Source: Desulfosarcina widdelii (lineage in GTDB: Bacteria; Desulfobacterota; Desulfobacteria; Desulfobacterales; Desulfosarcinaceae). From it: a stretch of DNA of 64,000 bases. The translations under genes and the position numbers were made by a program. Below are positions 1 to 64,000 of this stretch, piece by piece (position 1 is the stretch's first letter; every line of letters begins with the position of its first letter). The notes beneath the pieces are model-generated. The model saw only the letters and a program-made list of their open reading frames with translations, ran no database searches and was not told the origin of the DNA. The DNA is taken from contig NZ_AP021875.1 in NCBI RefSeq assembly GCF_009688965.1, forward strand, positions 2,542,001 through 2,606,000, read 5' to 3'.

Positions 1-359
1 TTAAAAAGGAGGTTCCCCTCAACCTCCCGGAAGCCATCGGCGTGGATCCGCCCCTGCGGATTGTCGTCGCCCGGGTGGAGGTCACCGAGCGTATCGTCAC
101 CCGGGTGCTGGAAAACGTCCCTGTCTCGGTTAGAGGCGCTTTGGCAAACTATCGTATTGAACCGCAAACCATCATGCTGACGGTCAGCGGACCGGAAGCC
201 GCCGTCAATGCACTCGAGTCCAATATGGATTTTTCCGTCACCGTGGATTTAAATGGGCTTGCTCCGGGGCGCCACATGCTCAAGGCAGCCATCCACCTGC
301 CTGTGGGCACGACCCTGACCCGTGTCGATCCTGAACATTTCTCCGTAACCATCAACTAG
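1..359 (+). CDS. YbbR/CdaR-domain protein, C-terminal part
   Basis: The reading frame is open from base 3, so the gene starts before the window. The last about 118 residues form one and a bit YbbR repeats: beta-rich segments with the family's 'VTVSGP' and 'VTVDLNGLAPG' signatures, ending in 'FSVTIN'. In many bacteria this family (CdaR) is membrane-anchored and modulates the diadenylate cyclase CdaA next to it. That partner and the membrane segment would lie upstream, outside the window. The coaX start is 17 bases downstream, so co-transcription is likely. The family call is good; the link to c-di-AMP is inference. Confidence 0.8.
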   Translation, partial: KKEVPLNLPEAIGVDPPLRIVVARVEVTERIVTRVLENVPVSVRGALANYRIEPQTIMLTVSGPEAAVNALESNMDFSVTVDLNGLAPGRHMLKAAIHLPVGTTLTRVDPEHFSVTIN

Positions 360-375
360 TAGACCGGAGTCCAAT

Positions 376-1143
376 ATGTTATTTGTCATCGATGTAGGCA
401 ACACCAACACCGTTATGGGCATTTATCGGAACGACACGCTGGTCAAGGATTGGCGCATCCGCACCGAACGAAAAACGACCGAAGACGAATTCAATGTGAT
501 CGTTGCCAGCCTGATGGCTACGGGAGGAATCGACACCGGCGCGATTAAACGAACCATTATCTCCTGTGTCGTTCCCCCGATGGTAACCATATTGGATTCC
601 TTTTGCCGCAAATATTTGGGGCATACTCCCCGTTGGGTGGATGCCCGTTCGTATACCCGCATGCCGATCCTGATGCACAACCCGTCGGAAGTAGGGGCCG
701 ACCGGATCGTCAATTCCGTTGCCGCCTATCGTAAGTATCGTCAAAGCCTGATCATCATCGATTTCGGAACCGCCACGACATTCGACGTCGTCTCCGGGAA
801 GGGGGAATATCTGGGCGGGGCCATCAGTCCCGGTATCATGATCGCCTCTGAAGCCCTGTTCCGGGAGGCCTCCAAGCTGCCTAGGGTGGAAATCTTCGAG
901 CCGCCCGAAAATGTCATCGGAAAAGACACGATCAGTGGAATCAAATCGGGAATCATTTTCGGCTACGCCGGACTGGTTGACGGAATTGTAGGGCGTATGA
1001 AGGAGCAGATAGACCCGGTCCCTCTGGTGCTGGCCACGGGTGGGTTGGCACCGCTGATGGCCAACGTCGCCACCTCCATCGATCATGTGGAGTCCGATTT
1101 AACCCTGGAAGGGCTGAGAATTATCAGCCAGGAAATGGAATAA
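376..1143 (+). CDS. coaX: Type III pantothenate kinase
   Basis: The 255-residue length is typical of CoaX, which phosphorylates pantothenate in the first step of coenzyme A synthesis. It has the ASKHA-fold phosphate-binding start 'DVGNTNTVMGIY' (residues 6-17), the 'GADRIVNSVAAYR' pantothenate-binding segment near residue 100, and the second phosphate loop 'DFGTATTFDVV' followed by 'GGAISPGI'. The ATG has a GGAG ribosome site 8-11 bases upstream. It follows the YbbR gene closely and converges on the hydrolase gene, with only seven bases between the stop codons. Confidence 0.96.
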   Translation: MLFVIDVGNTNTVMGIYRNDTLVKDWRIRTERKTTEDEFNVIVASLMATGGIDTGAIKRTIISCVVPPMVTILDSFCRKYLGHTPRWVDARSYTRMPILMHNPSEVGADRIVNSVAAYRKYRQSLIIIDFGTATTFDVVSGKGEYLGGAISPGIMIASEALFREASKLPRVEIFEPPENVIGKDTISGIKSGIIFGYAGLVDGIVGRMKEQIDPVPLVLATGGLAPLMANVATSIDHVESDLTLEGLRIISQEME

Positions 1144-1150
1144 CAAAACG

Positions 1151-2095
1151 TCAGGCGTCCTGTTTTTCCCTGCAATGGGCCAAATACCCGACAAACCCCT
1201 TGACGCTGTTCAGCAGAAAGCCGCGCTCCCGCCCCCGAACCTCGGGCGGCAGTTGTTTGAATCCCTTCAGGTTCGGATCCTTGTACAGCATCAGATCCAC
1301 CAACCCTTCGTAATCCTGCTGCAAGTCCGAATTCCCTTCGTTTAACGCCGATCCCAGAGTCTTTTTCCAAAAGAGGAGTTGATCTCGGTGTCTGGCCAGC
1401 ATGCGCATCCCGTCGTTTTGCAGGCCGAAATGGCCGTAGCAGATGGTTTGTGGGGAGGCCGCCATGATCCGGTCGATGCTTGCCAGTGATGTTTCCAGAA
1501 AAAATCGGGGCGGGGTGGCCGGACGCAGGTATGGTTCCGTCGAGGCAAGGGGCAGGCAAACGCCGCCGGCTTCCCCGGCAAAGAGACAGTCGGCGGCGGC
1601 AATGGCATAGTGGTGGGGCGAGTGGCCGGGGGTGTCCAGCAATTGAAACGGTGCTGCGGCCAGGTCGCTCTCGGTTGCTATACTCGAGGGGGCGACCGGC
1701 AGCATGCGTCCATAGGCGCGGGCGGTGTCCCCCAGCATCTTTAACGTCCCCTGCCACAACCGTTCGGGATCGACGATATGGGCAGCGCCTTTGGGATGGC
1801 AGATCACGGGCGTCTCGGCAAACCGGCGGGCAAGATGCCCGATGGCACCGGCATGGTCGATGTGAATATGGGTCAAACAGATGTAGTCGAGGTGCGCCAC
1901 CCCCAGATTATCAAGCGCACCGGAGAGCTGCGTCACGGTAACGGCTGGTCCCACATCCACCAGGTAAACGGCATCCGGCCCCTTGACCAGCCAGGCGGCG
2001 ATGAAATTATCAAAACCCTCTATAGGAGGCGCCAGAACGATCTGGTAAAGCCGGGGGGCGAGATGATGGATTCGATAGCTGCCGTCAACTGTCAC
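1151..2095 (-). CDS. Metallo-beta-lactamase-fold hydrolase
   Basis: A 314-residue protein with the binuclear metal signature 'THIHIDHAG' (H76, H78, D80, H81), a further metal His in 'VICHPKG', the third region 'LDTPGHSPHHY' with a downstream Asp, and a final 'CYGHFG'. This is the glyoxalase II/lactonase-like branch of the superfamily; about 100 extra C-terminal residues follow the core. The substrate cannot be deduced. The start is GTG at 2095, three bases after the stop of the 52-residue gene upstream, so the two are probably translated from one message. It is the last gene of a minus-strand run that begins at yggT. Confidence 0.85.
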   Translation of the reverse strand: MTVDGSYRIHHLAPRLYQIVLAPPIEGFDNFIAAWLVKGPDAVYLVDVGPAVTVTQLSGALDNLGVAHLDYICLTHIHIDHAGAIGHLARRFAETPVICHPKGAAHIVDPERLWQGTLKMLGDTARAYGRMLPVAPSSIATESDLAAAPFQLLDTPGHSPHHYAIAAADCLFAGEAGGVCLPLASTEPYLRPATPPRFFLETSLASIDRIMAASPQTICYGHFGLQNDGMRMLARHRDQLLFWKKTLGSALNEGNSDLQQDYEGLVDLMLYKDPNLKGFKQLPPEVRGRERGFLLNSVKGFVGYLAHCREKQDA

Positions 2096-2098
2096 AGA

Positions 2099-2257
2099 TC
2101 AATCCATTCCCATTTCCTGTTCGAGTTGGCTGATGCGTTCCTTTAAAACCTGTTTTTCCTTTTCCGGCAAGGCCGGGTCGGCTATGCGCCGCTTCAGCCC
2201 CAAAAGGACCATCTCTTCTCTGTATTCCGTACAGGTATATTTTCCGGCAGAACTCAT
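2099..2257 (-). CDS. Small hypothetical protein (52 aa)
   Basis: A short frame between the zinc-finger/receiver gene (34 bases upstream) and the hydrolase gene (3 bases downstream). The product starts 'MSSAGKYTCTEYREEMVLLG' and continues as a charged amphipathic helix ending 'RISQLEQEMGMD'. Codon use looks coding, and tight packing between two genes of the same strand supports it. The helical, heptad-like C-terminus suggests a small coiled coil. An overlapping longer frame on the same strand (2085-2267) gives low-complexity Gly/Arg-rich sequence and was rejected. Function unknown. Confidence 0.65.
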   Translation of the reverse strand: MSSAGKYTCTEYREEMVLLGLKRRIADPALPEKEKQVLKERISQLEQEMGMD

Positions 2258-2291
2258 ATCTTTGCACACCAATTAACGGGTTGACAGCGGA

Positions 2292-2948
2292 TCAGGCCAT
2301 GCAATCCTTGTAGGCTTGGTAAAACATACCGTGGTCGGCCATGGCACGCCGCAGGATCTTGTCGAAATCGGAAATGTTGTCCACATTCACGACCAGGTTG
2401 ACGCTTTTTTGAAACGCCATCATCTGGTCCATGGTTCGAAAACGGCGGGTGATCATGGCTACGAAGATTTCTCGGCGCATGGCCATATTAAGCCGTTCCA
2501 GGTAAATCAATACACCGTTGGCATCCGGATTCTTGGCATCGAAATATTCATCGACAACGATGAGGTCGTAATTGTGGTAGCGCATCGTCTTTAAGGCTTC
2601 GCGGCCGTTTTTGACGTCGGTGACGTGGTATTCCAAAACATCCAGCACCGGCATGATGGCCTTTTTGATCATTGGGTCCGATTCGCATAGCAGCGCGGTT
2701 TTGCCTTCCTCTTCCACAAAATCGAAAGGCTTGTCCGACGCATCGTAGCCCTCGGCTTCGTCCTCGTCAAACGAGAAAAAATCCTCTTCGAAGTCCTGCT
2801 GATGGGATGCATCGTCATCCTTCGCTGCAGGCGATACGCGGATGCGGTTTTCGCATTTGGGGCATTTCAGGAAGGCCGCCTTGTCTTTGGGAAGCTTTTC
2901 GTCGGCAATCTTGAATTTACTCTGGCAGCTTTCACAGATAATTTCCAT
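2292..2948 (-). CDS. Zinc-finger (MJ0042-type) protein with pseudo-receiver domain
   Basis: Residues 1-35 are a zinc ribbon with C5/C8 and C29/C32, as in the MJ0042/zinc_ribbon_5 group. A very acidic linker runs to residue 80. Residues 84-200 resemble a CheY-like receiver: 'TALLCESDPM' replaces the usual acidic pair, and D133 in 'LIVVDEYF' aligns with the phospho-acceptor. The conserved lysine expected near residue 188 is not visible ('VNLVVNVDN'), so phosphorylation switching may be lost or altered. It lies 134 bases downstream of the PilU-like gene on the same strand, so a role in polar or pilus behaviour is possible but unproven. Confidence 0.7.
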   Translation of the reverse strand: MEIICESCQSKFKIADEKLPKDKAAFLKCPKCENRIRVSPAAKDDDASHQQDFEEDFFSFDEDEAEGYDASDKPFDFVEEEGKTALLCESDPMIKKAIMPVLDVLEYHVTDVKNGREALKTMRYHNYDLIVVDEYFDAKNPDANGVLIYLERLNMAMRREIFVAMITRRFRTMDQMMAFQKSVNLVVNVDNISDFDKILRRAMADHGMFYQAYKDCMA

Positions 2949-3082
2949 GATTCTCCCACCGAACCTTTGAATGATTCCGATTTATCGTTTTGCGCCCGAT
3001 CCCCTGAAGCATTTTCATGGATCTCGACGCTTGCGAACCACGCCCGATTGCAATATCGGGCACAGCCTTTTCATTGCAAATA

Positions 3083-4246
3083 TTATTCTTTATCGTAATG
3101 GCGGTCAATTTCCAGGTTGTCGATATCGGTGGTGGATTCGCCCCGCGCACTCTTGACCTTATCGATGCCGCGGCCGGCCACACCTTTATGAGATGCATAG
3201 GCCATGGCGGTCTCCTGGGTGATCAACCCCTGTTCGTAAAGCCCGACGATGTGATCGTCGAAGGTGGTCATGCCGAAAGGCCGGCCGGCTTCCATGATCT
3301 CGTAGAAGGTCTTGCCCTCGGATTCTCCGTTGAGGATGGCGTCCTTGACCCGAAGATTGGTCCCCAGAATTTCGAAGGCCGCCACCCGCCCCCCGCCGAT
3401 CTTGGGCAGCAGCCGCTGACCGACGATCCAGCGCACCGTATCGGCCAGCCGGATGCGAACCTGCTTTTCCTCCTCGTTGGGAAACATGCCCAGAATACGG
3501 TTGATGGTCTGCCCGGCATCCACGGTGTGCAGGGTCGTCAGCACCAGATGTCCGGTTTCGGCGGCATTCAGGCCGATTTCCACCGTTTCACGGTCACGCA
3601 TCTCGCCCACCAGAATCACCTTGGGGGCCTGGCGCAGGGCGGCCCGGAGCCCACTTGAGAAGGAGTCGAAATCGGCGCCCAGTTCCCGCTGGTTGAAGGT
3701 GGCCTTCTTGTGGGGGTGCTGGTATTCGATGGGATCCTCCAGGGTCACGATGTGGACCGAGCGGGCTTCGTTGATCTCCTCTAGAATCGCCGCAAGAGAT
3801 GTCGATTTACCCGAACCGGTGGCTCCGGTGACGAAAACGATGCCGTTGAGGTCTTTGGCAATTTTGTAGAACGTATCCGGCAGATTCAAGTCCCGGATAG
3901 TAGGGATCTTGGATTCCAGTTTTCTCAGTACGATGGAGTAATGGCCGGTCTGCGAGAAAATGTTGACCCGAAAGCGGGCTTTTCCGGGCAGGGAATAGGA
4001 AAGGTCGCAGGATCCGGTTTTAATCAGGGTTTCCGTGAGGCGCCGGTCCTGGCTGACCAGGTTCAGGGCAAACGTTTCGGTCTGAAAGGGAGTCAGCTCC
4101 TTGATGTCCGGTTTGATCTCCACCGGCACCAGTTCGCCGGAGCTTTCCACCTGCAGGGGCTTGCCCACGGTGAGATTGAGGTCGGATACGTTGCTGTGGG
4201 AGTCCAGCATACGGGTCAGGATGTGATCGACTTCCTGCTTTTTCAT
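3083..4246 (-). CDS. pilU: PilT/PilU-family type IV pilus retraction ATPase (PilU-like)
   Basis: A 387-residue secretion-type AAA ATPase of the PilT/PilU group. It has an N-terminal PAS-like region ('DLNLTVGKPLQVESSGELV'), Walker A 'GATGSGKST' near residue 142, the Asp box 'VTLEDPIEYQH', Walker B 'KVILVGEMRDRETVEIGL' and the His box 'TGHLVLTTLHT'. The PilT signature AIRNLIRE is replaced by 'LRVKDAILNGESEGKTF', which fits PilU better than PilT. These cytoplasmic hexamers power pilus retraction, with PilU as accessory motor. The start is 42 bases after the stop of the PilT gene. The gene symbol is by position and this motif difference. Confidence 0.82.
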   Translation of the reverse strand: MKKQEVDHILTRMLDSHSNVSDLNLTVGKPLQVESSGELVPVEIKPDIKELTPFQTETFALNLVSQDRRLTETLIKTGSCDLSYSLPGKARFRVNIFSQTGHYSIVLRKLESKIPTIRDLNLPDTFYKIAKDLNGIVFVTGATGSGKSTSLAAILEEINEARSVHIVTLEDPIEYQHPHKKATFNQRELGADFDSFSSGLRAALRQAPKVILVGEMRDRETVEIGLNAAETGHLVLTTLHTVDAGQTINRILGMFPNEEEKQVRIRLADTVRWIVGQRLLPKIGGGRVAAFEILGTNLRVKDAILNGESEGKTFYEIMEAGRPFGMTTFDDHIVGLYEQGLITQETAMAYASHKGVAGRGIDKVKSARGESTTDIDNLEIDRHYDKE

Positions 4247-4288
4247 GATTTCCCTCTGCTTGCAGTCATCGGGTCCGAACCGCTTCGG

Positions 4289-5371
4289 TTAGGCCTCGGT
4301 GAAATCCGTTGGCGGCGACTTGAGCAGCGGCCGGAAACGGCCCTTGTCGTTGGCCTTGGTGTAGGCGTCGTCGGCGGAAATGCGCCCTTTGTTGTAAAGC
4401 TCCATGATGGCATCGTCAAGAAGCTGCATGCCGTACTTTTTACCCGTCTGCATCATGGAGGGCAACTGATGGGATTTGGATTCCCGGATCAGGTTGCGTA
4501 CGGCAGGAGTGGCGATGAGAATTTCCAGAGCCGGCACACGCCCCTTCTTGTCGATGCGTTTGAACAGGGTCTGAGAAATGATGGCCCGGATGCCGTCGGC
4601 CAGTGTGGAGCGGATCTGGGCCTGCTCCTGGGCTGGAAACACCTCCACGATGCGGTCCACGGTTTTGGGTGCACTGGTGGTGTGCAGGGTGCCGAACACC
4701 AGATGGCCGGTGGCGCTGGCTTCGATGGCCAGGGAAATGGTTTCCAGGTCCCGCATTTCACCCACCAGGATGATGTCCGGGTCCTCGCGCAGGGCACCGC
4801 GCAAGGCGGCGCTGAACGATTTGGTGTGCAGGCCCACCTCCCGGTGGTTGACCAGACATCCGCGGCTTTTATGGACGAATTCGATGGGATCCTCGATGGT
4901 GATGATGTGATCGCTGCGGCTCCGGTTGGCCACATCGATAATGGCGGCCAGGGTGGTGGACTTGCCCGAACCGGTCGGTCCGGTAACGATGACCAGTCCC
5001 CGGGGAAGCGACGCCAGCTTGGACATCACCGGCGGCAGCCCCAATTGCTCGGCGGTCAGGATGGTGCTGGGGATTTCGCGAAAAACGGCCCCAATACCGT
5101 TTTTCTGCATGAAATAATTGGCCCGGTAGCGGGCCAGTCCCGGAATTTCGTATCCGAAATCCACGTCGCCGGTCTCTTCAAACAGCTTAACTTTATCTTC
5201 CGGCGTGATCTCGTATAGCATTTTACGAAGATCGTCGTTATCCAGCACCTTGTATTTAACACGCTCGATATCGCCATGGATCCGCAGCGCCGGCGGTTGA
5301 CCGGACAGCAGATGAAGGTCGGAAGCGTTCTGCTCGTGCATGAGCTTGAAAAAAGCATCGATCTTGGCCAT
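4289..5371 (-). CDS. pilT: Type IV pilus retraction ATPase PilT
   Basis: A 360-residue PilT: N-terminal 'NASDLHLLSGQPPALRIHGD', Walker A 'GPTGSGKSTT' near residue 131, Asp box 'ITIEDPIEFVH', Walker B 'DIILVGEMRDLETI', His box 'TGHLVFGTLHT', and the C-terminal retraction motif 'AVRNLIRE', close to the canonical AIRNLIRE. It drives pilin depolymerisation in twitching and adhesion. It is followed at 42 bases by the PilU-like paralogue and preceded by a DivIVA-type polar scaffold gene, a sensible pairing for polar pili. The pilus structural genes are not in the window. Confidence 0.92.
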   Translation of the reverse strand: MAKIDAFFKLMHEQNASDLHLLSGQPPALRIHGDIERVKYKVLDNDDLRKMLYEITPEDKVKLFEETGDVDFGYEIPGLARYRANYFMQKNGIGAVFREIPSTILTAEQLGLPPVMSKLASLPRGLVIVTGPTGSGKSTTLAAIIDVANRSRSDHIITIEDPIEFVHKSRGCLVNHREVGLHTKSFSAALRGALREDPDIILVGEMRDLETISLAIEASATGHLVFGTLHTTSAPKTVDRIVEVFPAQEQAQIRSTLADGIRAIISQTLFKRIDKKGRVPALEILIATPAVRNLIRESKSHQLPSMMQTGKKYGMQLLDDAIMELYNKGRISADDAYTKANDKGRFRPLLKSPPTDFTEA

Positions 5372-5458
5372 AAAGGTCTCCCGGTGTTGGTTGAGGTCAG
5401 TGCTCGAAAACCAGATGTCCGCCCCGGCCGGTCGTGGCGGGTATCCTGCTTTTCGGCA

Positions 5459-5956
5459 TTACTGGTTGAGCACTTTAATTTTGGTGTCTTCCGCATCCAG
5501 GGCGTCCATGCCCTCTTTGCCGATCTCCAGCAGCTTGGTGTGGGCGTCGATGATGGCCTGAATCTGCACTTCGATCTGCACGCGCTGGCGCTTGAGTTCA
5601 GCGATGTCTTCGTGAAGCTGCGACAGGCGGCTGTGGGCACGATTGAGAATTTTTTCCGCTTTGACCTCCGCATCGGCAATAATGATTTCCGCCGATTTGC
5701 GGGCATTGTCTTTCATCTGCTCGAGGACTTTCTGGGAATTGAGCATGGCCCGCTTAAACGTCTCTTCGCGTTCCTTATAGCCCTGTTTTTCCAACTTCAG
5801 GCGACGAATCTCCTCTTCCTGCCGTTTGGTGGTTTCCTGAACGGCTGCAAACGCGTCGGCCGCCTGTTCCAGAAAACGGTCCACCTCACGCACATCGAAC
5901 CCCCGGAACCGGACCTTGAATTGCTGCTGTTGAATGTCCAACGGAGTCAATTTCAT
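5459..5956 (-). CDS. DivIVA-domain coiled-coil protein
   Basis: 165 residues. The N-terminus 'LTPLDIQQQQFKVRFRGFDVREVDRFLEQ' region carries the DivIVA membrane-curvature-binding signature (F/RGF, EVD). The rest is almost entirely coiled coil with heptads to about residue 150. DivIVA-family proteins mark cell poles or septa and recruit partners. The gene sits 26 bases downstream of yggT and 87 bases upstream of pilT on the same strand. The yggT-divIVA pair is common in many bacteria, usually with proC nearby; here proC lies at 9986 on the other strand beyond the AOR operon. Confidence 0.85.
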   Translation of the reverse strand: MKLTPLDIQQQQFKVRFRGFDVREVDRFLEQAADAFAAVQETTKRQEEEIRRLKLEKQGYKEREETFKRAMLNSQKVLEQMKDNARKSAEIIIADAEVKAEKILNRAHSRLSQLHEDIAELKRQRVQIEVQIQAIIDAHTKLLEIGKEGMDALDAEDTKIKVLNQ

Positions 5957-5982
5957 GGTTTTGGTCCTCTCCTCGAGAAGAA

Positions 5983-6282
5983 TTAAATCAGAGAAGCAGC
6001 CATTCGCATCAGACTGTTCACGACAAAGGCGCGCAGAAAAATGACAACCAGAAAAACGACGATGGGGGAGAAATCGATTCCTCCGTAGTTGATCGGCAGC
6101 CTGCTGCGGATCGGATAGAGCACCGGTTCAGTGACATTGTTGATGAAACGGACGATGGCATTGTACGGATCCGGGTTGACCCATGAGAGGACGGCTCGAA
6201 TGATGACCACCCACATGAAAAAGAGCAGCACCACATCCATCACCTTGGCCGCTGCCATTAAAAAATATCCTACAATATACAT
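5983..6282 (-). CDS. YggT family membrane protein
   Basis: 99 residues with two YggT-type hydrophobic segments: 'VMDVVLLFFMWVVIIRAVLSW' region (about 14-35) and 'IVVFLVVIFLRAFVVNSLM' (about 72-92), separated by the conserved 'NPDPYNAIVRFINNVTEPVLYPIR' stretch. I start it at ATG 6282, which has AAGGAAGG about 8 bases upstream, rather than at 6378, which would add 32 polar residues not seen in the family. YggT proteins are small inner-membrane proteins linked to osmotic or envelope functions. First gene of the minus-strand run yggT-divIVA-pilT-pilU. Confidence 0.88.
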   Translation of the reverse strand: MYIVGYFLMAAAKVMDVVLLFFMWVVIIRAVLSWVNPDPYNAIVRFINNVTEPVLYPIRSRLPINYGGIDFSPIVVFLVVIFLRAFVVNSLMRMAASLI

Positions 6283-6481
6283 TAAATCGCCTTCCTTCGG
6301 GTCTAATGGTTTATCCCGCACGAACGGTTGTGCAGTTGCGATAGGGGAAAAATAAGATCTTTTCCTCCGATAAGTCAAGGTTTTTCATGGGGTTGGAACA
6401 ACAGAGGGGTGTTGGCGCACGCGGAATTGAACGCCTGCGGGAGTAAAAGAAACGGTCAACATCCAAACTGCGATCCTGCCG

Positions 6482-6679
6482 TTACCCACCTGCAATCATG
6501 GGGAGCGGTACGATCCGAGAACCGTCCGTAACCGGGGTGGAGGCAAAATGCGGGCGGGAGACCAGCCGGCCGTCAAGTTTTACCACGGCATAGTGGTAGT
6601 CGGCCGCCACGTCATCCAGAAGGTCGGCCACCGTCATGCCCTCTTGCCAGGCAATCGCTATGTCGTCGAGATAAACCAT
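6482..6679 (-). CDS. MoaD/ThiS-family sulfur carrier protein
   Basis: 65 residues with a ubiquitin-like fold pattern, 'MTVADLLDDV', and the obligatory C-terminal Gly-Gly ('PLPMIAGG'), which is thiocarboxylated to carry sulfur. It lies 92 bases downstream of the aldehyde:ferredoxin oxidoreductase gene on the same strand, the usual place for a MoaD-like protein that supplies sulfur for the tungsto-bispyranopterin cofactor of that enzyme. ThiS for thiamine is the alternative, but the neighbours favour the pterin role. Confidence 0.82.
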   Translation of the reverse strand: MVYLDDIAIAWQEGMTVADLLDDVAADYHYAVVKLDGRLVSRPHFASTPVTDGSRIVPLPMIAGG

Positions 6680-6771
6680 GCCAAAAGAGTCGACATTGTT
6701 AAGTCAAAGATTAAAATCGCATGGATATGAATACGACAACATTCATTAAATTAACACTTTACCACTTAAAA

Positions 6772-8910
6772 CTATTTTACCCCGTTTTCCGCCAATACAG
6801 CCAGCACTTCGGGGAAATCGATCCCCAGCCGTTTGACGGTTTCCACAGTGGGAATCCCGTCGGGTGTCCATCCACGACGCTGGTAGACCGCATCCTTCAG
6901 GGTTTCGTATTGGGCCTCGCGCCTTTTTCTCAATTCGGCGACCTTCCATGGAGTCTCTTTGCCGGCAATATCCAGGCCGTATTTTTCCGTCAATTCGGTG
7001 TCGTAGCGCTCCTGACGCGACACGTATTCTTCCACGGTCACCGGCCCTACGGCGCGATAGGGAATCGTGTCGTGCTCCCGTCTGCCGTAACCCATCTTCA
7101 GGTTGAAGATGCGCTGGAAATTGTAGACCGCCTCGCTCATCGAGATAAGGTCTTCGGGCGAGACTTTTCGGCCGGTAATTGCCGTGAAGTACTCGGCATA
7201 CCAGCCCACATGCTTCATCACCTTGGCGGGTTCGGGCGTATCCTTGTTGTCCTCGGGGACGATGTCGTTCCACGGCAGCTTGCACAAACCGCAAAGGCCG
7301 AACCAGGTACGGAACATGGGAAACCAGTGCAGGGCCTCTGCCTTCTGTTCGAATGTGGGCATGAAATTGTGAACCATGTCCAGAAAGATCAGCCAGGCCT
7401 CGTCATGCTGGGGACCTTTCAGGGCCAGACCGTAGCCGCCCTGCTGGGCCAGGGATTCTTTGGTCATGTACTCGGAAAATTCCAGGCCCTTGGATTCCAT
7501 ACCAATGTCCTGCAAAAAGGCGGCATCTGCACCGAACCTTTCGGCGAAGATGATCTTCATGCGCCGGATGCCCTGTCCGACAATGGCCCCGAATCCTTTG
7601 CCCTGAGCCATCTGGTGGACCAGTTCAAGGGCATTGAGCCTGTTGCCGAAGGAAAGATCCATGCCATCGGTATGGTCGGTGGTGATCAACCCACGTTCGA
7701 AGCACTCCATGACAAAGGCGATCGCCGTTCCCACGCTGATGGTGTCCAGTCCGTATGCATCACAGTAAAAATTGAGTTCCAGGATGGTGAACGGATCGAA
7801 AATTCCCAGATTGGAGCCGCAGCCGGCAATAGTTTCGTACTCGGGACCATCGACGAAAACCTTCTGCCCCTTGTATGCGCCGGTAAAGGGTACAAAATCC
7901 CTGACGCCGTGGGCGCAGGCCACTGTGCAGCCTTTCCAGCAGCCGTCGAAGCCCGGATCGAAAAGTTTTTCGTAGGCCTCCCGACCGATGAGAAAGGCAC
8001 CCGGGTCTGAACCGTATTGAAAGTTTTTGTTGGGCAACAGATCGAAGTCATTCATGATCGGCACCAAATGGGTGGTACCGACCCGGGCCATTTCATTCTG
8101 TTTGGGGTCCAGGGCCACGAGTTCCCTGGAGTAGCATTTGCTTACGGTCCTGAGCGCTTCAAGATCCGCCGGATGGTTCGATTGCAGGGAAACCTTGTCC
8201 CAGCGGGTCACCACCGCCCGAAGGCCTTTGTCGGCAAATACGGTGCCCATGCCCCCGCGGCCGGCCTGTTTGTAACGAACCTGTTTGCGGCCATTGTCGT
8301 ACCAGGAAAAATTGAGGCAGCCGATCAGGGTGTTGGACGCCCCCGGTCCAGCGGAGACCACGGATATTTCGATCTTTTTATTTTTGGCCAATCGATCCGT
8401 GAGCGTCCGGGACAAACCGTATGCGTCTTCCGGCAAACCGGTCATTTCGAGGATCTCGACTTTATTTTCGATGCCGTCGATGACCACGACCGCCTCGCCT
8501 TTCGCTTTTCCGGTGATGCGCAGGGCGTCAAAACCTGAAAACTTCAGATAGGGTCCAAAATAGCCGCCCACATTGGAGTCCATCACCGAACCGGTCAAAG
8601 GTGAGATCGACGTGACGATACTCTTTCCCGACCCAGGGTATCCGGGAGTTCCTCCCATGGGTCCCGAAGAGATGCAGAGGGCGTTTTCAGGATCATTCCA
8701 TTTGCTTTCTCCGCTGACCGCCTGCCACAACAGCCAGAGGTCGAATCCCTTCCCACCGATAAGGATTTGTTTGATTTTCTCCTCGATGGTGCCGATGGAA
8801 ACGTTCTCCGAAGAAAGATCGATGTCGAGGTACTGGCCGGTATAGCCCTTCTCGACCTCCCGGCGCTGGTAGGTCATGGTTTTCAGCGTCTTGGCATGAA
8901 TCGGTTCCAT
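6772..8910 (-). CDS. Aldehyde:ferredoxin oxidoreductase-family tungstoenzyme
   Basis: 712 residues, about 100 longer than classical AOR (about 600). The N-terminal domain has 'GGKGFDLWLLW', 'ISSGPMGGTPGYPGSGK' and 'VGGYFGPYLKFSGFDALRI', matching the AOR N domain that binds the two pyranopterins. Cysteines for the [4Fe-4S] cluster are seen in 'GCWKGCTVAC' (about residues 322-330) and 'FGLCGLC' (about 538-541). The spacing CxxxCxxxC differs from the CxxCxxxC of Pyrococcus AOR. Such enzymes oxidise aldehydes or reduce carboxylic acids with ferredoxin in the cytoplasm. The substrate is not predictable. A FadR-type regulator gene lies 72 bases upstream in the same direction, and a MoaD-like gene follows. 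Confidence 0.88.
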   Translation of the reverse strand: MEPIHAKTLKTMTYQRREVEKGYTGQYLDIDLSSENVSIGTIEEKIKQILIGGKGFDLWLLWQAVSGESKWNDPENALCISSGPMGGTPGYPGSGKSIVTSISPLTGSVMDSNVGGYFGPYLKFSGFDALRITGKAKGEAVVVIDGIENKVEILEMTGLPEDAYGLSRTLTDRLAKNKKIEISVVSAGPGASNTLIGCLNFSWYDNGRKQVRYKQAGRGGMGTVFADKGLRAVVTRWDKVSLQSNHPADLEALRTVSKCYSRELVALDPKQNEMARVGTTHLVPIMNDFDLLPNKNFQYGSDPGAFLIGREAYEKLFDPGFDGCWKGCTVACAHGVRDFVPFTGAYKGQKVFVDGPEYETIAGCGSNLGIFDPFTILELNFYCDAYGLDTISVGTAIAFVMECFERGLITTDHTDGMDLSFGNRLNALELVHQMAQGKGFGAIVGQGIRRMKIIFAERFGADAAFLQDIGMESKGLEFSEYMTKESLAQQGGYGLALKGPQHDEAWLIFLDMVHNFMPTFEQKAEALHWFPMFRTWFGLCGLCKLPWNDIVPEDNKDTPEPAKVMKHVGWYAEYFTAITGRKVSPEDLISMSEAVYNFQRIFNLKMGYGRREHDTIPYRAVGPVTVEEYVSRQERYDTELTEKYGLDIAGKETPWKVAELRKRREAQYETLKDAVYQRRGWTPDGIPTVETVKRLGIDFPEVLAVLAENGVK

Positions 8911-8982
8911 GGGATATCTCCTTTTTGTTCTATCGGAATAAAAACTGACGGGTGGCTTGAGGCCGATCCATTCGAGGCAAAC

Positions 8983-9696
8983 CTATGCCGCCCGGTTTTC
9001 CATATAGTGGTTGAACCGCAAAACGTGGGCTTCGGCCAACTGCCTGGCCTTTTCCGTGTCCCTGGCTTCGACGGCAGCCACGATTTGGTCTAAATCCGCT
9101 AAATTTTCGTTCATCTCCCGCTCTTGCATGGACAAAAAACTTTCATAATACTGATCGATATTGTCGTGCACAGTGTGATGCAGGGAAACGTACACCGGAT
9201 TGCCGGTCATTTCGGCCAGGGTCAAATGAATCCGTTTGTCCACATCCACGAATTCCTTTTGGAAATCGGTGCCCTTTTCGGCGAATTGCCGGGCTTCTTC
9301 CAGCAACAGCTTCAGGCGCAGGACATCTACCGTGGTGGCACGTTCGGCCGCCAATGCCGATACCCGACCCTCCACGCCCACGCGAAACTCGGACAGATGC
9401 CGCAAGGAGACTTTCTGGTACCGAATCAGCAGTGCCAGGCTTTCGCTAACTTGATCATAGCTGATATCCTGCACTACGGCACCTCCGCCGACCCCCAGTT
9501 TGATCTCTATCAGCCCCTTGTGCTCCAGCACCCGCAGGGCCTCACGCAACGTACCGCGGCTCACCTGAAGCATATCCTTGAGTTCCCGCTCGGGAGGCAG
9601 CATCTCGCCTGGGGCCAGTTTGCCGGACAAAATGGTTGCTTCGATCTGCTGGACCACATCCTGGAAAATCCGATTCTGTTTAGCAGCCTTGAACAT
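8983..9696 (-). CDS. FadR/GntR-family transcriptional regulator (FCD domain)
   Basis: About 237 residues from the chosen ATG at 9696, which has a GGGGA ribosome site; in-frame ATGs at 9708 and 9747 are also possible. Residues about 10-75 are a GntR winged helix ('LPPERELKDMLQVSRGTLREALRVLEHKGLI'). The rest is an all-helical FCD effector domain with a metal-site pattern ('DVDKRIHLTLAEMTGNPVY'). It is the first gene of the regulator-AOR-moaD run and is preceded by two 17-bp palindromes with the TGGT/ACCA core typical of FadR-type operators, so autoregulation is likely. The ligand is probably an organic acid or acyl compound, by family only. Confidence 0.9.
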   Translation of the reverse strand: MFKAAKQNRIFQDVVQQIEATILSGKLAPGEMLPPERELKDMLQVSRGTLREALRVLEHKGLIEIKLGVGGGAVVQDISYDQVSESLALLIRYQKVSLRHLSEFRVGVEGRVSALAAERATTVDVLRLKLLLEEARQFAEKGTDFQKEFVDVDKRIHLTLAEMTGNPVYVSLHHTVHDNIDQYYESFLSMQEREMNENLADLDQIVAAVEARDTEKARQLAEAHVLRFNHYMENRAA

Positions 9697-9791
9697 TCTG
9701 TTCCCCATCACTGTCAATCGGTCATCTGTGTGGATCTCACCGATCATTGATCCGTGCGCAAACCAATGGCGAGAGGATCAAGTCAACCTTG

Positions 9792-9832
9792 TAATGGTTT
9801 AACCATTATCTTTAATGGCTAAACCATTACAA
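9792..9832 (-). promoter_or_regulatory. Promoter with twin FadR-type operators for the AOR operon
   Basis: Two 17-bp palindromes: 9792-9808 (TAATGGTTTAACCATTA, perfect around a central base) and 9813-9829 (TAATGGCTAAACCATTA, one arm mismatch). Centres are 21 bp apart, two helical turns, and the whole 40 bp is itself nearly palindromic. On the minus strand a promoter fits: -35 TTGTAA (9832-9827), 16-bp spacer, -10 GATAAT (9810-9805). One operator would fill the spacer and the other overlap the -10, a typical repression layout. The sites lie 96 bases upstream of the regulator start. Confidence 0.72.
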
Positions 9833-9915
9833 AGATTATTGTCAAGGATAATCGGTTCACCGGCAAGAAACCGCTGCCCTCTCCAAGCCTTTTTATATAT
9901 CCGGCAAGATTTCCC

Positions 9916-9944
9916 TTGACACCGCAAAGGGGTAGACCATAGGT
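9916..9944 (+). promoter_or_regulatory. Candidate sigma-70 promoter for proC
   Basis: TTGACA at 9916-9921 followed after 17 bases by a poor -10 (ATAGGT, 9939-9944), about 40 bases before the proC start. Only the -35 is convincing. Confidence 0.3.
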
Positions 9945-9985
9945 GAAATGGTCGTCACGACACCAACCTAAAAGAGAGGAAAACA

Positions 9986-10843
9986 ATGTTGAACGATAAG
10001 AAAATCGGCATGGTCGGAACCGGCAACATGGGCAAGGCGCTTATCGACGGCCTGATTGCATCGGGTACGGCCAAGGCTGGAAACATCATCTGCTCCGATG
10101 CCAGCGAACAACAGTTGGCCTCCGTTCGGGAAAAATACGGCGTTGAAACCACTACGGACAACATCGCCGTTGTGAAAGCAGCCGACATCGTCATATATGC
10201 CATCAAGCCGCAAATCATGGCCTCCGTTCTCAAGGAAACCGCCGATTTTCTGGATATGAGCAAACTGATCATCTCCATTGCCGCCGGTGTCCCCATGGCC
10301 GCCATCGAATCGCTCCTCAACAAGGAACTGCGCCTGATCCGGGTCATGCCCAACGTCGCCGTGGCGGTAAAAGAGGGCGCCACGGCCATTGCCGCCGGCG
10401 GCAAGGCCACCGAAGAAGACATTCAGTTGGCCTTGGCCATCTTCGACTCGGTAGGCAAAACCATCTTCCTGAAAGAAAACTACCTGATGGATGCCATCAC
10501 CGGCCTTTCCGGCAGCGGACCGGCCTATATTTTCATGATCGTGGATGCCCTGGCCGATGCCGGTGTCAAGATGGGCCTCTCGCGAAAAGACGCCCGGGTG
10601 CTGGCGTCCCAAACCATCCTGGGGGCGGCCAAATTGCTGCTTGAAACCAAAGCCCATCCCGGTGAACTCAAAGACTCGGTGACGTCGCCAGGTGGTACGG
10701 CCATCGCCGGGTTGCACACCCTGGAAAAAGGCGGTCTGCGAACGACATTGATCAACGCCGTGGAAGCAGCAACCAACCGCTCCAAGGAACTGGGGGAGGC
10801 CATGATCAAAAATTTTGCCAACGGCCAGACCCAGCCCAAATAG
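9986..10843 (+). CDS. proC: Pyrroline-5-carboxylate reductase
   Basis: 285 residues. It catalyses the last step of proline synthesis, NAD(P)H-dependent reduction of pyrroline-5-carboxylate. Rossmann start 'KIGMVGTGNMGKALIDGL', 'VIYAIKPQ', 'RVMPNVAVAVKEGATAI', and the family signature 'GLSGSGPAYIFMIVDALADAGVK' region followed by 'SPGGTAIAGLHTLEKGG'. Ribosome site AGAGAGGAAAAC precedes the ATG. It reads away from the AOR regulator. In relatives proC is often near yggT/divIVA, which here are 3.7 kb away across the AOR operon. Confidence 0.96.
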   Translation: MLNDKKIGMVGTGNMGKALIDGLIASGTAKAGNIICSDASEQQLASVREKYGVETTTDNIAVVKAADIVIYAIKPQIMASVLKETADFLDMSKLIISIAAGVPMAAIESLLNKELRLIRVMPNVAVAVKEGATAIAAGGKATEEDIQLALAIFDSVGKTIFLKENYLMDAITGLSGSGPAYIFMIVDALADAGVKMGLSRKDARVLASQTILGAAKLLLETKAHPGELKDSVTSPGGTAIAGLHTLEKGGLRTTLINAVEAATNRSKELGEAMIKNFANGQTQPK

Positions 10844-10928
10844 AAGAACCTCCCGACGTTCAGTCCTTGCCCAATCCAGGATGGATGTTTAGGATAAATG
10901 GTGTGTGGCACCATTTCGGAAAATAAAA

Positions 10929-11381
10929 ATGAGACTGCAAAACGACAATTATCGGGACAGGCTCTGGATTTTTGTTCGAATTGGCCTGGGAGTGGTGTTC
11001 CTGTTTTCCTGTGCCGGCAAAATTGCCGACCCCCGGGCCTTTATGGACATTGTGACCCACTACCGGCTACTGCCGCCGCAACTGGTGTGGGCCACAGCCG
11101 TGTTTCTCCCCTGGGTCGAGGCGCTGTGCGGACTGGCGCTGGTTTTCGGCCGCTTTGAAAAAGGTGCGGCACTGCTGGTGAGCGTCATGATGGTCGTTTT
11201 TATCGCCGTCACCCTTTACAACGGTTATCGGGGGTTGGACGTGGCCTGCGGCTGCTTTTCCGTTTCCGCCAAAAAGCCGTCGAATATCGCGCTGAACACC
11301 CTGCGTGATCTTTTCATTTTGACGGCCGGCTTATGGGTCCTTTTCTATACCCACCGCCTCCACCCCCAAAAAGCCAGTTGA
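10929..11381 (+). CDS. MauE/DoxX-like membrane redox protein
   Basis: About 150 residues with four membrane segments: 'FVRIGLGVVFLFSCAG', 'LVWATAVFLPWVEALCGLAL', 'LLVSVMMVVFIAVTLYN' and 'LFILTAGLWVLFYT'. A Cys pair in 'GLDVACGCFS' is typical of MauE proteins, which help supply disulfide or thiol redox equivalents across the membrane. I start at ATG 10929 (GGAAAA ribosome site), not at 10905. It is followed by a CcdA-type transporter and a periplasmic thioredoxin-like protein, supporting a shared job in extracytoplasmic thiol chemistry. Confidence 0.8.
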   Translation: MRLQNDNYRDRLWIFVRIGLGVVFLFSCAGKIADPRAFMDIVTHYRLLPPQLVWATAVFLPWVEALCGLALVFGRFEKGAALLVSVMMVVFIAVTLYNGYRGLDVACGCFSVSAKKPSNIALNTLRDLFILTAGLWVLFYTHRLHPQKAS

Positions 11382-11479
11382 CGCATCCTTTTTTGTAACC
11401 CCGGGCAAGCGCCGCGGCTCAACAGGAAAAACGATGACAACACCACGATGCCAACAGCCCCAGAGGGTCGACTAACGAC

Positions 11480-12178
11480 ATGTTCACAGAATCGATATCC
11501 TATCCAGCAGCCCTTGTGGCGGGCCTGCTTTCTTTTTTTTCCCCGTGTATACTGCCGCTGATTCCGGCCTACTTTACGTTTATTACCGGGCTTTCTTTGG
11601 ACGAACTGACCGGAGCCCAGAGTCGGCGGATCCGCCTTCGGGTGATCGGCGCCACCTTGAGTTACGTCCTTGGTTTCTCTTTGGTTTTCGTTCTCATGGG
11701 CGCTTCGGCATCATTTATCGGCAAAGCCATTTTTAACTATCGGGACACCATACGTATCGTCGGCGGCATTCTGATCATCCTGCTGGGGGTTCATATGACC
11801 GGGTTGATCCGCTTTCGTCCTCTCGAATTCGAACGGCGGCTCGAAATCCGCAAAAAGCCCCTGCATTTTTTGGGCACTTTTTTCGTGGGTATGGCTTTCG
11901 GCGCCGGTTGGAGCCCATGCATCGGTCCCCTTCTGGGATCGATCCTCATTGTGGCGGGCAATCAGGACACCGTGGCCGACGGCATCGGATTGCTGTCCGT
12001 TTACGCCGCCGGACTGGCTATCCCGTTTCTGCTGCTCTCGGTATTTGTCAATTCCCTTTTGTCCTTTATAAAAAAGGCATCCTGGTCGATAAAATACATC
12101 AACATCACCGCAGGTGCGCTGCTGCTGATATTAGGCCTTCTGCTGGTAACCGACAAATTGGCGCTGATCGGCGCATAG
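11480..12178 (+). CDS. CcdA/DsbD-type transmembrane electron transporter
   Basis: 232 residues, six membrane segments. The two reactive Cys-Pro-type motifs are 'FFSPCILPLIPAY' (near residue 24) and 'GWSPCIGPLLGS' (near residue 147), the pair of membrane cysteines that shuttle electrons from cytoplasmic thioredoxin to the periplasm in CcdA and in the DsbD core. It is a short CcdA form without DsbD's periplasmic domains. It is followed 12 bases later by a thioredoxin-like protein with a signal sequence, its probable electron acceptor. Confidence 0.9.
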   Translation: MFTESISYPAALVAGLLSFFSPCILPLIPAYFTFITGLSLDELTGAQSRRIRLRVIGATLSYVLGFSLVFVLMGASASFIGKAIFNYRDTIRIVGGILIILLGVHMTGLIRFRPLEFERRLEIRKKPLHFLGTFFVGMAFGAGWSPCIGPLLGSILIVAGNQDTVADGIGLLSVYAAGLAIPFLLLSVFVNSLLSFIKKASWSIKYINITAGALLLILGLLLVTDKLALIGA

Positions 12179-12190
12179 GAAAAAGTCACC

Positions 12191-12673
12191 ATGAAGAAAA
12201 GATGGAAACAAGCAAGTGTTTTTGTGGCCCTGTTGATTCCCCTTTTAATTGTTGGCGTCGATATCGCCGTCAGCGCCCGGGCTGCCGACGGCGGCATCCA
12301 GTGGCTCTCCTACGCCGAGGGCCGACAGCGAAGAGAGGCTGAAAACAAGAAGGTCTTTTTGGTCTTTAACGCGGATTGGTGCCGATACTGCCTGAAAATG
12401 GAAAAAGAAACCTTCCAGGACCCCAGCGTGGTTGCCTACGTCAACCGAAATTTCGTGCCCGTCAGCGTCAACTCGGACAAGGAACAGGCCATTGCCGATA
12501 AATTCAATGTCCGGGGGCTGCCCAGCACCTGGTTTATTTCTGAAACTGGGGAAAGAATCGGCAGTCGTCCAGGTTTTATTCCCGCCGACGAGATGCTCCA
12601 GATTCTCAAATTCATCGGTAGCGACAGTTACCGCTCCATGAGTTTTCAAACGTTTGTCAAAAAGAAGAAATGA
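12191..12673 (+). CDS. Secreted thioredoxin-like protein
   Basis: 160 residues. The N-terminus (K2-R5, then hydrophobic 9-28) is a signal peptide or anchor, with cleavage likely near 'VSARAAD'. The mature part is a thioredoxin fold of the DUF255/thioredoxin_7 kind, with 'VFNADWCRYCLKMEKETF' carrying the CxxC site C64-x-x-C67 and a cis-Pro region 'VRGLPSTWFIS'. It is probably reduced by the CcdA protein encoded just upstream and acts on periplasmic disulfides. The target, such as apocytochrome c, cannot be told from the sequence. Confidence 0.88.
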   Translation: MKKRWKQASVFVALLIPLLIVGVDIAVSARAADGGIQWLSYAEGRQRREAENKKVFLVFNADWCRYCLKMEKETFQDPSVVAYVNRNFVPVSVNSDKEQAIADKFNVRGLPSTWFISETGERIGSRPGFIPADEMLQILKFIGSDSYRSMSFQTFVKKKK

Positions 12674-12707
12674 GACCGGCCGTTTTCCGATAAATGGATG
12701 TGGATGC

Positions 12708-12968
12708 TCATCCCGATCCGGGTGTCCCGCGGCGGATCAGGCGAATGAGGGTTGAAACGGTAACGACAAGAGAGAGTGCTCCCAGCATGCAGGGAATCCA
12801 GATGTAGCCGCTGTATCGGGGGGTATCTAAACCTGCGGCCACACCGGTAATGCTGAAGAGCAGCACGACCACGGCGAAAACAAGCGTCAGCAACATGGAG
12901 AGTTCGGTGTCGTACCAGGGGATGAAGGCCTTGCGGAAAAGCAGGTCGCTTTTGGATTTTTCTTTCAT
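12708..12968 (-). CDS. Two-helix membrane protein, hypothetical
   Basis: 86 residues from ATG 12968; an upstream in-frame start at 13064 would run into the divergent lipoprotein gene. Two hydrophobic stretches, 'LSMLLTLVFAVVVLLFSITG' and 'WIPCMLGALSLVVTVSTLI', with a basic C-terminus 'RLIRRG'. No family recognised. Its start is 23 bases from the divergently transcribed ChaN-like lipoprotein gene, and its 3' end converges with the thioredoxin-like gene. Confidence 0.65.
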   Translation of the reverse strand: MKEKSKSDLLFRKAFIPWYDTELSMLLTLVFAVVVLLFSITGVAAGLDTPRYSGYIWIPCMLGALSLVVTVSTLIRLIRRGTPGSG

Positions 12969-12991
12969 ATCAGCTCCGGAGCTGCCAAGCG

Positions 12992-13948
12992 ATGAAGATT
13001 GAAATGCCTGAAAAAACGACCCCGCTGCGGCATGTTGTCCTTTTCGTTGCAGCCTTGGCCGCACTTTTCATCGGAGGATGCGCCGTGGCGCCCAAAACCC
13101 TTACCATCAAGGGAAACCCCACCCCCATGATGGAAAACGCCATTTTGAAAACCGCCACGGGAGCGACGATTTCGCGCCGGCAGCTGATCGACGAGCTTGC
13201 CGGGTTCCGGGTGGTTTATGTCGGCGAAAGCCACACCAACGTCTCCCACCATACCATTCAACTGGAAGTGATCCGGGAACTTCGCAAAAAAACGCCCGAT
13301 CTTTCCATCGGCATGGAAATGTTCGACACCACCTATCAGCCGGTTCTGGATCGCTGGACGGCCGGCGAACTGGACGAAGACGAGTTCTTGCGGCAAACCC
13401 ACTGGTATGCCAACTGGCGCTTCCCCTTCGATCTGTACCGCGATATCCTGCAATATGCAAAAGAAAACCAGATTCGAGTCATCGCGTTGAACCTCCCCTT
13501 TCACATTCCCGCCAAGATCCGAGTGGGAGGAATCGCCAGTTTGGGGGAACAGGATGCCAAATACCTACCGGCATCCATCGACACCACCAATACCGAACAC
13601 CGTACCTACCTGGAAAAAATTTACAAGCTCCACGCTTTTCGCGGCAGGGACAACTTCGAATTTTTCTACGAGGCTCAGTGCGCCTGGGAGGATGCCATGG
13701 CCGCCAAAGTGGACGAATACCTGGGAGCGGGAAAAATAGTGGTCCTGGCGGGAAACGGGCACATCATCCGCAAATTCGGCATCCCCGACCGGGCCTTTGC
13801 CCGCACCCGGGCCCCTTTCGCCACCATTTACCTGGCGGCGGTAGGCAGCGAAGCCGAACCCTCCTGGGCTGACTACATCTGGGTTACTCCGGACCAGCCC
13901 ATGCCACGCATGCCAATGATGCCCAAAGGAATGAAAAAGCCGAAATAA
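12992..13948 (+). CDS. ChaN-family (DUF399) lipoprotein
   Basis: 318 residues. A signal peptide ends in the lipobox 'LFIGGC', so the protein is lipidated at Cys about 29. The mature part has the ChaN/EreA-like motifs 'VVYVGESHTNVSHHTIQLEV', 'SIGMEMFDTTYQPVLDRW', 'HWYANWRFPFDLYRDI' and 'LAGNGHIIRKFGIP'. ChaN proteins are surface or periplasmic haem-binding lipoproteins. The C-terminal 'MPRMPMMPKGMKKPK' is a Met/Pro-rich tail unusual for the family. Function beyond haem or metal binding is uncertain. Confidence 0.85.
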   Translation: MKIEMPEKTTPLRHVVLFVAALAALFIGGCAVAPKTLTIKGNPTPMMENAILKTATGATISRRQLIDELAGFRVVYVGESHTNVSHHTIQLEVIRELRKKTPDLSIGMEMFDTTYQPVLDRWTAGELDEDEFLRQTHWYANWRFPFDLYRDILQYAKENQIRVIALNLPFHIPAKIRVGGIASLGEQDAKYLPASIDTTNTEHRTYLEKIYKLHAFRGRDNFEFFYEAQCAWEDAMAAKVDEYLGAGKIVVLAGNGHIIRKFGIPDRAFARTRAPFATIYLAAVGSEAEPSWADYIWVTPDQPMPRMPMMPKGMKKPK

Positions 13949-13961
13949 GTGGCGTCCAGGT

Positions 13962-14048
13962 TATAAGCCCGAGATCAAGGCTTGCGATTCCCGAGGAACG
14001 GAGGCGTATCTGGAATACTCCGCAGTGACAAGGGGCTAAAGTGTACCC
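13962..14048. repeat. Dispersed palindromic repeat, family A, 3'-truncated copy (A1)
   Basis: Shares the core 'GCCCGAGATCAAGGCTTGCG' followed by 'TCCCGAGGAACG', 'GGCGTA' and 'TACTCCGCAGTGAC' with copies at 24608, 41317 and 60838. The right arm decays after 'GTGACAAGG', where family B begins, so the outer arm has no partner. Confidence 0.8.
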
Positions 14049-14191
14049 GTGCGCATCCAGATGGGGTGAATTTTGGTTCAGACCAAGGCCGCAGCGAGGT
14101 TGAAACCGCAGGCGTAGCAGCGCTACGTTGAGGATTTCAACCGAGGAAGAACGACGGCCTGGGCCAAAAGGCGCTCCATCTGGATGTGCAC
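14049..14191. repeat. Dispersed palindromic repeat, family B
   Basis: 143 bp bounded by 16-bp inverted ends (14049-14064 and 14176-14191, 15/16 complementary: GTGCGCATCCAGATGG). It contains an inner palindrome around 'GGCGTAGCAGCGCTACG' (14111-14127). It ends 2 bases before the nrdJ stop codon, so it would be in the nrdJ 3' untranslated RNA. Only one copy is in the window. Confidence 0.7.
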
Positions 14192-14193
14192 GC

Positions 14194-16674
14194 TTACCCG
14201 CATTTGGTAAACCCGCAGAAGTGACACGTCATACACCCCTCCTCGAAACTGACCGTCTGCCCGCATTCAGGGCAAACCTCGCCAATCAGACAGCCGCCCT
14301 TTCGTTTCGTCCGTTCGTCTTTTAAATAGCGCTTCTCCAACACCCGGGCGATGGCATCGGGAATGGAGAGGACCAGGCCGCCCTTCTGGAAAACGGGGTG
14401 CTCGCCGCCGATGCCCTTGAGCTGTTCGACCACCTTGTCCACCGTCACCCCGGAGCGAAACGCCAGGGAGACCAATCGTCCGATGGCCTCGGTCTTGGCG
14501 GTGGTGGAGCGGCCCGACTTGCCGATGGTGGCAAACACCTCGAAGGGCTTGCCATGGTACTCGGTCACCGTGACGTACAACTGCCCCAATCCGGTCTTCA
14601 CCCGGGTGGTGAAACCGTCCAGGGTGTCGGGTCGCTTGCGCACGGCCGTCATGAAGGCGTCTTCTTCTTTTTTTGCCGACGAAAAGGAGAGTACCTGATT
14701 CTCCTTGCTGCCATCCCTGTAAATGGTCACCCCTTTGCAGCCCAGTTGCCAGGCCAGATCGTAAATTTTGCGAACGTCTTCCACCGTCGCGTCCCGGGCC
14801 AGGTTGACCGTCTTGGATACGGCGTTGTCCGTGTGATTCTGGAAGGCCGCCTGCATGCGCAGATGCCACTCCGGAGAGATATCGTGGGCGGTGACGAACA
14901 CATTTTTGATGTCTTCGGGGATTCCGTCCATGTGGGCAATGGTTCCGGCACCGGCGATGTCCTCCATCAGCGCTTCGGAGTAAAAGCCCTGCTGCCGGGC
15001 CACCGCTTCGAAATACGGATTGACCTCCATGAGCTTGTCGTTGTCCATGACGGTACGCACGAAGCTCAGGGCAAAAAGCGGTTCGATGCCCGACGAGCAG
15101 TTGCTGATGATGCTCAAGGTCCCGGTGGGCGCGATGGTCGTGGTGGTGGCATTGCGATAGGCTTTTTGGCTGTCGCCGCCAAAGCAGCTCTTCTCCCGGT
15201 TGGGAAACGTCCCGCGCTGCTTGGCCAGTTCAAAGGAGGCCTTGTGGGATTCGGCCTGGATGAACCCCATCACCTCCTCGGCCACTTCCAGAGCCCGCTC
15301 ACTGCTGTAAGGAATTTGCAATTGAAACAGCAGATCGGCAAATCCCATGATCCCCAGGCCGATCTTGCGGTTGCCCTTGACCATGCGGTCGATTTCCGCC
15401 AGGGGATAACGGGACATGTCGATGGTGTTGTCCAGAAAGCGCACCGCTGTCCACACGGTCTCTTTGAGGGATTCATAATCGATACGGGCCGCGTCCGCAC
15501 TGCCGGTCACGAACTTGGCCAGGTTGATGGAGCCAAGGTTGCAGGCCTCCATGGGCAACAGCGGCTGTTCGCCGCACGGGTTGGTGCTTTCGATTTCTCC
15601 GAGTTCGGGGGTGGGGTTGTCGCGGTTGATGCGGTCGAGAAAAACGATACCCGGATCACCGTTTTTCCAGGCCTGTTCGACCAGGTCCGCATACACTTGC
15701 CGGGCATTGAGTCTGGCAACCGGACGACGGTCCCGGGGATCGATCAGATCGTATTCGGCATCGGACTGCACCGCCTCCATGAACGCCTCGGTGATGCCCA
15801 CGGAAATGTTGAAGTTGTTCAGCTCGGTATTGGCGGTTTTGCAGTGAATGAATTCCATGATGTCCGGATGATCGACCCGCAGGATAGCCATGTTGGCCCC
15901 GCGCCGGGTACCCCCCTGTTTGACCTGTTCCGTAGCGGTGTTGAAAATCTTCATGAACGATATGGGTCCGGAGGCGATTCCGCCGGTGGTCCCCACCATG
16001 GAATTCTTGGGGCGCAGCCGGGAAAAGGAGAAGCCGGTGCCGCCGCCCGACTTGTGGATGACGGCGGCATTTTTCAGCGAAGAGAAAATGCCCTCCATGC
16101 TGTCTTCGACGGGCAGCACAAAACAGGCGGCCAACTGCCCCAGGCGCCGGCCGGCATTCATCAGGGTTGGCGAGTTGGGTAAAAACCTGAAATCCGTCAT
16201 CAGGTTGTAGAAGGTTTCGGTGACTTTCCGGATGTCGGCATTTTCATCGTAATTCTTCTCTGCCTTGGCGATGTGCCGGGCCACCCGGTGAAACATCTGA
16301 GCCGGCGTCTCCTGGATCCGACCGTCGATATCTTTTTTCAGATAGCGGCGTTCCAGTACGGTTTTGGCGTTGGGAGAAAGGTCGATTCCGTTTCGCACGA
16401 ACATGTCCCGGGTCAGCCGGATCGCGCCGCCGGCATCCAGACCGTATTCGGCCAGTTTGGCCTTGATCATCTCGTCCACCATGGGAGAAGTGATGTGCTT
16501 GAGGTCCATGCGGTCGATGGTGGAACGGATGAATCTGGCAATCTCCTCGGCCTGGCTTTTGTTAACGGCATTGGCGCCGATGAGGCTCTTGCAGAACACC
16601 TGGTCGTCCCAGACATGGGTGTTCAGGTCCACGTTTCCATCGTCGACGATGAGAATTTTAGATTTCTGAGTCAT
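14194..16674 (-). CDS. nrdJ: Adenosylcobalamin-dependent ribonucleotide reductase (class II)
   Basis: 826 residues. It reduces ribonucleotides to deoxyribonucleotides using a B12-derived thiyl radical, so it needs no oxygen. Seen: 'NSPTLMNAGRRLGQLAACFVLP' (substrate-site Cys region), 'GGTGFSFSRLRP', 'RRGANMAILRVDHPDI', 'NPCGEQPLLPMEACNLGSIN' (radical site), and a C-terminal zinc ribbon 'CPECG...CMTCHFCGF' typical of NrdJ. A short N-terminal extension holds no obvious ATP cone. It is divergent from nrdD-nrdG, with paired NrdR-like boxes in front. Length fits the long NrdJ type. Confidence 0.97.
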   Translation of the reverse strand: MTQKSKILIVDDGNVDLNTHVWDDQVFCKSLIGANAVNKSQAEEIARFIRSTIDRMDLKHITSPMVDEMIKAKLAEYGLDAGGAIRLTRDMFVRNGIDLSPNAKTVLERRYLKKDIDGRIQETPAQMFHRVARHIAKAEKNYDENADIRKVTETFYNLMTDFRFLPNSPTLMNAGRRLGQLAACFVLPVEDSMEGIFSSLKNAAVIHKSGGGTGFSFSRLRPKNSMVGTTGGIASGPISFMKIFNTATEQVKQGGTRRGANMAILRVDHPDIMEFIHCKTANTELNNFNISVGITEAFMEAVQSDAEYDLIDPRDRRPVARLNARQVYADLVEQAWKNGDPGIVFLDRINRDNPTPELGEIESTNPCGEQPLLPMEACNLGSINLAKFVTGSADAARIDYESLKETVWTAVRFLDNTIDMSRYPLAEIDRMVKGNRKIGLGIMGFADLLFQLQIPYSSERALEVAEEVMGFIQAESHKASFELAKQRGTFPNREKSCFGGDSQKAYRNATTTTIAPTGTLSIISNCSSGIEPLFALSFVRTVMDNDKLMEVNPYFEAVARQQGFYSEALMEDIAGAGTIAHMDGIPEDIKNVFVTAHDISPEWHLRMQAAFQNHTDNAVSKTVNLARDATVEDVRKIYDLAWQLGCKGVTIYRDGSKENQVLSFSSAKKEEDAFMTAVRKRPDTLDGFTTRVKTGLGQLYVTVTEYHGKPFEVFATIGKSGRSTTAKTEAIGRLVSLAFRSGVTVDKVVEQLKGIGGEHPVFQKGGLVLSIPDAIARVLEKRYLKDERTKRKGGCLIGEVCPECGQTVSFEEGCMTCHFCGFTKCG

Positions 16675-16933
16675 TTGAAATTACGGCTCCATTGATCGGT
16701 AAAGGTATTTTTCGGCGATTGATTTCGATTGCGGTCTGGCGGCGTTTGGCATCCAACCCCCCGGCCCACGTCAAAAACCGCCCGAACCGCTGGGTTGCCG
16801 GCAGGTGGCTTTTTTCTGCTGTGGGGATCCGGCACGGCACACGGGGAAATGAGGATCTGCCATTGTCTGGATTGAACCGTGGAAGTTGTCGATGCCGCAA
16901 CACAACCGTACCGGTGTATGAACACCCATTCTC

Positions 16934-16980
16934 ACACTATATATAGTATGTCAAGCCGCTTTTAACACAACATCTGCTCT
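16934..16980 (-). promoter_or_regulatory. Paired NrdR boxes upstream of nrdJ
   Basis: Box 1 at 16934-16949 (ACACTATATATAGTAT) matches the NrdR consensus well. Box 2 at 16965-16980 (ACACAACATCTGCTCT) is a weaker match. Centres are 31 bp apart, three helical turns, the usual NrdR arrangement. A minus-strand TTGACA (16954-16949) overlaps box 1; the -10 is unclear. The boxes lie about 260 bases before the nrdJ start, leaving a long leader in which I see no cobalamin riboswitch. Confidence 0.7.
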
Positions 16981-17097
16981 CGGACGGTTTTCGACGGGTG
17001 CCTCCATCCAGAAAAAATTTGGCCCGGGCACACCGTTGGGACCTGTTTTTTTCTGCAAACACAAGTACTTGGACACTGGACTCGCGATCAGCCAAAG

Positions 17098-17148
17098 CCA
17101 CTACATATGGAAAAAGTCGCTTGACAGACAACTACATCTTGTTGTAAT
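17098..17148 (+). promoter_or_regulatory. Paired NrdR boxes and promoter upstream of nrdD
   Basis: Box at 17128-17145 (ACAACTACATCTTGTTGT, 5-bp inverted ends) and a second at 17098-17113 (CCACTACATATGGAAA), centres again 31 bp apart. The promoter is TTGACA (17121-17126), a 16-bp spacer and TGTAAT (17143-17148). The stronger box lies between -35 and -10, so NrdR binding would block RNA polymerase. Confidence 0.7.
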
Positions 17149-17300
17149 TTACCCATCACAGCCTTGCTGCCCATAAGGCTGGAATTCCATCAGATTTTCG
17201 GAATGACCGATGTGTTCCACACCTTGAAAAAATGCCGGATGCGGCATTTTTTCGTCGTTTGAATCAACCACAACCCAATAGCGCTTCCGAGGAGAGCTTC

Positions 17301-19523
17301 GTGATCGAACAAATCAAAAAGCGTGACGGTCGGATTGTTGAATTCGATTCCTCCAAAATCACCGCAGCCATTGCCAAGGCCGGCCAGGCCACAAACGAAT
17401 TCGGGGAGCGGGATGCCAAGAAGCTGACCCTGCGTGTTCTCACCCTGGCCCATGAACTGCGGCTGGGCGCCTCTCCCGAAGTGGAGGAAATCCAGGACAT
17501 CGTGGAGCGGGTCCTGCTGGACTCTCCTTATTACAAAACCGCCAAAGCCTATATCATCTATCGGGAACAGCACGCTCAGATCCGGCGCATCGCCACCGAG
17601 GCCCAGGTGGACCTGGTGGAACACTACATCCGCAAACTGGATTGGAAGATCAAAGAGAACAGCAACATGTGCTATTCCCTCCAGGGACTCAACAATTATA
17701 TCTCCTCGGATGTCACATCGGAGTACTGGCTGAACAAAATCTATCCGCCGGAGATCCGGCGGGCCCATGCCGACGGCGATTTGCACATCCATGACCTCAG
17801 CCTGCTGTCGGTCTACTGCGTGGGCTGGGATCTCACCGATCTGTTGCGCAACGGTTTCAAGGGGGTCGAGGGCAAGGTGGAAAGCGCCCCGCCCAAACAC
17901 CTGCGCTCGGCGCTGGGCCAGATTGTCAATTTTTTCTACACGCTACAGGGGGAAGCGGCCGGGGCCCAGGCCCTGTCCAACTTTGACACTCTGTTGGCAC
18001 CCTTTATCCGTTACGATAAGCTGAGTTACTCGAAGGTCAAGCAGGCGCTTCAGGAATTCGTATTCAACATCAACATCCCCACGCGGGTGGGGTTTCAGAC
18101 CCCGTTCACCAACATCACCATGGACCTGTGCGTACCGGCCACCCTGAAAGACCACCCGGTGATCATCGGCGGCAAGGAGAAAAAGACGACTTACGGTGAA
18201 TTCCAGGTCGAGATGGACCTGTTCAACCGTGCTTTTGCCGAGGTGATGATCGAAGGCGACGCCAAGGGCCGCGTCTTCACCTTCCCCATTCCGACATACA
18301 ACATCACCAAGGACTTCGACTGGGACAACGCCAACCTGGAAACCGTCTGGCAGATGACCGGCAAATACGGCATCCCCTATTTCTCCAATTTCGTCAACTC
18401 GGACATGTCCCCGGAAGACGCCCGCTCAATGTGCTGCCGCCTGCGGCTGGACAACCGCGAACTGCTCAAGCGCGGCGGCGGCCTTTTCGGGGCCAACCCG
18501 CTGACCGGTTCCATCGGCGTGGTGACCATAAATCTTCCGCGCATCGGCCACGTGGCCAAAAACGAATCCGAATTTTTCGGCCTTCTCCAGGACCGGGTGG
18601 ACCTGGCCATCGAAAGCCTGGCCATCAAACGCAAGGTGCTGGAAAAGTTCACCGACAAGAATCTGTATCCCTACTCCAAATTCTACCTTCGCGATATCAA
18701 GAACCGGTCCGGCGTCTACTGGAAGAACCACTTCTCCACCATCGGCATCGTGGGCATGAACGAAGCCTGCCAGAACTTTTTGGATGCGGACATCACTACC
18801 GGCCAGGGCCAGGCCTTTGCCGTGAAGGTCATGGACAAGTTGAGAGCCATGATTGCGGAAATCCAGGACCAGACCGGCGACATCTTCAACCTGGAAGCCA
18901 CCCCGGCCGAAGGCACCTCTTACCGCCTGGCCATGATCGACAAGAAGCGCTACCCGGACATCCTGTGCGCAAATGAAGACGATTTCAAGAAAGGCGCCGT
19001 ACCTTATTACACCAACTCCACCCAGTTGCCGGTAAACCACACCGACGACATCTTCGAAACCCTGATGCTCCAGGACGATCTGCAGACCAAGTACACCGGC
19101 GGCACCGTCCTGCACCTGTTCCTCGGTGAGCAGGTAACGGACATCGAAACGGTCAAGTCCCTGATCCGAAAAGTGTCGGGCAACTATCATCTGCCTTACT
19201 TTACCCTGACGCCGACCTTTTCGGTCTGCCCGACCCACGGCTATCTGAACGGTGAGCAGACCCGCTGCTCCCACTGCGACCGTGAAACGGAAGTGTACTC
19301 GCGGGTGGTGGGATACCTGCGGCCGGTGAAGCAGTGGAACGACGGCAAGCAGGCGGAGTACTGCCGGCGAAAAACCTTCAAGGTAAATCTGGAGGAACCA
19401 GGCGTTGCCGCCGCCGTGTTGATGCAAGCCGAAGAGACCTGCAACCCTGCTGAAGAGAACCCATCGGAAGCTTTGGATCCGGTTTGTAGTGACGATGCTC
19501 TGCAGCAATTGCGTTCGGTCTAG
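17301..19523 (+). CDS. nrdD: Anaerobic (class III) ribonucleoside-triphosphate reductase
   Basis: About 740 residues from GTG 17301 (GGAGAG ribosome site); an ATG at 17232 would add 23 residues before the ATP cone that the family does not have. Residues 3-90 are the ATP-cone allosteric domain ('IKKRDGRIVEFDSSKI'). The catalytic barrel follows. The C-terminus has zinc ligands 'CPTHGY' and 'CSHCDRE' and the glycyl-radical loop 'VVGYLRPVKQWNDGKQAEY', whose Gly carries the radical. The strictly anaerobic enzyme is activated by the radical SAM protein encoded 18 bases downstream. The last about 45 residues are a variable tail. Confidence 0.96.
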   Translation: MIEQIKKRDGRIVEFDSSKITAAIAKAGQATNEFGERDAKKLTLRVLTLAHELRLGASPEVEEIQDIVERVLLDSPYYKTAKAYIIYREQHAQIRRIATEAQVDLVEHYIRKLDWKIKENSNMCYSLQGLNNYISSDVTSEYWLNKIYPPEIRRAHADGDLHIHDLSLLSVYCVGWDLTDLLRNGFKGVEGKVESAPPKHLRSALGQIVNFFYTLQGEAAGAQALSNFDTLLAPFIRYDKLSYSKVKQALQEFVFNINIPTRVGFQTPFTNITMDLCVPATLKDHPVIIGGKEKKTTYGEFQVEMDLFNRAFAEVMIEGDAKGRVFTFPIPTYNITKDFDWDNANLETVWQMTGKYGIPYFSNFVNSDMSPEDARSMCCRLRLDNRELLKRGGGLFGANPLTGSIGVVTINLPRIGHVAKNESEFFGLLQDRVDLAIESLAIKRKVLEKFTDKNLYPYSKFYLRDIKNRSGVYWKNHFSTIGIVGMNEACQNFLDADITTGQGQAFAVKVMDKLRAMIAEIQDQTGDIFNLEATPAEGTSYRLAMIDKKRYPDILCANEDDFKKGAVPYYTNSTQLPVNHTDDIFETLMLQDDLQTKYTGGTVLHLFLGEQVTDIETVKSLIRKVSGNYHLPYFTLTPTFSVCPTHGYLNGEQTRCSHCDRETEVYSRVVGYLRPVKQWNDGKQAEYCRRKTFKVNLEEPGVAAAVLMQAEETCNPAEENPSEALDPVCSDDALQQLRSV

Positions 19524-19541
19524 CCGAGCAGTAATCGTCCC

Positions 19542-20237
19542 ATGCTTATGGCCGGCCTCCAGAAAAACTCGTTTATCGATTACCCCGGTAAAATTAGCTG
19601 CGTTCTCTTTACCACCGGATGTAATTTTGTCTGCCCGTACTGCCACAATGCCGACCTGGCCCGTGGCGAATACCCGCAGCGATTAGGCCTGGATGAAATC
19701 ACCGCCTTTCTACGATCCCGCCGGGGAATGCTCGAGGGAGTGGTCATCACCGGGGGCGAGCCCACCTTGCACGACTGGGTTGTCGACCTGTGCAAGGCCA
19801 TCAAATCCCTGAACTACCCTGTCAAACTGGACACCAACGGCAGCCGCCCCGATGTGCTCGACCGCCTTTTTCAAAAGGAGTTGATCGATTTCGTGGCCAT
19901 GGACATCAAGGCACCACTGGAGGTCTACGGTCCCTTTTGCCGTACCCCCCGCATCCATGAAACGCTGACGGAAAGCATCCAGCTTATCATGGGATCCGCT
20001 CCGGACTATGAATTCAGAACCACCTGTGCCGCACCTTTCGCCACACGCGAAACCATCGAAGCCATCGCCCGAACCATCGAAGGCGCCCGATGCTATGTGC
20101 TGCAAAGGTTCAACCGGCGCGCCGCCTGTCTGGACCCCGAATTCAACCGTCGGCAGGATCCGACCATTTATGAAGATGAGATGAAGCGATTCCAGACCCT
20201 TGCCAAACCCTTTGTCCAGCGTTGCATCATCCGATAG
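19542..20237 (+). CDS. nrdG: Anaerobic ribonucleotide reductase-activating radical SAM protein
   Basis: 231 residues. Radical SAM cluster motif CxxxCxxC in 'TTGCNFVCPYCHNADLA' (residues 27-34), SAM-binding 'VVITGGEPTLH', and an N-terminus 'LQKNSFIDYPGKISCVLFTTG' typical of the NrdG2/PflA-like activases. It generates the glycyl radical on NrdD, encoded immediately upstream. ATG at 19548 is an alternative start. It is longer than E. coli NrdG (154 aa), matching the form common in anaerobes. Confidence 0.92.
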   Translation: MLMAGLQKNSFIDYPGKISCVLFTTGCNFVCPYCHNADLARGEYPQRLGLDEITAFLRSRRGMLEGVVITGGEPTLHDWVVDLCKAIKSLNYPVKLDTNGSRPDVLDRLFQKELIDFVAMDIKAPLEVYGPFCRTPRIHETLTESIQLIMGSAPDYEFRTTCAAPFATRETIEAIARTIEGARCYVLQRFNRRAACLDPEFNRRQDPTIYEDEMKRFQTLAKPFVQRCIIR

Positions 20238-20525
20238 AAGATTTTGCCCCCCTGCCTTAACTTTTAATCCCGTCCTGGATCCAATTGCGGATTCTGCACA
20301 GGCCGGTTACGACCTTTTCCCGTACATACTCCTTTCAGTGTCTGAATGCCACCCGTTACAATTTTCAATAAAAATATTTTTCAAATAAATACAAAATCAT
20401 AGGCGCCTCCAGAGCACCATTCGGATCACATGGCAAGCCACTTGCTGATACCGGGTCAAATTTCCTTACGGAAGTGTGCGTACTTTCCGCACGATCAAAA
20501 ACCAACCGGAGAATTGCTTTCGACC

Positions 20526-22436
20526 ATGATATTGCATAGACTTCGATCCAGAGTAGAAATCCTAAGCGCCCTGATTGTACCAGCCATCATTTTCTTCACA
20601 GCTTTGTATTCCATGGCAGCCGATGTCACGCTGGCCTGGGACGCCAACGACCCCGAACCCGAAGGCTACCGGGTCTTCGTACGGGAAAGCGGCGCCAGCT
20701 ACAACTACGCCAACCCCATCTGGGAAAGCGATGCGGCCAGCGAGACCACCTGCACCCTGATCGGCCTGACCGAAGGCACGACCTACTATTTTGTGGTTCG
20801 GGCCTATGAAGGCGATCTGGAAAGCGCCGACTCCGAAGAAGTGAGCTACACGCCGGCCGCCGCCGCGGTTAACCAGGCACCGGTGGCCGAAGCCGGCGGC
20901 AGCCAGAGCGTCTACGAAGAAGCGGCCATAACCCTGGACGGCTCGGCTTCCAGCGACGCCGACGGCAGCATCGCGAGCTACCTGTGGGCGCAGACTGGCG
21001 GAACCGCGGTTGCGCTGAGCAGTGCCGCAACGGCCCAGGCTTCCTTTACCGCCCCCATCGTCGACCTTGCCGGAGAAACCCTGACCTTCAGCCTGACGGT
21101 AACCGACGACGAAGGCGAAAGCGACACGGATACCGTCACGGTCAGCGTACTCAAGTCCTCGAGCACCGACGTGGACGGTGACAACGTACCCGACGTGCTG
21201 GACCTTTTCCCCAACGATCCTGCGGAATGGGCCGACAATGACGGCGACGGCATCGGCGACAACGCCGATACCGACGACGACAACGACGGCATGAGCGACA
21301 CCTGGGAAGAAAATTACGGCCTGGATCCGCTGACCGACGACGCCGATCTGGATGCCGACGGCGACGGCGTGACCAACCTGGACGAGTACAGCGCGGACAG
21401 CGATCCGACAACCGTGCCGGGCAACACCGCACCCGATGCACCGACCATCGAAGAGGTCTCTCCGGCCGAAACGGTTTCGCTGACCCCGGTACTGGTGACC
21501 GCGGCCTACTTCGATGCCGACAACGACGCCCACTTCAAATCCCAGTGGCAGATCAGCACGGACAGCGATTTCGCCACCCTGATCCTGGACAAGACCAGCA
21601 AGGTTCAGCTGACCGCCTACGAAGTCGGCAAGATGGTGCTGGACGTCGATACGGTCTACTACTGGCGGGTGCGCTTCATCGACACGGACAACGGCGTCTC
21701 CGAGTGGTCCGAGACCGCCACCTTCACCACCATTGCCCCGGAGACGGCCGGCGATGCGGACCTCGACGGCATCCCCGACAGCCAGGAAGTGGATGCCGCC
21801 GCGGACGTCAATGAAGACGGCGTGGCCGACAGCCTGGAAGGCGACATCATGAGCCTCAATACGGTGGAAGGCCAGACCATGGTGGGTGTGGAACCGTCCT
21901 CCGACGGGATCACCCTGGTTTCGGTGGAATCCATCGCTTCCGATACGATCTCCGACCCGTCGGTGAAGATGGGTTTCGGGCTGATCGGATTCCGGTTGTA
22001 CCTGGCCGACGGCGTGACCACGGCCACGGTGAAGATCTCCTTTAACACCCGCGTGCCCGCCGATGCCCAGCTGTACAAGTACACCGAGGAAAACGGCTGG
22101 CAGGTATACGCCAATGCCGTGTTCGCGGCCAACCGCAAATCGGTGACCCTGTTGCTGGAAGACGGTGGCGCGGGCGATGAGGACGGTGTGGTCAACGGCG
22201 TGATCGTGGATCCCTCGGGCGTTTCCTCAAGCACGGTTGCCAACGAAGACAGTGCATCGCTGTCAACGGGCGATACGTCTTCCTCTGGCGGCGGCGGTGG
22301 AGGAGGATGCTTTATTTCCTCCACACTCGTTTCCACCGATGGATCCACTCCCGAGATTAAACAAATCTGGTTGCAGTTCAGACAAACCATCGAGCGTTTT
22401 TGGGCGGCAATGATCCGATGGTCCGCAGCCAACTAA
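20526..22436 (+). CDS. Secreted surface protein: Fn3, PKD-like, Ca-binding repeats, C-terminal Gly-Cys anchor motif
   Basis: About 636 residues from ATG 20526. A signal peptide ends near 'ALYSMAAD'. Then a fibronectin-type-III-like domain ('VTLAWDANDPEPEGYRVFVR'), a PKD/K319-like domain ('VAEAGGSQSVYEEAAITLDG'), thrombospondin type 3 Ca-binding repeats rich in 'DxDxDG' (about 215-300), a second beta-sandwich and a choice-of-anchor-U-like module ('MGFGLIGFRLYLADGVTTA'). Near the end 'SSSGGGGGGGCFISSTL' resembles a poly-Gly-Cys sorting or lipid-anchor motif, followed by a Trp-rich amphipathic tail. It is probably exported and surface-bound. Ligand unknown. The N-terminal start at 20430 was rejected because it hides the signal peptide. 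Confidence 0.8.
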   Translation: MILHRLRSRVEILSALIVPAIIFFTALYSMAADVTLAWDANDPEPEGYRVFVRESGASYNYANPIWESDAASETTCTLIGLTEGTTYYFVVRAYEGDLESADSEEVSYTPAAAAVNQAPVAEAGGSQSVYEEAAITLDGSASSDADGSIASYLWAQTGGTAVALSSAATAQASFTAPIVDLAGETLTFSLTVTDDEGESDTDTVTVSVLKSSSTDVDGDNVPDVLDLFPNDPAEWADNDGDGIGDNADTDDDNDGMSDTWEENYGLDPLTDDADLDADGDGVTNLDEYSADSDPTTVPGNTAPDAPTIEEVSPAETVSLTPVLVTAAYFDADNDAHFKSQWQISTDSDFATLILDKTSKVQLTAYEVGKMVLDVDTVYYWRVRFIDTDNGVSEWSETATFTTIAPETAGDADLDGIPDSQEVDAAADVNEDGVADSLEGDIMSLNTVEGQTMVGVEPSSDGITLVSVESIASDTISDPSVKMGFGLIGFRLYLADGVTTATVKISFNTRVPADAQLYKYTEENGWQVYANAVFAANRKSVTLLLEDGGAGDEDGVVNGVIVDPSGVSSSTVANEDSASLSTGDTSSSGGGGGGGCFISSTLVSTDGSTPEIKQIWLQFRQTIERFWAAMIRWSAAN

Positions 22437-22461
22437 AAATCGTCCAAAGGAGAAAGCAGTC

Positions 22462-22644
22462 ATGTATATTGATCGGGAAAAAGAGGGGGCGGTCGCTGGA
22501 CGGATCGTCAAGGAGCGGCGATCCGGAATCGACCGCCGCATGCTTACCTATGATTACTACATTCCCGAACGACGGATCCCCTGGGATCGAAGGCAGGGAA
22601 ACCAATGCCAGGGAGAGTGGCACAACAGGCGGAAATCCGCCTGA
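22462..22644 (+). CDS. Small Arg-rich protein with RRSGxDRR/IPERR motifs
   Basis: 60 residues with a GGAGAAAG ribosome site, 25 bases after the surface-protein gene. Contains 'ERRSGIDRRMLTYDYYIPER' followed by 'WDRR'. The same pattern occurs in the protein at 36793-36984 ('RRSGMDRRRFIYASHIPERR' then 'KERR'). The spacing of RR pairs around a Tyr/Ile-Pro-Glu core is conserved between the two although the flanks differ, so this is a small gene family. No function recognised. A repeat of family C starts at the base after its stop codon. Confidence 0.68.
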   Translation: MYIDREKEGAVAGRIVKERRSGIDRRMLTYDYYIPERRIPWDRRQGNQCQGEWHNRRKSA

Positions 22645-22806
22645 GTACACCTGTTCATAAATACGGCGACGCACCGAGGTTGTTGCTGCGCCCGGATCGC
22701 AAGGCGCGAGAAGCGTGAATAGCCAAAGCCTATTCACGCGCCGAGCAATACCGCGAGCCGGGATGCAGCGGCAATCGAATGCCATCGAATTTATGAATAG
22801 GTGTAC
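22645..22806. repeat. Dispersed palindromic repeat, family C
   Basis: 162 bp with 18-bp inverted ends (GTACACCTGTTCATAAAT against 22789-22806; one mismatch). Inside are imperfect arms ('GTTGCTGCGCCCGG' with 'CCGGGATGCAGCGGCAA') and a perfect 10-bp hairpin GCGTGAATAG/CTATTCACGC (22713-22739). It starts immediately after the preceding stop codon. Same architecture as families A and B but a different interior. Confidence 0.72.
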
Positions 22807-22834
22807 AATGCGAAGGGTGCGCTCTCGTTCAATG

Positions 22835-22864
22835 CTGAAGGGAGAGCAATTGCTCTCCCTTCAG
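22835..22864 (-). terminator. Perfect 15-bp inverted repeat at the thiD 3' end
   Basis: CTGAAGGGAGAGCAA at 22835-22849 is followed directly by its exact complement to 22864, overlapping the thiD stop codon (22861-22863). It has no T-run, so it may be a weak or Rho-assisted terminator or an mRNA-stabilising stem. Confidence 0.5.
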
Positions 22865-23673
22865 TCGTCCTCCATGCCCGCCTTGCGGTACAGGTCGAAA
22901 AAGTGATGCGTGGGGCCGCAACCCTTGCCCAAGGGAAAGGCATGTGCAATCGCGCCGCTGATATACACTTTGGCTTTTTCCACCGCTTCGAAAAACGACT
23001 CTCCGCGCGCCATGTAGGCTGCAATGGCCGAAGAAAAGGTACATCCGGTACCGTGGGTACTGCGCGTTTCAATCCGCTCACTCTCCAGCAAACGGTAATG
23101 CTCTCCGTCGAACAGCACATCCGTGGCGCCTCCCGCCCCTAAATGCCCGCCTTTGACCACCACCATCTTTGCGCCCAGGGTCGAAATCTCACGGGCCGCC
23201 GCTTTCATGGCATCGATGCTGTCGACGCACCTGTCCAGCAGGGATTCGGTCTCGGGCAGGTTGGGGGTCACCACCCGGGCCAGCGGAAAAAGATGCCGGA
23301 CCAGTGCGGCCCGAGCATCGGGCTGTAACAGAGCGTATCCGCTCTTGGAGATCATCACCGGATCGAGAATTACCGGAGGCAGCCCATCGATGCTATTGAG
23401 GGCCTCGGCAATGGCTTCGATCAGGGCAACGCTGGCCACCATGCCGATTTTGACGGCATGAATGGCAAAATCGTCGAAGAGGCAGGTAATCTGGTCGTGG
23501 ACAATCTGCGGCCGCATCTCCTGGATGTCGTAAACTTTTTGAGTATTTTGGACGGTTATTGCCGTCACGGCGCTGGTGCCGAACACGCCCAGGGCCTGAA
23601 AGGTCTTCAGGTCCGCCTGAATTCCGGCCCCTCCAGACGAATCGGAGCCACCTATGGTCAGTGCTACACGCAT
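22861..23673 (-). CDS. thiD: Hydroxymethylpyrimidine/phosphomethylpyrimidine kinase
   Basis: 270 residues from ATG 23673 (GAGAGGAAT ribosome site); the in-frame ATG at 23703 lacks one and adds non-family residues. It phosphorylates HMP and HMP-P in thiamine synthesis. Ribokinase-fold signatures: 'TIGGSDSSGGAGIQADLKTF' (HMP site), 'VTAITVQNTQ', 'VILDPVMISKSG', and the anion hole 'RSTHGTGCTFSSAIAAYMARG'. No TPP riboswitch was seen upstream. It stands alone between a repeat and an intergenic stretch. Confidence 0.96.
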   Translation of the reverse strand: MRVALTIGGSDSSGGAGIQADLKTFQALGVFGTSAVTAITVQNTQKVYDIQEMRPQIVHDQITCLFDDFAIHAVKIGMVASVALIEAIAEALNSIDGLPPVILDPVMISKSGYALLQPDARAALVRHLFPLARVVTPNLPETESLLDRCVDSIDAMKAAAREISTLGAKMVVVKGGHLGAGGATDVLFDGEHYRLLESERIETRSTHGTGCTFSSAIAAYMARGESFFEAVEKAKVYISGAIAHAFPLGKGCGPTHHFFDLYRKAGMEDD

Positions 23674-23999
23674 GGTCTTTATTCCTCTCGTTTCGGTACC
23701 CACGCGAACCCGGGGTCGCGGTAGAAAAAAATGAACCTATTTCGGACGCCGCCCGTTGTCAACGCCAACTTCTCCGGTAAATCCTGTCAAAAACAGCCCA
23801 CCTTCTACAAAGAGGATCAGGGCAGCCTGAGCGTATATTGGATTTGTTTAAAAAAACATACAGGTTTTCGCCGACTTGCCGATAAGAAAACTGAAACGCC
23901 TGGTTGACATATCCTTATGGCGGTAGTGCCGAACGGTATAATTCAATCACGGCGAAATGCGGAGACCATTGAGCCTTAAAAAATGATGGCAATCGATCG
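23674..23999. other. Intergenic region, nothing firm
   Basis: 326 bases between thiD and the divergent membrane-anchored gene. TTGACA (23904) and TATAAT (23937) are present but 27 bases apart, too far to be one promoter. No riboswitch or repeat recognised. Confidence 0.4.
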
Positions 24000-24557
24000 A
24001 TGAGATTCAATTCACTCAATCCTGGCAAACCCATGGGCAATTCCGGCGGGGCGGCCGGCATCGTCATCGTCCTGGTCCTGATTCTGGCCATGGCTGCCGG
24101 CGGGGGATACTGGGCTTACAGCAAATACTATAAAATAGAGCCGCCGCGCACCAAACTCGCCTCGATGAAGGTCAAGGAGGAACTGGTTCAATTCACCTAC
24201 GACCGTGTATCACGGGCCCTGCACTACAACCTTATCACCACAGACGACATTGTGGTGATGATGGACAAGGAACTTAAACGACTGCAGCGCATCTCCAAAA
24301 AATTCCCCGACCAGAAAGGGATCGTCGATCCCCAGATCGAGGAGTTGACCCGAGCACGGAAGCGCCTGGCAACGGCGTTGAAGGAAGTCACCGCAGCCAT
24401 CGAAAAAATTTACGTCACCTGGCTGGTGGATCATTCCAAGGGAACCGGCCAGATCAAATCCCGCAAGGGAACACTTACCCGCAAACTGGCCGATGCCATC
24501 CGCGGCGAATCCGTGCTGATTGGCCGTATCCGCACCAACCCCGACGCTTCATCCTGA
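24000..24557 (+). CDS. Membrane-anchored helical protein, hypothetical
   Basis: 185 residues. One N-terminal membrane segment, 'AAGIVIVLVLILAMAAGGGYWAY' region (about 18-40), then a soluble part of about 145 residues that is mostly charged helix with a coiled-coil tendency ('VVMMDKELKRLQRISKKF', 'EELTRARKRLATALKEV'). The start could be 24000 or the ATG at 24033. No family recognised; the layout (one anchor, cytoplasmic or periplasmic helical domain) suggests a scaffold or regulator. It converges on the sigma-54 activator gene. Confidence 0.65.
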   Translation: MRFNSLNPGKPMGNSGGAAGIVIVLVLILAMAAGGGYWAYSKYYKIEPPRTKLASMKVKEELVQFTYDRVSRALHYNLITTDDIVVMMDKELKRLQRISKKFPDQKGIVDPQIEELTRARKRLATALKEVTAAIEKIYVTWLVDHSKGTGQIKSRKGTLTRKLADAIRGESVLIGRIRTNPDASS

Positions 24558-24607
24558 TTCATCTTTGAAAATCGGACTAAATCGCTTCATGGATCATGGA
24601 TGGACGC

Positions 24608-24727
24608 CGGACGTGTGAAAAGCCCGAGATCAAGGCTTGCAAATCCCGAGGAATGAGGCGTATCGTTAACACTTCGCAGTGACGAGGGATGAAGCGCAAC
24701 GTAGATATCGGGTTTTTCACGCGTCCG
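24608..24727. repeat. Dispersed palindromic repeat, family A (A2)
   Basis: 120 bp. Outer arms CGGACGTGTGAAAAGCCCG and its near-complement at 24707-24727 enclose the family core. The right end lies 7 bases from the stop codon of the minus-strand sigma-54 activator (24735), so it is in that gene's 3' RNA. Confidence 0.85.
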
Positions 24728-24734
24728 GCAGTAG

Positions 24735-26264
24735 CTAACGGTAAGTACGATAATCCACGCCGTATTTCTTCGCCTTATAAGCAAATTTGCGCACCGTGGT
24801 CTTGAGAACTTCCGAAGCCAGCGTGATGTTGCCGCGGGTGTTTTTCAGGGCGTCGATAATCATCTCTTTTTCTAAGGCGGCCACGGCATCTTCCAGGGAG
24901 AGATCCGGCAGGGTTCCGCTTTCCTTGCCGGTCTGCAGGGTGGGCGGCAGGTGGTAGCTGTGAATGGCACCCTCCTCGCACAACAGCACGGCCCGCTCGA
25001 TACAGTTTTCCAGTTCGCGGACATTGCCCGGCCAGTGGTACGCCATGAGCATGTCGATGGCAGGGGTCGAAAGCCGCTTGACTTCCCGTCCGTTCTCCTC
25101 GGCGTAACGTTCAAGAAAAAAATCGGCCAGCAGCAGGATGTCGGTTTTACGCTCCCGCAGCGGGGGCATGTAGATGGGAAACACGTTGAGACGGTAGTAC
25201 AGATCGCCCCGGAAAGTATCCTCTTCCACGGCCTGTTCCAGGTTCTTGTTGGTGGCCGCGATAATGCGTACGTCCACCTTGAGGGTCTTGTGCCCGCCGA
25301 CCCGTTCGAACTCCCTTTCCTGCAGGACTCGCAGCAGGCGGACCTGGACGTCGGGCTCGATGCTGCCGATTTCGTCCAGGAAAATGGTTCCCTTGTGGGC
25401 CAGTTCGAAACGGCCCATTTTCTGTTTGACCGCGCCGGTAAAGGCGCCCTTCTCATGGCCGAAAAGTTCGCTTTCGATGAGGTTGTTTGGAATGGCCGCA
25501 CAGTTGACCTTGACGAAAGGTCCCTTGGAACGCATGGAGTTGTAGTGGATGGAGTTGGCCACCAGTTCTTTGCCCGTTCCGCTTTCGCCGCGAATCAGCA
25601 CGGTGGCGTTGCTGCGGGACACCTGGCTGATCATCTGGAACACTTCGCGCATCTTGTTGCTGTTGCCGATGATGTTGTTGATCCGGTATTTGTTCTCCAA
25701 TTCGTCGCGCAACCGCTTGTTCTCGTCCCGCAGGGCTTCCTTTTCCAACTGAATGGTTTCCAGGTTGATGGCGTGGCGGGCGATCATGGTGGCCACCACG
25801 GAGAGCAGTTTGGCGCCCTGCTCCAGCGGGTATTCCGGATCGTAGACCCGGTCCACACTCAACGCGCCCACTACCCGTTTACCCTTCTTTACCGGAACGC
25901 AGATGAAAGAGATTTCCCCCATGCCTTTGATCTTGCGGGATGCGGTTCGGTTGAGAAACAGCGGTTCTTCACTGATCTTGGGGATGGCCACGGCCTTGCC
26001 AGTCTCGATCACCCGACCGATGATGCCCTCGCCCAGTTTGTATTTCACCCGATCAATGGCACTTTTGGAAAGGCTGTGGGCGACTTCGATGCTGATTTCA
26101 TTTCTCAAGGGATTGAGTATGGAAACCGTCCCCCGCTCCATCTGCATGTTGTTTGAAAGAATGTCCAGCACCTTGTACATGGATTTTTTGAGATCCAGAT
26201 GTTCGTTGAGTGCATTGGATATTTCATAAAACAGGGTTACCTGTTGGATGGCGTTCATTTCCAT
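24735..26264 (-). CDS. NifA-like sigma-54-dependent activator (GAF-AAA+-HTH)
   Basis: 509 residues from ATG 26264 (GGAG upstream); in-frame ATGs lie at 26318 and 26258. Order: GAF sensor domain (about 10-170), short coiled linker, sigma-54 AAA+ domain (about 195-430) with Walker A 'GESGTGKE', the sigma-54-contact loop 'GAFTGA', Walker B 'GTIFLDEIG' and '[12 protein letters not shown]', then a C-terminal helix-turn-helix ('[20 protein letters not shown]'). This is the NifA/FhlA layout. The C-x4-C redox linker of some NifA proteins is not seen. No nif genes or obvious target promoter are in the window, so the regulon is unknown. Confidence 0.9.
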
Positions 26265-26548
26265 GTTTGTCAAATGCTCCTTCGGTTGAATACAACTTTT
26301 GTAGATCGGGGTGCTCAATACAACATTTTTGTAATCTTTGGCAAGGGTTTAAAAGGGATTGAGGGTTCAAGGGAAACCCAATCGAATGGAAAATCTTGAA
26401 ACTTTGCCATTCACCTTTGTTGCGTATGCTTTTTTGACCGTGAATCGTTATTTGCCGACAACACATCAATATCATCATAGCCCCCTCGAATCCTCGACTC
26501 CTTGAACCCTTTCTTGAAAGAAAACACCGAACTCGCTACAGTGCATTT

Positions 26549-27712
26549 ATGATTCTGCATATCGACATGGATGCCTTCTTTGCCTCGGTGGAACAGCTCG
26601 ATCATCCCGAACTGAGAGGCAAACCGCTGGTCGTGGGCGGGGATTCCGGACGGGGTGTCGTAGCGGCGGCCAGCTACGAAGCCCGCCGCTACGGCATCCA
26701 CAGCGCCATGCCCATGTTCATGGCCAAACAGCGCTGTCCCCAGTTGGAGGTGGTTTCTTCGCGCAAAGGCCGCTACGGCGAGGTATCCCGGACCGTCATG
26801 GCCATTTTGAACCGCTATTCTCCGGTGGTGGAACAGGTTTCCATCGACGAAGCCTACCTGGATGCGTCAGGGTGCGGCCGCCTGCACGGCCCTCCCACCG
26901 TTATGGCAAGGGCCATAAAGGCCGACATCCGGGAATCGGTGTCACTGACCTGCTCTATTGGCGTGGCCCCGTTGAAGTTTCTGGCCAAAATCGCCTCGGA
27001 TATGAACAAACCCGACGGTCTGACCGTCATCGCTCCGGAATCCGTCCCCGAATTCATCGCTGGACTGCCAGTGGAAAAAGTGCCCGGCGTGGGCAAACAG
27101 GCCTTTCAGCAGCTCAAACGGATGGGAATTCTGACGCTGGGAGATGTGGAAACCCGAAAAGCTTCGTCGCTGGTGGAACGGTTGGGAAAATTCGGCTATC
27201 GGCTGGCGGACCTGGCCCATGGACGGGACGAAACCAGCGTCTGTCCCCATAGCCCGACCAAGTCCATATCCACGGAGAAAACCCTGTCCCGCGATACCCG
27301 CGACCGGGAGCAATTGATCCTGCACCTGTTGTCCCAGAGCGAGGAAGTAGGTCGCCAGCTCCGTCGCCAGGGCTTTTTGGCCCGCACGATCACCCTGAAG
27401 CTGAAAAACAGCGATTTTCGGCAGATCACCCGCAGTTCTACCCTGGATCGTCCCACCCACGCATCGGAAACCATTTATGAGGCGGCCCGCACCCTTTTGG
27501 TTCGCCAGACCATTGACCAGTCCATCCGGTTGATCGGTGTCGGGGCGTCGGCATTGATTGCCGATACCACACCGCAGCAGACATCTCTGTTCGCCGATAC
27601 CATGGTCCACAGCGATGATTGGGGAAAGGTGGACCAGGCCATAGACCGCATCACCGAACGCTTCGGCGCTTCGGCGGTGTGTCGGGGAAGCCTGGCGGAG
27701 ACGAAAGACTGA
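26549..27712 (+). CDS. dinB: DNA polymerase IV (Y-family)
   Basis: 387 residues. Translesion polymerase for damage tolerance. Catalytic carboxylates in 'ILHIDMDAFFASVEQ' (D7, D9) and 'QVSIDEAYLDASG' (D, E near 104-105). The 'GVVAAASYEARRYGIHSAMP' finger region, 'KVPGVGKQAFQQLKRMGI' helix-hairpin-helix and a C-terminal little-finger domain are present. No clear beta-clamp motif stands out beyond 'QQTSLF' (about residues 349-354), which fits the QxxLF type. No LexA box was recognised upstream. It converges on the broken regulator with 17 bases between. Confidence 0.95.
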   Translation: MILHIDMDAFFASVEQLDHPELRGKPLVVGGDSGRGVVAAASYEARRYGIHSAMPMFMAKQRCPQLEVVSSRKGRYGEVSRTVMAILNRYSPVVEQVSIDEAYLDASGCGRLHGPPTVMARAIKADIRESVSLTCSIGVAPLKFLAKIASDMNKPDGLTVIAPESVPEFIAGLPVEKVPGVGKQAFQQLKRMGILTLGDVETRKASSLVERLGKFGYRLADLAHGRDETSVCPHSPTKSISTEKTLSRDTRDREQLILHLLSQSEEVGRQLRRQGFLARTITLKLKNSDFRQITRSSTLDRPTHASETIYEAARTLLVRQTIDQSIRLIGVGASALIADTTPQQTSLFADTMVHSDDWGKVDQAIDRITERFGASAVCRGSLAETKD

Positions 27713-27729
27713 AGGCGCCGAGGACCGGA

Positions 27730-28920
27730 TCAATGCTCTGGTTGTACCGCGGTTTTCGCCTTTCTGCCGAAAGGGATGCCCAGTCTTCTCATCCGTGCCC
27801 GCAACGTCGAAGGGTGCTCCTCAAGCAATTCGGCCGCCCCGCCTTGGCCTTCGATCCGCCCCCCCGCATAGGCGAGCGCCTGCTGGATATGGGAAGCCAC
27901 CACCTGGGAAAGGGGATCGGGCCGTTGCGCCTTGCGTGATACGGAGCTTGCGGCGCACTCGATTTCGGACTCGAAGGGCTCGATGACCAACGGCCCCGTG
28001 TTGTGGAGGATCAAGGCCCTTTCGACGAGATTCTCCAGCTCCCGGACATTGCCGGGCCAGGGATAGTTCTCCAGCCAGTGCAGGGCGGTCCGGTCGATTT
28101 CGGTAATGGGGAGCTTGTTCATGGCCAGCGATTTGATTTTTACGAAATGGCGCAAAAGCGGCTCAGTGTCCTGCCTGCGCTCGCGCAGCGGCGGGATGCG
28201 GATGGGAAAACCCGGATCCTGAAATACAGGTCCCGGCGAAAGCGGCCCTCTTTGACCAGGGCTTCCAGATTGCGATGGGTGGCGGCGACGATGCGGGGAT
28301 TGACGGCAACCGGATGGCTTCCGCCCACACGATTGATCTCCTGCTCCTGAAGCACCCTCAACAGCCGCACCTGGATCTCGTTGGAAAGCTCGCCGATCTC
28401 GTCCAGAAACAGGGTGCCGCCGTGGGCGCGCTCGAAATACCCCTTGTGCCTGTTGATCGCGCCGGTAAAAGCGCCTTTTTAATGGCCGAACAACTCGGAG
28501 TCCGCCAACGTGGGCGATAGCGAACCGCAATTGACGGAGACGAAAGGCATGCGGTTTCTCCTGGATCCGGCGTGAATGGCACGGGCGATCAGTTCCTTGC
28601 CGGTTCCAGTTTCGCCCAAGAGCAGGACCGGGTTATCCAGGGCGGCCGTTCGATCGACCTGTTCGATGACCGGCTTCAGCCCCAGGTCCCCTCCCACAAC
28701 CGGCCGGATCGTTGCTCTGGATAATTCGTTTTTCAGCATCCGGTTGTCTTCGGCCAGAAGGTCCCGCATCCGCTGGAGTTCTTTGAAGCGCATGCCGTTC
28801 ATGAGGGCCAGGGCCAGCGGTTCGTTCAAGGCCGTCAACAGGTCCACCTGTTCCTGGTTGTAGCTGTGGTGCCGGTAATTGGCCACCCTGACAATCCCCG
28901 TCAGCCGCCCGAGGTCCTAG
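27730..28920 (-). pseudogene. Decayed sigma-54-dependent Fis-family activator
   Basis: Read in order on the minus strand, the sequence gives the end of a GAF domain ('LTGIVRVANYRHHSYNQEQ'), AAA+ Walker A 'GETGTGKE', then 'SELFGH' followed by an in-frame TAA at 28479-28481 where the family has Glu. After 'KGAFTGA', the Walker B region and '[12 protein letters not shown]' one base is missing from the GGG at 28204-28206, shifting the frame. The remainder '[17 protein letters not shown]', '[18 protein letters not shown]' and a Fis helix-turn-helix is otherwise intact. The N-terminus is lost at about 28920, where an aminotransferase remnant abuts. Three independent lesions mean it is dead. Confidence 0.88.
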
Positions 28921-29261
28921 CCAAGGCCCTGGAAGCCGCCGCGCTCGAAACGGACCAGGGCAACTTCGTCCTGCTTTCCCGGGAAAAGGCGATGTTGGCC
29001 GAAAAGCTGGCCGGTTTCATGCCCGACCACCTGGGCTGCTGCTACTTTAGCGTGGTGCGAGGAGAAGCCATGGAGGCCGCCTGCAAGCTGGCCCGTGGAG
29101 TGACCGGCAGGCCGAACCTGGTGTCCGTGGAGGGCGCCTGGCACGGAGATACCGGGTTCGCCCTGAGCCTTTCGCAGCACGCCCAGAAGCATCTGTTCGA
29201 ACCGTTGATCCCCGCGGTGGATGCGATTCGGTTCGACGACCGCGCCGCTGAACAGCTTTAG
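28909..29261 (+). pseudogene. Class III aminotransferase fragment
   Basis: About 115 codons resembling the early-middle part of ornithine/acetylornithine-type aminotransferases: 'PPEVLAKALEAAALETDQGN' , 'FSVVRGEAMEAACKLARGVT', 'GRPNLVSVEGAWHGDTGF' and 'ALSLS'. The family's 'SGSEANEAA' PLP-phosphate loop has decayed to 'VVRGEAMEAA', the catalytic Lys region is absent, and the frame ends at 29261. It begins where the regulator pseudogene is cut, so the two are probably joined by a deletion. Confidence 0.7.
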
Positions 29262-29460
29262 AAAGGATCTTAACTGGCAGACCATATAAAGATTCGGCAG
29301 ACTTGGCTGAAAGGCAAACGGCTTTTTCCCCGGCAGGTTGCTTCTGCGTGAGCCGGACGCAAGTTCGCCGGATTCTTTTCTACTGTCGGAATGCTATCGT
29401 TTTACACCAAAAAGAATAGCGTTCCGGGATGGGGGAGCGTTTCTTGTGGTACGACTGGAC

Positions 29461-29688
29461 TCAGAAAGGAATGACCCTCTCATCTCCATCCAAATCCTCG
29501 TCATCATCGTCAAGATCAAAGGGCATCATTTCGCCTGCAAGATCAAAAAAGACACCCAAGGACTCAGAGATATTTTTTACAATTCGGCTATGCGTTTCCT
29601 TTTCATCAAGATCTTTTGCTTTCGACATTGCCTTCAAGGAAACGGTTAGTTCTTTTGATAAACCTTCCATTATTTTCTCAAGATCCAT
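29461..29688 (-). CDS. Small acidic hypothetical protein (75 aa)
   Basis: An excellent AAGGAGG ribosome site 4 bases before the ATG supports this gene. The product is an amphipathic helix-rich N-terminus ('MDLEKIMEGLSKELTVSLKA') with heptad character, then an unusual acidic stretch 'FDLDDDDEDLDGDERVIPF'. No family recognised. It stands alone between the aminotransferase remnant and the MATE gene, in a region of lower GC than its neighbours. Confidence 0.68.
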   Translation of the reverse strand: MDLEKIMEGLSKELTVSLKAMSKAKDLDEKETHSRIVKNISESLGVFFDLAGEMMPFDLDDDDEDLDGDERVIPF

Positions 29689-29818
29689 CGGGCCTCCTTT
29701 TCATCTGTTACGGCGAACAGCGATAATGTTGGGGATATATTCCATTCGAAACGCTCTGTCCAACCAATACAATTCTTCAGCGGAAATCAAGAAAATACAA
29801 AGCCGATGCCCGATGCAT

Positions 29819-31162
29819 TCAAATCACCCGAATCCGCTTCCACTTCCCCTGCCTGAATCGCCAGAACGACACCGCAAACAGCGATAAGACGTAGAGGGTC
29901 AGCGTGATCCAACAGGCAACGAGGCCCATGTGCAGATAGGCGATGATGACGGTCAGCGGCACAATCATCACCAGAAGGGTCGTCACCCCAACGCTCCACA
30001 TGATGAAACCGGTGTCGCCGGCGCCTTTCAGGACACCGAGGAAGGTGAAATAAAGGGCGTCAAAGACGATGAAAAGTGCCATGATGCGCAGCACGACCGT
30101 GCCTTGTTCCAGCAGTTGCCCTTGTTCTGGGGACAGGAAAAGCCCCAGCACCGGCCCGGGAGCGAAAAGAAACACCGCAACCAGGCAGGCGATATAGGCC
30201 ATGAGCACGATAACGGTCTGCCGGGTGAAATCAAGGGCGCTCTGCACATCGTCCCGACCCAGGGATTGGCCGACCAGGGTGGACAGCCCAAGCGAAAAGC
30301 CCACGGCGGGCATGAAGGCGACGGACTCCAGGGAAAAGGCGATATTGCTGACGGCCAGTTCTACCTTACCCAGACGCCCGACGGCAAAAATGAAAAAAGC
30401 AAACGAAAACACATCCATGGTGAACTGCAGCGATGCCGGTGCACCTTTTCTCAAAATACGTCCCAAAAGCTCCCTGTCCATCCGGCGGCTGCTCAGCAAA
30501 TGGTACTGTCGATCATTGGTTTTGTTGAAGATCATCCAGGCATAGAGAAGCGTGATCAGGGTCCAGGCGCTGACCGTGGCGATCCCGGCGCCGCGGATGC
30601 CCATTTCCGGAAACATGCCGACTCCGTTGATCAAGGCGTAATCCAAAGGGATGTTGAAAAGCATCCCGATGATAGTGATGATCATCACCGGGCGGGTCCT
30701 GCCACGTCCCGAAAAAAAGCAGGAAAGGACAATGCCGGCCACGTGGATGCTGCCGCCCAGGCAAAGAATACGGAAATACTGGCGTTCCAGAAGTTGAACT
30801 TCGGGCGCGTGGCCGCCCAGACGGAAAAGCGGTCCGGCAAAAAAGGAAATGCATGCCAGCAAAACAGCCGACAGCAGGGCAACATAGAGACCTTGCCAGA
30901 TGCAGGGACCGATGCGATGGTGGGCACCGGCGCCGGTGTACTGGGCGATGAAAATATTCAAATAACCAGTGATGCCGGTAAAAATGGTCAGAATGAGGAA
31001 CGAGGCCACCCCGGCCGGCGTGGCCGCGGCAATGGCGTCTATATCGTAGTTGGCCAGAAAGACCCGGTCGGTGAATTCCATGACCGTGACGGCCGCCATG
31101 GATAGTACCAGCGGAAGACTGACGGAGAACAGTTGCCGATAACGATTAAGGTGCTGGCGCAT
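29819..31162 (-). CDS. MATE-family multidrug/Na+ antiporter
   Basis: 447 residues with 12 predicted membrane segments and the two-fold MatE layout. N-terminal half starts 'FSVSLPLVLSMAAVTVMEFTD', with 'GVASFLILTIFTGITGYLNIFIAQYTGAG' region. The second half contains 'EFTD'-equivalent 'SVAFMPAVGFSLGLSTLVGQSLG', typical of the family. Such carriers export cationic drugs or metabolites using H+ or Na+ gradients. The substrate is unknown. Transcribed away from the isochorismatase gene, with repeat E in between. Confidence 0.9.
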   Translation of the reverse strand: MRQHLNRYRQLFSVSLPLVLSMAAVTVMEFTDRVFLANYDIDAIAAATPAGVASFLILTIFTGITGYLNIFIAQYTGAGAHHRIGPCIWQGLYVALLSAVLLACISFFAGPLFRLGGHAPEVQLLERQYFRILCLGGSIHVAGIVLSCFFSGRGRTRPVMIITIIGMLFNIPLDYALINGVGMFPEMGIRGAGIATVSAWTLITLLYAWMIFNKTNDRQYHLLSSRRMDRELLGRILRKGAPASLQFTMDVFSFAFFIFAVGRLGKVELAVSNIAFSLESVAFMPAVGFSLGLSTLVGQSLGRDDVQSALDFTRQTVIVLMAYIACLVAVFLFAPGPVLGLFLSPEQGQLLEQGTVVLRIMALFIVFDALYFTFLGVLKGAGDTGFIMWSVGVTTLLVMIVPLTVIIAYLHMGLVACWITLTLYVLSLFAVSFWRFRQGKWKRIRVI

Positions 31163-31351
31163 GGCGGTTCCTTATGAGAAGGGCTTCTTTTCGGTTTTGG
31201 ATAGACTTTCCCTGATGAAGCTGCCAGCATTAAACCATTCTCATCATGATTGCAAATGCCTGACGCCGAGACGTCAAGGCAACCGAATTGTGAATTGCGG
31301 CTTTTTTGCCGTCAAAAAGCTAAAAATGCATATAGTCAATAATGATGAAAC
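31163..31351. other. Intergenic region between divergent genes
   Basis: Together with repeat E this makes 358 bases between the MATE and isochorismatase starts. It is AT-rich around 31300-31350. No clear promoter hexamers were identified. Confidence 0.4.
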
Positions 31352-31491
31352 CGTAAAAGTTCGAAGTTCTCATCATTTCGTCATTCCGGCGCAGGCCGGC
31401 GCACGTAGTGAAGCTTTAGCGCTATCCAGTCTTTTCAATACCTTCTGGATGCCGGATCAAGTCCGGCATGACGAGTCTGGCACCTTTTACG
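31352..31491. repeat. Dispersed palindromic repeat, family E
   Basis: Outer arms CGTAAAAG (31352-31359) and CTTTTACG (31484-31491) enclose an inner palindrome that starts 'CGTCATTCCGGCGCAGGCCG' (31379) and ends 'GTCCGGCATGACG' (31473). The inner type resembles the widespread 'GTCATTCCGG' intergenic repeats. Unlike the other families it lies in a divergent promoter region, ending 29 bases before the next start codon. Confidence 0.65.
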
Positions 31492-31520
31492 AGACTGCCA
31501 ATAATAAAAAGGAGATATAA

Positions 31521-32078
31521 ATGCAACGTTCCGGATACATCGCTACCCGTAAAGACAGCCTTCTTCTGATTGTCGATATCCAAAAAGCGATGCTGAAAGC
31601 GATCGGATCCTGGAAGGATGTCGCCGGCAAAACAAAACAGCTTATCCTGGCTTCAAATGCCCTCAACATTCCAATTTTATTGACGGAGCAATACAGGAAA
31701 GGGCTCGGCGAAACGCTCCCGGACCTGATGCAGGAAATCGATACACCACAGGTGTTTCACAAGGAGCATTTCAGTGCCTGCCTTGAAAGTGAATTCATAC
31801 CAACCGTTCAGTCATTCAATCGCAAGAAAATCGTAGTGGTCGGAATGGAAACGCATGTGTGCGTACTGCAAACCTGTCTGGATCTTATCAAGAATGGTTT
31901 TCAGGTTCATCTGGTAGCCGATGCCGTTGCGTCCCGTGTGAACGAAAATCGAAACATCGCCATCGATATAATGAGGCAGGCCGGCGCCGTGATTGCCTCA
32001 ACTGAAATCGTCATTTTTCAGTGGGCCTTGCGTGCAAACACCGACGATTTCCGGAAGATTCTACCGATCGTCAAATAG
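31521..32078 (+). CDS. Isochorismatase-family cysteine hydrolase
   Basis: 185 residues, ribosome site AAGGAG 7 bases before ATG. The catalytic Asp is in 'LLLIVDIQKAML', the nucleophilic Cys in 'GMETHVCVLQTCLDL' (near residue 112), with the cis-peptide/oxyanion region 'VVGMETHVC'. The closest style is YcaC-like hydrolases of unknown substrate. 'FHKEHFSACLES' holds the likely catalytic Lys. It stands alone, divergent from MATE and convergent with the transglutaminase gene. Confidence 0.88.
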   Translation: MQRSGYIATRKDSLLLIVDIQKAMLKAIGSWKDVAGKTKQLILASNALNIPILLTEQYRKGLGETLPDLMQEIDTPQVFHKEHFSACLESEFIPTVQSFNRKKIVVVGMETHVCVLQTCLDLIKNGFQVHLVADAVASRVNENRNIAIDIMRQAGAVIASTEIVIFQWALRANTDDFRKILPIVK

Positions 32079-32094
32079 GCAGGATAAAAAAAGT

Positions 32095-32112
32095 AAAGAA
32101 CGTTCTTTTTTT
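32095..32112 (+). terminator. AT-rich palindrome plus T-run after the isochorismatase gene
   Basis: AAAGAACGTTCTTT followed by four more T residues, 17 bases after the stop. The stem is short and AT-rich, so termination would be weak. Confidence 0.35.
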
Positions 32113-32241
32113 CATTTTCTGTTGGACCATTTTACAGAGTCCTTAACTGCACGGATTGCGCTGACCCAAATGGTTTCGTTTGATATCCCGATGGATAGCG
32201 TTTTTACCCCGAACCTGCCAATATCCTCATCCCATTTCTCC

Positions 32242-34221
32242 TCACTCTCCATCCGCCCGCTTTCCTCCGACATCGGTCCTCCTACCCGGCCGAAATCGCC
32301 TTACCCGCCGACGGAATTGCTGCAACGAAGAGTCCTCGGCTTCACGCCCGTATCGCAGGTCAATATACAGGCCGGCTATCTTCTCCACATCCTGTTTCAG
32401 GTCCGGAGCCTTTCCCGATACCCAGGCGGCATACGCCAGCGGTCCCTGGTGCGGGGCTTTGGGCAGGCCAACCCGTGCCGTCTTTTTGAGAAAGCGGGAA
32501 TAGATTTTCAGCGCCTTGTCTTCGGAGGACGGTTTGCGTGTACGCCGGCCCAAACGGCCGGCAAAAATGCAAACAGCGATGAACAGGGCCGGCAAAACCA
32601 TGACCACGATCCAGCCGCCCTGCCGACCAAGAGATATTCCCAGCCGTTTCATGAGGGCCAACTGATCTTCGGCGGAAAACCCCATGAACCACATATTCCA
32701 GCGGATGTTCACCGCTTCCCAGGTCATTTCCAGCATGTCGATCCAGTTGGTTTGCCACCAACGCTTGCCGAGCCCAAAGGAGCCTTCCAAACTCCCTTGC
32801 GCCAGGGCACGTTCCAACCCTTGATCGATGCGTTCGGGAGCCACGGCGAAGGTCGGATCCACGCGCACCCACCCTTTTCCCGGCAGCCATACCTCGCACC
32901 AGACATGGGCATCGGACTGGCGCACGGTAAAAAAGCCTCCCAGTGCATTCCATCGTCCGCCCTGGTAGCCGCCCACGATCCTCGCCGGCACGCCGGCAGC
33001 CCGCATCAAAACGGCATAACCGGCCGCAAAATGCTCGCAGAACCCCTTGCGGCTGGAGAATAAGAAATCGTCGATGGCATCCGGCCCCAACCGGTCCGGC
33101 CGCAGGGTATAGGCGAAACCGTTTTCCCTGAGAAAAGCCAGGCCGGCGTCCACAATTTCCACGGGTGCGGTGTATTCTCGGACCCACCGTTTGCCTAACG
33201 CAAGGGTCAGGGGATTTTTCCCGTCGGGCAGATCAAGGGTGGTTGGATCGGGAAGTCCGGCCGGCGCCTGCCGATAATCCAGAAACGAGGCGGCGCCATA
33301 GCTGAATCGTTGGCGGACTGGGCGGCGGGTGACCAGCGTGTGGTCTTCCATGATGGTGGCCACGGGATTGGCCGTCACCGGCAGGTCCAGGGCAAACAGG
33401 TGCCGATAGCCGTGGGGCTCGAGAATCACCGTATAGCGGGCCAGGTCTTCACCGGCGATACTGTTTTGGCGCTTTTTGGTATTGCGGGCCGGCTGCCAGG
33501 TCCGACCGTCGAACCGCTGAAAAACGATGCCCCGCCAATACAACCGGTTGACGTCGGGAACCGCCGAATCGAAGGAGACCGAAAAAGCCGGCTCGTCATC
33601 CAGTGCCAACCGGCTGACGTCACCGATGCGCATGATCCCGGAAAATCCCGAACGGCCCTGCCGGGCCCACGGAGCGCCCCAGAAGCTGCCCGACAGCCTT
33701 GGAAACAGCAGGAAGAGCATGGCCATCAGCGGGATCGCCACCAATATCAGGCGGCCGGACAACCGCAACTGCCTGCCCAGGGCCCCATCGGGTTCGTTGA
33801 CATGAACTAGCACGCCGGTGGTCACCCATACGGAAACGAACAGGTAGAGGGTCATGGATAGGTTTTCAAAGACGAACAGGCTGGTAATGGTCAGAAAATA
33901 AGCCAGAAAGACGGTAATCATGCTGTCCCGCCGGCTGGCGACCTCCAGCGGCTTGATGCCGGCCATGACGGCCAGAAGGGCGATGAAGTCGCCTCCGTCG
34001 AACCGCAGCCCGGCAGAGACCAGCACAGCGGACAGGCCGACCATGAATATAACGATGCGCATCACTCTGGAGACCGGCGGCCGGTTGCGTCTTTCCCGGA
34101 TCAGCACATAGGCCCAGGCAAACACGCACCAGAGAACCGCCCATGCAGGCAGTTGGAGCACCAGGGGCGCCATGGCCACGGCCAAGGCGAGGGTCAGCGG
34201 GCCAAAGGGCTGTTTCGACAT
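32242..34221 (-). CDS. TgpA-type membrane transglutaminase-like protein (DUF3488)
   Basis: 659 residues. N-terminal membrane domain of five or six helices (to about residue 180), an exported transglutaminase core with the Cys-His-Asp triad in 'KGFCEHFAAGYAVLMRAAGV' (Cys near 394), 'SDAHVWCEVWLPGKGWVRVD' (His and Asp), then one membrane helix 'IVVMVLPALFIAVCIFAG' and a DUF4129-like cytoplasmic tail. In Pseudomonas, TgpA is needed for viability. It starts 3 bases after the DUF58 gene and is the third gene of a MoxR-DUF58-TgpA operon, a widespread trio thought to work on cell-envelope proteins. Confidence 0.9.
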   Translation of the reverse strand: MSKQPFGPLTLALAVAMAPLVLQLPAWAVLWCVFAWAYVLIRERRNRPPVSRVMRIVIFMVGLSAVLVSAGLRFDGGDFIALLAVMAGIKPLEVASRRDSMITVFLAYFLTITSLFVFENLSMTLYLFVSVWVTTGVLVHVNEPDGALGRQLRLSGRLILVAIPLMAMLFLLFPRLSGSFWGAPWARQGRSGFSGIMRIGDVSRLALDDEPAFSVSFDSAVPDVNRLYWRGIVFQRFDGRTWQPARNTKKRQNSIAGEDLARYTVILEPHGYRHLFALDLPVTANPVATIMEDHTLVTRRPVRQRFSYGAASFLDYRQAPAGLPDPTTLDLPDGKNPLTLALGKRWVREYTAPVEIVDAGLAFLRENGFAYTLRPDRLGPDAIDDFLFSSRKGFCEHFAAGYAVLMRAAGVPARIVGGYQGGRWNALGGFFTVRQSDAHVWCEVWLPGKGWVRVDPTFAVAPERIDQGLERALAQGSLEGSFGLGKRWWQTNWIDMLEMTWEAVNIRWNMWFMGFSAEDQLALMKRLGISLGRQGGWIVVMVLPALFIAVCIFAGRLGRRTRKPSSEDKALKIYSRFLKKTARVGLPKAPHQGPLAYAAWVSGKAPDLKQDVEKIAGLYIDLRYGREAEDSSLQQFRRRVRRFRPGRRTDVGGKRADGE

Positions 34222-34224
34222 GGG

Positions 34225-35169
34225 TCACCCCTTCCCATACAGGGCCAAGGCGCGCAGACACCGGTCCCGGTGGACCCGGCCCCTTCCGGCGGCAATTTCG
34301 GTCTGCCCGGAAAGCTTAATACCCACCCGGCAGCGCTGGCGGTGTCCCTCCAGTACGTGATAGCAGAGGATGGAGAGTTTGCGTTCGATATCGCCCCCCC
34401 GGATCGCATTTAAATCCAGCATCCAATCGGCACCAGCCAGGCCATCGAAGGTTTTGACGTGCAGCCCCTGCCCCCGCGAATAGGCTTGCCAGTGGATGCG
34501 CCCCGGCGGGTCGCCGGCCTGGTAGTTCCGCAGGCCCTGAAAGTCATCGACGCCCGCCGCAGGAAGGGCCTCCCCTTCGCCGTAAATCGATGCAGTGCTG
34601 GCTATCGTCAGCGCCGCGAAAACCGGTTTGGGGTAGACCAGGCACTCCAGATCGGTTTCGATGCGCGACCAGGCCCGAAACAAGCCGGTGGGATATTCGG
34701 AAACGATGCGCAGCCGCCCGGGTTTCAACACTCCCCGGCGCACGGTGGGCACGGGCACCGATACCTGCGTCCGCCTTCCGGGTTCGGCATCCTGCGCAAC
34801 GGTTTCCCGGGTGTTGAAATACCAGCGCAGGCCCTTGCGCTGCCGCCCGGCGGCGTCGATGGTGATGTCGATCATCGCCGGCTCTCCGGCAAAGGCGGGC
34901 GCGGCCGTTGCCGCAATCAGGCGCAAGCCGTGAAGCATGCCGTAGGTGTGCATCATGGCCGTGAGCATTACGCTGCCCAGCAGAAAGGTCAGCAGAAAAC
35001 CGAGGTTGTTGTTGTAGTTGATGGACCCGACCAGCATGGCGCCCAGAACTGCCAGGAAAAGCATCCCGTAGCCGGTGGGCAGGATATAGATGTTGCGCAG
35101 ACCCAGGGAGACCGGAAGGGTATGGACGCCCACCAGCCGATAAAAAGTGCGGGCAATGGCATGGGTCAT
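34225..35169 (-). CDS. DUF58-domain membrane protein
   Basis: About 314 residues from ATG 35169, whose ATGA overlaps the MoxR stop codon. Two membrane helices ('ILPTGYGMLFLAVLGAMLVG' and 'LLTFLLGSVMLTAMMHTYG' regions), a beta-sandwich, and the DUF58 signature 'GVDDFQGLRNYQAGDPPGRI' followed by 'HWQAYSRGQGLHVKTFDG'. The partner of MoxR ATPases in many bacteria. The frame stays open upstream of the start, but that sequence is the antisense-like shadow of moxR, not part of the protein. Confidence 0.9.
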   Translation of the reverse strand: MTHAIARTFYRLVGVHTLPVSLGLRNIYILPTGYGMLFLAVLGAMLVGSINYNNNLGFLLTFLLGSVMLTAMMHTYGMLHGLRLIAATAAPAFAGEPAMIDITIDAAGRQRKGLRWYFNTRETVAQDAEPGRRTQVSVPVPTVRRGVLKPGRLRIVSEYPTGLFRAWSRIETDLECLVYPKPVFAALTIASTASIYGEGEALPAAGVDDFQGLRNYQAGDPPGRIHWQAYSRGQGLHVKTFDGLAGADWMLDLNAIRGGDIERKLSILCYHVLEGHRQRCRVGIKLSGQTEIAAGRGRVHRDRCLRALALYGKG

Positions 35170-36110
35170 GAAACCGGTACCTGCTGAAAAAGGGTGTTGA
35201 GCCGTCGGGCCGGAATCTCCGTCAGGTCGTCGCGGGATCGAAGGCGGTGGCCCACCACCGGGATCAGAACGGCCTGGAGGTCTTCGGGCAGCGTATAATC
35301 CCTGCCGCTGATGAACGCCCAGGATTTGGCGGCGTGCATGAGCGCCAGACCCGCCCGCGGCGAAAGCCCCATGTGAAAGTGGGTGCCCGAACGGGTAAAG
35401 GCCAACAGATCCTGTAGATAGTCCAGAAAGGCATCGGATACGTGAATTGCATCGACCTGTTTCTGAAGGGCCAGCACGTCCTTCGGGGTCAGGCACTGCC
35501 GGGTTTCGGCCAGGGCCTGGCGTTTGGCCGGATCGCCGACCAGCAGTTCGCGCTCGGCCGCGCGGTCCGGATAGCCCAGTTCGATGCGCATGAGAAAACG
35601 GTCCAGCTGGGACTCGGGGAGGGGAAAGGTTCCGGAAAGCTCCATGGGATTCTGGGTGGCAATAACGAAAAAAGGATCGGACAGCCGGCGGGTTTCCCCG
35701 TCGCTGGTCACCTGTCCCTCCTCCATGGCTTCCAGCAGGGCGCTCTGGGTTTTGGGCGTGGCGCGGTTGATTTCGTCGGCCAGCAGCACCTGGGTGAATA
35801 CCGGCCCCGGATGAAAAACGAATCCGCCCGTGTTGCGGTCGAAAACCGAGCTTCCCAGGATGTCGCCAGGCAGCATGTCGCTGGTGAACTGAACTCTTCT
35901 GAACTCCAGGCCCATGCAACGGGCAAGTACCTTGGCCAGGGTGGTCTTGCCGATCCCCGGAATATCTTCGATGAGCAGATGCCCGCCGGCAAACAGGCAG
36001 GTCAGCGCCATTTTGATCTGCTCCTGCTTGCCCAGCACCGTGTGGCCGATCTGGTCGACGATATCGTTCAACTGCGTCTGCATGTCCATATGATGAGCAC
36101 CTGTTTGCAT
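35166..36110 (-). CDS. MoxR-family AAA+ ATPase
   Basis: 314 residues: Walker A 'EDIPGIGKTTLAKVLA', Walker B 'LLADEINRATPKTQSALLEA', sensor 1 'FVIATQNPMELSGTFPLPES' and arginine finger region. MoxR proteins act as chaperones for maturation of partner complexes, often with DUF58/VWA proteins as encoded next. The start may be 36110 or the in-frame ATG at 36089, which has a better AGGTG site. First gene of the trio; the AT-rich gene-poor region lies upstream. Confidence 0.92.
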   Translation of the reverse strand: MQTGAHHMDMQTQLNDIVDQIGHTVLGKQEQIKMALTCLFAGGHLLIEDIPGIGKTTLAKVLARCMGLEFRRVQFTSDMLPGDILGSSVFDRNTGGFVFHPGPVFTQVLLADEINRATPKTQSALLEAMEEGQVTSDGETRRLSDPFFVIATQNPMELSGTFPLPESQLDRFLMRIELGYPDRAAERELLVGDPAKRQALAETRQCLTPKDVLALQKQVDAIHVSDAFLDYLQDLLAFTRSGTHFHMGLSPRAGLALMHAAKSWAFISGRDYTLPEDLQAVLIPVVGHRLRSRDDLTEIPARRLNTLFQQVPVS

Positions 36111-36792
36111 GTCACTTGATCTAAATTTTTGTTGGAACCGTTCTACACGTCCTTTTAAACGTCAATAATATAAATACCGATCCTTGCGGAATCCAGTTCA
36201 TATATCGGTCTTTTCCTGTCAGACTGCAGGGATTGGACTGAAAAAGGAAAACTGAGATCCCACCACTTAATTACCCCAGAACAACAATAGAAAAAATGTC
36301 TTATTGTTGAATCAATTTCCCAATATTCTCCGGGCAGAAGGATCTTCCTTCATTCAAACCATCTGTTATTTTTATACATAAAAGCTTTTGAAACTTCTGG
36401 CATGTGTGTTGCTGTATCATATTTAAGATCCGTGAAACTCCTAACCACAACACCAATTATAGAAAACCTTCATAAAGCAGAGACAGCGGACATCAGAGAC
36501 AACGGACATGAAGGTTACCATTTGAAAAAGAGGGTTTTCGGAGTCAAACGGATCAAGTTTCTCGAGTGTAAGTGCATCTCATTGAAAAACTGCACAGCGG
36601 GAAACTACAATTGATGAAGGCAAGCCTGAAATACGGCTTGCCTTCCAATTAAACTTAAAACGCGGATCATGAAACGTTCGTTGATTTTTAACAAGTCTGG
36701 ATCAGTAAAGTGTACTGCATGATCTATTACTGTATCCAATTGAATTTAATCGTACGCTGGATCAACTAATATTTGATACCGAGTAAAGATAT
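36111..36792. other. AT-rich, apparently gene-free region
   Basis: Marked drop in GC compared with the rest of the window. The only frame of note (36402-36614) lacks a ribosome site and has no recognisable features. No tRNA, IS ends or structured RNA recognised. Confidence 0.45.
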
Positions 36793-36984
36793 ATGAAAAT
36801 AGTAATGCAAATCCCACCCCATAATAATTATTATCGCCGAAGTGGAATGGATAGACGCCGGTTCATTTATGCCTCTCATATCCCCGAGAGGAGATCTGGA
36901 AAGGAAAGAAGAATACATACCCTGACCATAAACACTTCAATTTCACGGCAACTGAACTTTAGATCGAACCAGAAGCCAAAATAG
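36793..36984 (+). CDS. Small Arg-rich protein with RRSGxDRR/IPERR motifs (paralogue)
   Basis: 63 residues, paralogous to the 22462-22644 product: 'RRSGMDRRRFIYASHIPERR' then 'SGKERR'. The N- and C-terminal flanks ('MKIVMQIPPHNNYY' and a polar tail) are unrelated. The ribosome site is weak and the surrounding DNA is AT-rich, so expression is less certain than for the other copy. No function recognised. Confidence 0.55.
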   Translation: MKIVMQIPPHNNYYRRSGMDRRRFIYASHIPERRSGKERRIHTLTINTSISRQLNFRSNQKPK

Positions 36985-37260
36985 GGCAGTTTTAATTCTC
37001 GCCTGAATCTTTTATCTGCCAGGTGCATGTCCAATTACTTCCCAGCTTGCCTGTATCAACTGTTGAATGTGAAAAAATCTTTTTCAATAAGCCAACCCTT
37101 GTAAAACACGACAAAGAGCATTCCTCGTCCGAAAATCGCTATTATGTATTTGGCCGCACCAACCTGGGTCGATTACTTTTAGCCGTTTTCACGGTTCGCG
37201 GTGAAAAAATTGTACCTGTTCACAGGATTGAAATGCCAAGGAATTCCAAACCCACGCACA
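36985..37260. other. Intergenic stretch before repeat D1
   Basis: Nothing supported. A frame at 37023-37346 runs into the repeat and lacks a ribosome site. Confidence 0.4.
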
Positions 37261-37370
37261 GTAAGTGTTTACAGGGTGCCGTAGATGCGAGGCGCCGGGC
37301 ATGCAAACGTAGTCTTTCGTACTTCAAAGGCTCGGGAACAAAGTAGATGCGGTGCCCGGTGAACACTTAC
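37261..37370. repeat. Dispersed palindromic repeat, family D (D1)
   Basis: 110 bp. Ends GTAAGTGTTTACAGGGTGCC and GGTGCCCGGTGAACACTTAC are inverted copies. The inverse complement of the copy at 55178-55286 shares the ends and the internal 'GAGGCGCCGGGCA' and 'GGGAACAAAG' blocks. It is followed by a run of nine A residues. Confidence 0.8.
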
Positions 37371-37463
37371 AAAAAAAAATAGAATCATTTACACAAGAGA
37401 AATGACGGAGTCAGAAACGGCACTTTATCTGGCTCGGGGCAGGCGAAACGCGCGTGGTTTTTC

Positions 37464-38309
37464 TCACGATTCGATCATCCTCTTTAACATGCGGATCTCT
37501 TCGGCCCATCGGTCACTGTCCGGGGTTTCCAGGATCAGCGGCATGCCGTCGAAGCGGGGATCGTTCATGATCCGGCGAAAGACGTCTAGGCCAAGGGTGC
37601 CTTCTCCAAGGCTGGCGTGGCGGTCCACGCGGCTGGCCAAGGCCTTCTTGTCGTCGTTCAGGTGAACGCCCTTGAGATAGGAAAAGCCAACCACCGCATC
37701 GAATTCGGCCAATGCCTGCTCGTAGCCCGCCGGCGTAATCAGGTCGTAGCCCGCCGAAACCGTGTGGCAGGTATCCAGGCAGACGCCCACCCGCTGTTTA
37801 TCTTCGACGCGGTCGATAATGGCAGCCAGATGCTCGAAGCGATGGCCCATGTTGGTCCCCTGCCCGGCCGTGTTTTCAATGACGGCGGTCACACCGGAGG
37901 TCTGCTCCAGGGCCAGGTTGATTGACTCGGCGATACGGGCCAGGCAGGCCTCTTCTGTGATTTTGTTGAGATGGCTGCCCGGATGAAAGTTGAGAAACAT
38001 CAGGCCCAACTGCTCGCAGCGCTGCATCTCGTCGATGAACGCATTGCGCGATTTTTCCAATCCGGTCTTCTCGGGATGACCCAGGTTGATCAGATAGCTG
38101 TCGTGGGGCAGGATCCGGTCCGGTGAATATCCGGCGTCGGCGCAGTTTTTCTTGAACTTGCGGATGGATTCGGCGGAAAGCGGTTTGGCCTTCCATTGCC
38201 GCTGGTTTTTGGTGAACAGCCCAAAGGCCGTGGCCCCGATTTTTTTGGCGTTCAATGGAGCGTTTTCCACGCCGCCACTGGTAGATACGTGGGCACCGAT
38301 ATATTTCAT
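37464..38309 (-). CDS. nfo: Endonuclease IV (AP endonuclease)
   Basis: 281 residues from ATG 38309 (AGGAAA site); the frame's earlier ATG at 38345 adds 12 residues. It cleaves DNA 5' of abasic sites in base-excision repair with three zinc ions. Signatures: '[20 protein letters not shown]', 'NFHPGSHL' , '[15 protein letters not shown]', '[20 protein letters not shown]' and '[15 protein letters not shown]' supply the His/Glu/Asp zinc ligands. Last gene of the trp-yheU-nfo run. Confidence 0.95.
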
Positions 38310-38341
38310 GGTTTTCCTATTCAAATTGCAATGGATGGAAG

Positions 38342-38602
38342 TCAAAAAGGCTTTCGAGCATCTTTTCGCAAGGTTTCGGCTGGTAAAATATTACAGGTCT
38401 GAGTGCGCTCGTCGAAGACGACCAAAGCCTGGCCGGCGTCAAGCTGCCTTCGAACCATGGCCACATTTTCCTCCAGCGATCCCCTGGTGTAACCCGAATC
38501 GGTCCCGTGGCGGGTAACGAATTCCTCGATGAGCCCGCGAAGCGCCTCGGTACTCAATTGCCGATAGGGAATGACCAGCATCTCTTCACGGTCAGCCATC
38601 AA
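38342..38602 (-). CDS. yheU: YheU family (UPF0270) protein
   Basis: 86 residues matching YheU across its length: '[20 protein letters not shown]', '[20 protein letters not shown]' and '[16 protein letters not shown]'. Function unknown in all organisms. It overlaps the end of trpF by 11 bases and precedes nfo by 32, so it is in the trp transcript unless separately promoted. Its N-terminal 'MMADREEM' extension is a few residues longer than the enteric protein. Confidence 0.82.
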
Positions 38603-39281
38603 AATCTTCTCCCCTGGGACGGAAAACGGGCGTCAGCCTCCTGCCGGCATAGGCCTTGCCGGTTTTTCTGATAGCGGCCAGCATTCGGGCGACTTTATCG
38701 AGGTCCTTATGCCCCGGCGAGGCCTCCAGCCCAGAACTGGCGTCCACGGCCGCAGGCAAAGCAGCCCCGATTGCGTCGGCGACGTTGTACGGGGTCAGAC
38801 CACCGGCCAGTACCAGCGGGTGACGCGTTCCGAAATCCCGGGCCGCACCCCAATCCCATACCATGGCATTGCCCCCGGGCAAAGGGCCTTTGGCACATTC
38901 CACCAGAAAGGCATCCGCACGGTAGGCCGCGGCATCGTTCAACCCTGGCGTGCCGTCCACGAAAAGGGCCTTGATGACGCCGACCCCCTCGTTCAGCAAC
39001 CGCAGGGCCAGATCCGGCGTCTCCCGCCCGTGGAGTTGAGCCATGGAAAGGCCGCATCGGATCACCCGCTCCATGACAACATCAAAGGAGGCGTTTACGA
39101 AAACCCCAACCGCGGCCACCGTTGGCGGCAGGGCCGCCACGATGGTTCGGGCCTGCTCGACCGTGACATTGCGCGGGCTTTTCGGGAAAAAGACCAGGCC
39201 GATGGCATCGGCCCCCAGATCGGCACAGTCCCTTGCCTGGCGGGGTTGGGTCAAGCCACAGATCTTTACTTGAGGTGTCAC
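38592..39281 (-). CDS. trpF: Phosphoribosylanthranilate isomerase
   Basis: 229 residues, TIM barrel. Isomerises PRA to CdRP in tryptophan synthesis. 'VKICGLTQPRQARDCADLGA' carries the catalytic Cys, 'GLVFFPKSPRNVTVEQA' the phosphate region, 'VQLHG'-equivalent is 'MAQLHGRE', and 'VLAGGLTPYNVADAI' plus 'VDASSGLEASPGHKD' hold the catalytic Asp and phosphate site. It follows trpC after a 145-base gap holding a family F repeat. Confidence 0.94.
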   Translation of the reverse strand: MTPQVKICGLTQPRQARDCADLGADAIGLVFFPKSPRNVTVEQARTIVAALPPTVAAVGVFVNASFDVVMERVIRCGLSMAQLHGRETPDLALRLLNEGVGVIKALFVDGTPGLNDAAAYRADAFLVECAKGPLPGGNAMVWDWGAARDFGTRHPLVLAGGLTPYNVADAIGAALPAAVDASSGLEASPGHKDLDKVARMLAAIRKTGKAYAGRRLTPVFRPRGEDFDG

Positions 39282-39310
39282 TTCATTTCCCCCTCACGCT
39301 GACTCTCCCC

Positions 39311-39420
39311 GTAGGAGCTGGTCATGCCTGGTTCCCATGCTCCAGCGTGGGAACCCCCAGCCCCGGTCGAATAAAAGACATCGACGCTCCCACGCAGAGC
39401 GAAGGAGCGAGTTGTAAGGA
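39311..39420. repeat. Dispersed hairpin repeat, family F
   Basis: Contains GGTTCCCA (39330-39337) paired with TGGGAACC (39348-39355) around 'TGCTCCAGCG', then 'GACGCTCCCACGCAGAGCG'. It resembles a common intergenic repeat of proteobacteria. It ends 6 bases after the trpC stop codon, inside the trp operon. Confidence 0.55.
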
Positions 39421-39426
39421 AGGTCG

Positions 39427-40230
39427 CTAATTGCTATGGGTGCCCGCCGCCTTCAGTTCTTCGATGAATCGGGCCGAATCTTCAGCGCGCACGATGCTCT
39501 CGCCCACCAGGAAATTGCGGATACCGAAGGACAGGTTCCGGCGCACATCGTCGGGTTCCGATATGCCGGAGGCCGCCACGGGCAGTTGGCCGGGGCCGAG
39601 CTGCGAAACCAGTTCCATGGCAACGGCGATATCGGTTTCGAAGGAATTGAGATTGCGATTGTTGATGCCCACCAGGCGAACGTCCGAGGCGGCGACGATG
39701 CGTGCCTCTTCAGGGGTGTGAATCTCCACCAAGGCGTCCATCCCCAGTTCGCGGCACAGGGCGTACAGTTGATCCAGCTTTTCCCGGCTGAGAATTCGAA
39801 CGATGAGCAAAATGGCATCGGCACCGGCAGCGGCCGCTTCGTATACCTGGTAGCGGCTGATGATGAATTCCTTTCGCAGCACCGGCAGCCCACAGGCGGA
39901 TCGTGCCGCCCGGAGGTCGTCGAGATGCCCCTTGAAAAAGGTGGCATCGGTAAGCACCGAAACAGCCGCCGCACCGCCTTTTTCATATTGGCGGGCTGCA
40001 CCAGCGGCATCCAGATCCGCACGAATGTCCCCCTTGGATGGTGAGGCCCGCTTGATTTCGGCAATGATATTGACGGCGGCTCCTTTCCGTGAAAGGGCCT
40101 CGTAAAGCGACCGGAAATCCTTGCGCTGCCGGGCCACCTCCTCCAGTCGGGCTTCGACGACGACCTTTCTTGCCCGGGCAATGTCTTGCCCTTTTTGTTC
40201 GATGATCCGGTTGAGAAAATCTGTCACCAT
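39427..40230 (-). CDS. trpC: Indole-3-glycerol-phosphate synthase
   Basis: 267 residues, TIM barrel; ring-closes CdRP to indole-3-glycerol phosphate. 'IIAEIKRASPSKGDIRADLD' (catalytic Glu and Lys), 'YEKGGAAAVSVLTDATFFKG', 'PVLRKEFIISRYQVYEAAAA', 'VGINNRNLNSFETDI' and 'VAASGISEPDDV' are all in place. Starts 10 bases after trpD. Confidence 0.96.
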   Translation of the reverse strand: MVTDFLNRIIEQKGQDIARARKVVVEARLEEVARQRKDFRSLYEALSRKGAAVNIIAEIKRASPSKGDIRADLDAAGAARQYEKGGAAAVSVLTDATFFKGHLDDLRAARSACGLPVLRKEFIISRYQVYEAAAAGADAILLIVRILSREKLDQLYALCRELGMDALVEIHTPEEARIVAASDVRLVGINNRNLNSFETDIAVAMELVSQLGPGQLPVAASGISEPDDVRRNLSFGIRNFLVGESIVRAEDSARFIEELKAAGTHSN

Positions 40231-40240
40231 GAGACTTTAT

Positions 40241-41257
40241 TTACCCATTTTCCTGCGTATACTCCACCAACGCCTCCAATTTTTCCATAGCCGCTTTGCT
40301 GTCGATGGCAGCCTCGGCCTTGACGACGCCCTCTTTCAAATCATCCGCCTTCTCACAGGCCACCAGGGCCGCGGCGGTATTGAGCAGCACCACGTTGCGT
40401 TTTGGGCCTTTTTCTCCCTCCAGAATCTTACGGGTGATGGCCGCGTTCTGCTCGGGGTCGCCGCCGCTCATCTCCTCGGGCTGGGCCAGTTGCTCGAAAT
40501 ACTGCTCTGGGTAGATATCATAGGTACGAATCCGGTCCGCTTCCAGTTGGGAAACCCGCGTGGGCGCACACACGGAAATTTCGTCCAGTCCGTCGTGTCC
40601 GTGGACAACGAAGGCGCTCTTGGCGCCCAGCAGACGCAGAGCCTCGGCGAACATCTCGGTGAGGTGGGGAGCGAAAACGCCAAGCAGTTGGCAATTGGCA
40701 CCGGCCGGATTGGTCAACGGTCCCAGCATATTGAAAATGCTGCGCAACCCAATTTCCGTGCGCGCCTTCATGGCATGGCGCATGGCGCTGTGGTAGAGCG
40801 GGGCGAAGAGGAAACCGATGCCGATCTCCTGAACGGCCTCTTCCACCACTTCCGGATCGGTGTCCAGTTTAACCCCCAGGCTTTCCAGGACATCGGCGCT
40901 GCCGCACTTGGAGGAAACGCTGCGGTTGCCGTGCTTGGCCACAGTCACCCCGCATCCGGCCACGACAAAGGCTGTCGTGGTGGAAATATTGAAGGTTTTG
41001 AGTCCGTCACCGCCGGTTCCACAGGTGTCCACCACCGGCGAGGTGGCCGCCTGGATGCGGTGGGCCTTTTTCCGCATGGCCCGGGCCGCACCTGCCAGCT
41101 CTTCGAAGGTTTCTCCCTTGGTGGCCAAAGCCGCCATCATGGCGCCCACCTGGGCATCCGTGGTCCGACCTTCGAAAATCTCCGACATCATTTCGGCCGT
41201 CTGGACTTCGGTCAAATCGGTTCGACTGATAACTTTGGCCAGATGTTCTTTAAACAT
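40241..41257 (-). CDS. trpD: Anthranilate phosphoribosyltransferase
   Basis: 338 residues. Couples anthranilate to PRPP. 'VDTCGTGGDGLKTFNISTTT' is the glycine-rich PRPP loop, 'AKHGNRSVSSKCGSADVLES' the following conserved loop, 'RTEIGLRSIFNMLGPLTNPA' the third. AGGGAG ribosome site upstream. It is separated from trpG by 170 bases that include a family A repeat; an unfused trpG/trpD arrangement. Confidence 0.96.
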   Translation of the reverse strand: MFKEHLAKVISRTDLTEVQTAEMMSEIFEGRTTDAQVGAMMAALATKGETFEELAGAARAMRKKAHRIQAATSPVVDTCGTGGDGLKTFNISTTTAFVVAGCGVTVAKHGNRSVSSKCGSADVLESLGVKLDTDPEVVEEAVQEIGIGFLFAPLYHSAMRHAMKARTEIGLRSIFNMLGPLTNPAGANCQLLGVFAPHLTEMFAEALRLLGAKSAFVVHGHDGLDEISVCAPTRVSQLEADRIRTYDIYPEQYFEQLAQPEEMSGGDPEQNAAITRKILEGEKGPKRNVVLLNTAAALVACEKADDLKEGVVKAEAAIDSKAAMEKLEALVEYTQENG

Positions 41258-41316
41258 GATCGTTTATCTCCCTAAATATTGTGTTTAGCAATGAATCCAT
41301 TGCCAATCCCGTCGCC

Positions 41317-41440
41317 AGCGGTTTCGTAAGAAGCCCGAGATCAAGGCTTGCGAGTCCCGAGGAGCAAGGCGTATTGGTCATACTCCGCAGTGACGAGGGA
41401 TGAAGCGTAACGCCGATATCGGGCTTCTTACGGAACCGCT
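41317..41440. repeat. Dispersed palindromic repeat, family A (A3)
   Basis: 124 bp. The two 26-base outer arms (41317-41342 and 41415-41440) are complementary at 24 positions. The right arm encodes the last codons and stop of trpG (41428-41440), so the left arm is an inverted near-copy of the trpG end. Located inside the trp operon, between trpG and trpD. Confidence 0.88.
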
Positions 41441-42000
41441 AATTTAATGAAATTGCGCAGCAGCCTTTTGCCCACCGGCGTCATGATGGATTCGGGATGG
41501 AACTGAATCCCCTCGGTCACGTGGTCCCGGTGTCGGATGCCCATGACTTCCCCATCGTCGGCGGTGGCGGTCACTTCCAGGCAGTCCGGCAAACTCTGCT
41601 TTTCCACGGCCAGGCTGTGGTAGCGCATGGCCTGGAAGGCCTTCTTGATGCCGCCGAAAATTCCTTTTCCGTCAGCAGTAATGGCCGACGTTTTGCCGTG
41701 CATCAGACGCTGGGCGAAAGTTACATTGCCGCCGAAGGCATGGGCGATGGACTGGTGTCCCAAACAGACGCCGAGGATGGGAATCTTTCCCGAAAATCGC
41801 CGGATGGTCTCCAGCGAGACGCCGGCGGACTCAGGCCGGCCAGGCCCCGGCGATATCACGATGGCCCGGGGGGCCATCCGTTCGATCTCGTCCACGCCGA
41901 TCGCATCGTTTCTCCGGACGGCCACCTCTTCTCCGATCTGTTTCAGGTATTGAACCAGGTTGTAGGTAAATGAGTCGTAATTGTCTATCATCAGGATCAT
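41428..42000 (-). CDS. trpG: Anthranilate synthase component II (glutamine amidotransferase)
   Basis: 190 residues from ATG 42000 with a perfect AGGAGG site; the longer open frame upstream overlaps trpE and is not coding. Class I amidotransferase: 'MIDNYDSFTYNLVQYL', 'ISPGPGRPESAG', nucleophile Cys in 'ILGVCLGHQSIAHAFGG', catalytic His-Glu in 'IQFHPESIMTP'. Feeds ammonia to TrpE. Its final Ala-Val-Pro-stop lies within the arm of repeat A3. Confidence 0.96.
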   Translation of the reverse strand: MILMIDNYDSFTYNLVQYLKQIGEEVAVRRNDAIGVDEIERMAPRAIVISPGPGRPESAGVSLETIRRFSGKIPILGVCLGHQSIAHAFGGNVTFAQRLMHGKTSAITADGKGIFGGIKKAFQAMRYHSLAVEKQSLPDCLEVTATADDGEVMGIRHRDHVTEGIQFHPESIMTPVGKRLLRNFIKLAVP

Positions 42001-42062
42001 GGTAAACCTCCTTTTCGTCTTGGGCCGTACAAAACGATGGTCGACGAAAGGAATTGGGTTAT

Positions 42063-43565
42063 CTACGCTTGTCCGTTGCCCTGGCGGGTCAACTCCAACG
42101 CCCGCTGTATCGCCATGGCCTTGTTGACGGTTTCCAACCGCTCGGTTTCCGGCTGGGAGTCGGCCACAATGCCGGCACCGGCCCGCACGGTGAGAACGCC
42201 ATCGGCGACACAAGCCGTCCGGATGGTAATGGCCAGATCCATGTTGCCGCTGAAAGAGACGTACCCCACCGCCCCCCCGTAGGCACCCCGCGGGCTCTGC
42301 TCCAGTTCGTCGATGATCTCCATGGCTCGCACCTTGGGCGCCCCGGAAAGGGTTCCGGCCGGAAACGAAGCCCGGAGCAGGTCCCAGGCATCGACATCGT
42401 CTTCCAGATCGCAATTGATGTTTGAAACCAGGTGCATCACGTGGGAGTAGCGCTCCACCACCATCAGATCCGTCACCTGCACGGTTCCGGTTCGGGCCAC
42501 CCGGCCGAGGTCGTTGCGGCCCAGATCCACCAGCATCAGGTGTTCTGCCCGCTCCTTTTCATCGGAGAGCAGTTCCGAGGCCAGGGCACGGTCCTCCTGT
42601 TCGCTGCCGCCCCGGGGGCGCGTGCCGGCGATGGGCCGCAGGGTGGCCACCCGGTTTTCCAGCCGGACCATGGTTTCCGGTGAGGAGCCTACCAGGGCCA
42701 TCTCGTCAAAACGGAAAAAGTAGAGATAGGGAGACGGATTCACGTAGCGCTGGGCGCGATAGACTTCGAGAATGTCTTCCGGCGCGGGGCATTGAAAGGG
42801 CTGGGAAATGACGGTCTGGATAACATCTCCCTGTCGGATATAATCCTTTACGGCGACGACCCGGTCCCTGAAGGCCTGTTCCTCCAGCAGCGGAGCGATG
42901 ACCGGGCTGCCGCCGGAAGGCTGAGCAGGTGCCGCTGTCGGCCCGCCCATGCGGCGTTCCATGGCGTCCAGCCGCGTCACGGCATCGGTATAGGCCTTGC
43001 CCGGATCCTGGCCGTCCTCGGTAAAAGCGATGGCCACGCAGGTCATGGTGTTGCGGATGTTGTCGAAAATCAGCAGTTCGTCGCAGACCATAAAATGGGC
43101 CAGGGGTGCGTCTTCGGGCAGCCGGTTGGGAATTCGCTCGAAAAAAGAGACCATCTCGTAGGTCAGATATCCCACCAGACCGCCCCAGAACCGGGGAAGT
43201 TCGGGCATTTCCGCCGGGCGGAAGCGGTTCATTAAACCGCGCAGGGTGGCCAACGGATCGCCGTCGTGGGGATGATTTTCCGTTTGCCCATTTTCGGAAA
43301 TGGTCACTCGGTCGGAAAAAATCCGTACATCGGCCCGCGCCGAAATGCCCAGGAAGCTGTAGCGGCCCCATTTTTCGCCGCCTTCCACACTTTCCAGCAG
43401 GAAAACCGGTTCATCAGGCCCCTGCCCTTTGGCATCGCAGCATTTTTTCAACAGGGAAACCGGTGTTTCCATATCCGCCAGAATTTCCCGGCACACCGGA
43501 ATCACGTTGCAGGCGCGGGCCAGGCGTTCGAACCGCTCCGGGTCGGGAAACGCTTTCAGTCGCAT
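42063..43565 (-). CDS. trpE: Anthranilate synthase component I
   Basis: 500 residues from ATG 43565 (GGAGAGGAAAAG site). Makes anthranilate from chorismate. Tryptophan-feedback element in the N-terminal part ('PVSLLKKCC', 'FLLESVEGGEKWGRYSFLG') and chorismate-binding core 'NPSPYLYFFRFDEMALVGSS', 'RPIAGTRPRGG', 'KERAEHLMLVDLGRNDLGRV', 'GTLSGAPKVRAMEIIDELE' and 'RAGAGIVADS'. First structural gene after the leader and attenuator, 62 bases before trpG. Confidence 0.97.
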   Translation of the reverse strand: MRLKAFPDPERFERLARACNVIPVCREILADMETPVSLLKKCCDAKGQGPDEPVFLLESVEGGEKWGRYSFLGISARADVRIFSDRVTISENGQTENHPHDGDPLATLRGLMNRFRPAEMPELPRFWGGLVGYLTYEMVSFFERIPNRLPEDAPLAHFMVCDELLIFDNIRNTMTCVAIAFTEDGQDPGKAYTDAVTRLDAMERRMGGPTAAPAQPSGGSPVIAPLLEEQAFRDRVVAVKDYIRQGDVIQTVISQPFQCPAPEDILEVYRAQRYVNPSPYLYFFRFDEMALVGSSPETMVRLENRVATLRPIAGTRPRGGSEQEDRALASELLSDEKERAEHLMLVDLGRNDLGRVARTGTVQVTDLMVVERYSHVMHLVSNINCDLEDDVDAWDLLRASFPAGTLSGAPKVRAMEIIDELEQSPRGAYGGAVGYVSFSGNMDLAITIRTACVADGVLTVRAGAGIVADSQPETERLETVNKAMAIQRALELTRQGNGQA

Positions 43566-43585
43566 ATCTTTTCCTCTCCGCCAAC

Positions 43586-43614
43586 AAAAAGGGCCGTGAC
43601 TCTCTCCACGGCCC
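43586..43614 (-). terminator. trp attenuator (intrinsic terminator)
   Basis: On the minus strand GGGCCGTG (43614-43607) pairs with CACGGCCC (43598-43591) and is followed by TTTTT (43590-43586), 20 bases before the trpE start. An 8-bp GC-rich stem plus U-run is a canonical terminator. Upstream segments can form alternative stems, such as TCTGATC/GATCAGA at 43666-43685, which begins at the leader stop codon. Confidence 0.88.
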
Positions 43615-43680
43615 TGCATCGGTGATCGCAGGCATGGATCACTGTACCCGCGATGGCTTGTTTTGTCTGATCGGAACGGA

Positions 43681-43776
43681 TCAGATCCCGCGGGCATGCA
43701 CGAGCCGCCAAAGCTGCCAACGCCAAGTCCCTGGCAGCAATACGTCTCTGTTTTGCATGTACGTCGATCGATCCAT
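43681..43776 (-). CDS. trpL: trp operon leader peptide
   Basis: 31 codons: begins 'MDRSTYMQNRDVLLPG', then T17-W-R-W-Q-L-W23, and ends 'RLVHARGI'. Three Trp codons at residues 18, 20 and 23 shortly before the stop are the mark of an attenuation leader: ribosome stalling there when charged tRNA-Trp is scarce would favour an antiterminator over the terminator at 43586-43614. AAGGG lies about 9 bases before the ATG. A second ATG (residue 7) is possible. The Trp frame itself has stops on both sides in keeping with a leader. Confidence 0.85.
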   Translation of the reverse strand: MDRSTYMQNRDVLLPGTWRWQLWRLVHARGI

Positions 43777-43806
43777 TTGACAACCCTTAGGTAAAAAGTT
43801 GAATCA

Positions 43807-43835
43807 TGTGTAAGGGCTTTTGAACCGGGTGTCAA
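43807..43835 (-). promoter_or_regulatory. Candidate trp operon promoter
   Basis: On the minus strand TTGACA (43835-43830), 17-bp spacer, TACACA (43812-43807). Predicted transcription would start near 43800, about 24 bases before the leader peptide start. Confidence 0.65.
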
Positions 43836-44103
43836 GAACTTTTTGTTCCTATGGATAGAAACGTTCTAAAAGTATCCGATTTGGCAGGGAACTTGCTGAA
43901 ACCAGATGTGACCGCCAGCGGAATAACTCTGGTTCCTTCGGTCCAAACCAGGGAAAACGGCTGTCATTTGGCAGACGCACGGGAAAAGCAGCCTGCTGCT
44001 TCCCGGTTGGGGTTTCGGCAATGCGGTTGGATATGTGCACAAAAGGAACCATTTCGTGCAAAAATTGCATTCGTTACGGATTCCGGACGATAGGAGGCCC
44101 TCT
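43836..44103. other. Intergenic region between trp promoter and response regulator
   Basis: No supported gene. Short frames here lack ribosome sites. The AGGAGG of the response regulator gene is at its right end. Confidence 0.4.
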
Positions 44104-44718
44104 ATGAATCGTAAAATCCGCCTCCTGGTGGTGGAAGACGATCCCAATGTATCCACGGTGCTGTGCGCACGCCTGGAAAGTCTGGGCTATGAGGTGGCCG
44201 CTACCGCCGAGACGGGGCTGGAAGCCATCGGAAGGTTCTACCGGCATCATCCCGACCTTGTCACCATGGACATCCTGCTGAAGGGCGAGATGAACGGCAT
44301 CGAAGTCGCGGCCAGGATTTCCGAACGCTCGGATGTACCGATCATCTATATGACCTGCCTTTCTGACCGGAAAGTGTTCGAACGTGCCATTGCGACCAAT
44401 CCTTACGGCTATATCATCAAACCATATGAAATCAACGAACTGCGCTCCGCCATCGAAATTGCCAGGGTCAAATACCAGGCGGCTGTTGAGCAAAAGGCGT
44501 TGATTGCCCAACTGCAAAAAGCCCTGGACAAGGTCAAGACGCTAAGCGGCCTTTTGCCCATCTGCGCCTCCTGCAAGCGGATTCGCAATGACGACAATCA
44601 AACCTGGCAGGCCATCGAAGAATACATCGCCGACCATTCCAACGCCGATTTCACCCATGGAATCTGCCCGGAATGCGCCCGCCGACTTTATCCCGATTTT
44701 TACAAAGAACGCAAGTAG
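44104..44718 (+). CDS. Response regulator with C-terminal Cys-rich domain
   Basis: 204 residues from ATG 44104 (AGGAGG site). Receiver domain 1-120: acidic pocket E11-D12-D13, phospho-acceptor D56 in 'DLVTMDILL', Thr in 'IIYMTCLS' and Lys in 'YIIKPYE'. A short coiled coil (about 120-150) links to 'LLPICASCKRIRNDDNQTWQ', with 'GICPECARRLYPDFY' at the end. That CxxC...CxxC tail is frequent on deltaproteobacterial sensor/regulator proteins and may bind a metal. There is no DNA-binding or enzymatic output domain and no kinase gene alongside. Confidence 0.88.
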   Translation: MNRKIRLLVVEDDPNVSTVLCARLESLGYEVAATAETGLEAIGRFYRHHPDLVTMDILLKGEMNGIEVAARISERSDVPIIYMTCLSDRKVFERAIATNPYGYIIKPYEINELRSAIEIARVKYQAAVEQKALIAQLQKALDKVKTLSGLLPICASCKRIRNDDNQTWQAIEEYIADHSNADFTHGICPECARRLYPDFYKERK

Positions 44719-44882
44719 CTGCCAGTCCTACAAATTCTATTCAACCGGATCAAGTCAAGCCGGATTCTTATCGTGGCTTGGCTTCGAATGGAAGGATCCT
44801 GCAATTGAGGGATATCGATGGCAGCCCGACTTTCGCTGTTTTCCCCGTGAAGCCCAATCCAAACACAGATAGGACCCCCGGT

Positions 44883-44916
44883 CCAAACGCGGTTATGCCA
44901 GGATGACCGCGTTTGG
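44883..44916. terminator. 11-bp hairpin after the response regulator
   Basis: CCAAACGCGGT (44883-44893) pairs with ACCGCGTTTGG (44906-44916) across a 12-base loop. No T-run follows, so it may be Rho-assisted or serve another role. Confidence 0.4.
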
Positions 44917-44954
44917 CTGTTGACAGCCGGTGCATTCCGGCTGACAATGAAGCC

Positions 44955-45818
44955 ATGAAATTCGACACCTTACAGTTGGAAACGATGCCCGCGTTGTCGT
45001 CACCGACAGTGGTCGTCGGCTTGCGGGGATGGGGGAACGCCCTGGAGGTCGCCTCTGCCATGGCCACCTTTATAGTCGATTCACTTGATGGGAAAGCCGT
45101 GGGCCGTATCGATTCCGATGCCTGCTATCGCTACGACGAAAACCGGCCGGATGTGCGCATCGAAGACGGTCGGCTGAAATCGATCCACGCTTCGGGGGGC
45201 AGTTTTTTCGCTGTAAAAAGTGACTCCGATCAGGGCGATCTGCTGATCCTGGTCGCCGACGAACCCAGCCTGAACTGGCAGCGCTTCTGCAAGGATCTGG
45301 CAGATCTGGCCCTGAATATGGGTGCCCGGGGAGTGATCAGCCTGGGCAGCATGTTCGACAGCGTCCTACACACCGATCTGATCATATCGGCCTTCACGAC
45401 CGGCGACGATTACGCCGAGATTTTCAACCGGCACAGAGTGCTTCCCATCAACTACCAGGGTCCCAGCGCCATACACACCCTTATTCTGGACGCATGTGCA
45501 AAAAGGGGTCTGCCGGGAGCCAGTTTGTGGTGCCACTGCCCGGCATACCTGCAGGGCATCGTCCATCATGGCATGCTGATCCAACTGGCGCGGGTCCTTT
45601 CCGACATGGTATCGGTTTCTCTGGGTACCCAAAAACTGGAGTCGTTGTGGAATGCTCTGGAAATCCAGATTCAGGAACTGATCGCCGACAACCCCAAGCT
45701 CGAGGGGATCGTGGACCAGATCCGCAAGAAAAAACGCCGGGGCGCTATTCAAAATCGGGAAGATACAGAAAACAAACAGGCTGATGTGATCCGCCTCAAG
45801 GATTTTTTCGATCCCTGA
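44955..45818 (+). CDS. PAC2 family protein
   Basis: 287 residues from ATG 44955. PAC2 (proteasome-assembly-chaperone-2-like) features: 'PTVVVGLRGWGNALEVASAM', 'FIVDSLDGKAVGRIDSDACY', 'DLLILVADEPSLNWQRF', 'LGSMFDSVLHTD' and 'LWCHCPAYLQGIVHHGM'. In actinobacteria and archaea these ATP-grasp-neighbour proteins are of unclear function. In this lineage no proteasome is expected, so its role is open. It converges with the PEP-synthase-like gene, 32 bases between stops. Confidence 0.82.
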   Translation: MKFDTLQLETMPALSSPTVVVGLRGWGNALEVASAMATFIVDSLDGKAVGRIDSDACYRYDENRPDVRIEDGRLKSIHASGGSFFAVKSDSDQGDLLILVADEPSLNWQRFCKDLADLALNMGARGVISLGSMFDSVLHTDLIISAFTTGDDYAEIFNRHRVLPINYQGPSAIHTLILDACAKRGLPGASLWCHCPAYLQGIVHHGMLIQLARVLSDMVSVSLGTQKLESLWNALEIQIQELIADNPKLEGIVDQIRKKKRRGAIQNREDTENKQADVIRLKDFFDP

Positions 45819-45850
45819 CGCCGCCCGAAACCGGGAGACCGCCCCCCCCT

Positions 45851-47089
45851 TTAAAGCCTGTGAACGATTGGCTTGTCATCTACGTTGATGTCGATGCCGA
45901 CGGTATCGCCGGTTTTAAAGCCAACCCGCCTGAATTCCTGCACCACCGCTTCATGGCGGTCCACATACCAGTAGACGCTCCACAAGGGGTTGCGAACCGT
46001 GTCGATCCCATAAGCGTCGTGGCTGCACAGGTTGATGCGAAACTTGTCCTTGGCGATGAGGGTATCGGCCTCGGAAATAAAAATGTCGATCTGATACAGG
46101 TTGTGGTGCAGGGCTTTGGACAGTTCGGCCTGCAGTTCCGGTGTATCGTCCAGGTAGTGGTTGGCAATCTGATACAGTTCCACCGGGTCCTGAATAGTCA
46201 GTCCCAAAACGGCGTAGCGCTGGTGGCGCAATGCGAATGCCTCCATATCGGCCTGATAGGCCTCGATCGATCGGATGATCCGGGAAATATCCATATCCGC
46301 CGGCGCTGCAGATTCGTTTACCAACTCCTCGCACTGTGAAATGATATCGATGTAAAACGCCTTGTTGTCCATCACGTAAACCGGCCGCTCCCGATAGTTG
46401 CGACGCTTGCGGATCCTGCGGATGCCGTCCAGCACAATGGACCGCCGGCTCTCCTCTTCATCCAGGATTTCGATGTTGGAAATATCCTTGGCCTGCACGA
46501 CATGGATGTCGCCATCGGCCGAAACGATGTATTCGATTTCGCAGCGGAAGCCCAGATGTCCCTGAATGTCCTTGGACAACTGCACCAGCCGTCGGTCATG
46601 GGGAGTGCGGGTAATGTAAGGCTCGCTCTGCACTTTGTGGATGCGGTCCCGGCAGTAGCCGAACTCCCAGTAGCGGTCGATCATCTTGGCCATGACGCTG
46701 GCCCCGTCGATAAACGGCATGACGATCACCCCCATCTGGTCGAGGTCCAGTTCGGGGGCGCGGTTGAAATGCTGCTGTCTGGCGATGCAAAGGTGCCGGC
46801 TGGTTGCGGCAAGCTTGATCATCTTGTTGCGGGCATACCGGATGCCACCCACATCGGCATAGGTTTCCAGCGAATCGAAGGTTCCTCCCTTGAAGCAGCG
46901 TTCTTGCGGATGGGCGCTACGGGCGATCACTTTGAAGCTTTCCCGGTGTTTTTCCAGAAACTTCTCCAGTGCCTCGAAATTCTCGTTTTCAAAATCCTCG
47001 GCAGGCAGATAAATAAAATCGGGAACGGCGAAACCGGCCTGCTTCAACTTCTTCAGCAATTCGGCTTTTTCGGGGAACGCTTGACGCAT
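45851..47089 (-). CDS. PEP-synthase/pyruvate-phosphate-dikinase-like ATP-binding protein
   Basis: 412 residues from ATG 47089 (GGAGAAAAAGG). The region 1-230 resembles the PPDK/PEP synthase nucleotide-binding domain: 'FKVIARSAHPQERCFKGGTF' (the SS/SA-h phosphate loop style), 'GVIVMPFIDGASVMAKM' and 'EIEYIVSADGDIHVVQAKDI'. The phosphohistidine and PEP-binding domains of the full enzymes are absent. The C-terminal 200 residues are unrecognised. It is probably an ATP-grasp kinase or ligase of unknown substrate. Divergent from the TetR gene. Confidence 0.65.
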   Translation of the reverse strand: MRQAFPEKAELLKKLKQAGFAVPDFIYLPAEDFENENFEALEKFLEKHRESFKVIARSAHPQERCFKGGTFDSLETYADVGGIRYARNKMIKLAATSRHLCIARQQHFNRAPELDLDQMGVIVMPFIDGASVMAKMIDRYWEFGYCRDRIHKVQSEPYITRTPHDRRLVQLSKDIQGHLGFRCEIEYIVSADGDIHVVQAKDISNIEILDEEESRRSIVLDGIRRIRKRRNYRERPVYVMDNKAFYIDIISQCEELVNESAAPADMDISRIIRSIEAYQADMEAFALRHQRYAVLGLTIQDPVELYQIANHYLDDTPELQAELSKALHHNLYQIDIFISEADTLIAKDKFRINLCSHDAYGIDTVRNPLWSVYWYVDRHEAVVQEFRRVGFKTGDTVGIDINVDDKPIVHRL

Positions 47090-47231
47090 CCTTTTTCTCC
47101 TGAATTCGATCCGGTCACACTCGGGTGTTCGGGCGATTGAAAAAAACAGTTCATAATAACCGGCTTCCGGTTTCATCGAAATAAAAAAACCGGGAGGGTT
47201 CAATTTTTACCGATACCTTCGGGTTTACCTA

Positions 47232-47284
47232 TTGACATTTTTTGCCGACGTCTTTAATAAGAAAAACCGACTGATCGTTCGGTT
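47232..47284 (+). promoter_or_regulatory. Promoter and palindromic operator of the TetR-SulP operon
   Basis: TTGACA (47232-47237), 17-bp spacer, TAATAA (47255-47260), followed by a 20-bp palindrome AACCGACTGATCGTTCGGTT (47265-47284; outer 6 bases and central GATC symmetric) just past the -10. That is where a TetR repressor would block transcription, 24 bases before its own start codon. Confidence 0.6.
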
Positions 47285-47308
47285 GGTTTTTTATCCGACA
47301 GGTACCAC

Positions 47309-47893
47309 ATGTCCAAAAGAAATGCAATCCTTGCCGCCGCCACGCGGCTCTTTTCCCGCAACGGATTCAAAGGGACGGCCATGGCCGAGTTGTCCGCCGC
47401 TACCGGTGCGGCCACCGGCACCATCTTCCATCATTTTAAGAACAAGGAAGCCCTTTTTCTACAGGTCTTAAAGGACGTGAAGGAAGATATCGTCGACCAG
47501 TTCGACCGCCATCAGAAGACCCGGTCGGTCCGCAACGGCATGGAAATGGTTGAGGCGGCGGTGGCCTTCTATCTTCACCTGGCAGCAACCATGGAACAGC
47601 AATTTCTGATCCTGCACCGTCACTATCCCTATCAGATGGCTGAAACCAGCCCGGTTTGCCGAAACCATCTGGAGGCCATTTACACCTGTCTGTTGGACAT
47701 TTTCGAAGAGGGAATTCAGGCGGGAACGGCCGATGGATCGGTTGCAGTGGACGATCCGCGTAAAACAGCCATGGTTCTGTTTGCCATGGTCGACGGCATC
47801 GTACGGCTCAACACCTACCGCGTCTACGATGCCGGCACCCTTTACGACAGCCTGATGGCCACCTGCCGCAGGCTTCTGACTAAAGGCTTGTAG
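47309..47893 (+). CDS. TetR-family transcriptional regulator
   Basis: 194 residues. N-terminal helix-turn-helix (about 5-50): 'ILAAATRLFSRNGFKGTAMA' with recognition helix 'ATGTIFHHFKNKEALF'. The C-terminal all-helical ligand and dimer domain is not of a recognised subtype. It is the first gene of a tightly packed run with the SulP transporter starting 7 bases later. A 20-bp palindrome lies in its own promoter, suggesting autorepression. The inducer is unknown; a SulP substrate is a reasonable guess. Confidence 0.92.
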   Translation: MSKRNAILAAATRLFSRNGFKGTAMAELSAATGAATGTIFHHFKNKEALFLQVLKDVKEDIVDQFDRHQKTRSVRNGMEMVEAAVAFYLHLAATMEQQFLILHRHYPYQMAETSPVCRNHLEAIYTCLLDIFEEGIQAGTADGSVAVDDPRKTAMVLFAMVDGIVRLNTYRVYDAGTLYDSLMATCRRLLTKGL

Positions 47894-47899
47894 ACCGCC

Positions 47900-50083
47900 A
47901 TGGAGCGCACACCACAGCTGCCCGGCAGTCTCTTTTGGCAAAGGCTGCTGCCCATTTTGGAATCGCTGTCCGGTTACGGTAGACGGCAGTGGAAAAGCGA
48001 CCTGTTTGCCGGTCTGACCGTAGCCCTGGTGCTCATTCCCCAGTCCATGGCCTACGCCCAGTTGGCCGGCCTGCCGGCTTATTACGGCCTGTATGCCGCC
48101 TTTCTGCCGCCAACCATCGCGGCGCTGTTCGGTTCCAGCCGACAGCTGGCCACCGGACCGGTCGCAGTGGTATCTTTGATGACCGCCGTTGCCCTGCAGC
48201 CGCTGGCCGCAGGCGGGAGCCCGGCTTTTATCGGATATGCAGCCCTGCTTTCCATGATGGTGGGGCTGCTCCAGTTCTGCCTGGGCATCCTGCGGCTAGG
48301 GCTGGTGGTCAATTTTTTATCCCATCCAGTGATCAACGGCTTTACCAACGCAGCCGCCATCATCATCGCCACGGGGCAGCTCTCCAAGCTGTTCGGCGTC
48401 GCCGTGGACTCGGGCGCCAATCACCTTCAGACGGTGGTTCAGGTGATGCAAGCCGGCATGAACTACACCCACTGGCCGACGCTGATGATGGCCCTGTTCG
48501 CCTTCGCGGTCATGGCGGGCCTTAAGAGGATTTCCCCGCGCATTCCAGGTGTACTGGTTGCCGTGGCCGCAACCACACTGATCAGCTGGGCCGCCGGTTT
48601 CGAACAGCGGCATACCCAGCCCCTTGCGGCCGTGGCGGATGCCGACCTGCGCAGCCTGATCGTGCACTTCAACGCCGAAACCAACCAGATTGAAAAAATG
48701 GGAGAAGAGCGCACCCAAATCAATGCCCGGCTAACAGAAGCCAAGGCGGACGGCCACCGCCTCATCGCCATCGAAACGCAGCACGATCTGGACCTGTTGA
48801 ACTATCGCATGGCATTGAAAAATAAGATTGTCCGGGACCATCGCCACCGAATCCGGGGCCTGCTTTTCGAACCCGGCAGAGGCGAAGACGGCGCGGTGCG
48901 CCTTTACAGCCAGGGCAACCGCCCTTCGTATCTGGAAAAGATTGATGGAATCTGGCGGTTGGAGGTCGGTCGGCGGCCGCTGGACACCGCCGCCCTGCCT
49001 TTCACCAGCGGAGGAGCCGTTGTCGGTGCCATCCCCACAGGGCTTCCCGAGTTCAGGCTGCCTGCCGTGGACGGCCACAGCGTTCTGGCCCTGATGCCAT
49101 CGGCAGCCATCATCGCCCTGCTGGGATTCATGGAGGCCATCTCCATTGCCAAGGCCATGGCCGCCAAAACCGGCCAACGCATCGACCCCAATCAGGAACT
49201 CATCGGCCAGGGGCTGGCCAATGCCGTTGGATCGCTGTCCCAGAGCTATCCCGTGGCCGGGTCGTTCTCCCGCTCGGCCGTCAACCTCCAGGCCGGCGCC
49301 GTTTCCGGTTTTTCCAGCGCGATCGCCAGCCTGGCCGTGGTAGCGACCCTCTTTTTCTTCACACCGCTGCTCTATCATTTGCCCCAGAGCGTGCTGGCGG
49401 CCATCATCATGATGGCTGTGGCTGGACTGATCAACGCCAGAGGCTTCGTTCAAGCCTGGAGGGCCCAATGGTATGACGGCGCCATCTCCATCGTTACTTT
49501 CGCATGCACCCTGGTCTTCGCCCCACACTTGGACCGCGGCATCCTGGTCGGCGTGGGGCTCTCCTTGAGTGTATTTCTCTACCGCAGCATGCGGCCGAAC
49601 GTGGTGGATCTTTCTCTGGGACTGGACAAGACCCTCCACGATGCCATCACCCACGGTCTGAGAGAGTGCCGCTATATCGACGTGGTGCGTTTCGACGGCC
49701 CGCTTTTTTTCGCCAATGCCAGCTACCTGGAAGACCAGATCCGGCTGCGCCGGAAAATGAAGCGCTCCCTCAAGCACATTATCATTGACGCCGAAGCCAT
49801 TAACGATATCGACGCCTCGGGCCAGGAGTCCCTTTCTCTGGTGGTGAGTCGGGTGAGAAGCGCCGGCATCGACATCTCGCTGTGCAGCGTTCACGAACCG
49901 GTGATGCGGGTGCTGCGAAGAACCCATCTTTTCCATAAAATCGGTGAAGACCATTTTTATCCAACTTTCAAACAAGCAATTCGAGCCATTCACGAGCAGA
50001 CCCATCGGGGGGGAAGCGAAAAGAACTGCCCCCTGACTTCGGTTCGGACCCTTGCATCCACCCGTGAATTCAAAGGAGCCTGA
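47900..50083 (+). CDS. SulP-family anion transporter with STAS domain and large insertion
   Basis: 727 residues, against about 550-600 usually. The N-terminal membrane domain starts 'DLFAGLTVALVLIPQSMAYA', with 'NAAAIIIATGQLSKLFG'. Residues about 250-370 are a hydrophilic insertion ('NQIEKMGEERTQINARLTEA' coiled coil, then a basic segment) just before the conserved 'VVGAIPTGLPEFRLP'. Transport resumes through 'AVGSLSQSYPVAGSFSRSAV'. A STAS domain (about 590-705) contains 'DVVRFDGPLFFANASYLEDQ' and 'IIIDAEAINDIDASGQESL'. SulP proteins carry sulfate, bicarbonate or dicarboxylates; which one is not decidable. Flanked by TetR and signalling genes. Confidence 0.88.
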   Translation: MERTPQLPGSLFWQRLLPILESLSGYGRRQWKSDLFAGLTVALVLIPQSMAYAQLAGLPAYYGLYAAFLPPTIAALFGSSRQLATGPVAVVSLMTAVALQPLAAGGSPAFIGYAALLSMMVGLLQFCLGILRLGLVVNFLSHPVINGFTNAAAIIIATGQLSKLFGVAVDSGANHLQTVVQVMQAGMNYTHWPTLMMALFAFAVMAGLKRISPRIPGVLVAVAATTLISWAAGFEQRHTQPLAAVADADLRSLIVHFNAETNQIEKMGEERTQINARLTEAKADGHRLIAIETQHDLDLLNYRMALKNKIVRDHRHRIRGLLFEPGRGEDGAVRLYSQGNRPSYLEKIDGIWRLEVGRRPLDTAALPFTSGGAVVGAIPTGLPEFRLPAVDGHSVLALMPSAAIIALLGFMEAISIAKAMAAKTGQRIDPNQELIGQGLANAVGSLSQSYPVAGSFSRSAVNLQAGAVSGFSSAIASLAVVATLFFFTPLLYHLPQSVLAAIIMMAVAGLINARGFVQAWRAQWYDGAISIVTFACTLVFAPHLDRGILVGVGLSLSVFLYRSMRPNVVDLSLGLDKTLHDAITHGLRECRYIDVVRFDGPLFFANASYLEDQIRLRRKMKRSLKHIIIDAEAINDIDASGQESLSLVVSRVRSAGIDISLCSVHEPVMRVLRRTHLFHKIGEDHFYPTFKQAIRAIHEQTHRGGSEKNCPLTSVRTLASTREFKGA

Positions 50084-50085
50084 CG

Positions 50086-51303
50086 ATGTCTGTGATTGCC
50101 ATTTTCAGCGGACGCTACTGCAGTGCCGACGCGGTCATCCAGGATGTCATCGACAGTACCGGCCACCGCCTGATCACCGACGACCGGATTGTCCAAAAGG
50201 CCGCCGAGGCTTCGGGCATCCAGGAAAGCAAGATCCGGCGCGCCTTTTCGGCCAGGACCTCGGTTTTCAACACGTTCACCCACGAAAAGGAGTTGTCCAT
50301 CGCCTGCCTGCGCAAGGCGTTGGCCGTCGAACTGGATGGAGGCCTCGCCCTTGTCGATGGGTTCTGCGGCCTTTTGATTCCGCCAACCGTCAGCCACGTG
50401 TTGCGGGTATGCATTATCGCCGAAATGCCGTATCGCCTGGAACAGGCCGAAACCATCGGGAAGCTGACCCGCAAAGAGGCCCTGAAGCAAATCCATGCCG
50501 CCGATGCCGACAGCAGCGCCTGGACTGACGCCCTGCTTTCCGTCAAGGACCCATGGGAAGCCAGCCTCTACGACATGGTCATTCCCATGAACCGCATGGA
50601 TGTGGCCCGGGCGGGCGCACTGATCGAGGAAAACCTGATCAAGGATGCCGTTCGCCGCACCAGTGCCTCTTCTCAGGCCCAGAAAGATTTCCTCCTCGCG
50701 GCCGCCGTCGAAATGGAATTGTGCCGGGCAGGCCACGACGTCTCGGTCACTGCAGAAAACGGAGCCGTGGTGCTGACCATCAACAAGCAGGTACTGATGT
50801 TGGCCCGTCTGGAGGAGGAACTCAAGGCCATCGCCGGAACCCTTCCCGGGGTGGAATCGGTATCCACCAGAGTGGGTAAAAATTTTCACGAGGCAACCAT
50901 CTATCGCAAACATAATTTCGAAGTCCCTTCCAAGGTGCTGCTGGTGGATGACGAGCGCGAGTTCGTCCAGACCCTGTCCGAACGGCTCCAGCTGAGGGAC
51001 ATGGGCTCGGCGGTGGCCTACGACGGCGAATCCGCCCTGACCCTGGTCAAGGAGGATGAACCCGAAGTGATGATTATCGACCTGAAAATGCCGGGCATCG
51101 ACGGGATGGAGATTCTCAGGCAGGTGAAAGCCACCCGGCCGGAGATCGAAGTCATCGTCCTCACCGGCCACGGCAGCGAAAAAGACCGCCAGCAGTGCAT
51201 GCAGATGGGCGCCTTCGCCTATCTGCAAAAACCGGTGGACATCGACGAATTGAGCGCCACCCTGAAAGAAGCCCATGAAAAGATTCGGCAGGTCAAAGCG
51301 TGA
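50086..51303 (+). CDS. Cytidylate-kinase-like/receiver domain fusion
   Basis: 405 residues. Residues 1-200 match the cytidylate-kinase-like (PF13189-type) fold ('GHRLITDDRIVQKAAEASGI', 'AFSARTSVFNTFTHEKELSI' , 'LVDGFCGLLIPPTVSHVLRV', 'RKEALKQIHAADADSSAWTD'), but the P-loop is degenerate ('SGRYCSADAV'). A small alpha/beta module (about 200-280, with 'GVESVSTRVG') follows. Residues 282-400 are an intact receiver: 'VLLVDDEREF', D332 in 'VMIIDLKMPG', 'VLTGHG' and 'YLQKPVDIDEL'. It starts 2 bases after the SulP stop. The N-terminus is possibly a nucleotide sensor rather than a kinase. Confidence 0.82.
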   Translation: MSVIAIFSGRYCSADAVIQDVIDSTGHRLITDDRIVQKAAEASGIQESKIRRAFSARTSVFNTFTHEKELSIACLRKALAVELDGGLALVDGFCGLLIPPTVSHVLRVCIIAEMPYRLEQAETIGKLTRKEALKQIHAADADSSAWTDALLSVKDPWEASLYDMVIPMNRMDVARAGALIEENLIKDAVRRTSASSQAQKDFLLAAAVEMELCRAGHDVSVTAENGAVVLTINKQVLMLARLEEELKAIAGTLPGVESVSTRVGKNFHEATIYRKHNFEVPSKVLLVDDEREFVQTLSERLQLRDMGSAVAYDGESALTLVKEDEPEVMIIDLKMPGIDGMEILRQVKATRPEIEVIVLTGHGSEKDRQQCMQMGAFAYLQKPVDIDELSATLKEAHEKIRQVKA

Positions 51304-51328
51304 CGGATTCGTATAAACACAGGACCTT

Positions 51329-53110
51329 ATGATGAGCATCCTGTCCAAACTCAAGCCGCGTTTCTGGGACCACCTGGATTCGGCCTCCGGACCGGAAAAT
51401 CGGCAGTTCAGCTTCCGGCGCAAGTGGCTGATGATCGTATCGTTTACCACGGTGGTGACGCTTACGCCGCTTTTTGTCATGGCCCTGATGGACTACCGGC
51501 TTACCCGCCAGGCGTTTGAAAATGAGGCGAAAATGGCCGTGTCCCGTGCGGTCTCCAACACCTGGCGCAGCATTTCCTTTCTCCTTTCCCAGCGCAGGGC
51601 AGCCCTGGTTTTCATCGCGCGGGACAATGGCCTGGACGCGCTGACCAAACCCGGACGGTTGGAAATCCTCCTGGATCGGCTGCAGCAAATCATGGGCGGA
51701 TTTGTCGATTTGGATGTGGTGGACGCAGACCGCAATATTCGGGCCTGTGCCGGATTACATGTCGGGGCCGGCAGCCGTCTGGAGCCGGGCAAATGCTTCG
51801 ATCATGCGGTTGCCAACGGATTTTTCATCAGCGATGTAACCAAAAATTCCGGACAGAACCATCAACTGGTCATCGCCATTCGACAGCGTCTAAGCGACGG
51901 CGGATTTTTTGTGTTGCGGGCAACCCTGGATGCCGATCTCTTCGACGTTCCGGTGTCCCAACTGGCCATGGACGGGCGCGACGATGTCTTTATCATGAAC
52001 CGGCAGGGCGTGCTCCAGACACCGTCCCGACATTACGGACCGCGCTTTGAGAAAATTCCCCTGCCCATACCCGAAGAGATCGACGGAACCCGCGTTTACC
52101 AAACCGTCGAACGGGACGGGCGCCCCGTGCTGGTGGGCATGGCCCCCATTGCCGACAGCCCCTTTGTACTGCTGATGATCCGCCAGCAGTCGGATATCAT
52201 GGACCTTTGGTTCAAACCGCGAATGCACCTGATCGGATTCCTGCTGTTCAGTGTTGTCCTGATTCTGGCCTCCATCGTGGGCGTAGCCACCTACCTGGTC
52301 AACCGCATCCACGCCGCCGACCAGCGCCGGGTCCATGCCCTGCACCAGGTGGAATACGCCAACAAGCTGGCTTCCATCGGACGATTGGCCTCCGGGGTGG
52401 CCCACGAAGTCAACAATCCCCTGGCCATCATCAACCAGAAAGCCGGTTTGATCAAAGACCTGCTCACCATCAGGGGCGAGCAGACCGGCAACGAAAAACT
52501 GATCGGACTGGTGGAGGCCGTGCTTGAATCGGTAAAGCGCTGCGGGACCATCACGCGCCGGCTGCTGGATTTTTCGCGGCACATGGAGGCATCCGTGGAA
52601 ACGGTGGACATCGAGGCCGTCATCCGCCAGATTCTGGCGTTCCTGGAGAAAGAGGCCGAACGGCGCAACATCGCCATATCCGTATCGACCCGGGAAAGAA
52701 TTCCGGCCTTCGAAAGCGATCTGGGAAACCTCCAACAGATCTTTCTCAATCTGATCAACAACGCCTTTGCCGCCATGCAAAACGGTGGACGACTGGATAT
52801 CTTCATCCGACGCCATGAAAAGGACCACATCTCTGTGGCGGTGGCCGACACGGGCCACGGCATCCCCGAAGCGGATTTGAAGCGGGTCTTCGAACCTTTC
52901 TTTTCCACCCGGGAGGGCCACGCGGGAACCGGTCTGGGCCTGTCCGTCACCTACGGCCTGGTATCCGAAATGGGAGGCACAATCGCCGTCAAAAGCAAGC
53001 CCAACCGGGGCACCTGCTTCACCGTGACCCTGCCCTTGACACCGCTTTTGTCGTCATCGGCCAAAAACGGCGATGACAACGGCCCATTACCGAAAGAAGA
53101 AAAACCATGA
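51329..53110 (+). CDS. Membrane sensor histidine kinase
   Basis: 593 residues. First membrane helix about 33-55, an extracytoplasmic sensor of about 240 residues (Cache-like, with 'ISDVTKNSGQNHQLVIAIRQ'), second helix about 299-322, then a coiled coil and HisKA dimerisation box 'LASGVAHEVNNPLAIINQKA' with His near 359. The ATPase domain follows, with N box 'QIFLNLINNAFAAM', 'VADTGHGIPEADLKRVFEPF' and 'GTGLGLSVTYGLVSEMGG'. All kinase motifs are intact. Likely partners are the two receivers encoded on either side. The stop overlaps the next ATG (ATGA). Confidence 0.93.
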   Translation: MMSILSKLKPRFWDHLDSASGPENRQFSFRRKWLMIVSFTTVVTLTPLFVMALMDYRLTRQAFENEAKMAVSRAVSNTWRSISFLLSQRRAALVFIARDNGLDALTKPGRLEILLDRLQQIMGGFVDLDVVDADRNIRACAGLHVGAGSRLEPGKCFDHAVANGFFISDVTKNSGQNHQLVIAIRQRLSDGGFFVLRATLDADLFDVPVSQLAMDGRDDVFIMNRQGVLQTPSRHYGPRFEKIPLPIPEEIDGTRVYQTVERDGRPVLVGMAPIADSPFVLLMIRQQSDIMDLWFKPRMHLIGFLLFSVVLILASIVGVATYLVNRIHAADQRRVHALHQVEYANKLASIGRLASGVAHEVNNPLAIINQKAGLIKDLLTIRGEQTGNEKLIGLVEAVLESVKRCGTITRRLLDFSRHMEASVETVDIEAVIRQILAFLEKEAERRNIAISVSTRERIPAFESDLGNLQQIFLNLINNAFAAMQNGGRLDIFIRRHEKDHISVAVADTGHGIPEADLKRVFEPFFSTREGHAGTGLGLSVTYGLVSEMGGTIAVKSKPNRGTCFTVTLPLTPLLSSSAKNGDDNGPLPKEEKP

Positions 53111-53757
53111 CCGACGAATCCCGCTTGCTGGCTGTCGATGGGGTGCGCTTTTTCGGGGAAATGTCCGCCTCGGTTTCCCACGAAATCAAAAACGTGCTGG
53201 CCATCATCAAGGAAAACGCCGGTCTGCTCCAGGACATGCTGGCCATGAACGCCAAGGGCATTCCCCTGGACCCGGAACGGTTGACTCGGCTGGCACAGTC
53301 CATCGATCGCCAAGTCGCCCGAGGAGACGGTGTTGTCCGGAACATGAACCGGTTTGCCCACAGCGCCGACCACGCTTCGGAAACCGTGGATGTGCATGAG
53401 ACGATCGGGTTCGTCATCAACCTGGCAGCCCGCCTCATCGTCATGAAAGGACGCCCGCCGCAATTCGAGGCGGCGACGGCCCCGTTGACGACGGTCACCA
53501 ACCGGTTTTTTTTAGAGCGTCTGATATGGGCCTGCCTGTGTCGAGCCATAGAAGCATGCGCCTCTGAAGGGACGCTCTCGATAGTTGCGGAGAAAACCGA
53601 TGCTGGCGTCCGAATTCGTTTTCAGGGTGTGGCAGAAGATTTTTTTACCGCCGGTGCGCCATTTCCGTCGCCGGGGGAAGCGACGGTCTGCCGGATGCTC
53701 GGCGCCCGATTGAGCGCCGATGAAAACGCAAAAGAAATTGTTATTGTTTTAAGTTAA
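53107..53757 (+). CDS. Histidine-kinase-like protein lacking ATP-binding motifs
   Basis: 216 residues. A DHp-type helical hairpin with phospho-acceptor box 'MSASVSHEIKNVLAIIKEN' (H25), then helices to about 150. The C-terminal third corresponds to a kinase ATPase domain in position but has no recognisable G1/G2 or DxGxG glycine boxes ('RFQGVAEDFFTAGAPFPSPG'). It may be a phosphotransfer or pseudo-kinase protein accepting phosphate from the adjacent kinase. Translationally coupled to it by a 4-base overlap. Confidence 0.75.
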   Translation: MTDESRLLAVDGVRFFGEMSASVSHEIKNVLAIIKENAGLLQDMLAMNAKGIPLDPERLTRLAQSIDRQVARGDGVVRNMNRFAHSADHASETVDVHETIGFVINLAARLIVMKGRPPQFEAATAPLTTVTNRFFLERLIWACLCRAIEACASEGTLSIVAEKTDAGVRIRFQGVAEDFFTAGAPFPSPGEATVCRMLGARLSADENAKEIVIVLS

Positions 53758-53832
53758 CCGCCCTAACCGCCCCGCCGCATATCCGGTTCTAAAAGACGGG
53801 CTTGCACCAGGGCAATTCGAAAGGAGTACCCC

Positions 53833-54261
53833 ATGACGGAAAGAGTATTGCTGGTCGACGACGAAACGGAATTTCTGGAGATCATGGCCGAACGCATGCG
53901 TGCCCGGGACATGGAGGTCACCACATCCACTTCGGCCACCGAAGCGCTGTCGCTGATCGCCACCGAATCCTACGATGCCGTGATCATGGATTTCATGATG
54001 CCAGAAATGGACGGCATCCAGGCCCTGAAGGCCATCAAGGAGAAAAAGCCGGAAATGCAGATCATTCTACTCACCGGCCATGCGACGGTCCAAAAAGGCG
54101 TCGAGGCCATGAAAGCCGGCGCCATGGATTTTGTGGAAAAGCCGGCGGACCTGGACGCCCTGTCGGAAAAAATCAAAAAGGCCCACCATAAAAAGGCGGT
54201 CATCGTTGGGAAGCAGAGTCAGGCAAAAGTGATTGAAATGTTAAGAAAATACGGAATGTAA
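53833..54261 (+). CDS. Response regulator (receiver plus short basic tail)
   Basis: 142 residues. Receiver: 'VLLVDDETEF' (D9, D10), D53 in 'VIMDFMMPEMDG', 'ILLTGHATV' Thr, 'DFVEKPADLDALSEKIKKAH' Lys. The tail 'KKAVIVGKQSQAKVIEMLRK' has no known output fold. It closely resembles the receiver of the upstream fusion protein, so the two are probably duplicates fed by the same kinase. Ribosome site GAAAGGAG. Last gene of the TetR-SulP operon. Confidence 0.9.
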   Translation: MTERVLLVDDETEFLEIMAERMRARDMEVTTSTSATEALSLIATESYDAVIMDFMMPEMDGIQALKAIKEKKPEMQIILLTGHATVQKGVEAMKAGAMDFVEKPADLDALSEKIKKAHHKKAVIVGKQSQAKVIEMLRKYGM

Positions 54262-54315
54262 AACCAACCGGTCACCAAGATCGATGGGGTTGCAAAAAGT
54301 CGCGTTCCCGCCTTT

Positions 54316-54336
54316 GGGGAGGCAATCGGCCTCCCC
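54316..54336. terminator. 8-bp GC hairpin between convergent genes
   Basis: GGGGAGGC (54316-54323) pairs with GCCTCCCC (54329-54336) across 5 bases, positioned between the response regulator and the convergent hypothetical gene. It lacks a T-run, so it could serve both directions weakly. Confidence 0.5.
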
Positions 54337-54358
54337 GGGGCAATGACCGTACGCCACT

Positions 54359-55162
54359 TTATCGATCCCGATCCGCCGTTCCGGCGGCCAGCACTTTGGC
54401 CTTCATCAGGTCGAAGACCGCTGCCCCGGACACAGCAGCCTCGGATTCTCCGGCAGCTACGGCTTTGAAACGGTCGAAGCGCTCTTTGTCCCGGCTGCTG
54501 ACCGGCCCTTCCAAACAGGTCAAAGAGTCGTGCACCAGGCTGTAGATCACCAGGGGCCCGAGGGTCATCTCGCCTCCCGGCTTTTCAGAGACACGCCCGT
54601 AGATATCGTGGTGTTTTATCGCGAAAGCCTTGGGTGCCGGCACCATCCCCAGCAACTCGGCCAGCAGCATCAGGCTCTCCTGAACGCCCTCGGCATACTC
54701 GTTTTCCAGGGATGCGGACCCATCGGCGGCAATGGCGGCGATATCGGACTCTGAAAAACCGAGATCCAGTTCGGCGATACAGATCTTTTGAATCTCTTTC
54801 AGGGAAGCCTCTTTTTTAGACACCACCACATCCTTGTCGTTCAGAATTTTAATGGCGTTGCGGATGCTGACCATCTCCTTGACGGTGGGACTTTTCCTCA
54901 TCACCACATCTTGCACCGTGGTGTCGTAAATGGTCAGGTCGTTGTCCAGCACCAGGATGCGCGTTTTCTCCGATTCGGCGTTTTCCAGATACAATTCCAG
55001 ATCGCGTTCCTTTTCCCGATGCCATGGAAAAAAAGCCATCAATTTGGCGAGCAGCGCCTTGTCGATGCGTTTGCCGCTGTCCACCGGACCGATCATGGCA
55101 AGAATGGATTGGGTCAGACGATCGATCTCGATTTTGCGAAGCAGGTTTTCCTTGAATGACAT
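54359..55162 (-). CDS. Hypothetical protein, predominantly helical
   Basis: 267 residues from ATG 55162 (AAGGAG site); the earlier ATG at 55201 lies in repeat D2. No family recognised. Features: 'MSFKENLLRKIEIDRLTQSI' amphipathic start, 'ILVLDNDLTIYDTTVQDVVM' in a beta/alpha middle part, 'VVVSKKEASLKEIQKICIAE', and a C-terminal region 'LGPLVIYSLVHDSLTCLEGP'. It has no signal peptide or membrane segment, so it is probably cytoplasmic. Stands alone, with repeat D2 just upstream. Confidence 0.72.
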   Translation of the reverse strand: MSFKENLLRKIEIDRLTQSILAMIGPVDSGKRIDKALLAKLMAFFPWHREKERDLELYLENAESEKTRILVLDNDLTIYDTTVQDVVMRKSPTVKEMVSIRNAIKILNDKDVVVSKKEASLKEIQKICIAELDLGFSESDIAAIAADGSASLENEYAEGVQESLMLLAELLGMVPAPKAFAIKHHDIYGRVSEKPGGEMTLGPLVIYSLVHDSLTCLEGPVSSRDKERFDRFKAVAAGESEAAVSGAAVFDLMKAKVLAAGTADRDR

Positions 55163-55177
55163 CCGGTTTCTCCTTTT

Positions 55178-55286
55178 GTATGCGTTCACAGGGTACCGCA
55201 TCTGCTTTGTTCCCGGGCACTTGAAGGTTGACCGAACCGTCTGCGTGCCCGGCGCCTCAAATCTGCGGTTCCCTGTAAACGCTTAC
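55178..55286. repeat. Dispersed palindromic repeat, family D (D2)
   Basis: 109 bp, inverted relative to D1 (37261). Ends 'GTATGCGTTCACAGGGTACC' and 'GGTTCCCTGTAAACGCTTAC' pair. It shares the 'TTTGTTCCCGGGCAC' and 'TGCCCGGCGCCTC' blocks with D1. It overlaps the 5' leader of the hypothetical gene 54359-55162, ending 16 bases before its start. Confidence 0.8.
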
Positions 55287-55745
55287 CGATCAGGCAGTTG
55301 CAGCAAATTGGACATTTCAACCCCTTGAATGCGCACCTCCTTTTTATGGGCGACACGTTCAACCTGGTAACTCCGACAAGCGGCTGCAATTTGAGGATTG
55401 ACATCTGCATCGAATATTCATAGAATTCACCGCTGTTATTTAGAAGGCCTGCCTCTTTCCCGTTGTGACGACCCGTATATAAGCCCTCATGCCGGCCTGC
55501 TTTGGAGTCGGCCCTGCACTGCAGCGGCGACGGGTGAAAACAAGGACCGATTTTTAAACTGGCAGAGAGACAACCAGCCCGGGTGCTACAGGGCTATGGG
55601 ACCGGTTTGTTATTTCATTACGTTGAAATCGGGCCGTCAGGCAAGACAAATGTTGCGCCGCCGTGGAAATTCAAGGACGGATCGGAACCCGACGCACACC
55701 TGATTCGGAAAGCTGCGGGCCTTTTACGGAGAGAAAGGAGCTGAT
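55287..55745. other. Intergenic region upstream of citrate synthase
   Basis: 459 bases with no supported gene; the frame at 55398-55703 lacks a ribosome site and reads as random composition. GAGAAAGGAG just before 55746 is the citrate synthase ribosome site. Confidence 0.4.
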
Positions 55746-57029
55746 ATGGAAGATTTCGTCACCCTCACCTACAACGGCCATCAGATGAAACTGCCTGTGG
55801 TTACCGGCAGCGAAGGGGAAAAAGCGGTGGACATCTCCAATCTGAGGGCCGAAACCGGTTTCATCACCCTGGATCCCGGCTATGCCAATACCGGCAGTTG
55901 CCTGAGCGCCATCACCTACATGGACGGGGAAAAAGGCATCCTGCGCTACCGCGGCATCCCCGTCGAACAACTCGCCGAAAAAGCCACCTTCAAGGAAACG
56001 GCCTACCTGCTGATCAACGGCCGGCTGCCCAACCGGGAGCAGTTGACCCGTTTTTCGGTGATGCTCAACGACAACAGTCTGGTTCACGAGGATTTGAAAA
56101 CCTTTTATCAGAACTTCCCCCGGGCATCCCACCCCATGGGAATTCTCTCCGCCATGGTCAATGCCCTGCGCAGTTTCTATCCCGAACTGGGCACGCTGGA
56201 GGAGGAGATCACCATTACCATGACCCGGCTGCTGGCCAAGGTACGCACCATGGCCGCCATGTCCTACAAGATCTCCCGGGGCCACAGAGTGGTTTATCCC
56301 CGTCCGGATCTGACCTACTGCGAAAACTTTCTCAATATGATGTTCGACACCCCGGTCAGACCCTACGAAATCAACCGGGCAGCCGTCAATGCCCTGCGGG
56401 TGTTCTGGATTCTGCACGCTGATCATGAGCAGAACTGCTCCACCTCGGCCGTGCGCATGGTGGGCAGCGCACGGGTCAACCTTTACGCCGCCATCTCTTC
56501 GGGCATCGCGGCCCTGTGGGGCCCCCTGCACGGAGGCGCCAATCAGGCGGTTATCGAAATGCTCACCACCATCCAGAACGAAGGCGGAAATTACCACAAA
56601 GCCATCGAGCGGGCCAAGGACAAGAACGATCCCTTCCGCCTGATGGGCTTCGGCCACCGGATCTATAAAACCTACGACCCGCGGGCCAAAATCATGAAAA
56701 AAATGTGCGACGAACTGCTGGACTCGCTGCAGATCGACGACCCGCTGCTGGACATCGCCAAAGAGTTGGAGGAAGTGGCCGTCAAGGACCCCTACTTTGT
56801 CGATCACAACCTGTACCCCAACATCGACTTTTACAGCGGCATCGTGCTTCGGGCCATCGGCATTCCCACCAATATGTTCACCGTGATGTTCGCCATCGGG
56901 CGACTGCCCGGTTGGATCGCCCAGTGGAAGGAGAGCATGGACGACCCCAAATGGAAGATCAGCCGGCCCCGCCAGATCTATGTCGGCGAACGGGAATACG
57001 ATTTCGTGCCCATTCATGCCCGACCTTAG
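55746..57029 (+). CDS. gltA: Citrate synthase
   Basis: 427 residues, the length of type II (hexameric, NADH-sensitive) Si-citrate synthases. N-terminal 'DPGYANTGSCLSAITYMDGE' region, 'RYRGIPVEQLAE', first catalytic His in 'ALWGPLHGGANQAVIEML', second in 'LMGFGHRIYKTYDPRAKIM', catalytic Asp in 'PNIDFYSGIVLRAIG'. It condenses oxaloacetate and acetyl-CoA in the cytoplasm. Monocistronic, convergent with the membrane protein gene. Confidence 0.96.
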   Translation: MEDFVTLTYNGHQMKLPVVTGSEGEKAVDISNLRAETGFITLDPGYANTGSCLSAITYMDGEKGILRYRGIPVEQLAEKATFKETAYLLINGRLPNREQLTRFSVMLNDNSLVHEDLKTFYQNFPRASHPMGILSAMVNALRSFYPELGTLEEEITITMTRLLAKVRTMAAMSYKISRGHRVVYPRPDLTYCENFLNMMFDTPVRPYEINRAAVNALRVFWILHADHEQNCSTSAVRMVGSARVNLYAAISSGIAALWGPLHGGANQAVIEMLTTIQNEGGNYHKAIERAKDKNDPFRLMGFGHRIYKTYDPRAKIMKKMCDELLDSLQIDDPLLDIAKELEEVAVKDPYFVDHNLYPNIDFYSGIVLRAIGIPTNMFTVMFAIGRLPGWIAQWKESMDDPKWKISRPRQIYVGEREYDFVPIHARP

Positions 57030-57048
57030 CGGATCACTCGCCGGCGTT

Positions 57049-58035
57049 TTATGAATTCGAAGGCGGCTGCCCGGGACGTTGTGCAGTCGCCTCCCGAAAG
57101 GCTCGAACCATCCTGCGATCCCGCTCCACCTGTACCAGATAACCGGGAAAACCCTTGAGAAAAAAGAACAATACGGCCGCGAAAGCCAGCGGAAAAATAA
57201 CGCAGTCGAACAGATATCCGGCGATTAGCTGAAAGGTGGTTCCCGCCAGGCTTTTGGCCTGGGCGCCCAGGTAGGTTTCCAATTCATGCAGCCTTTTTTT
57301 CAGGTACCCGTAGCGTTCCCGTAGCCCCTGGGCCGATTGAAGGGAGGAAGCGTCGCCGGATGTTTCGCCGGCATCTCCGGTGGCGTCGCCATCCAAAAAC
57401 GTCAGACTGACCTGGTTGAACGTATCATAGGATTCCTGGATCAGCGGACGGGTAAGGGCGTCCGACAACCAGGAGGCGGATAGAACCGCAAGGGGAAGAA
57501 CGAGATAGAGCAGCACCGCCACAAAACCGCAGGCAGCGGTCATGGATTTGATGATCCGGGCGATCACCCTGCGGCGTGGGAAAAGGCCTTGAACTGCGGC
57601 CAGCAAAAAAAGCAGAAAAAAGACCAGCGTCAGAACCCAGTGGTCCACCAGGGTCACGCCGTCCAGGGCCAGGCGGGTGATGAGCAGGATAGTCCCCCCG
57701 GCCAGCACGGTCTTCCAGGCGATATTGACATAATCGTAAACTGACTGCACCAGGTCGCCAACCTCGAAGCTGAAACCGATTCCCACCTCGGACCCTTCGA
57801 TCACCGCCAGACCGCTTTTGACCGCTGACAACACCAAAAACCCTTCCAGCGCGCGGTCGTAGGATTCATCCAGGTAACGGTGATTGGTTCGGGACAGCTT
57901 TTCCAGGCCGACATATTCCAGGCCCCGGTCAGCCATTCCGGTGATGGCCAGCACCATGCCGGCAAGGGCCGCCAGTACCAGCAGCATCGTTGAGATTTTG
58001 GCCCTCAAGAAGATCCTCCTTTTAAATGGCGCCAT
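57049..58035 (-). CDS. Multi-spanning membrane protein, hypothetical
   Basis: 328 residues from ATG 58035; an earlier in-frame ATG at 58131 would add 32 polar residues. Hydrophobic segments at 'ISTMLLVLAALAGMVLAITG', 'TVLAGGTILLITRLALDG', 'WVLTLVFFLLFLLAAVQGLF', 'GFVAVLLYLVLPLAVLSAS' and 'VIFPLAFAAVLFFFLKGF'. A soluble loop of about 90 residues with a coiled coil ('SAQGLRERYGYLKKRLHELE') sits before the last helix. No family recognised. Confidence 0.7.
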   Translation of the reverse strand: MAPFKRRIFLRAKISTMLLVLAALAGMVLAITGMADRGLEYVGLEKLSRTNHRYLDESYDRALEGFLVLSAVKSGLAVIEGSEVGIGFSFEVGDLVQSVYDYVNIAWKTVLAGGTILLITRLALDGVTLVDHWVLTLVFFLLFLLAAVQGLFPRRRVIARIIKSMTAACGFVAVLLYLVLPLAVLSASWLSDALTRPLIQESYDTFNQVSLTFLDGDATGDAGETSGDASSLQSAQGLRERYGYLKKRLHELETYLGAQAKSLAGTTFQLIAGYLFDCVIFPLAFAAVLFFFLKGFPGYLVQVERDRRMVRAFREATAQRPGQPPSNS

Positions 58036-58219
58036 GCCGCCGGCGTCAGGCAGAATGGCTCCGTAGCGCTTGGATTTGTTTTGACAGCCCCGCCGATCTT
58101 CACCTAAACTGACGGTAACAAAAGGCAACATCCATTTTTATCGTTGCCGGCCTTTTTTTCAACCGCAAATCGAGTTTCATCCGTTTCATCTGCCCTGCAG
58201 ATGCGCTGGAGGTAAATTT

Positions 58220-58678
58220 ATGCTGGTAAAAGAGATTATGACACCAACGCCCATCACCGTGACCGGCAGTATGGAAATTATAGAGGCGGCCAGGCTCCTG
58301 CTGGAAAACCGTATCAATGGCGTACCGGTGGTGGATGACGCCGGAAAACTGGTGGGAATTCTGTGCCAGAGCGACATCATCGCCCAGCAGAAAAAACTGC
58401 CTGTGCCTTCGCTGTTCTCATTTCTTGACGGCTATATCAACCTCAGTTCCATGAAAGGAATCGAAAAAGAAGTCCGCAAGATTGCCGCCACGGCCGTCTT
58501 GGACGCCATGACCCCGGATCCGGTTTCTGTCTCGCCGGATTCGACCATCGAAACCGTGGCGGCCCTGATGGTGGACCACAATTTCCATACCTTGCCGGTA
58601 GTTCAAGACGAGCGCCTGGTGGGTGTAGTGGGAAAAGAGGACATCCTGAGAACCCTGCTGCCGCCGGATCGTGAATGA
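58220..58678 (+). CDS. Tandem CBS-domain protein
   Basis: 152 residues: two CBS domains, 'VKEIMTPTPITVTGSMEIIE' to 'GVPVVDDAGKLVGILCQSDI' and 'AVLDAMTPDPVSVSPDSTIE' to 'TLPVVQDERLVGVVGKEDIL'. Stand-alone CBS pairs bind adenosine nucleotides and act as energy sensors. The stop codon overlaps the start of the radical SAM gene (ATGA), so the two are coupled. Any regulatory link is inference. Confidence 0.92.
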   Translation: MLVKEIMTPTPITVTGSMEIIEAARLLLENRINGVPVVDDAGKLVGILCQSDIIAQQKKLPVPSLFSFLDGYINLSSMKGIEKEVRKIAATAVLDAMTPDPVSVSPDSTIETVAALMVDHNFHTLPVVQDERLVGVVGKEDILRTLLPPDRE

Positions 58679-60417
58679 AAATCCTGCTGGTCTATCCCTA
58701 TTTTATCGACCGCCGCATCAACGAAGAGGACGTCAGCGCCATTCCCATGGGGCTTTACTACGTGGGCGCCATGCTGCTGGCCAACGGGTACGCAGTCGAA
58801 ATCCTCAATGCCTGGGACCTGGGCACAAACCCTGATCGTATTTACCGGATTCTGGACGACAAACGGCCGGACGTGATCGGTTTTTCCATCCTGCACGCCA
58901 ACCGCTGGGGCGGCATCGACATTGCCCGCATGGTCAAGAAGGTCAACCCCCAAGCCCATGTGGTATTCGGTGGCGTGGGCGCTACCTTCCTCTGGGAGCA
59001 TTTTCTCCAACACTTTTCCGAAATCGATTATGTGGTCCGGGGGGAGGGCGAAACCAGTTTTCTGGAACTGGTCCGCTACCTGGAAAAAAAAGAGACGGCG
59101 GCCCCAGACCACATCGCGGGGCTGGCCTTCAGAAAAGAAGGCCGACCCTGCGCCACCGAAGACCGCGAGCCGGCAGCCGATCTGGACAGCCTGCCCATGC
59201 CCGCCGATTATTTCACCTTTCAACACCTTTCCCTGACCCGGGGCTGCCCGTCCGGATGCACCTTCTGCGGTTCGCCGGCCTTCTGGAAACGCCGCACGCG
59301 CTTTCACAGCGTCGACTACTTCATCTCCCAGTTACAGCGCCTGGTCAGCAGGGGAATCCGTTTTTTCTTCGTATCCGACGACACCTTCACCCTCAAACCA
59401 AATCGGGTGATCGAGATCTGCCGCCGGATCATCGAGCTCAAGCTGGATATCACCTGGGCGGCCATCTCCCGGGTGGACTGCGTGGATGGGGAAATGCTGG
59501 CCTGGATGCGGCGGGCGGGATGCACCCAGATCAGTTACGGGGTGGAAAGCGGCAGCCCGAAGATCCGGGCGCTGTACCGCAAAAATATCAGTGACGCGGA
59601 CATCTGCCGGGCCTTTGCGTTGACCGTTCGCTTCGGTATCATGGCCCGGGCCTACTTCATCTACGGCGCGCCGCAGGAGTCCGATGCCACCATCGACGAA
59701 AGCCTGGATCTGATGCGCCGAATCCGGCCCCTGTCGGCCATTTTCTACATCCTTGACCTGTTTCCCGGCACGGAATTGTACGAACAATACAAACGGCGAA
59801 CCGGTGCTACCGACGACATCTGGCTGGATCGGGTGGAGGATATTCTCTATTACGAAACCGACGAGACATTGGATAAACAACGTGTACTGGAATTCGGGCG
59901 GCGGCTGCGGGAAGGCTATTTTGCCATGCTGCCGGAATTTGCCGCAGCCATCGAACTGGAAGAGGACCCGGCCCTGTTTCCTCTGCACGCCGATTTTTTA
60001 TCCCGGCTGGCCCTGACCTTCAGCCACGGCGATTACGTCGCCAATCCGGCCATCGGCGATCGTCTGCCCACGGCGATCCGGCTTTTCGAGCGCGCCCTGT
60101 CGTACCACCCCGACCATCGGGCATTTTGGGGCCTGGGGCTCGTCTATCAGCAGTTGCAGCGATGGGAAGATTCAGTTGAAATCCTGCTGAGGGGTATCCG
60201 GCACTATGCTGCCAGCGCCGACCTGCGCATGGCCCTGGCCAACAGCCTGATGCGTCTGGGCCGTCCCCTCGAAGCGCATGAACACCTGCTGCCTGTCGGG
60301 GACCATCCACGAGCCATGGAAATGCTGGTTCACTGCTGCCGGTTGTTAAAAGATCACGAGGGAGAAAAAACCTGGCTCGACCGGTTGAAAGCTGCCGCCC
60401 AAGCCAAATCGCCCTGA
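58675..60417 (+). CDS. B12-binding-domain radical SAM protein with TPR-like C-terminus
   Basis: 580 residues. Residues 1-130 are a cobalamin-binding-type Rossmann domain ('ILLVYPYFIDRRINEEDVSA', 'VVFGGVGATFLWEHFLQHFS'). The radical SAM cluster CxxxCxxC is 'CPSGCTFCG' (near 190-197), followed by 'FFVSDDTFTLKPNRVIEICR' and 'ISYGVESGSPKIRALYRKNI'. Residues about 455-560 form helical repeats like TPRs ('ERALSYHPDHRAFWGLGLVY'). Substrate unknown; relatives include methyltransferases and ring-forming enzymes. The cobalamin-ligand His motif DxHxxG is not evident. Confidence 0.88.
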   Translation: MKILLVYPYFIDRRINEEDVSAIPMGLYYVGAMLLANGYAVEILNAWDLGTNPDRIYRILDDKRPDVIGFSILHANRWGGIDIARMVKKVNPQAHVVFGGVGATFLWEHFLQHFSEIDYVVRGEGETSFLELVRYLEKKETAAPDHIAGLAFRKEGRPCATEDREPAADLDSLPMPADYFTFQHLSLTRGCPSGCTFCGSPAFWKRRTRFHSVDYFISQLQRLVSRGIRFFFVSDDTFTLKPNRVIEICRRIIELKLDITWAAISRVDCVDGEMLAWMRRAGCTQISYGVESGSPKIRALYRKNISDADICRAFALTVRFGIMARAYFIYGAPQESDATIDESLDLMRRIRPLSAIFYILDLFPGTELYEQYKRRTGATDDIWLDRVEDILYYETDETLDKQRVLEFGRRLREGYFAMLPEFAAAIELEEDPALFPLHADFLSRLALTFSHGDYVANPAIGDRLPTAIRLFERALSYHPDHRAFWGLGLVYQQLQRWEDSVEILLRGIRHYAASADLRMALANSLMRLGRPLEAHEHLLPVGDHPRAMEMLVHCCRLLKDHEGEKTWLDRLKAAAQAKSP

Positions 60418-60487
60418 GTGAACTCCCGGCGCCCCTCCTCCGACTTCAGCCGTCCGTCTTCTTCCTTCAGTCCTTCGTCATCCGACT

Positions 60488-60742
60488 TCAGCCTTGCGCC
60501 CGGCCGCAGCAGCTCCCGGGGCCGGCGCATCCGGCATGGCCCGGGGAAGAGCCACAGCAGGCGGTATCTCCTGGCCCTGGCATGGCATTAGAGGCGGTGC
60601 CGGAAAGGGACGAATGGGCGGACATCAGTTTCTTGAGGTTGCTGCTGCCGCACTTTTCGCACTGAACGCTGGTTGTCTCGTTGAAAACCAGCATCTCGGC
60701 CACATGGCCGCAGTCGGCGCACAAAAAATCGAACAGTGGCAT
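60488..60742 (-). CDS. FmdB-like zinc-ribbon protein
   Basis: 84 residues from ATG 60742 (GGGAG site). FmdB-type ribbon 'MPLFDFLCADCGHVAEMLVF' with C8/C11 and 'CEKCGSSNLKKLMSAHS' giving C28/C31. The C-terminus is unusually Cys/Gly-rich ('CCGSSPGHAGCAGPGSCCGR'), which suggests additional metal binding. FmdB-type proteins are of uncertain function. Next upstream on the same strand is a NifX-like protein, with repeat A4 between. Confidence 0.8.
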   Translation of the reverse strand: MPLFDFLCADCGHVAEMLVFNETTSVQCEKCGSSNLKKLMSAHSSLSGTASNAMPGPGDTACCGSSPGHAGCAGPGSCCGRAQG

Positions 60743-60837
60743 GCCGTATCTCCCTTGTTTCTTATGGCTTTTGGCATGGGTTCCCACACAGGAGCTTGGG
60801 GACCAGTCATGCCAGTTGATAACCATTTGTATTTATG

Positions 60838-60960
60838 TCGGATTCGTAAGCAGCCTGAGATCGAGGCTTGCGAATCACGAGGAACGAGGCGTACCTGAAC
60901 GTACTCCGAAGTGACGAGGGATGAAGCGTAACGAAGATATCGGGTTGCTTACGAATCCGA
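60838..60960. repeat. Dispersed palindromic repeat, family A (A4)
   Basis: 123 bp. 25-base outer arms (60838-60862 and 60936-60960) are complementary at 22 positions (TCGGATTCGTAAGCA...). The right end lies 4 bases from the stop codon of the NifX-like gene (60965). Confidence 0.88.
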
Positions 60961-60964
60961 CTCG

Positions 60965-61351
60965 TCAGTGGGAACATTCCCCGATCTGAACCCCATGATG
61001 ATGCCCGCAAACCTGGCTCGGTTCGAACACCGGCAGGTTGCCGGCTTTGATCAAGAGGGCATTTTCTTTTACGCTGCCTTCAACGGCCCGGTAAACGGTG
61101 ATGCCGTCGTTGTTGAGTTTTTTCAGGGCCCCGCCGCCGATCCCGCCGACAACGACACCGTCCACCCGACGCCCGCCCAACGCGGACATGGGGTTGCAGT
61201 TGCCGTGCTGGTGATCCTGATCGGGATTTTCGAAAACCTCTACGGAATCCCCATCGACGTCGATAAACACAAAAAAGGGCGCCGATCCGAAATGGCCATG
61301 GACGACGCTGTCCAATCCTTTATCTTCAAGTACCGGAAATGCAATTTTCAT
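60965..61351 (-). CDS. NifX/NafY-like (dinitrogenase FeMo-cofactor-binding type) protein
   Basis: 128 residues from ATG 61351 (GAGGAG site). The single domain matches the iron-molybdenum-cofactor-binding fold: 'KIAFPVLEDKGLDSVVHGHF', 'ALGGRRVDGVVVGGIGGGAL' and 'AVEGSVKENALLIKAGNLP'. A His-rich tail 'SQVCGHHHGVQIGECSH' could bind metal. Such small proteins occur in many non-diazotrophs and are not evidence of nitrogen fixation here; no nif genes are in the window. Confidence 0.82.
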   Translation of the reverse strand: MKIAFPVLEDKGLDSVVHGHFGSAPFFVFIDVDGDSVEVFENPDQDHQHGNCNPMSALGGRRVDGVVVGGIGGGALKKLNNDGITVYRAVEGSVKENALLIKAGNLPVFEPSQVCGHHHGVQIGECSH

Positions 61352-61821
61352 TTTCGTGGATCTCCTCATTAAATCCTAACCCTGGGCTGGCACAACATTG
61401 AACTGTTGTTAATGAAAAACGTTCGTGGCAATCAGGAAAACGTTATGCATCGAAAGCCACGATGGCAACCATCGGTTACCATGTATAGCCCAAAAAAAAA
61501 GGCGCTTCAAGCCATACATGGCTTGGTCCCCCACCCGGCCGTCGGACCGCCACAGGAGGCACTGGAATCAAAGATGTTGTTGCCACCGTAGCATCGGTAT
61601 GCTATATATTGCGGAAATTATTAATCTTGGAAAAAACCTGATCAAAGTCGAATGCCCCAATCCGACTTATCCATCTCATACCCCCAGCCACCAGCGGAAC
61701 TTCCCCGCAGCGATATCCGACGACCTGTCAACCGGACCGTTTCCGCCACCATAGACGGCGCACCGCTTTCCGACCGGACAGGCCACTGGCCGCAACCAAC
61801 CCACGACATTCAGGAGGTGCG
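61352..61821. other. Intergenic region with possible structured RNA
   Basis: 470 bases between the NifX-like and PIN-PhoH starts. At 61384-61491 GGGCT pairs with AGCCC, enclosing the hairpin CGATGG-CAA-CCATCG (61460-61474) next to 'GAAAGCC' and 'GGTTACC'; a run of A follows. This recalls the 3' half of c-di-GMP-I aptamers, but the conserved 5' part is missing. The rest is featureless. Confidence 0.25.
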
Positions 61822-63168
61822 ATGATTTCGCTTTCGAGCGGCAAACGAAAAATCTTTGTGCTGGACACCAACGTCATTCTGCACGACAGTTCCTGCATCA
61901 ACCAGTTTGACGAACACGACATTGTCATCCCCATTGCCGTCATCGAAGAGTTGGACCGCTTTAAAAGAGGCAAAGAAATCCTGAACTGCAACGCACGCGA
62001 ATTTGCCAGGTCCCTGGACGCTTTGACCGGCGACCGCATCTTCAACGGCGGGGTGCCCATCGGCCCCGGCAAAGGCAAGATCACCGTCTGCCTGGACCGG
62101 GAATTCCACAACAAACTCAAAACAAACTTCTCTCCGGACAAGCCCGACCACCATATTCTCAATGCGGCCTTTCACATCGCCCACGAACACTCCTTCGACC
62201 AGGTCTTTCTGGTCACCAAGGATGTCAACCTGCGCATGAAAGCCAAGTCCATCGGCCTGATGGCCCAGGACTACAATACCGACCGGGTCCAGGCACCGGC
62301 TGACATTTACAAGGGAACACGGGTGGTGGAAAATATCCCCGCCGAGGTCATCGACCAGCTTTACAGCAAGCCCTTCGAGCTGGACGCAACCTCGCTGGAG
62401 GTTTCCGAAACGCTGCTGTCCAACGAATATCTGATCCTGAAAAACGGCAGCAAGTCCGCCCTGGGGGTATTTACGCCCCAGACCCGGTCCATCCGGCGCA
62501 TCGACTCGAGAACCTGCTACGGCATCCGCCCCCGCAACGCAGAGCAGTGTTTTGCCATGGATGCGCTGACCAACCAGGACATCCCCCTGGTGACCATCAC
62601 CGGCAAAGCCGGCACCGGCAAAACCCTGCTGGCCCTGGCCGCCGCCCTGGAAAAACGCCGCTACTACCGCCAGATCTTTATCTCGCGGCCCTCGGTTCCG
62701 CTGAGCAACAAGGATATCGGTTTTCTTCCCGGGGATATCCAGTCCAAACTGGACCCCTACATGCAGCCGTTGTACGACAACCTCTCGGTGATCGAAAACA
62801 GCCAGAACGGCAAAAACGGCAACGGCCAGGGGCGACGGGTAAAGGAACTGCTGGACGAAGAGAAGATCGTCATCACCCCGTTGAGCTATATTCGCGGCCG
62901 CAGCATCGTGAAGGTCTTTTTCATCGTCGACGAAGCCCAGAACCTGACTCCCCACGAGGTCAAGACCATCATCACCCGGGCCGGCGAGGGCACCAAGATC
63001 GTCCTCACCGGAGACATCTACCAGATCGACCATCCCTACCTGGACAGCCAGAGCAACGGGTTGAGCTACCTCATTGAAAAGATGAAGGGCCAGCCCCTGT
63101 ACAACCATATCAACCTGGAAAAAGGCGAACGCAGCGAACTGTCCGATTTGGCCATCAGCTTGTTATAG
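61822..63168 (+). CDS. PIN-domain/PhoH-family ATPase
   Basis: 448 residues, the PhoH2-type fusion. PIN nuclease domain 1-140: 'FVLDTNVILHDSSCINQF', 'VVIEELDRFKRG'-type (here 'AVIEELDRFKRGKEIL') and 'DQVFLVTKDVNLRMKAKSIG' supply acidic metal ligands. PhoH ATPase/helicase 230-448: Walker A 'GKAGTGKTLLAL' (near 260), 'FISRPSVPLSNKDIGFLPGD', Walker B 'FFIVDEAQNLTPHEVKTI', sensor 'LTGDIYQID'. Mycobacterial PhoH2 unwinds and cuts RNA, so an RNA-degrading role is likely. Ribosome site AGGAGG upstream. Confidence 0.93.
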   Translation: MISLSSGKRKIFVLDTNVILHDSSCINQFDEHDIVIPIAVIEELDRFKRGKEILNCNAREFARSLDALTGDRIFNGGVPIGPGKGKITVCLDREFHNKLKTNFSPDKPDHHILNAAFHIAHEHSFDQVFLVTKDVNLRMKAKSIGLMAQDYNTDRVQAPADIYKGTRVVENIPAEVIDQLYSKPFELDATSLEVSETLLSNEYLILKNGSKSALGVFTPQTRSIRRIDSRTCYGIRPRNAEQCFAMDALTNQDIPLVTITGKAGTGKTLLALAAALEKRRYYRQIFISRPSVPLSNKDIGFLPGDIQSKLDPYMQPLYDNLSVIENSQNGKNGNGQGRRVKELLDEEKIVITPLSYIRGRSIVKVFFIVDEAQNLTPHEVKTIITRAGEGTKIVLTGDIYQIDHPYLDSQSNGLSYLIEKMKGQPLYNHINLEKGERSELSDLAISLL

Positions 63169-63255
63169 TTGAATGGGGCGGAAAGCCGAAAGGGTTTGGC
63201 AGGGTCGCAAAGACGCAGTGGCAATCATTCCTTGAATGGTGTAAAAGGCCGGTTT

Positions 63256-64000
63256 ATGCAATGCCCCAAATGTGGGTTTGAACAGGCAGGCGACAACGTC
63301 GAGTGCATCAGTTGCGGCATCGTTTTCGCAAAGTGGACGCCTCGACAAGCCAAGTCATGCGGACACGAGTCGATCCGGCCGGCTGAGGATAACGAAGAAA
63401 CCAAAGAAGAGAACTACGGAGTTGCGGCACAACTCCTGTTTCATGTTCCGGCTGAATTCAACCCTGTCTCATGGGGTGCGCGTCTGATATTGTTGACCAT
63501 TCTGGCCGTATGGGGAACCAAGTTCATATTTACTCCGCTCATTTCGGATTATACCATGAACAGCTTCTGGCACCTGGTGAATCTCCCCTTTCACGAGGCC
63601 GGTCACATTTTTTTCCGCCCCTTCGGTCGGGTGATCACCTCACTGGGGGGCAGCTTGATGCAGGTGCTCATGCCGGTCGTCTGCCTGCTGGTGTTTTTGA
63701 TCAAGACCCGCGATCCTTTCGCCGGTTCCGTAGCCTTGTGGTGGACGGGCCAGAACTTTATTGATATCGCCCCATACATCAATGATGCCCGCTCTTTGAG
63801 TCTACCCCTGCTTGGTGGCAACGTGGGCTATTCATCTCCATATGGATTTCACGACTGGGAGTTCATTCTCAAGGAAACCGGGCTGATTCGATTCGATCAT
63901 ACCATTGCGAGGCTGTTCCATGCCACGGGGACGATCCTGATAATCACGGCGATTTTCTGGGGTGGATATCTGCTGGTTAAACACATGCGCATATGGAAGA
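63256..64000 (+). CDS. Zinc-ribbon membrane protein with HExxH-like motif (partial)
   Basis: Runs off the window after 248 codons with no stop. The N-terminus 'MQCPKCGFEQAGDNVECISC' is a zinc ribbon (C3, C6, C17, C20). Residue about 85 onward is membrane: 'LILLTILAVWGTKFIFTPLI', 'FHEAGHIFFRPFGRVITSLG', 'VLMPVVCLLVFLIKT' and 'GTILIITAIFWGGYLLV'. 'HEAGH' fits the HExxH zinc-protease signature and, inside a membrane helix region, suggests a site-2-protease-like or M50-type protein. A hydrophobic segment 'PYINDARSLSLPLLGGNVG' follows. Family name uncertain. Confidence 0.75.
   Translation, partial: MQCPKCGFEQAGDNVECISCGIVFAKWTPRQAKSCGHESIRPAEDNEETKEENYGVAAQLLFHVPAEFNPVSWGARLILLTILAVWGTKFIFTPLISDYTMNSFWHLVNLPFHEAGHIFFRPFGRVITSLGGSLMQVLMPVVCLLVFLIKTRDPFAGSVALWWTGQNFIDIAPYINDARSLSLPLLGGNVGYSSPYGFHDWEFILKETGLIRFDHTIARLFHATGTILIITAIFWGGYLLVKHMRIWK

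Follow-up and report, generated by a model that had tools for sequence, protein, structure and literature searches.

The closest described systems are the sulP and DASS clusters of Desulfobacteraceae (PMC11887813, Sci Adv 2025), in which a TetR repressor and a 16-bp palindromic operator accompany SulP, Cache kinases and two-component genes, with a sister DASS cluster. These clusters have been explained by promoter control, a sensor kinase governing transporter formation via DNA-binding (WalR-type) regulators with TetR as second repressor, and proteomics in the same work found the D. variabilis SulP to be abundant and constitutive. SulP transporters of sulfate reducers have also been classified (PMC5840216, 2018), group Ci, which also includes Firmicutes, comprising proteins near 710 aa in length whose insertion, some 90 aa long, is described as contributing a further transmembrane helix; the terms "histidine kinase" and "response regulator" are absent from the main text of that study. 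In D. autotrophicum the sulfate level shifts transcripts of one SulP and some DASS genes, not those of another SulP (Tarpgaard 2017 in PMC5840216). A process that dominates carbon turnover in marine sediments begins with the energy-costly uptake of sulfate, and control of this step is poorly understood.

The window analyzed here is a stretch of 64,000 nucleotides from Desulfosarcina widdelii. Open reading frames and a Pfam search of the window placed six genes on one strand at 47309-54261, forming an operon that fits the published sulP cluster by its described parts (TetR, SulP, Cache kinase and palindrome), the window kinase itself matching Cache marginally. The gene cluster is already in print (PMC11887813), with a different explanation. 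Its features are as follows.

47232..47258, + strand: promoter-like TTGACA ... TTTAAT, found by eye (TTGACA 47232-47237, TTTAAT 47253-47258)
47265..47284, no strand assigned: palindromic operator AACCGACTGATCGTTCGGTT, presumed TetR site, ending 24 bp before the TetR start codon
47309..47893, + strand: TetR-family regulator, 194 aa (PF00440, 1.1e-15)
47900..50083, + strand: SulP/SLC26 anion transporter, 727 aa (PF00916, 3e-101, in two stretches; STAS PF01740, 3.1e-16)
48611..49009, + strand: SulP insertion, residues about 238-370, modelled as a helical hairpin plus small sheet
50086..51303, + strand: CK-REC, a kinase-like/receiver fusion (PF13189, 3.5e-13, over cut-off; PF00072, 4.2e-29)
51329..53110, + strand: membrane sensor histidine kinase with Cache-like periplasmic part, H359 (HisKA, 1.2e-07; HATPase_c, 5.3e-29)
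53107..53757, + strand: kinase-dead DHp protein, putative phosphotransferase, H25 (HisKA, 4.6e-06)
53833..54261, + strand: receiver of 142 aa with short tail, D53 (PF00072, 1.5e-30)

A sequence-only reading of this DNA had proposed the same six genes, and frames and Pfam matches agree with it, as do the identities of the residues that it singled out (H359, H25, D332 and D53). Intergenic gaps in gene order are 6, 2, 25, -4 and 75, the last four as it gave them and the first one base shorter than its value of 7. The TetR-type palindrome that it placed ahead of the operon is present, behind promoter-like elements. The promoter-like elements are separated by a spacer of 15 and are absent from the listing of a sigma-70 consensus scan; relatives have a similar arrangement upstream of the operator. 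When up to two mismatches were allowed, the 18-bp operator core had a single site on both strands of the 7.30 Mb genome (control matches 0). The core is exact in 14/246 relative loci, some of these loci being one place counted twice, and 23-27 bp separate its end from TetR in 13 of the 14 as well as in the window, L191 having no TetR call. TetR itself is not constant among relatives: of 85 well-flanked loci, 51 have it upstream of CK-REC (such tallies count distinct CK-REC proteins, 138, and only the first in loci with two), and TetR as relay target was rejected since it was not found upstream in the remaining 34. Expression of the unit would be set separately from the relay, here presumably by TetR binding at the one local operator.

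A neighborhood survey for scattering of the genes in relatives, whose genes are mechanical open frames, found them together in most loci, which is not expected by chance and supports the proposed single unit. One set of 20 loci was our own pick from 41 genomes, and relative loci partly overlap between genome sets (L227 and L168 are one record region). Among the matches listed, at least 118 CK-REC places were present in 110 of 194 genomes across the order; these were taken by eye with an open frame of at least 399 aa, leaving out G146 and G097 (broken or short) and a weak tail including a 437-aa frame in G010. In the same 194 genomes, which include related and hence non-independent samples, CK-REC and the insertion-type SulP were both listed in 98, CK-REC only in 12, SulP only in 5 and neither in 79, a broken SulP match (G142:C76) being left out. 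Again among the matches listed, 90 of 110 insertion-type SulPs lie no more than 8 kb from a CK-REC, and 27 of 118 CK-REC places lack such a SulP inside 8 kb. Within 7-kb flanks of 76 distinct CK-REC loci the transporter was SulP in 60 (including any locus with both SulP and SLC13), SLC13 without SulP in 12 and TauE in one, with none recognized in three. Only two SulP proteins were found in the D. widdelii genome and each adjoins a CK-REC gene or cluster; in the second CK-REC cluster the gene order has changed and the transporter pairing is kept. The receivers nearest to those of the operon in this genome belong mostly to SulP clusters and an SLC13-transporter region (150 of 194 candidates scored). 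This recurrent pairing supports the suggestion of transport-linked signalling. The upstream regulator changes between clades, being TetR, a PAS-sigma54 protein, or a histidine kinase with an NtrC-sized regulator, and as judged from gene neighborhoods the signalling set tracks the transporter rather than the promoter. Neighborhood by itself is compatible with a general signalling module that sits near transporters without acting on them. However, the presence of both genes in 98 genomes versus 17 with one (matches listed), the pairing kept in the reordered second cluster and the receivers fused to SulP described below make such hitch-hiking very improbable.

The "degenerate kinase" originally seen in the fusion proved to be a nucleotide-kinase-like domain and no histidine kinase. 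CK-REC (structure model pLDDT 91) consists of a cytidylate-kinase-like domain at residues 3-168, a BON-like region at about 193-263 and a receiver at 284-393 containing D332, and ends at residue 405. All 64 orthologues match both PF13189 and PF00072 at E 0.1 (best PF13189 4.7e-22), and a profile search identified 3hdt and 3fdi as PDB relatives of the kinase-like part. A Walker A motif (GxxxxGK[ST]) was found in 0/137 CK-REC N-termini (first 30 residues as called), so that CK-REC does not carry the phosphate-binding loop by which an active nucleoside monophosphate kinase is recognized. The BON match is weak, with Pfam BON detected in only 6/64 CK-RECs at E 0.1 and the isolated piece giving 0.0074; the region is modelled as helix 193-214, strands 220-224 and 227-232, helix 239-251 and strand 258-263, an element order that fits alpha-beta-beta-alpha-beta. 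Foldseek and VIA-align returned only receivers among the matches listed and none for the kinase-like or BON-like part. PADLOC matches to CK-REC sit on the receiver, one extending back to residue 242.

Relatives of the operon kinase retain the H-box and G1 in 118/118, the G2 pattern in 108/118 and the N-box pattern in 95/118. The Cache match is marginal in the window kinase (0.11) and clear in two sister-cluster kinases; the Cache label in our locus maps derives from a profile built iteratively, starting from the window kinase plus its paralogue, and marks sensor relatives rather than proven Cache domains. The next gene had been described as a kinase-like protein lacking a recognizable ATPase, a description upheld across the family: no HATPase was detected in the window protein at E 1 (Pfam), and at E 0.01 HisKA matches 49/53 members and HATPase 0/53. 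Of the ATP motifs, the N-box pattern occurs in 1/101 proteins, G2 in 0/101 and a G1-like string in 4/101, the four strings being judged to lie outside any true G1 box, whilst H25, N29 and D43 are invariant (101/101). The receiver-docking helix consensus is nearly identical in DHp proteins (HEIKNVLAIINENAGLLED) and kinases (HEINNPLAIINEKAGLIKD). Against kinases of this genome the window DHp protein scores 38.0, 37.5 and 36.5 bits, and 35.5 bits with the operon's own kinase; as these scores are about equal, it is the family profile and not this pair that speaks for its derivation from the operon kinase. The PDB proteins matched by this profile are ordinary sensor kinases, with 3a0r best (6.8e-10). 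At E 0.01 the 53 members yield matches to five Pfam families in all; 49 have HisKA, each of the four others occurs in a single member, and we take none of these four to be a ChpT or Spo0B model. One of 33 "other" kinases scores 284.7 bits with the DHp profile and is presumed to be a DHp protein in an over-long frame.

The 142-aa length of the last receiver is common to many relatives, with tails of that length in 25 of 48 among those listed. No DNA-binding Pfam match was detected in the operon receivers, and 180/187 receiver genes downstream of CK-REC in relatives encode 200 aa or fewer, in agreement with the earlier view that the receivers have no DNA-binding output. The same reading called the two receivers similar; both are indeed receivers, but the similarity is loose and conserved residues differ between the CK-REC type and the last-gene type. 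The anatomy of a phosphorelay, as it had proposed, is all present, namely kinase, receivers and a kinase-dead DHp protein with invariant H25. A simpler arrangement, plausible though not the one we favor, is that the kinase phosphorylates CK-REC and the last receiver directly and that the DHp protein is a phosphatase or competitor resetting both, in which case the transporter may still be the target. The DHp proteins all retain an H-(E/D)-x-x-N motif (101/101), whose final residue is linked with the phosphatase function of HisKA kinases. Moreover, a short receiver present in 43/85 loci is missing from the window lineage, which means that a complete His-Asp-His-Asp chain is not a requirement. 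Invariance of H25 is, however, beyond the need of a pure phosphatase.

The SulP protein matches TIGR00815 above cut-off, carries STAS at residues 595-693 and has AtSULTR4;1 and prestin as PDB relatives. Its length suggests membership of group Ci, and host physiology and the SLC13 and TauE partner families point to sulfate as substrate. In alignments with SLC26 structures the insertion separates the two matched halves, following TM7 and preceding TM8; a periplasmic location, beyond reach of cytoplasmic receivers, is accordingly the most probable. In the structure model the insertion block (241-370) has a pLDDT of 75-88, the whole-model mean being 61 and the model weak outside insertion and STAS. 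No hydrophobic stretch was found within the insertion and an extra transmembrane helix was accordingly rejected, in contrast to the published description of Ci (PMC5840216); the model is of a soluble hairpin. Insertion-type SulPs also occur without a nearby CK gene (L215-L217, L219-L222), and Firmicutes too are listed in group Ci, so the insertion is not a mark of the module alone. Both the SulPs lacking the module and the predicted topology speak against the suggestion that the relay acts on the insertion. Three SulPs bear a C-terminal receiver of the CK-REC type behind STAS, with median identity of 53-58% to CK-REC receivers versus 37-40% to other operon receivers. Fusion indicates association, not direction, and SulP might instead be the sensor, its insertion touching the kinase Cache part and reporting flux whilst receiver output lies elsewhere. 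The prediction that insertion and kinase sensor share one side of the membrane and the precedent of the transporter-kinase sensor CbrA would fit such a role. We nevertheless consider it unlikely given that insertion-type SulPs are found without the module, that the SLC13 and TauE partners are other families, and that conservation along SulP is lowest in the insertion (mean frequency of the commonest residue 0.51 versus 0.73-0.85 elsewhere).

The constant signalling set beside whichever sulfate-type transporter is present suggests direct tuning of the transporter protein. Together with the SulP-receiver fusions, this makes post-translational control, as first proposed from the sequence, the best reading of the comparative evidence. 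Constitutive SulP in D. variabilis (PMC11887813) fits control after synthesis, although sulfate-dependent transcripts in D. autotrophicum indicate that transcription matters too. We judge it somewhat better than an even chance that the operon combines a sulfate-type transporter with a phosphorelay setting its activity. The Cache-type membrane kinase would sense a signal from outside the cell or from the membrane, sulfate being the likeliest, and autophosphorylate at H359, the motifs for which are in place. Phosphoryl groups may then be exchanged among the kinase, the receivers and H25 of the DHp protein, which would act as phosphotransferase or phosphate drain. The end point would be CK-REC, and perhaps also the 142-aa receiver; operon pairing and the SulP-receiver fusions suggest that CK-REC, phosphorylated or not, could engage the cytoplasmic STAS side and alter the uptake rate. 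Speculatively, the kinase-like domain might let CK-REC read a nucleotide, for example an adenylate reporting sulfate activation. A fully specified version, in which dead-kinase CK-REC docks on the STAS side of SulP (by analogy SLC13 and TauE) and gating follows both outside sulfate through the Cache kinase and internal nucleotide (APS/AMP) through the kinase-like pocket, is doubtful, but if true the admission of sulfate for respiration would be governed throughout a phylum by one interchangeable control module.

A phosphorelay acting on a transporter instead of DNA would be unusual. The promoter-control model (PMC11887813) has points in its favor, as its clusters have the same named parts, including Cache kinases and the TetR palindrome, other clades have a kinase with NtrC-sized regulator or a PAS-sigma54 protein adjoining the module, and sulfate-dependent transcription of some transporters is reported (PMC5840216). 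That model nonetheless presumes DNA-binding regulators that the operon genes do not encode, no WalR-type regulator being among them. Neither CK-REC nor the last receiver extends beyond its receiver domain by more than a short tail, downstream receivers in relatives are similarly small, and the same study has SulP constitutively formed. We therefore regard this promoter-control model as improbable.

The DHp protein appears from its sequence to be ChpT/Spo0B-like in anatomy, with a conserved histidine on a DHp and ATP binding lost. Like the kinase-derived phosphotransferases ChpT, Spo0B and PhyT it has its histidine on a DHp-type helical hairpin. In those proteins the hairpin is followed by a degenerate catalytic-type domain, whereas for the DHp protein the only Pfam model to recur is HisKA. 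The passages of PMC11887813 considered here mention no kinase-like/receiver fusion, kinase-dead DHp protein or SulP-fused receiver, and no paper was found linking a cytidylate kinase-like protein, a response regulator and sulfate, or describing a cytidylate kinase/receiver domain fusion with a transporter. CbrA (SLC5-STAC-HK) transceptor kinases likewise couple a transporter to a two-component kinase, although in one fused chain, whereas here the genes are separate, the partners are SulP, SLC13 or TauE and no receiver is DNA-binding. Finally, a single-domain response regulator has been described that acts on a phosphoglycosyl transferase (PMC12802240); this target is not a transporter and no kinase-like partner domain is mentioned in the text available, but the likeness is that of a receiver acting on an enzyme rather than on DNA.

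All six genes of the operon proposed in the sequence-only reading were recovered on the + strand at 47309-54261, with intergenic gaps, 5' to 3', of 6, 2, 25, -4 and 75 bases. The gene products in order, and the two flanking genes, are as follows:

First gene, + strand: TetR regulator
Second gene, + strand: SulP transporter with a STAS domain and an insertion
Third gene, 50086-51303, + strand: CK-REC, a cytidylate-kinase-like (CK) domain, a BON-like middle part and a receiver
Fourth gene, + strand: membrane histidine kinase
Fifth gene, 53107-53757, + strand: HisKA protein without an ATPase match (DHp protein)
Sixth gene, + strand: 142-aa receiver
45851-47203, - strand: 450-aa protein, divergent and upstream of the operon, its promoter region adjoining the TetR operator
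54359-55201, - strand: 280-aa protein, convergent, just past the operon

The genome is a single contig of 7.30 Mb (window at G000:C1:2542001-2606000), and in a search of named genome contigs the nearest relatives of the window CK domain were from Desulfosarcina. The 450-aa protein gave no matches in Pfam, NCBIfam or PADLOC, and 36 of the 162 loci compared carry a relative of it (window counted, some loci overlapping). No Pfam family matched the 280-aa protein, which has relatives in 15/162 loci, window counted.

A palindrome ends 24 bp 5' of the TetR gene in the window. Its 18-bp core is present at a single site genome-wide with up to two mismatches allowed (the site reads on both strands), and a reversed control of the core gave no matches in the same genome search. 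The exact core was observed in 14 of 246 loci compared, some of which are the same place counted twice, and in 13 of these 14 loci, as in the window, it ends 23–27 bp 5' of TetR, the exception being L191, in which TetR was not called. Since the palindrome is confined to one genomic site and occupies the same spot before TetR in relatives, TetR looks like a local regulator of the window operon alone, acting via this putative operator. In five loci (L148, L154, L182, L183 and L190) TetR lies directly 5' of CK-REC and SulP is missing; the same operator is kept in L148 and L154, whilst L148, L154, L182 and L190 encode short kinases (465–483 aa).

Among 194 genomes of the order, 128 matched a CK-domain query at 1e-15, and by open-frame length CK-REC was placed at 118 positions in 110 of the 194. 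Neighbourhoods were mapped for loci from genomes of the order and, in named genome contigs, for the top 80 among 251 relatives; distinct CK-REC proteins numbered 138, with enough flank for neighbourhood counts in 85. Among these 85 loci, SulP was located 5' of CK-REC in 64 and TetR in 51, a sensor-type operon kinase and a DHp protein were found on either side in 79 and 71, respectively, and at least one receiver gene lay 3' in 78. The commonest gene order in relatives is TetR, SulP, CK-REC, kinase, a receiver of approximately 120 aa, DHp protein and a receiver of approximately 142 aa, the shorter receiver being absent from the window and from Desulfosarcina-like loci L135-L140 where that part of the locus is covered. 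A second cluster in the window genome, at about 1,781–1,788 kb, has the same parts reordered, with no TetR recognised. A SulP-model search of this genome returned two SulP proteins, one per cluster, and each of the two clusters also contains one of the two best DHp-protein matches. Both the operon and its conservation are solid. Two extra cytidylate-kinase-like proteins without a receiver are encoded beside the second SulP cluster (L021, 14392-15381, + strand, and 18524-19615, - strand), and stand-alone proteins of this kind in some other loci retain a GSYS(K/R)GKE loop that is absent from CK-REC. A contig labelled Nitrospira japonica (L203) carries SulP and CK-REC resembling those of Desulfobacterota and is possibly mis-binned.

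A direct link between SulP and CK-REC was observed in three loci (L090, L091 and L093) where SulP ends in a receiver C-terminal to STAS. Median identities of these fused receivers to CK-REC receivers were 58, 55 and 53%, versus 37–40% to other operon receivers, and by this sequence comparison the fused receiver is of the CK-REC type. Across 194 genomes, insertion-type SulP and CK-REC were both present in 98, CK-REC alone in 12, SulP alone in 5 and neither in 79, although the nominal Fisher value overstates the case because the genomes are related. Counting against the link, 20 of 110 insertion-type SulPs had no CK-REC within 8 kb. Twelve of these loci were examined; a CK gene was not found in the stretch covered around seven (L215-L217 and L219-L222), in L218 a CK gene was present and the receiver absent, and several of the others were cut by contig ends.

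All 64 CK-REC members tested matched both PF13189 and a receiver model, and D332 was invariant in 64 aligned sequences, whilst a Walker A motif was found in none of 137. In the CK-REC structure model (pLDDT 91) the element order of the middle part is that of a BON domain, an assignment unproven by sequence. With 150 of 194 candidates scored, the 13 best receiver-covering genome matches to CK-REC, self excluded, comprised five in the two SulP clusters, one of these being the other CK-REC, which matched by its CK part too, six at 7.06–7.08 Mb and two elsewhere. In the 7.06–7.08 Mb region (L023 and L024, 7,054–7,084 kb of G000) lie two SLC13 transporters together with several Cache kinases and with single receivers; some of the genome's nearest receivers to that of CK-REC are found here, again for 150 of 194 candidates scored, and the region is perhaps the DASS cluster of PMC11887813. 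The last receiver of the window operon bears a 24-residue C-terminal tail (54187-54258). Among 25 of the 48 tails of that length, many resemble KKMILVEKxxEEKIKxIIxxKGW, a possible docking peptide.

HisKA was detected in 49 of 53 DHp members and HATPase in none of the 53 (Pfam, E 0.01). Residues H25, N29 and D43 were present in 101/101 sequences and H85 in 100. With the DHp family profile the median score was 79 bits for operon kinases versus 15.6 for a further 33 kinases from these loci, one of which, at 284.7 bits, is probably itself a DHp protein. The DHp protein therefore looks to be derived from an operon-type kinase, judging by these profile scores. The consensus docking helix of the DHp family, HEIKNVLAIINENAGLLED, is nearly repeated in the kinases, HEINNPLAIINEKAGLIKD, so that DHp protein and kinases should meet the same receivers. 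Used alone, the window DHp sequence discriminates less: its best kinase matches in the genome scored 38.0, 37.5, 36.5 and 35.5 bits, the 37.5-bit match being in the second cluster and the 35.5-bit match being the kinase of the operon itself.

Structures of SLC26 proteins align to SulP up to about residue 237 and resume from about 371, and in the SulP model the insertion sits between the seventh (our count) and eighth membrane helices. In the SLC26 fold the side between these helices is the outer one; as the SulP model is weak overall, the membrane side of the insertion rests mainly on the alignment and this known topology. The insertion is the least conserved part of SulP. An extra transmembrane helix, suggested for the group Ci insertion in the sections of PMC5840216 consulted, is contradicted by the lack of a hydrophobic stretch in any of 53 sequences (largest 19-residue mean 1.01).

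The transporter accompanying CK-REC is not constant. In 76 distinct loci with 7 kb on each side it was SulP in 60, SLC13 without SulP in 12, TauE in one and none of these types in three. The neighbour in SulP-less loci was often of SLC13 type (one example matching Na_sulph_symp at 7.7e-43), with TauE in one such locus at 4.3e-36. A phylum-wide search gave matches in 41/297 genomes at 1e-25, and 20 loci chosen from it had SulP (14), SLC13 only (2), TauE only (2) or no recognised transporter (2, one ending at a contig edge). SulP, DASS (SLC13) and TSUP (TauE-type) are among the families discussed as sulfate transporters of sulfate reducers in the consulted text of PMC5840216. The adjoining DNA-binding regulator also varies, being TetR, a PAS-sigma54 protein (L112 by Pfam, other loci by reading) or a histidine kinase plus an NtrC-sized regulator (L238, L241 and L242, assigned by size only). 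If the transporter is what the module acts on, this is the expected pattern: the signalling part stays the same and both transporter and promoter regulator differ between loci.

The earlier claim that the operon lacks a DNA-binding output held, the operon receivers having no DNA-binding match. In relatives, 180 of 187 receiver genes 3' of CK-REC encode 200 aa or fewer; two of the seven longer genes were read, L180 being an OmpR-type regulator and L088 an over-called frame. We infer, with slightly better than even confidence, a phosphorelay, of whatever exact wiring, with the transporter as its target. This estimate is unmoved by the flat genome scores of the window DHp sequence, because the family-level evidence for the DHp protein is independent of its single pairing with the operon kinase. 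In the portions of PMC11887813 consulted, sulP clusters with two-component genes, a TetR repressor and a 16-bp palindrome are reported as widespread, with a sister DASS cluster and kinases with Cache domains in common. The response regulators are there called WalR type and promoter control is proposed, whereas our reading places the phosphorelay on the transporter protein. The same portions state SulP to be abundant and constitutive, which fits regulation after synthesis.
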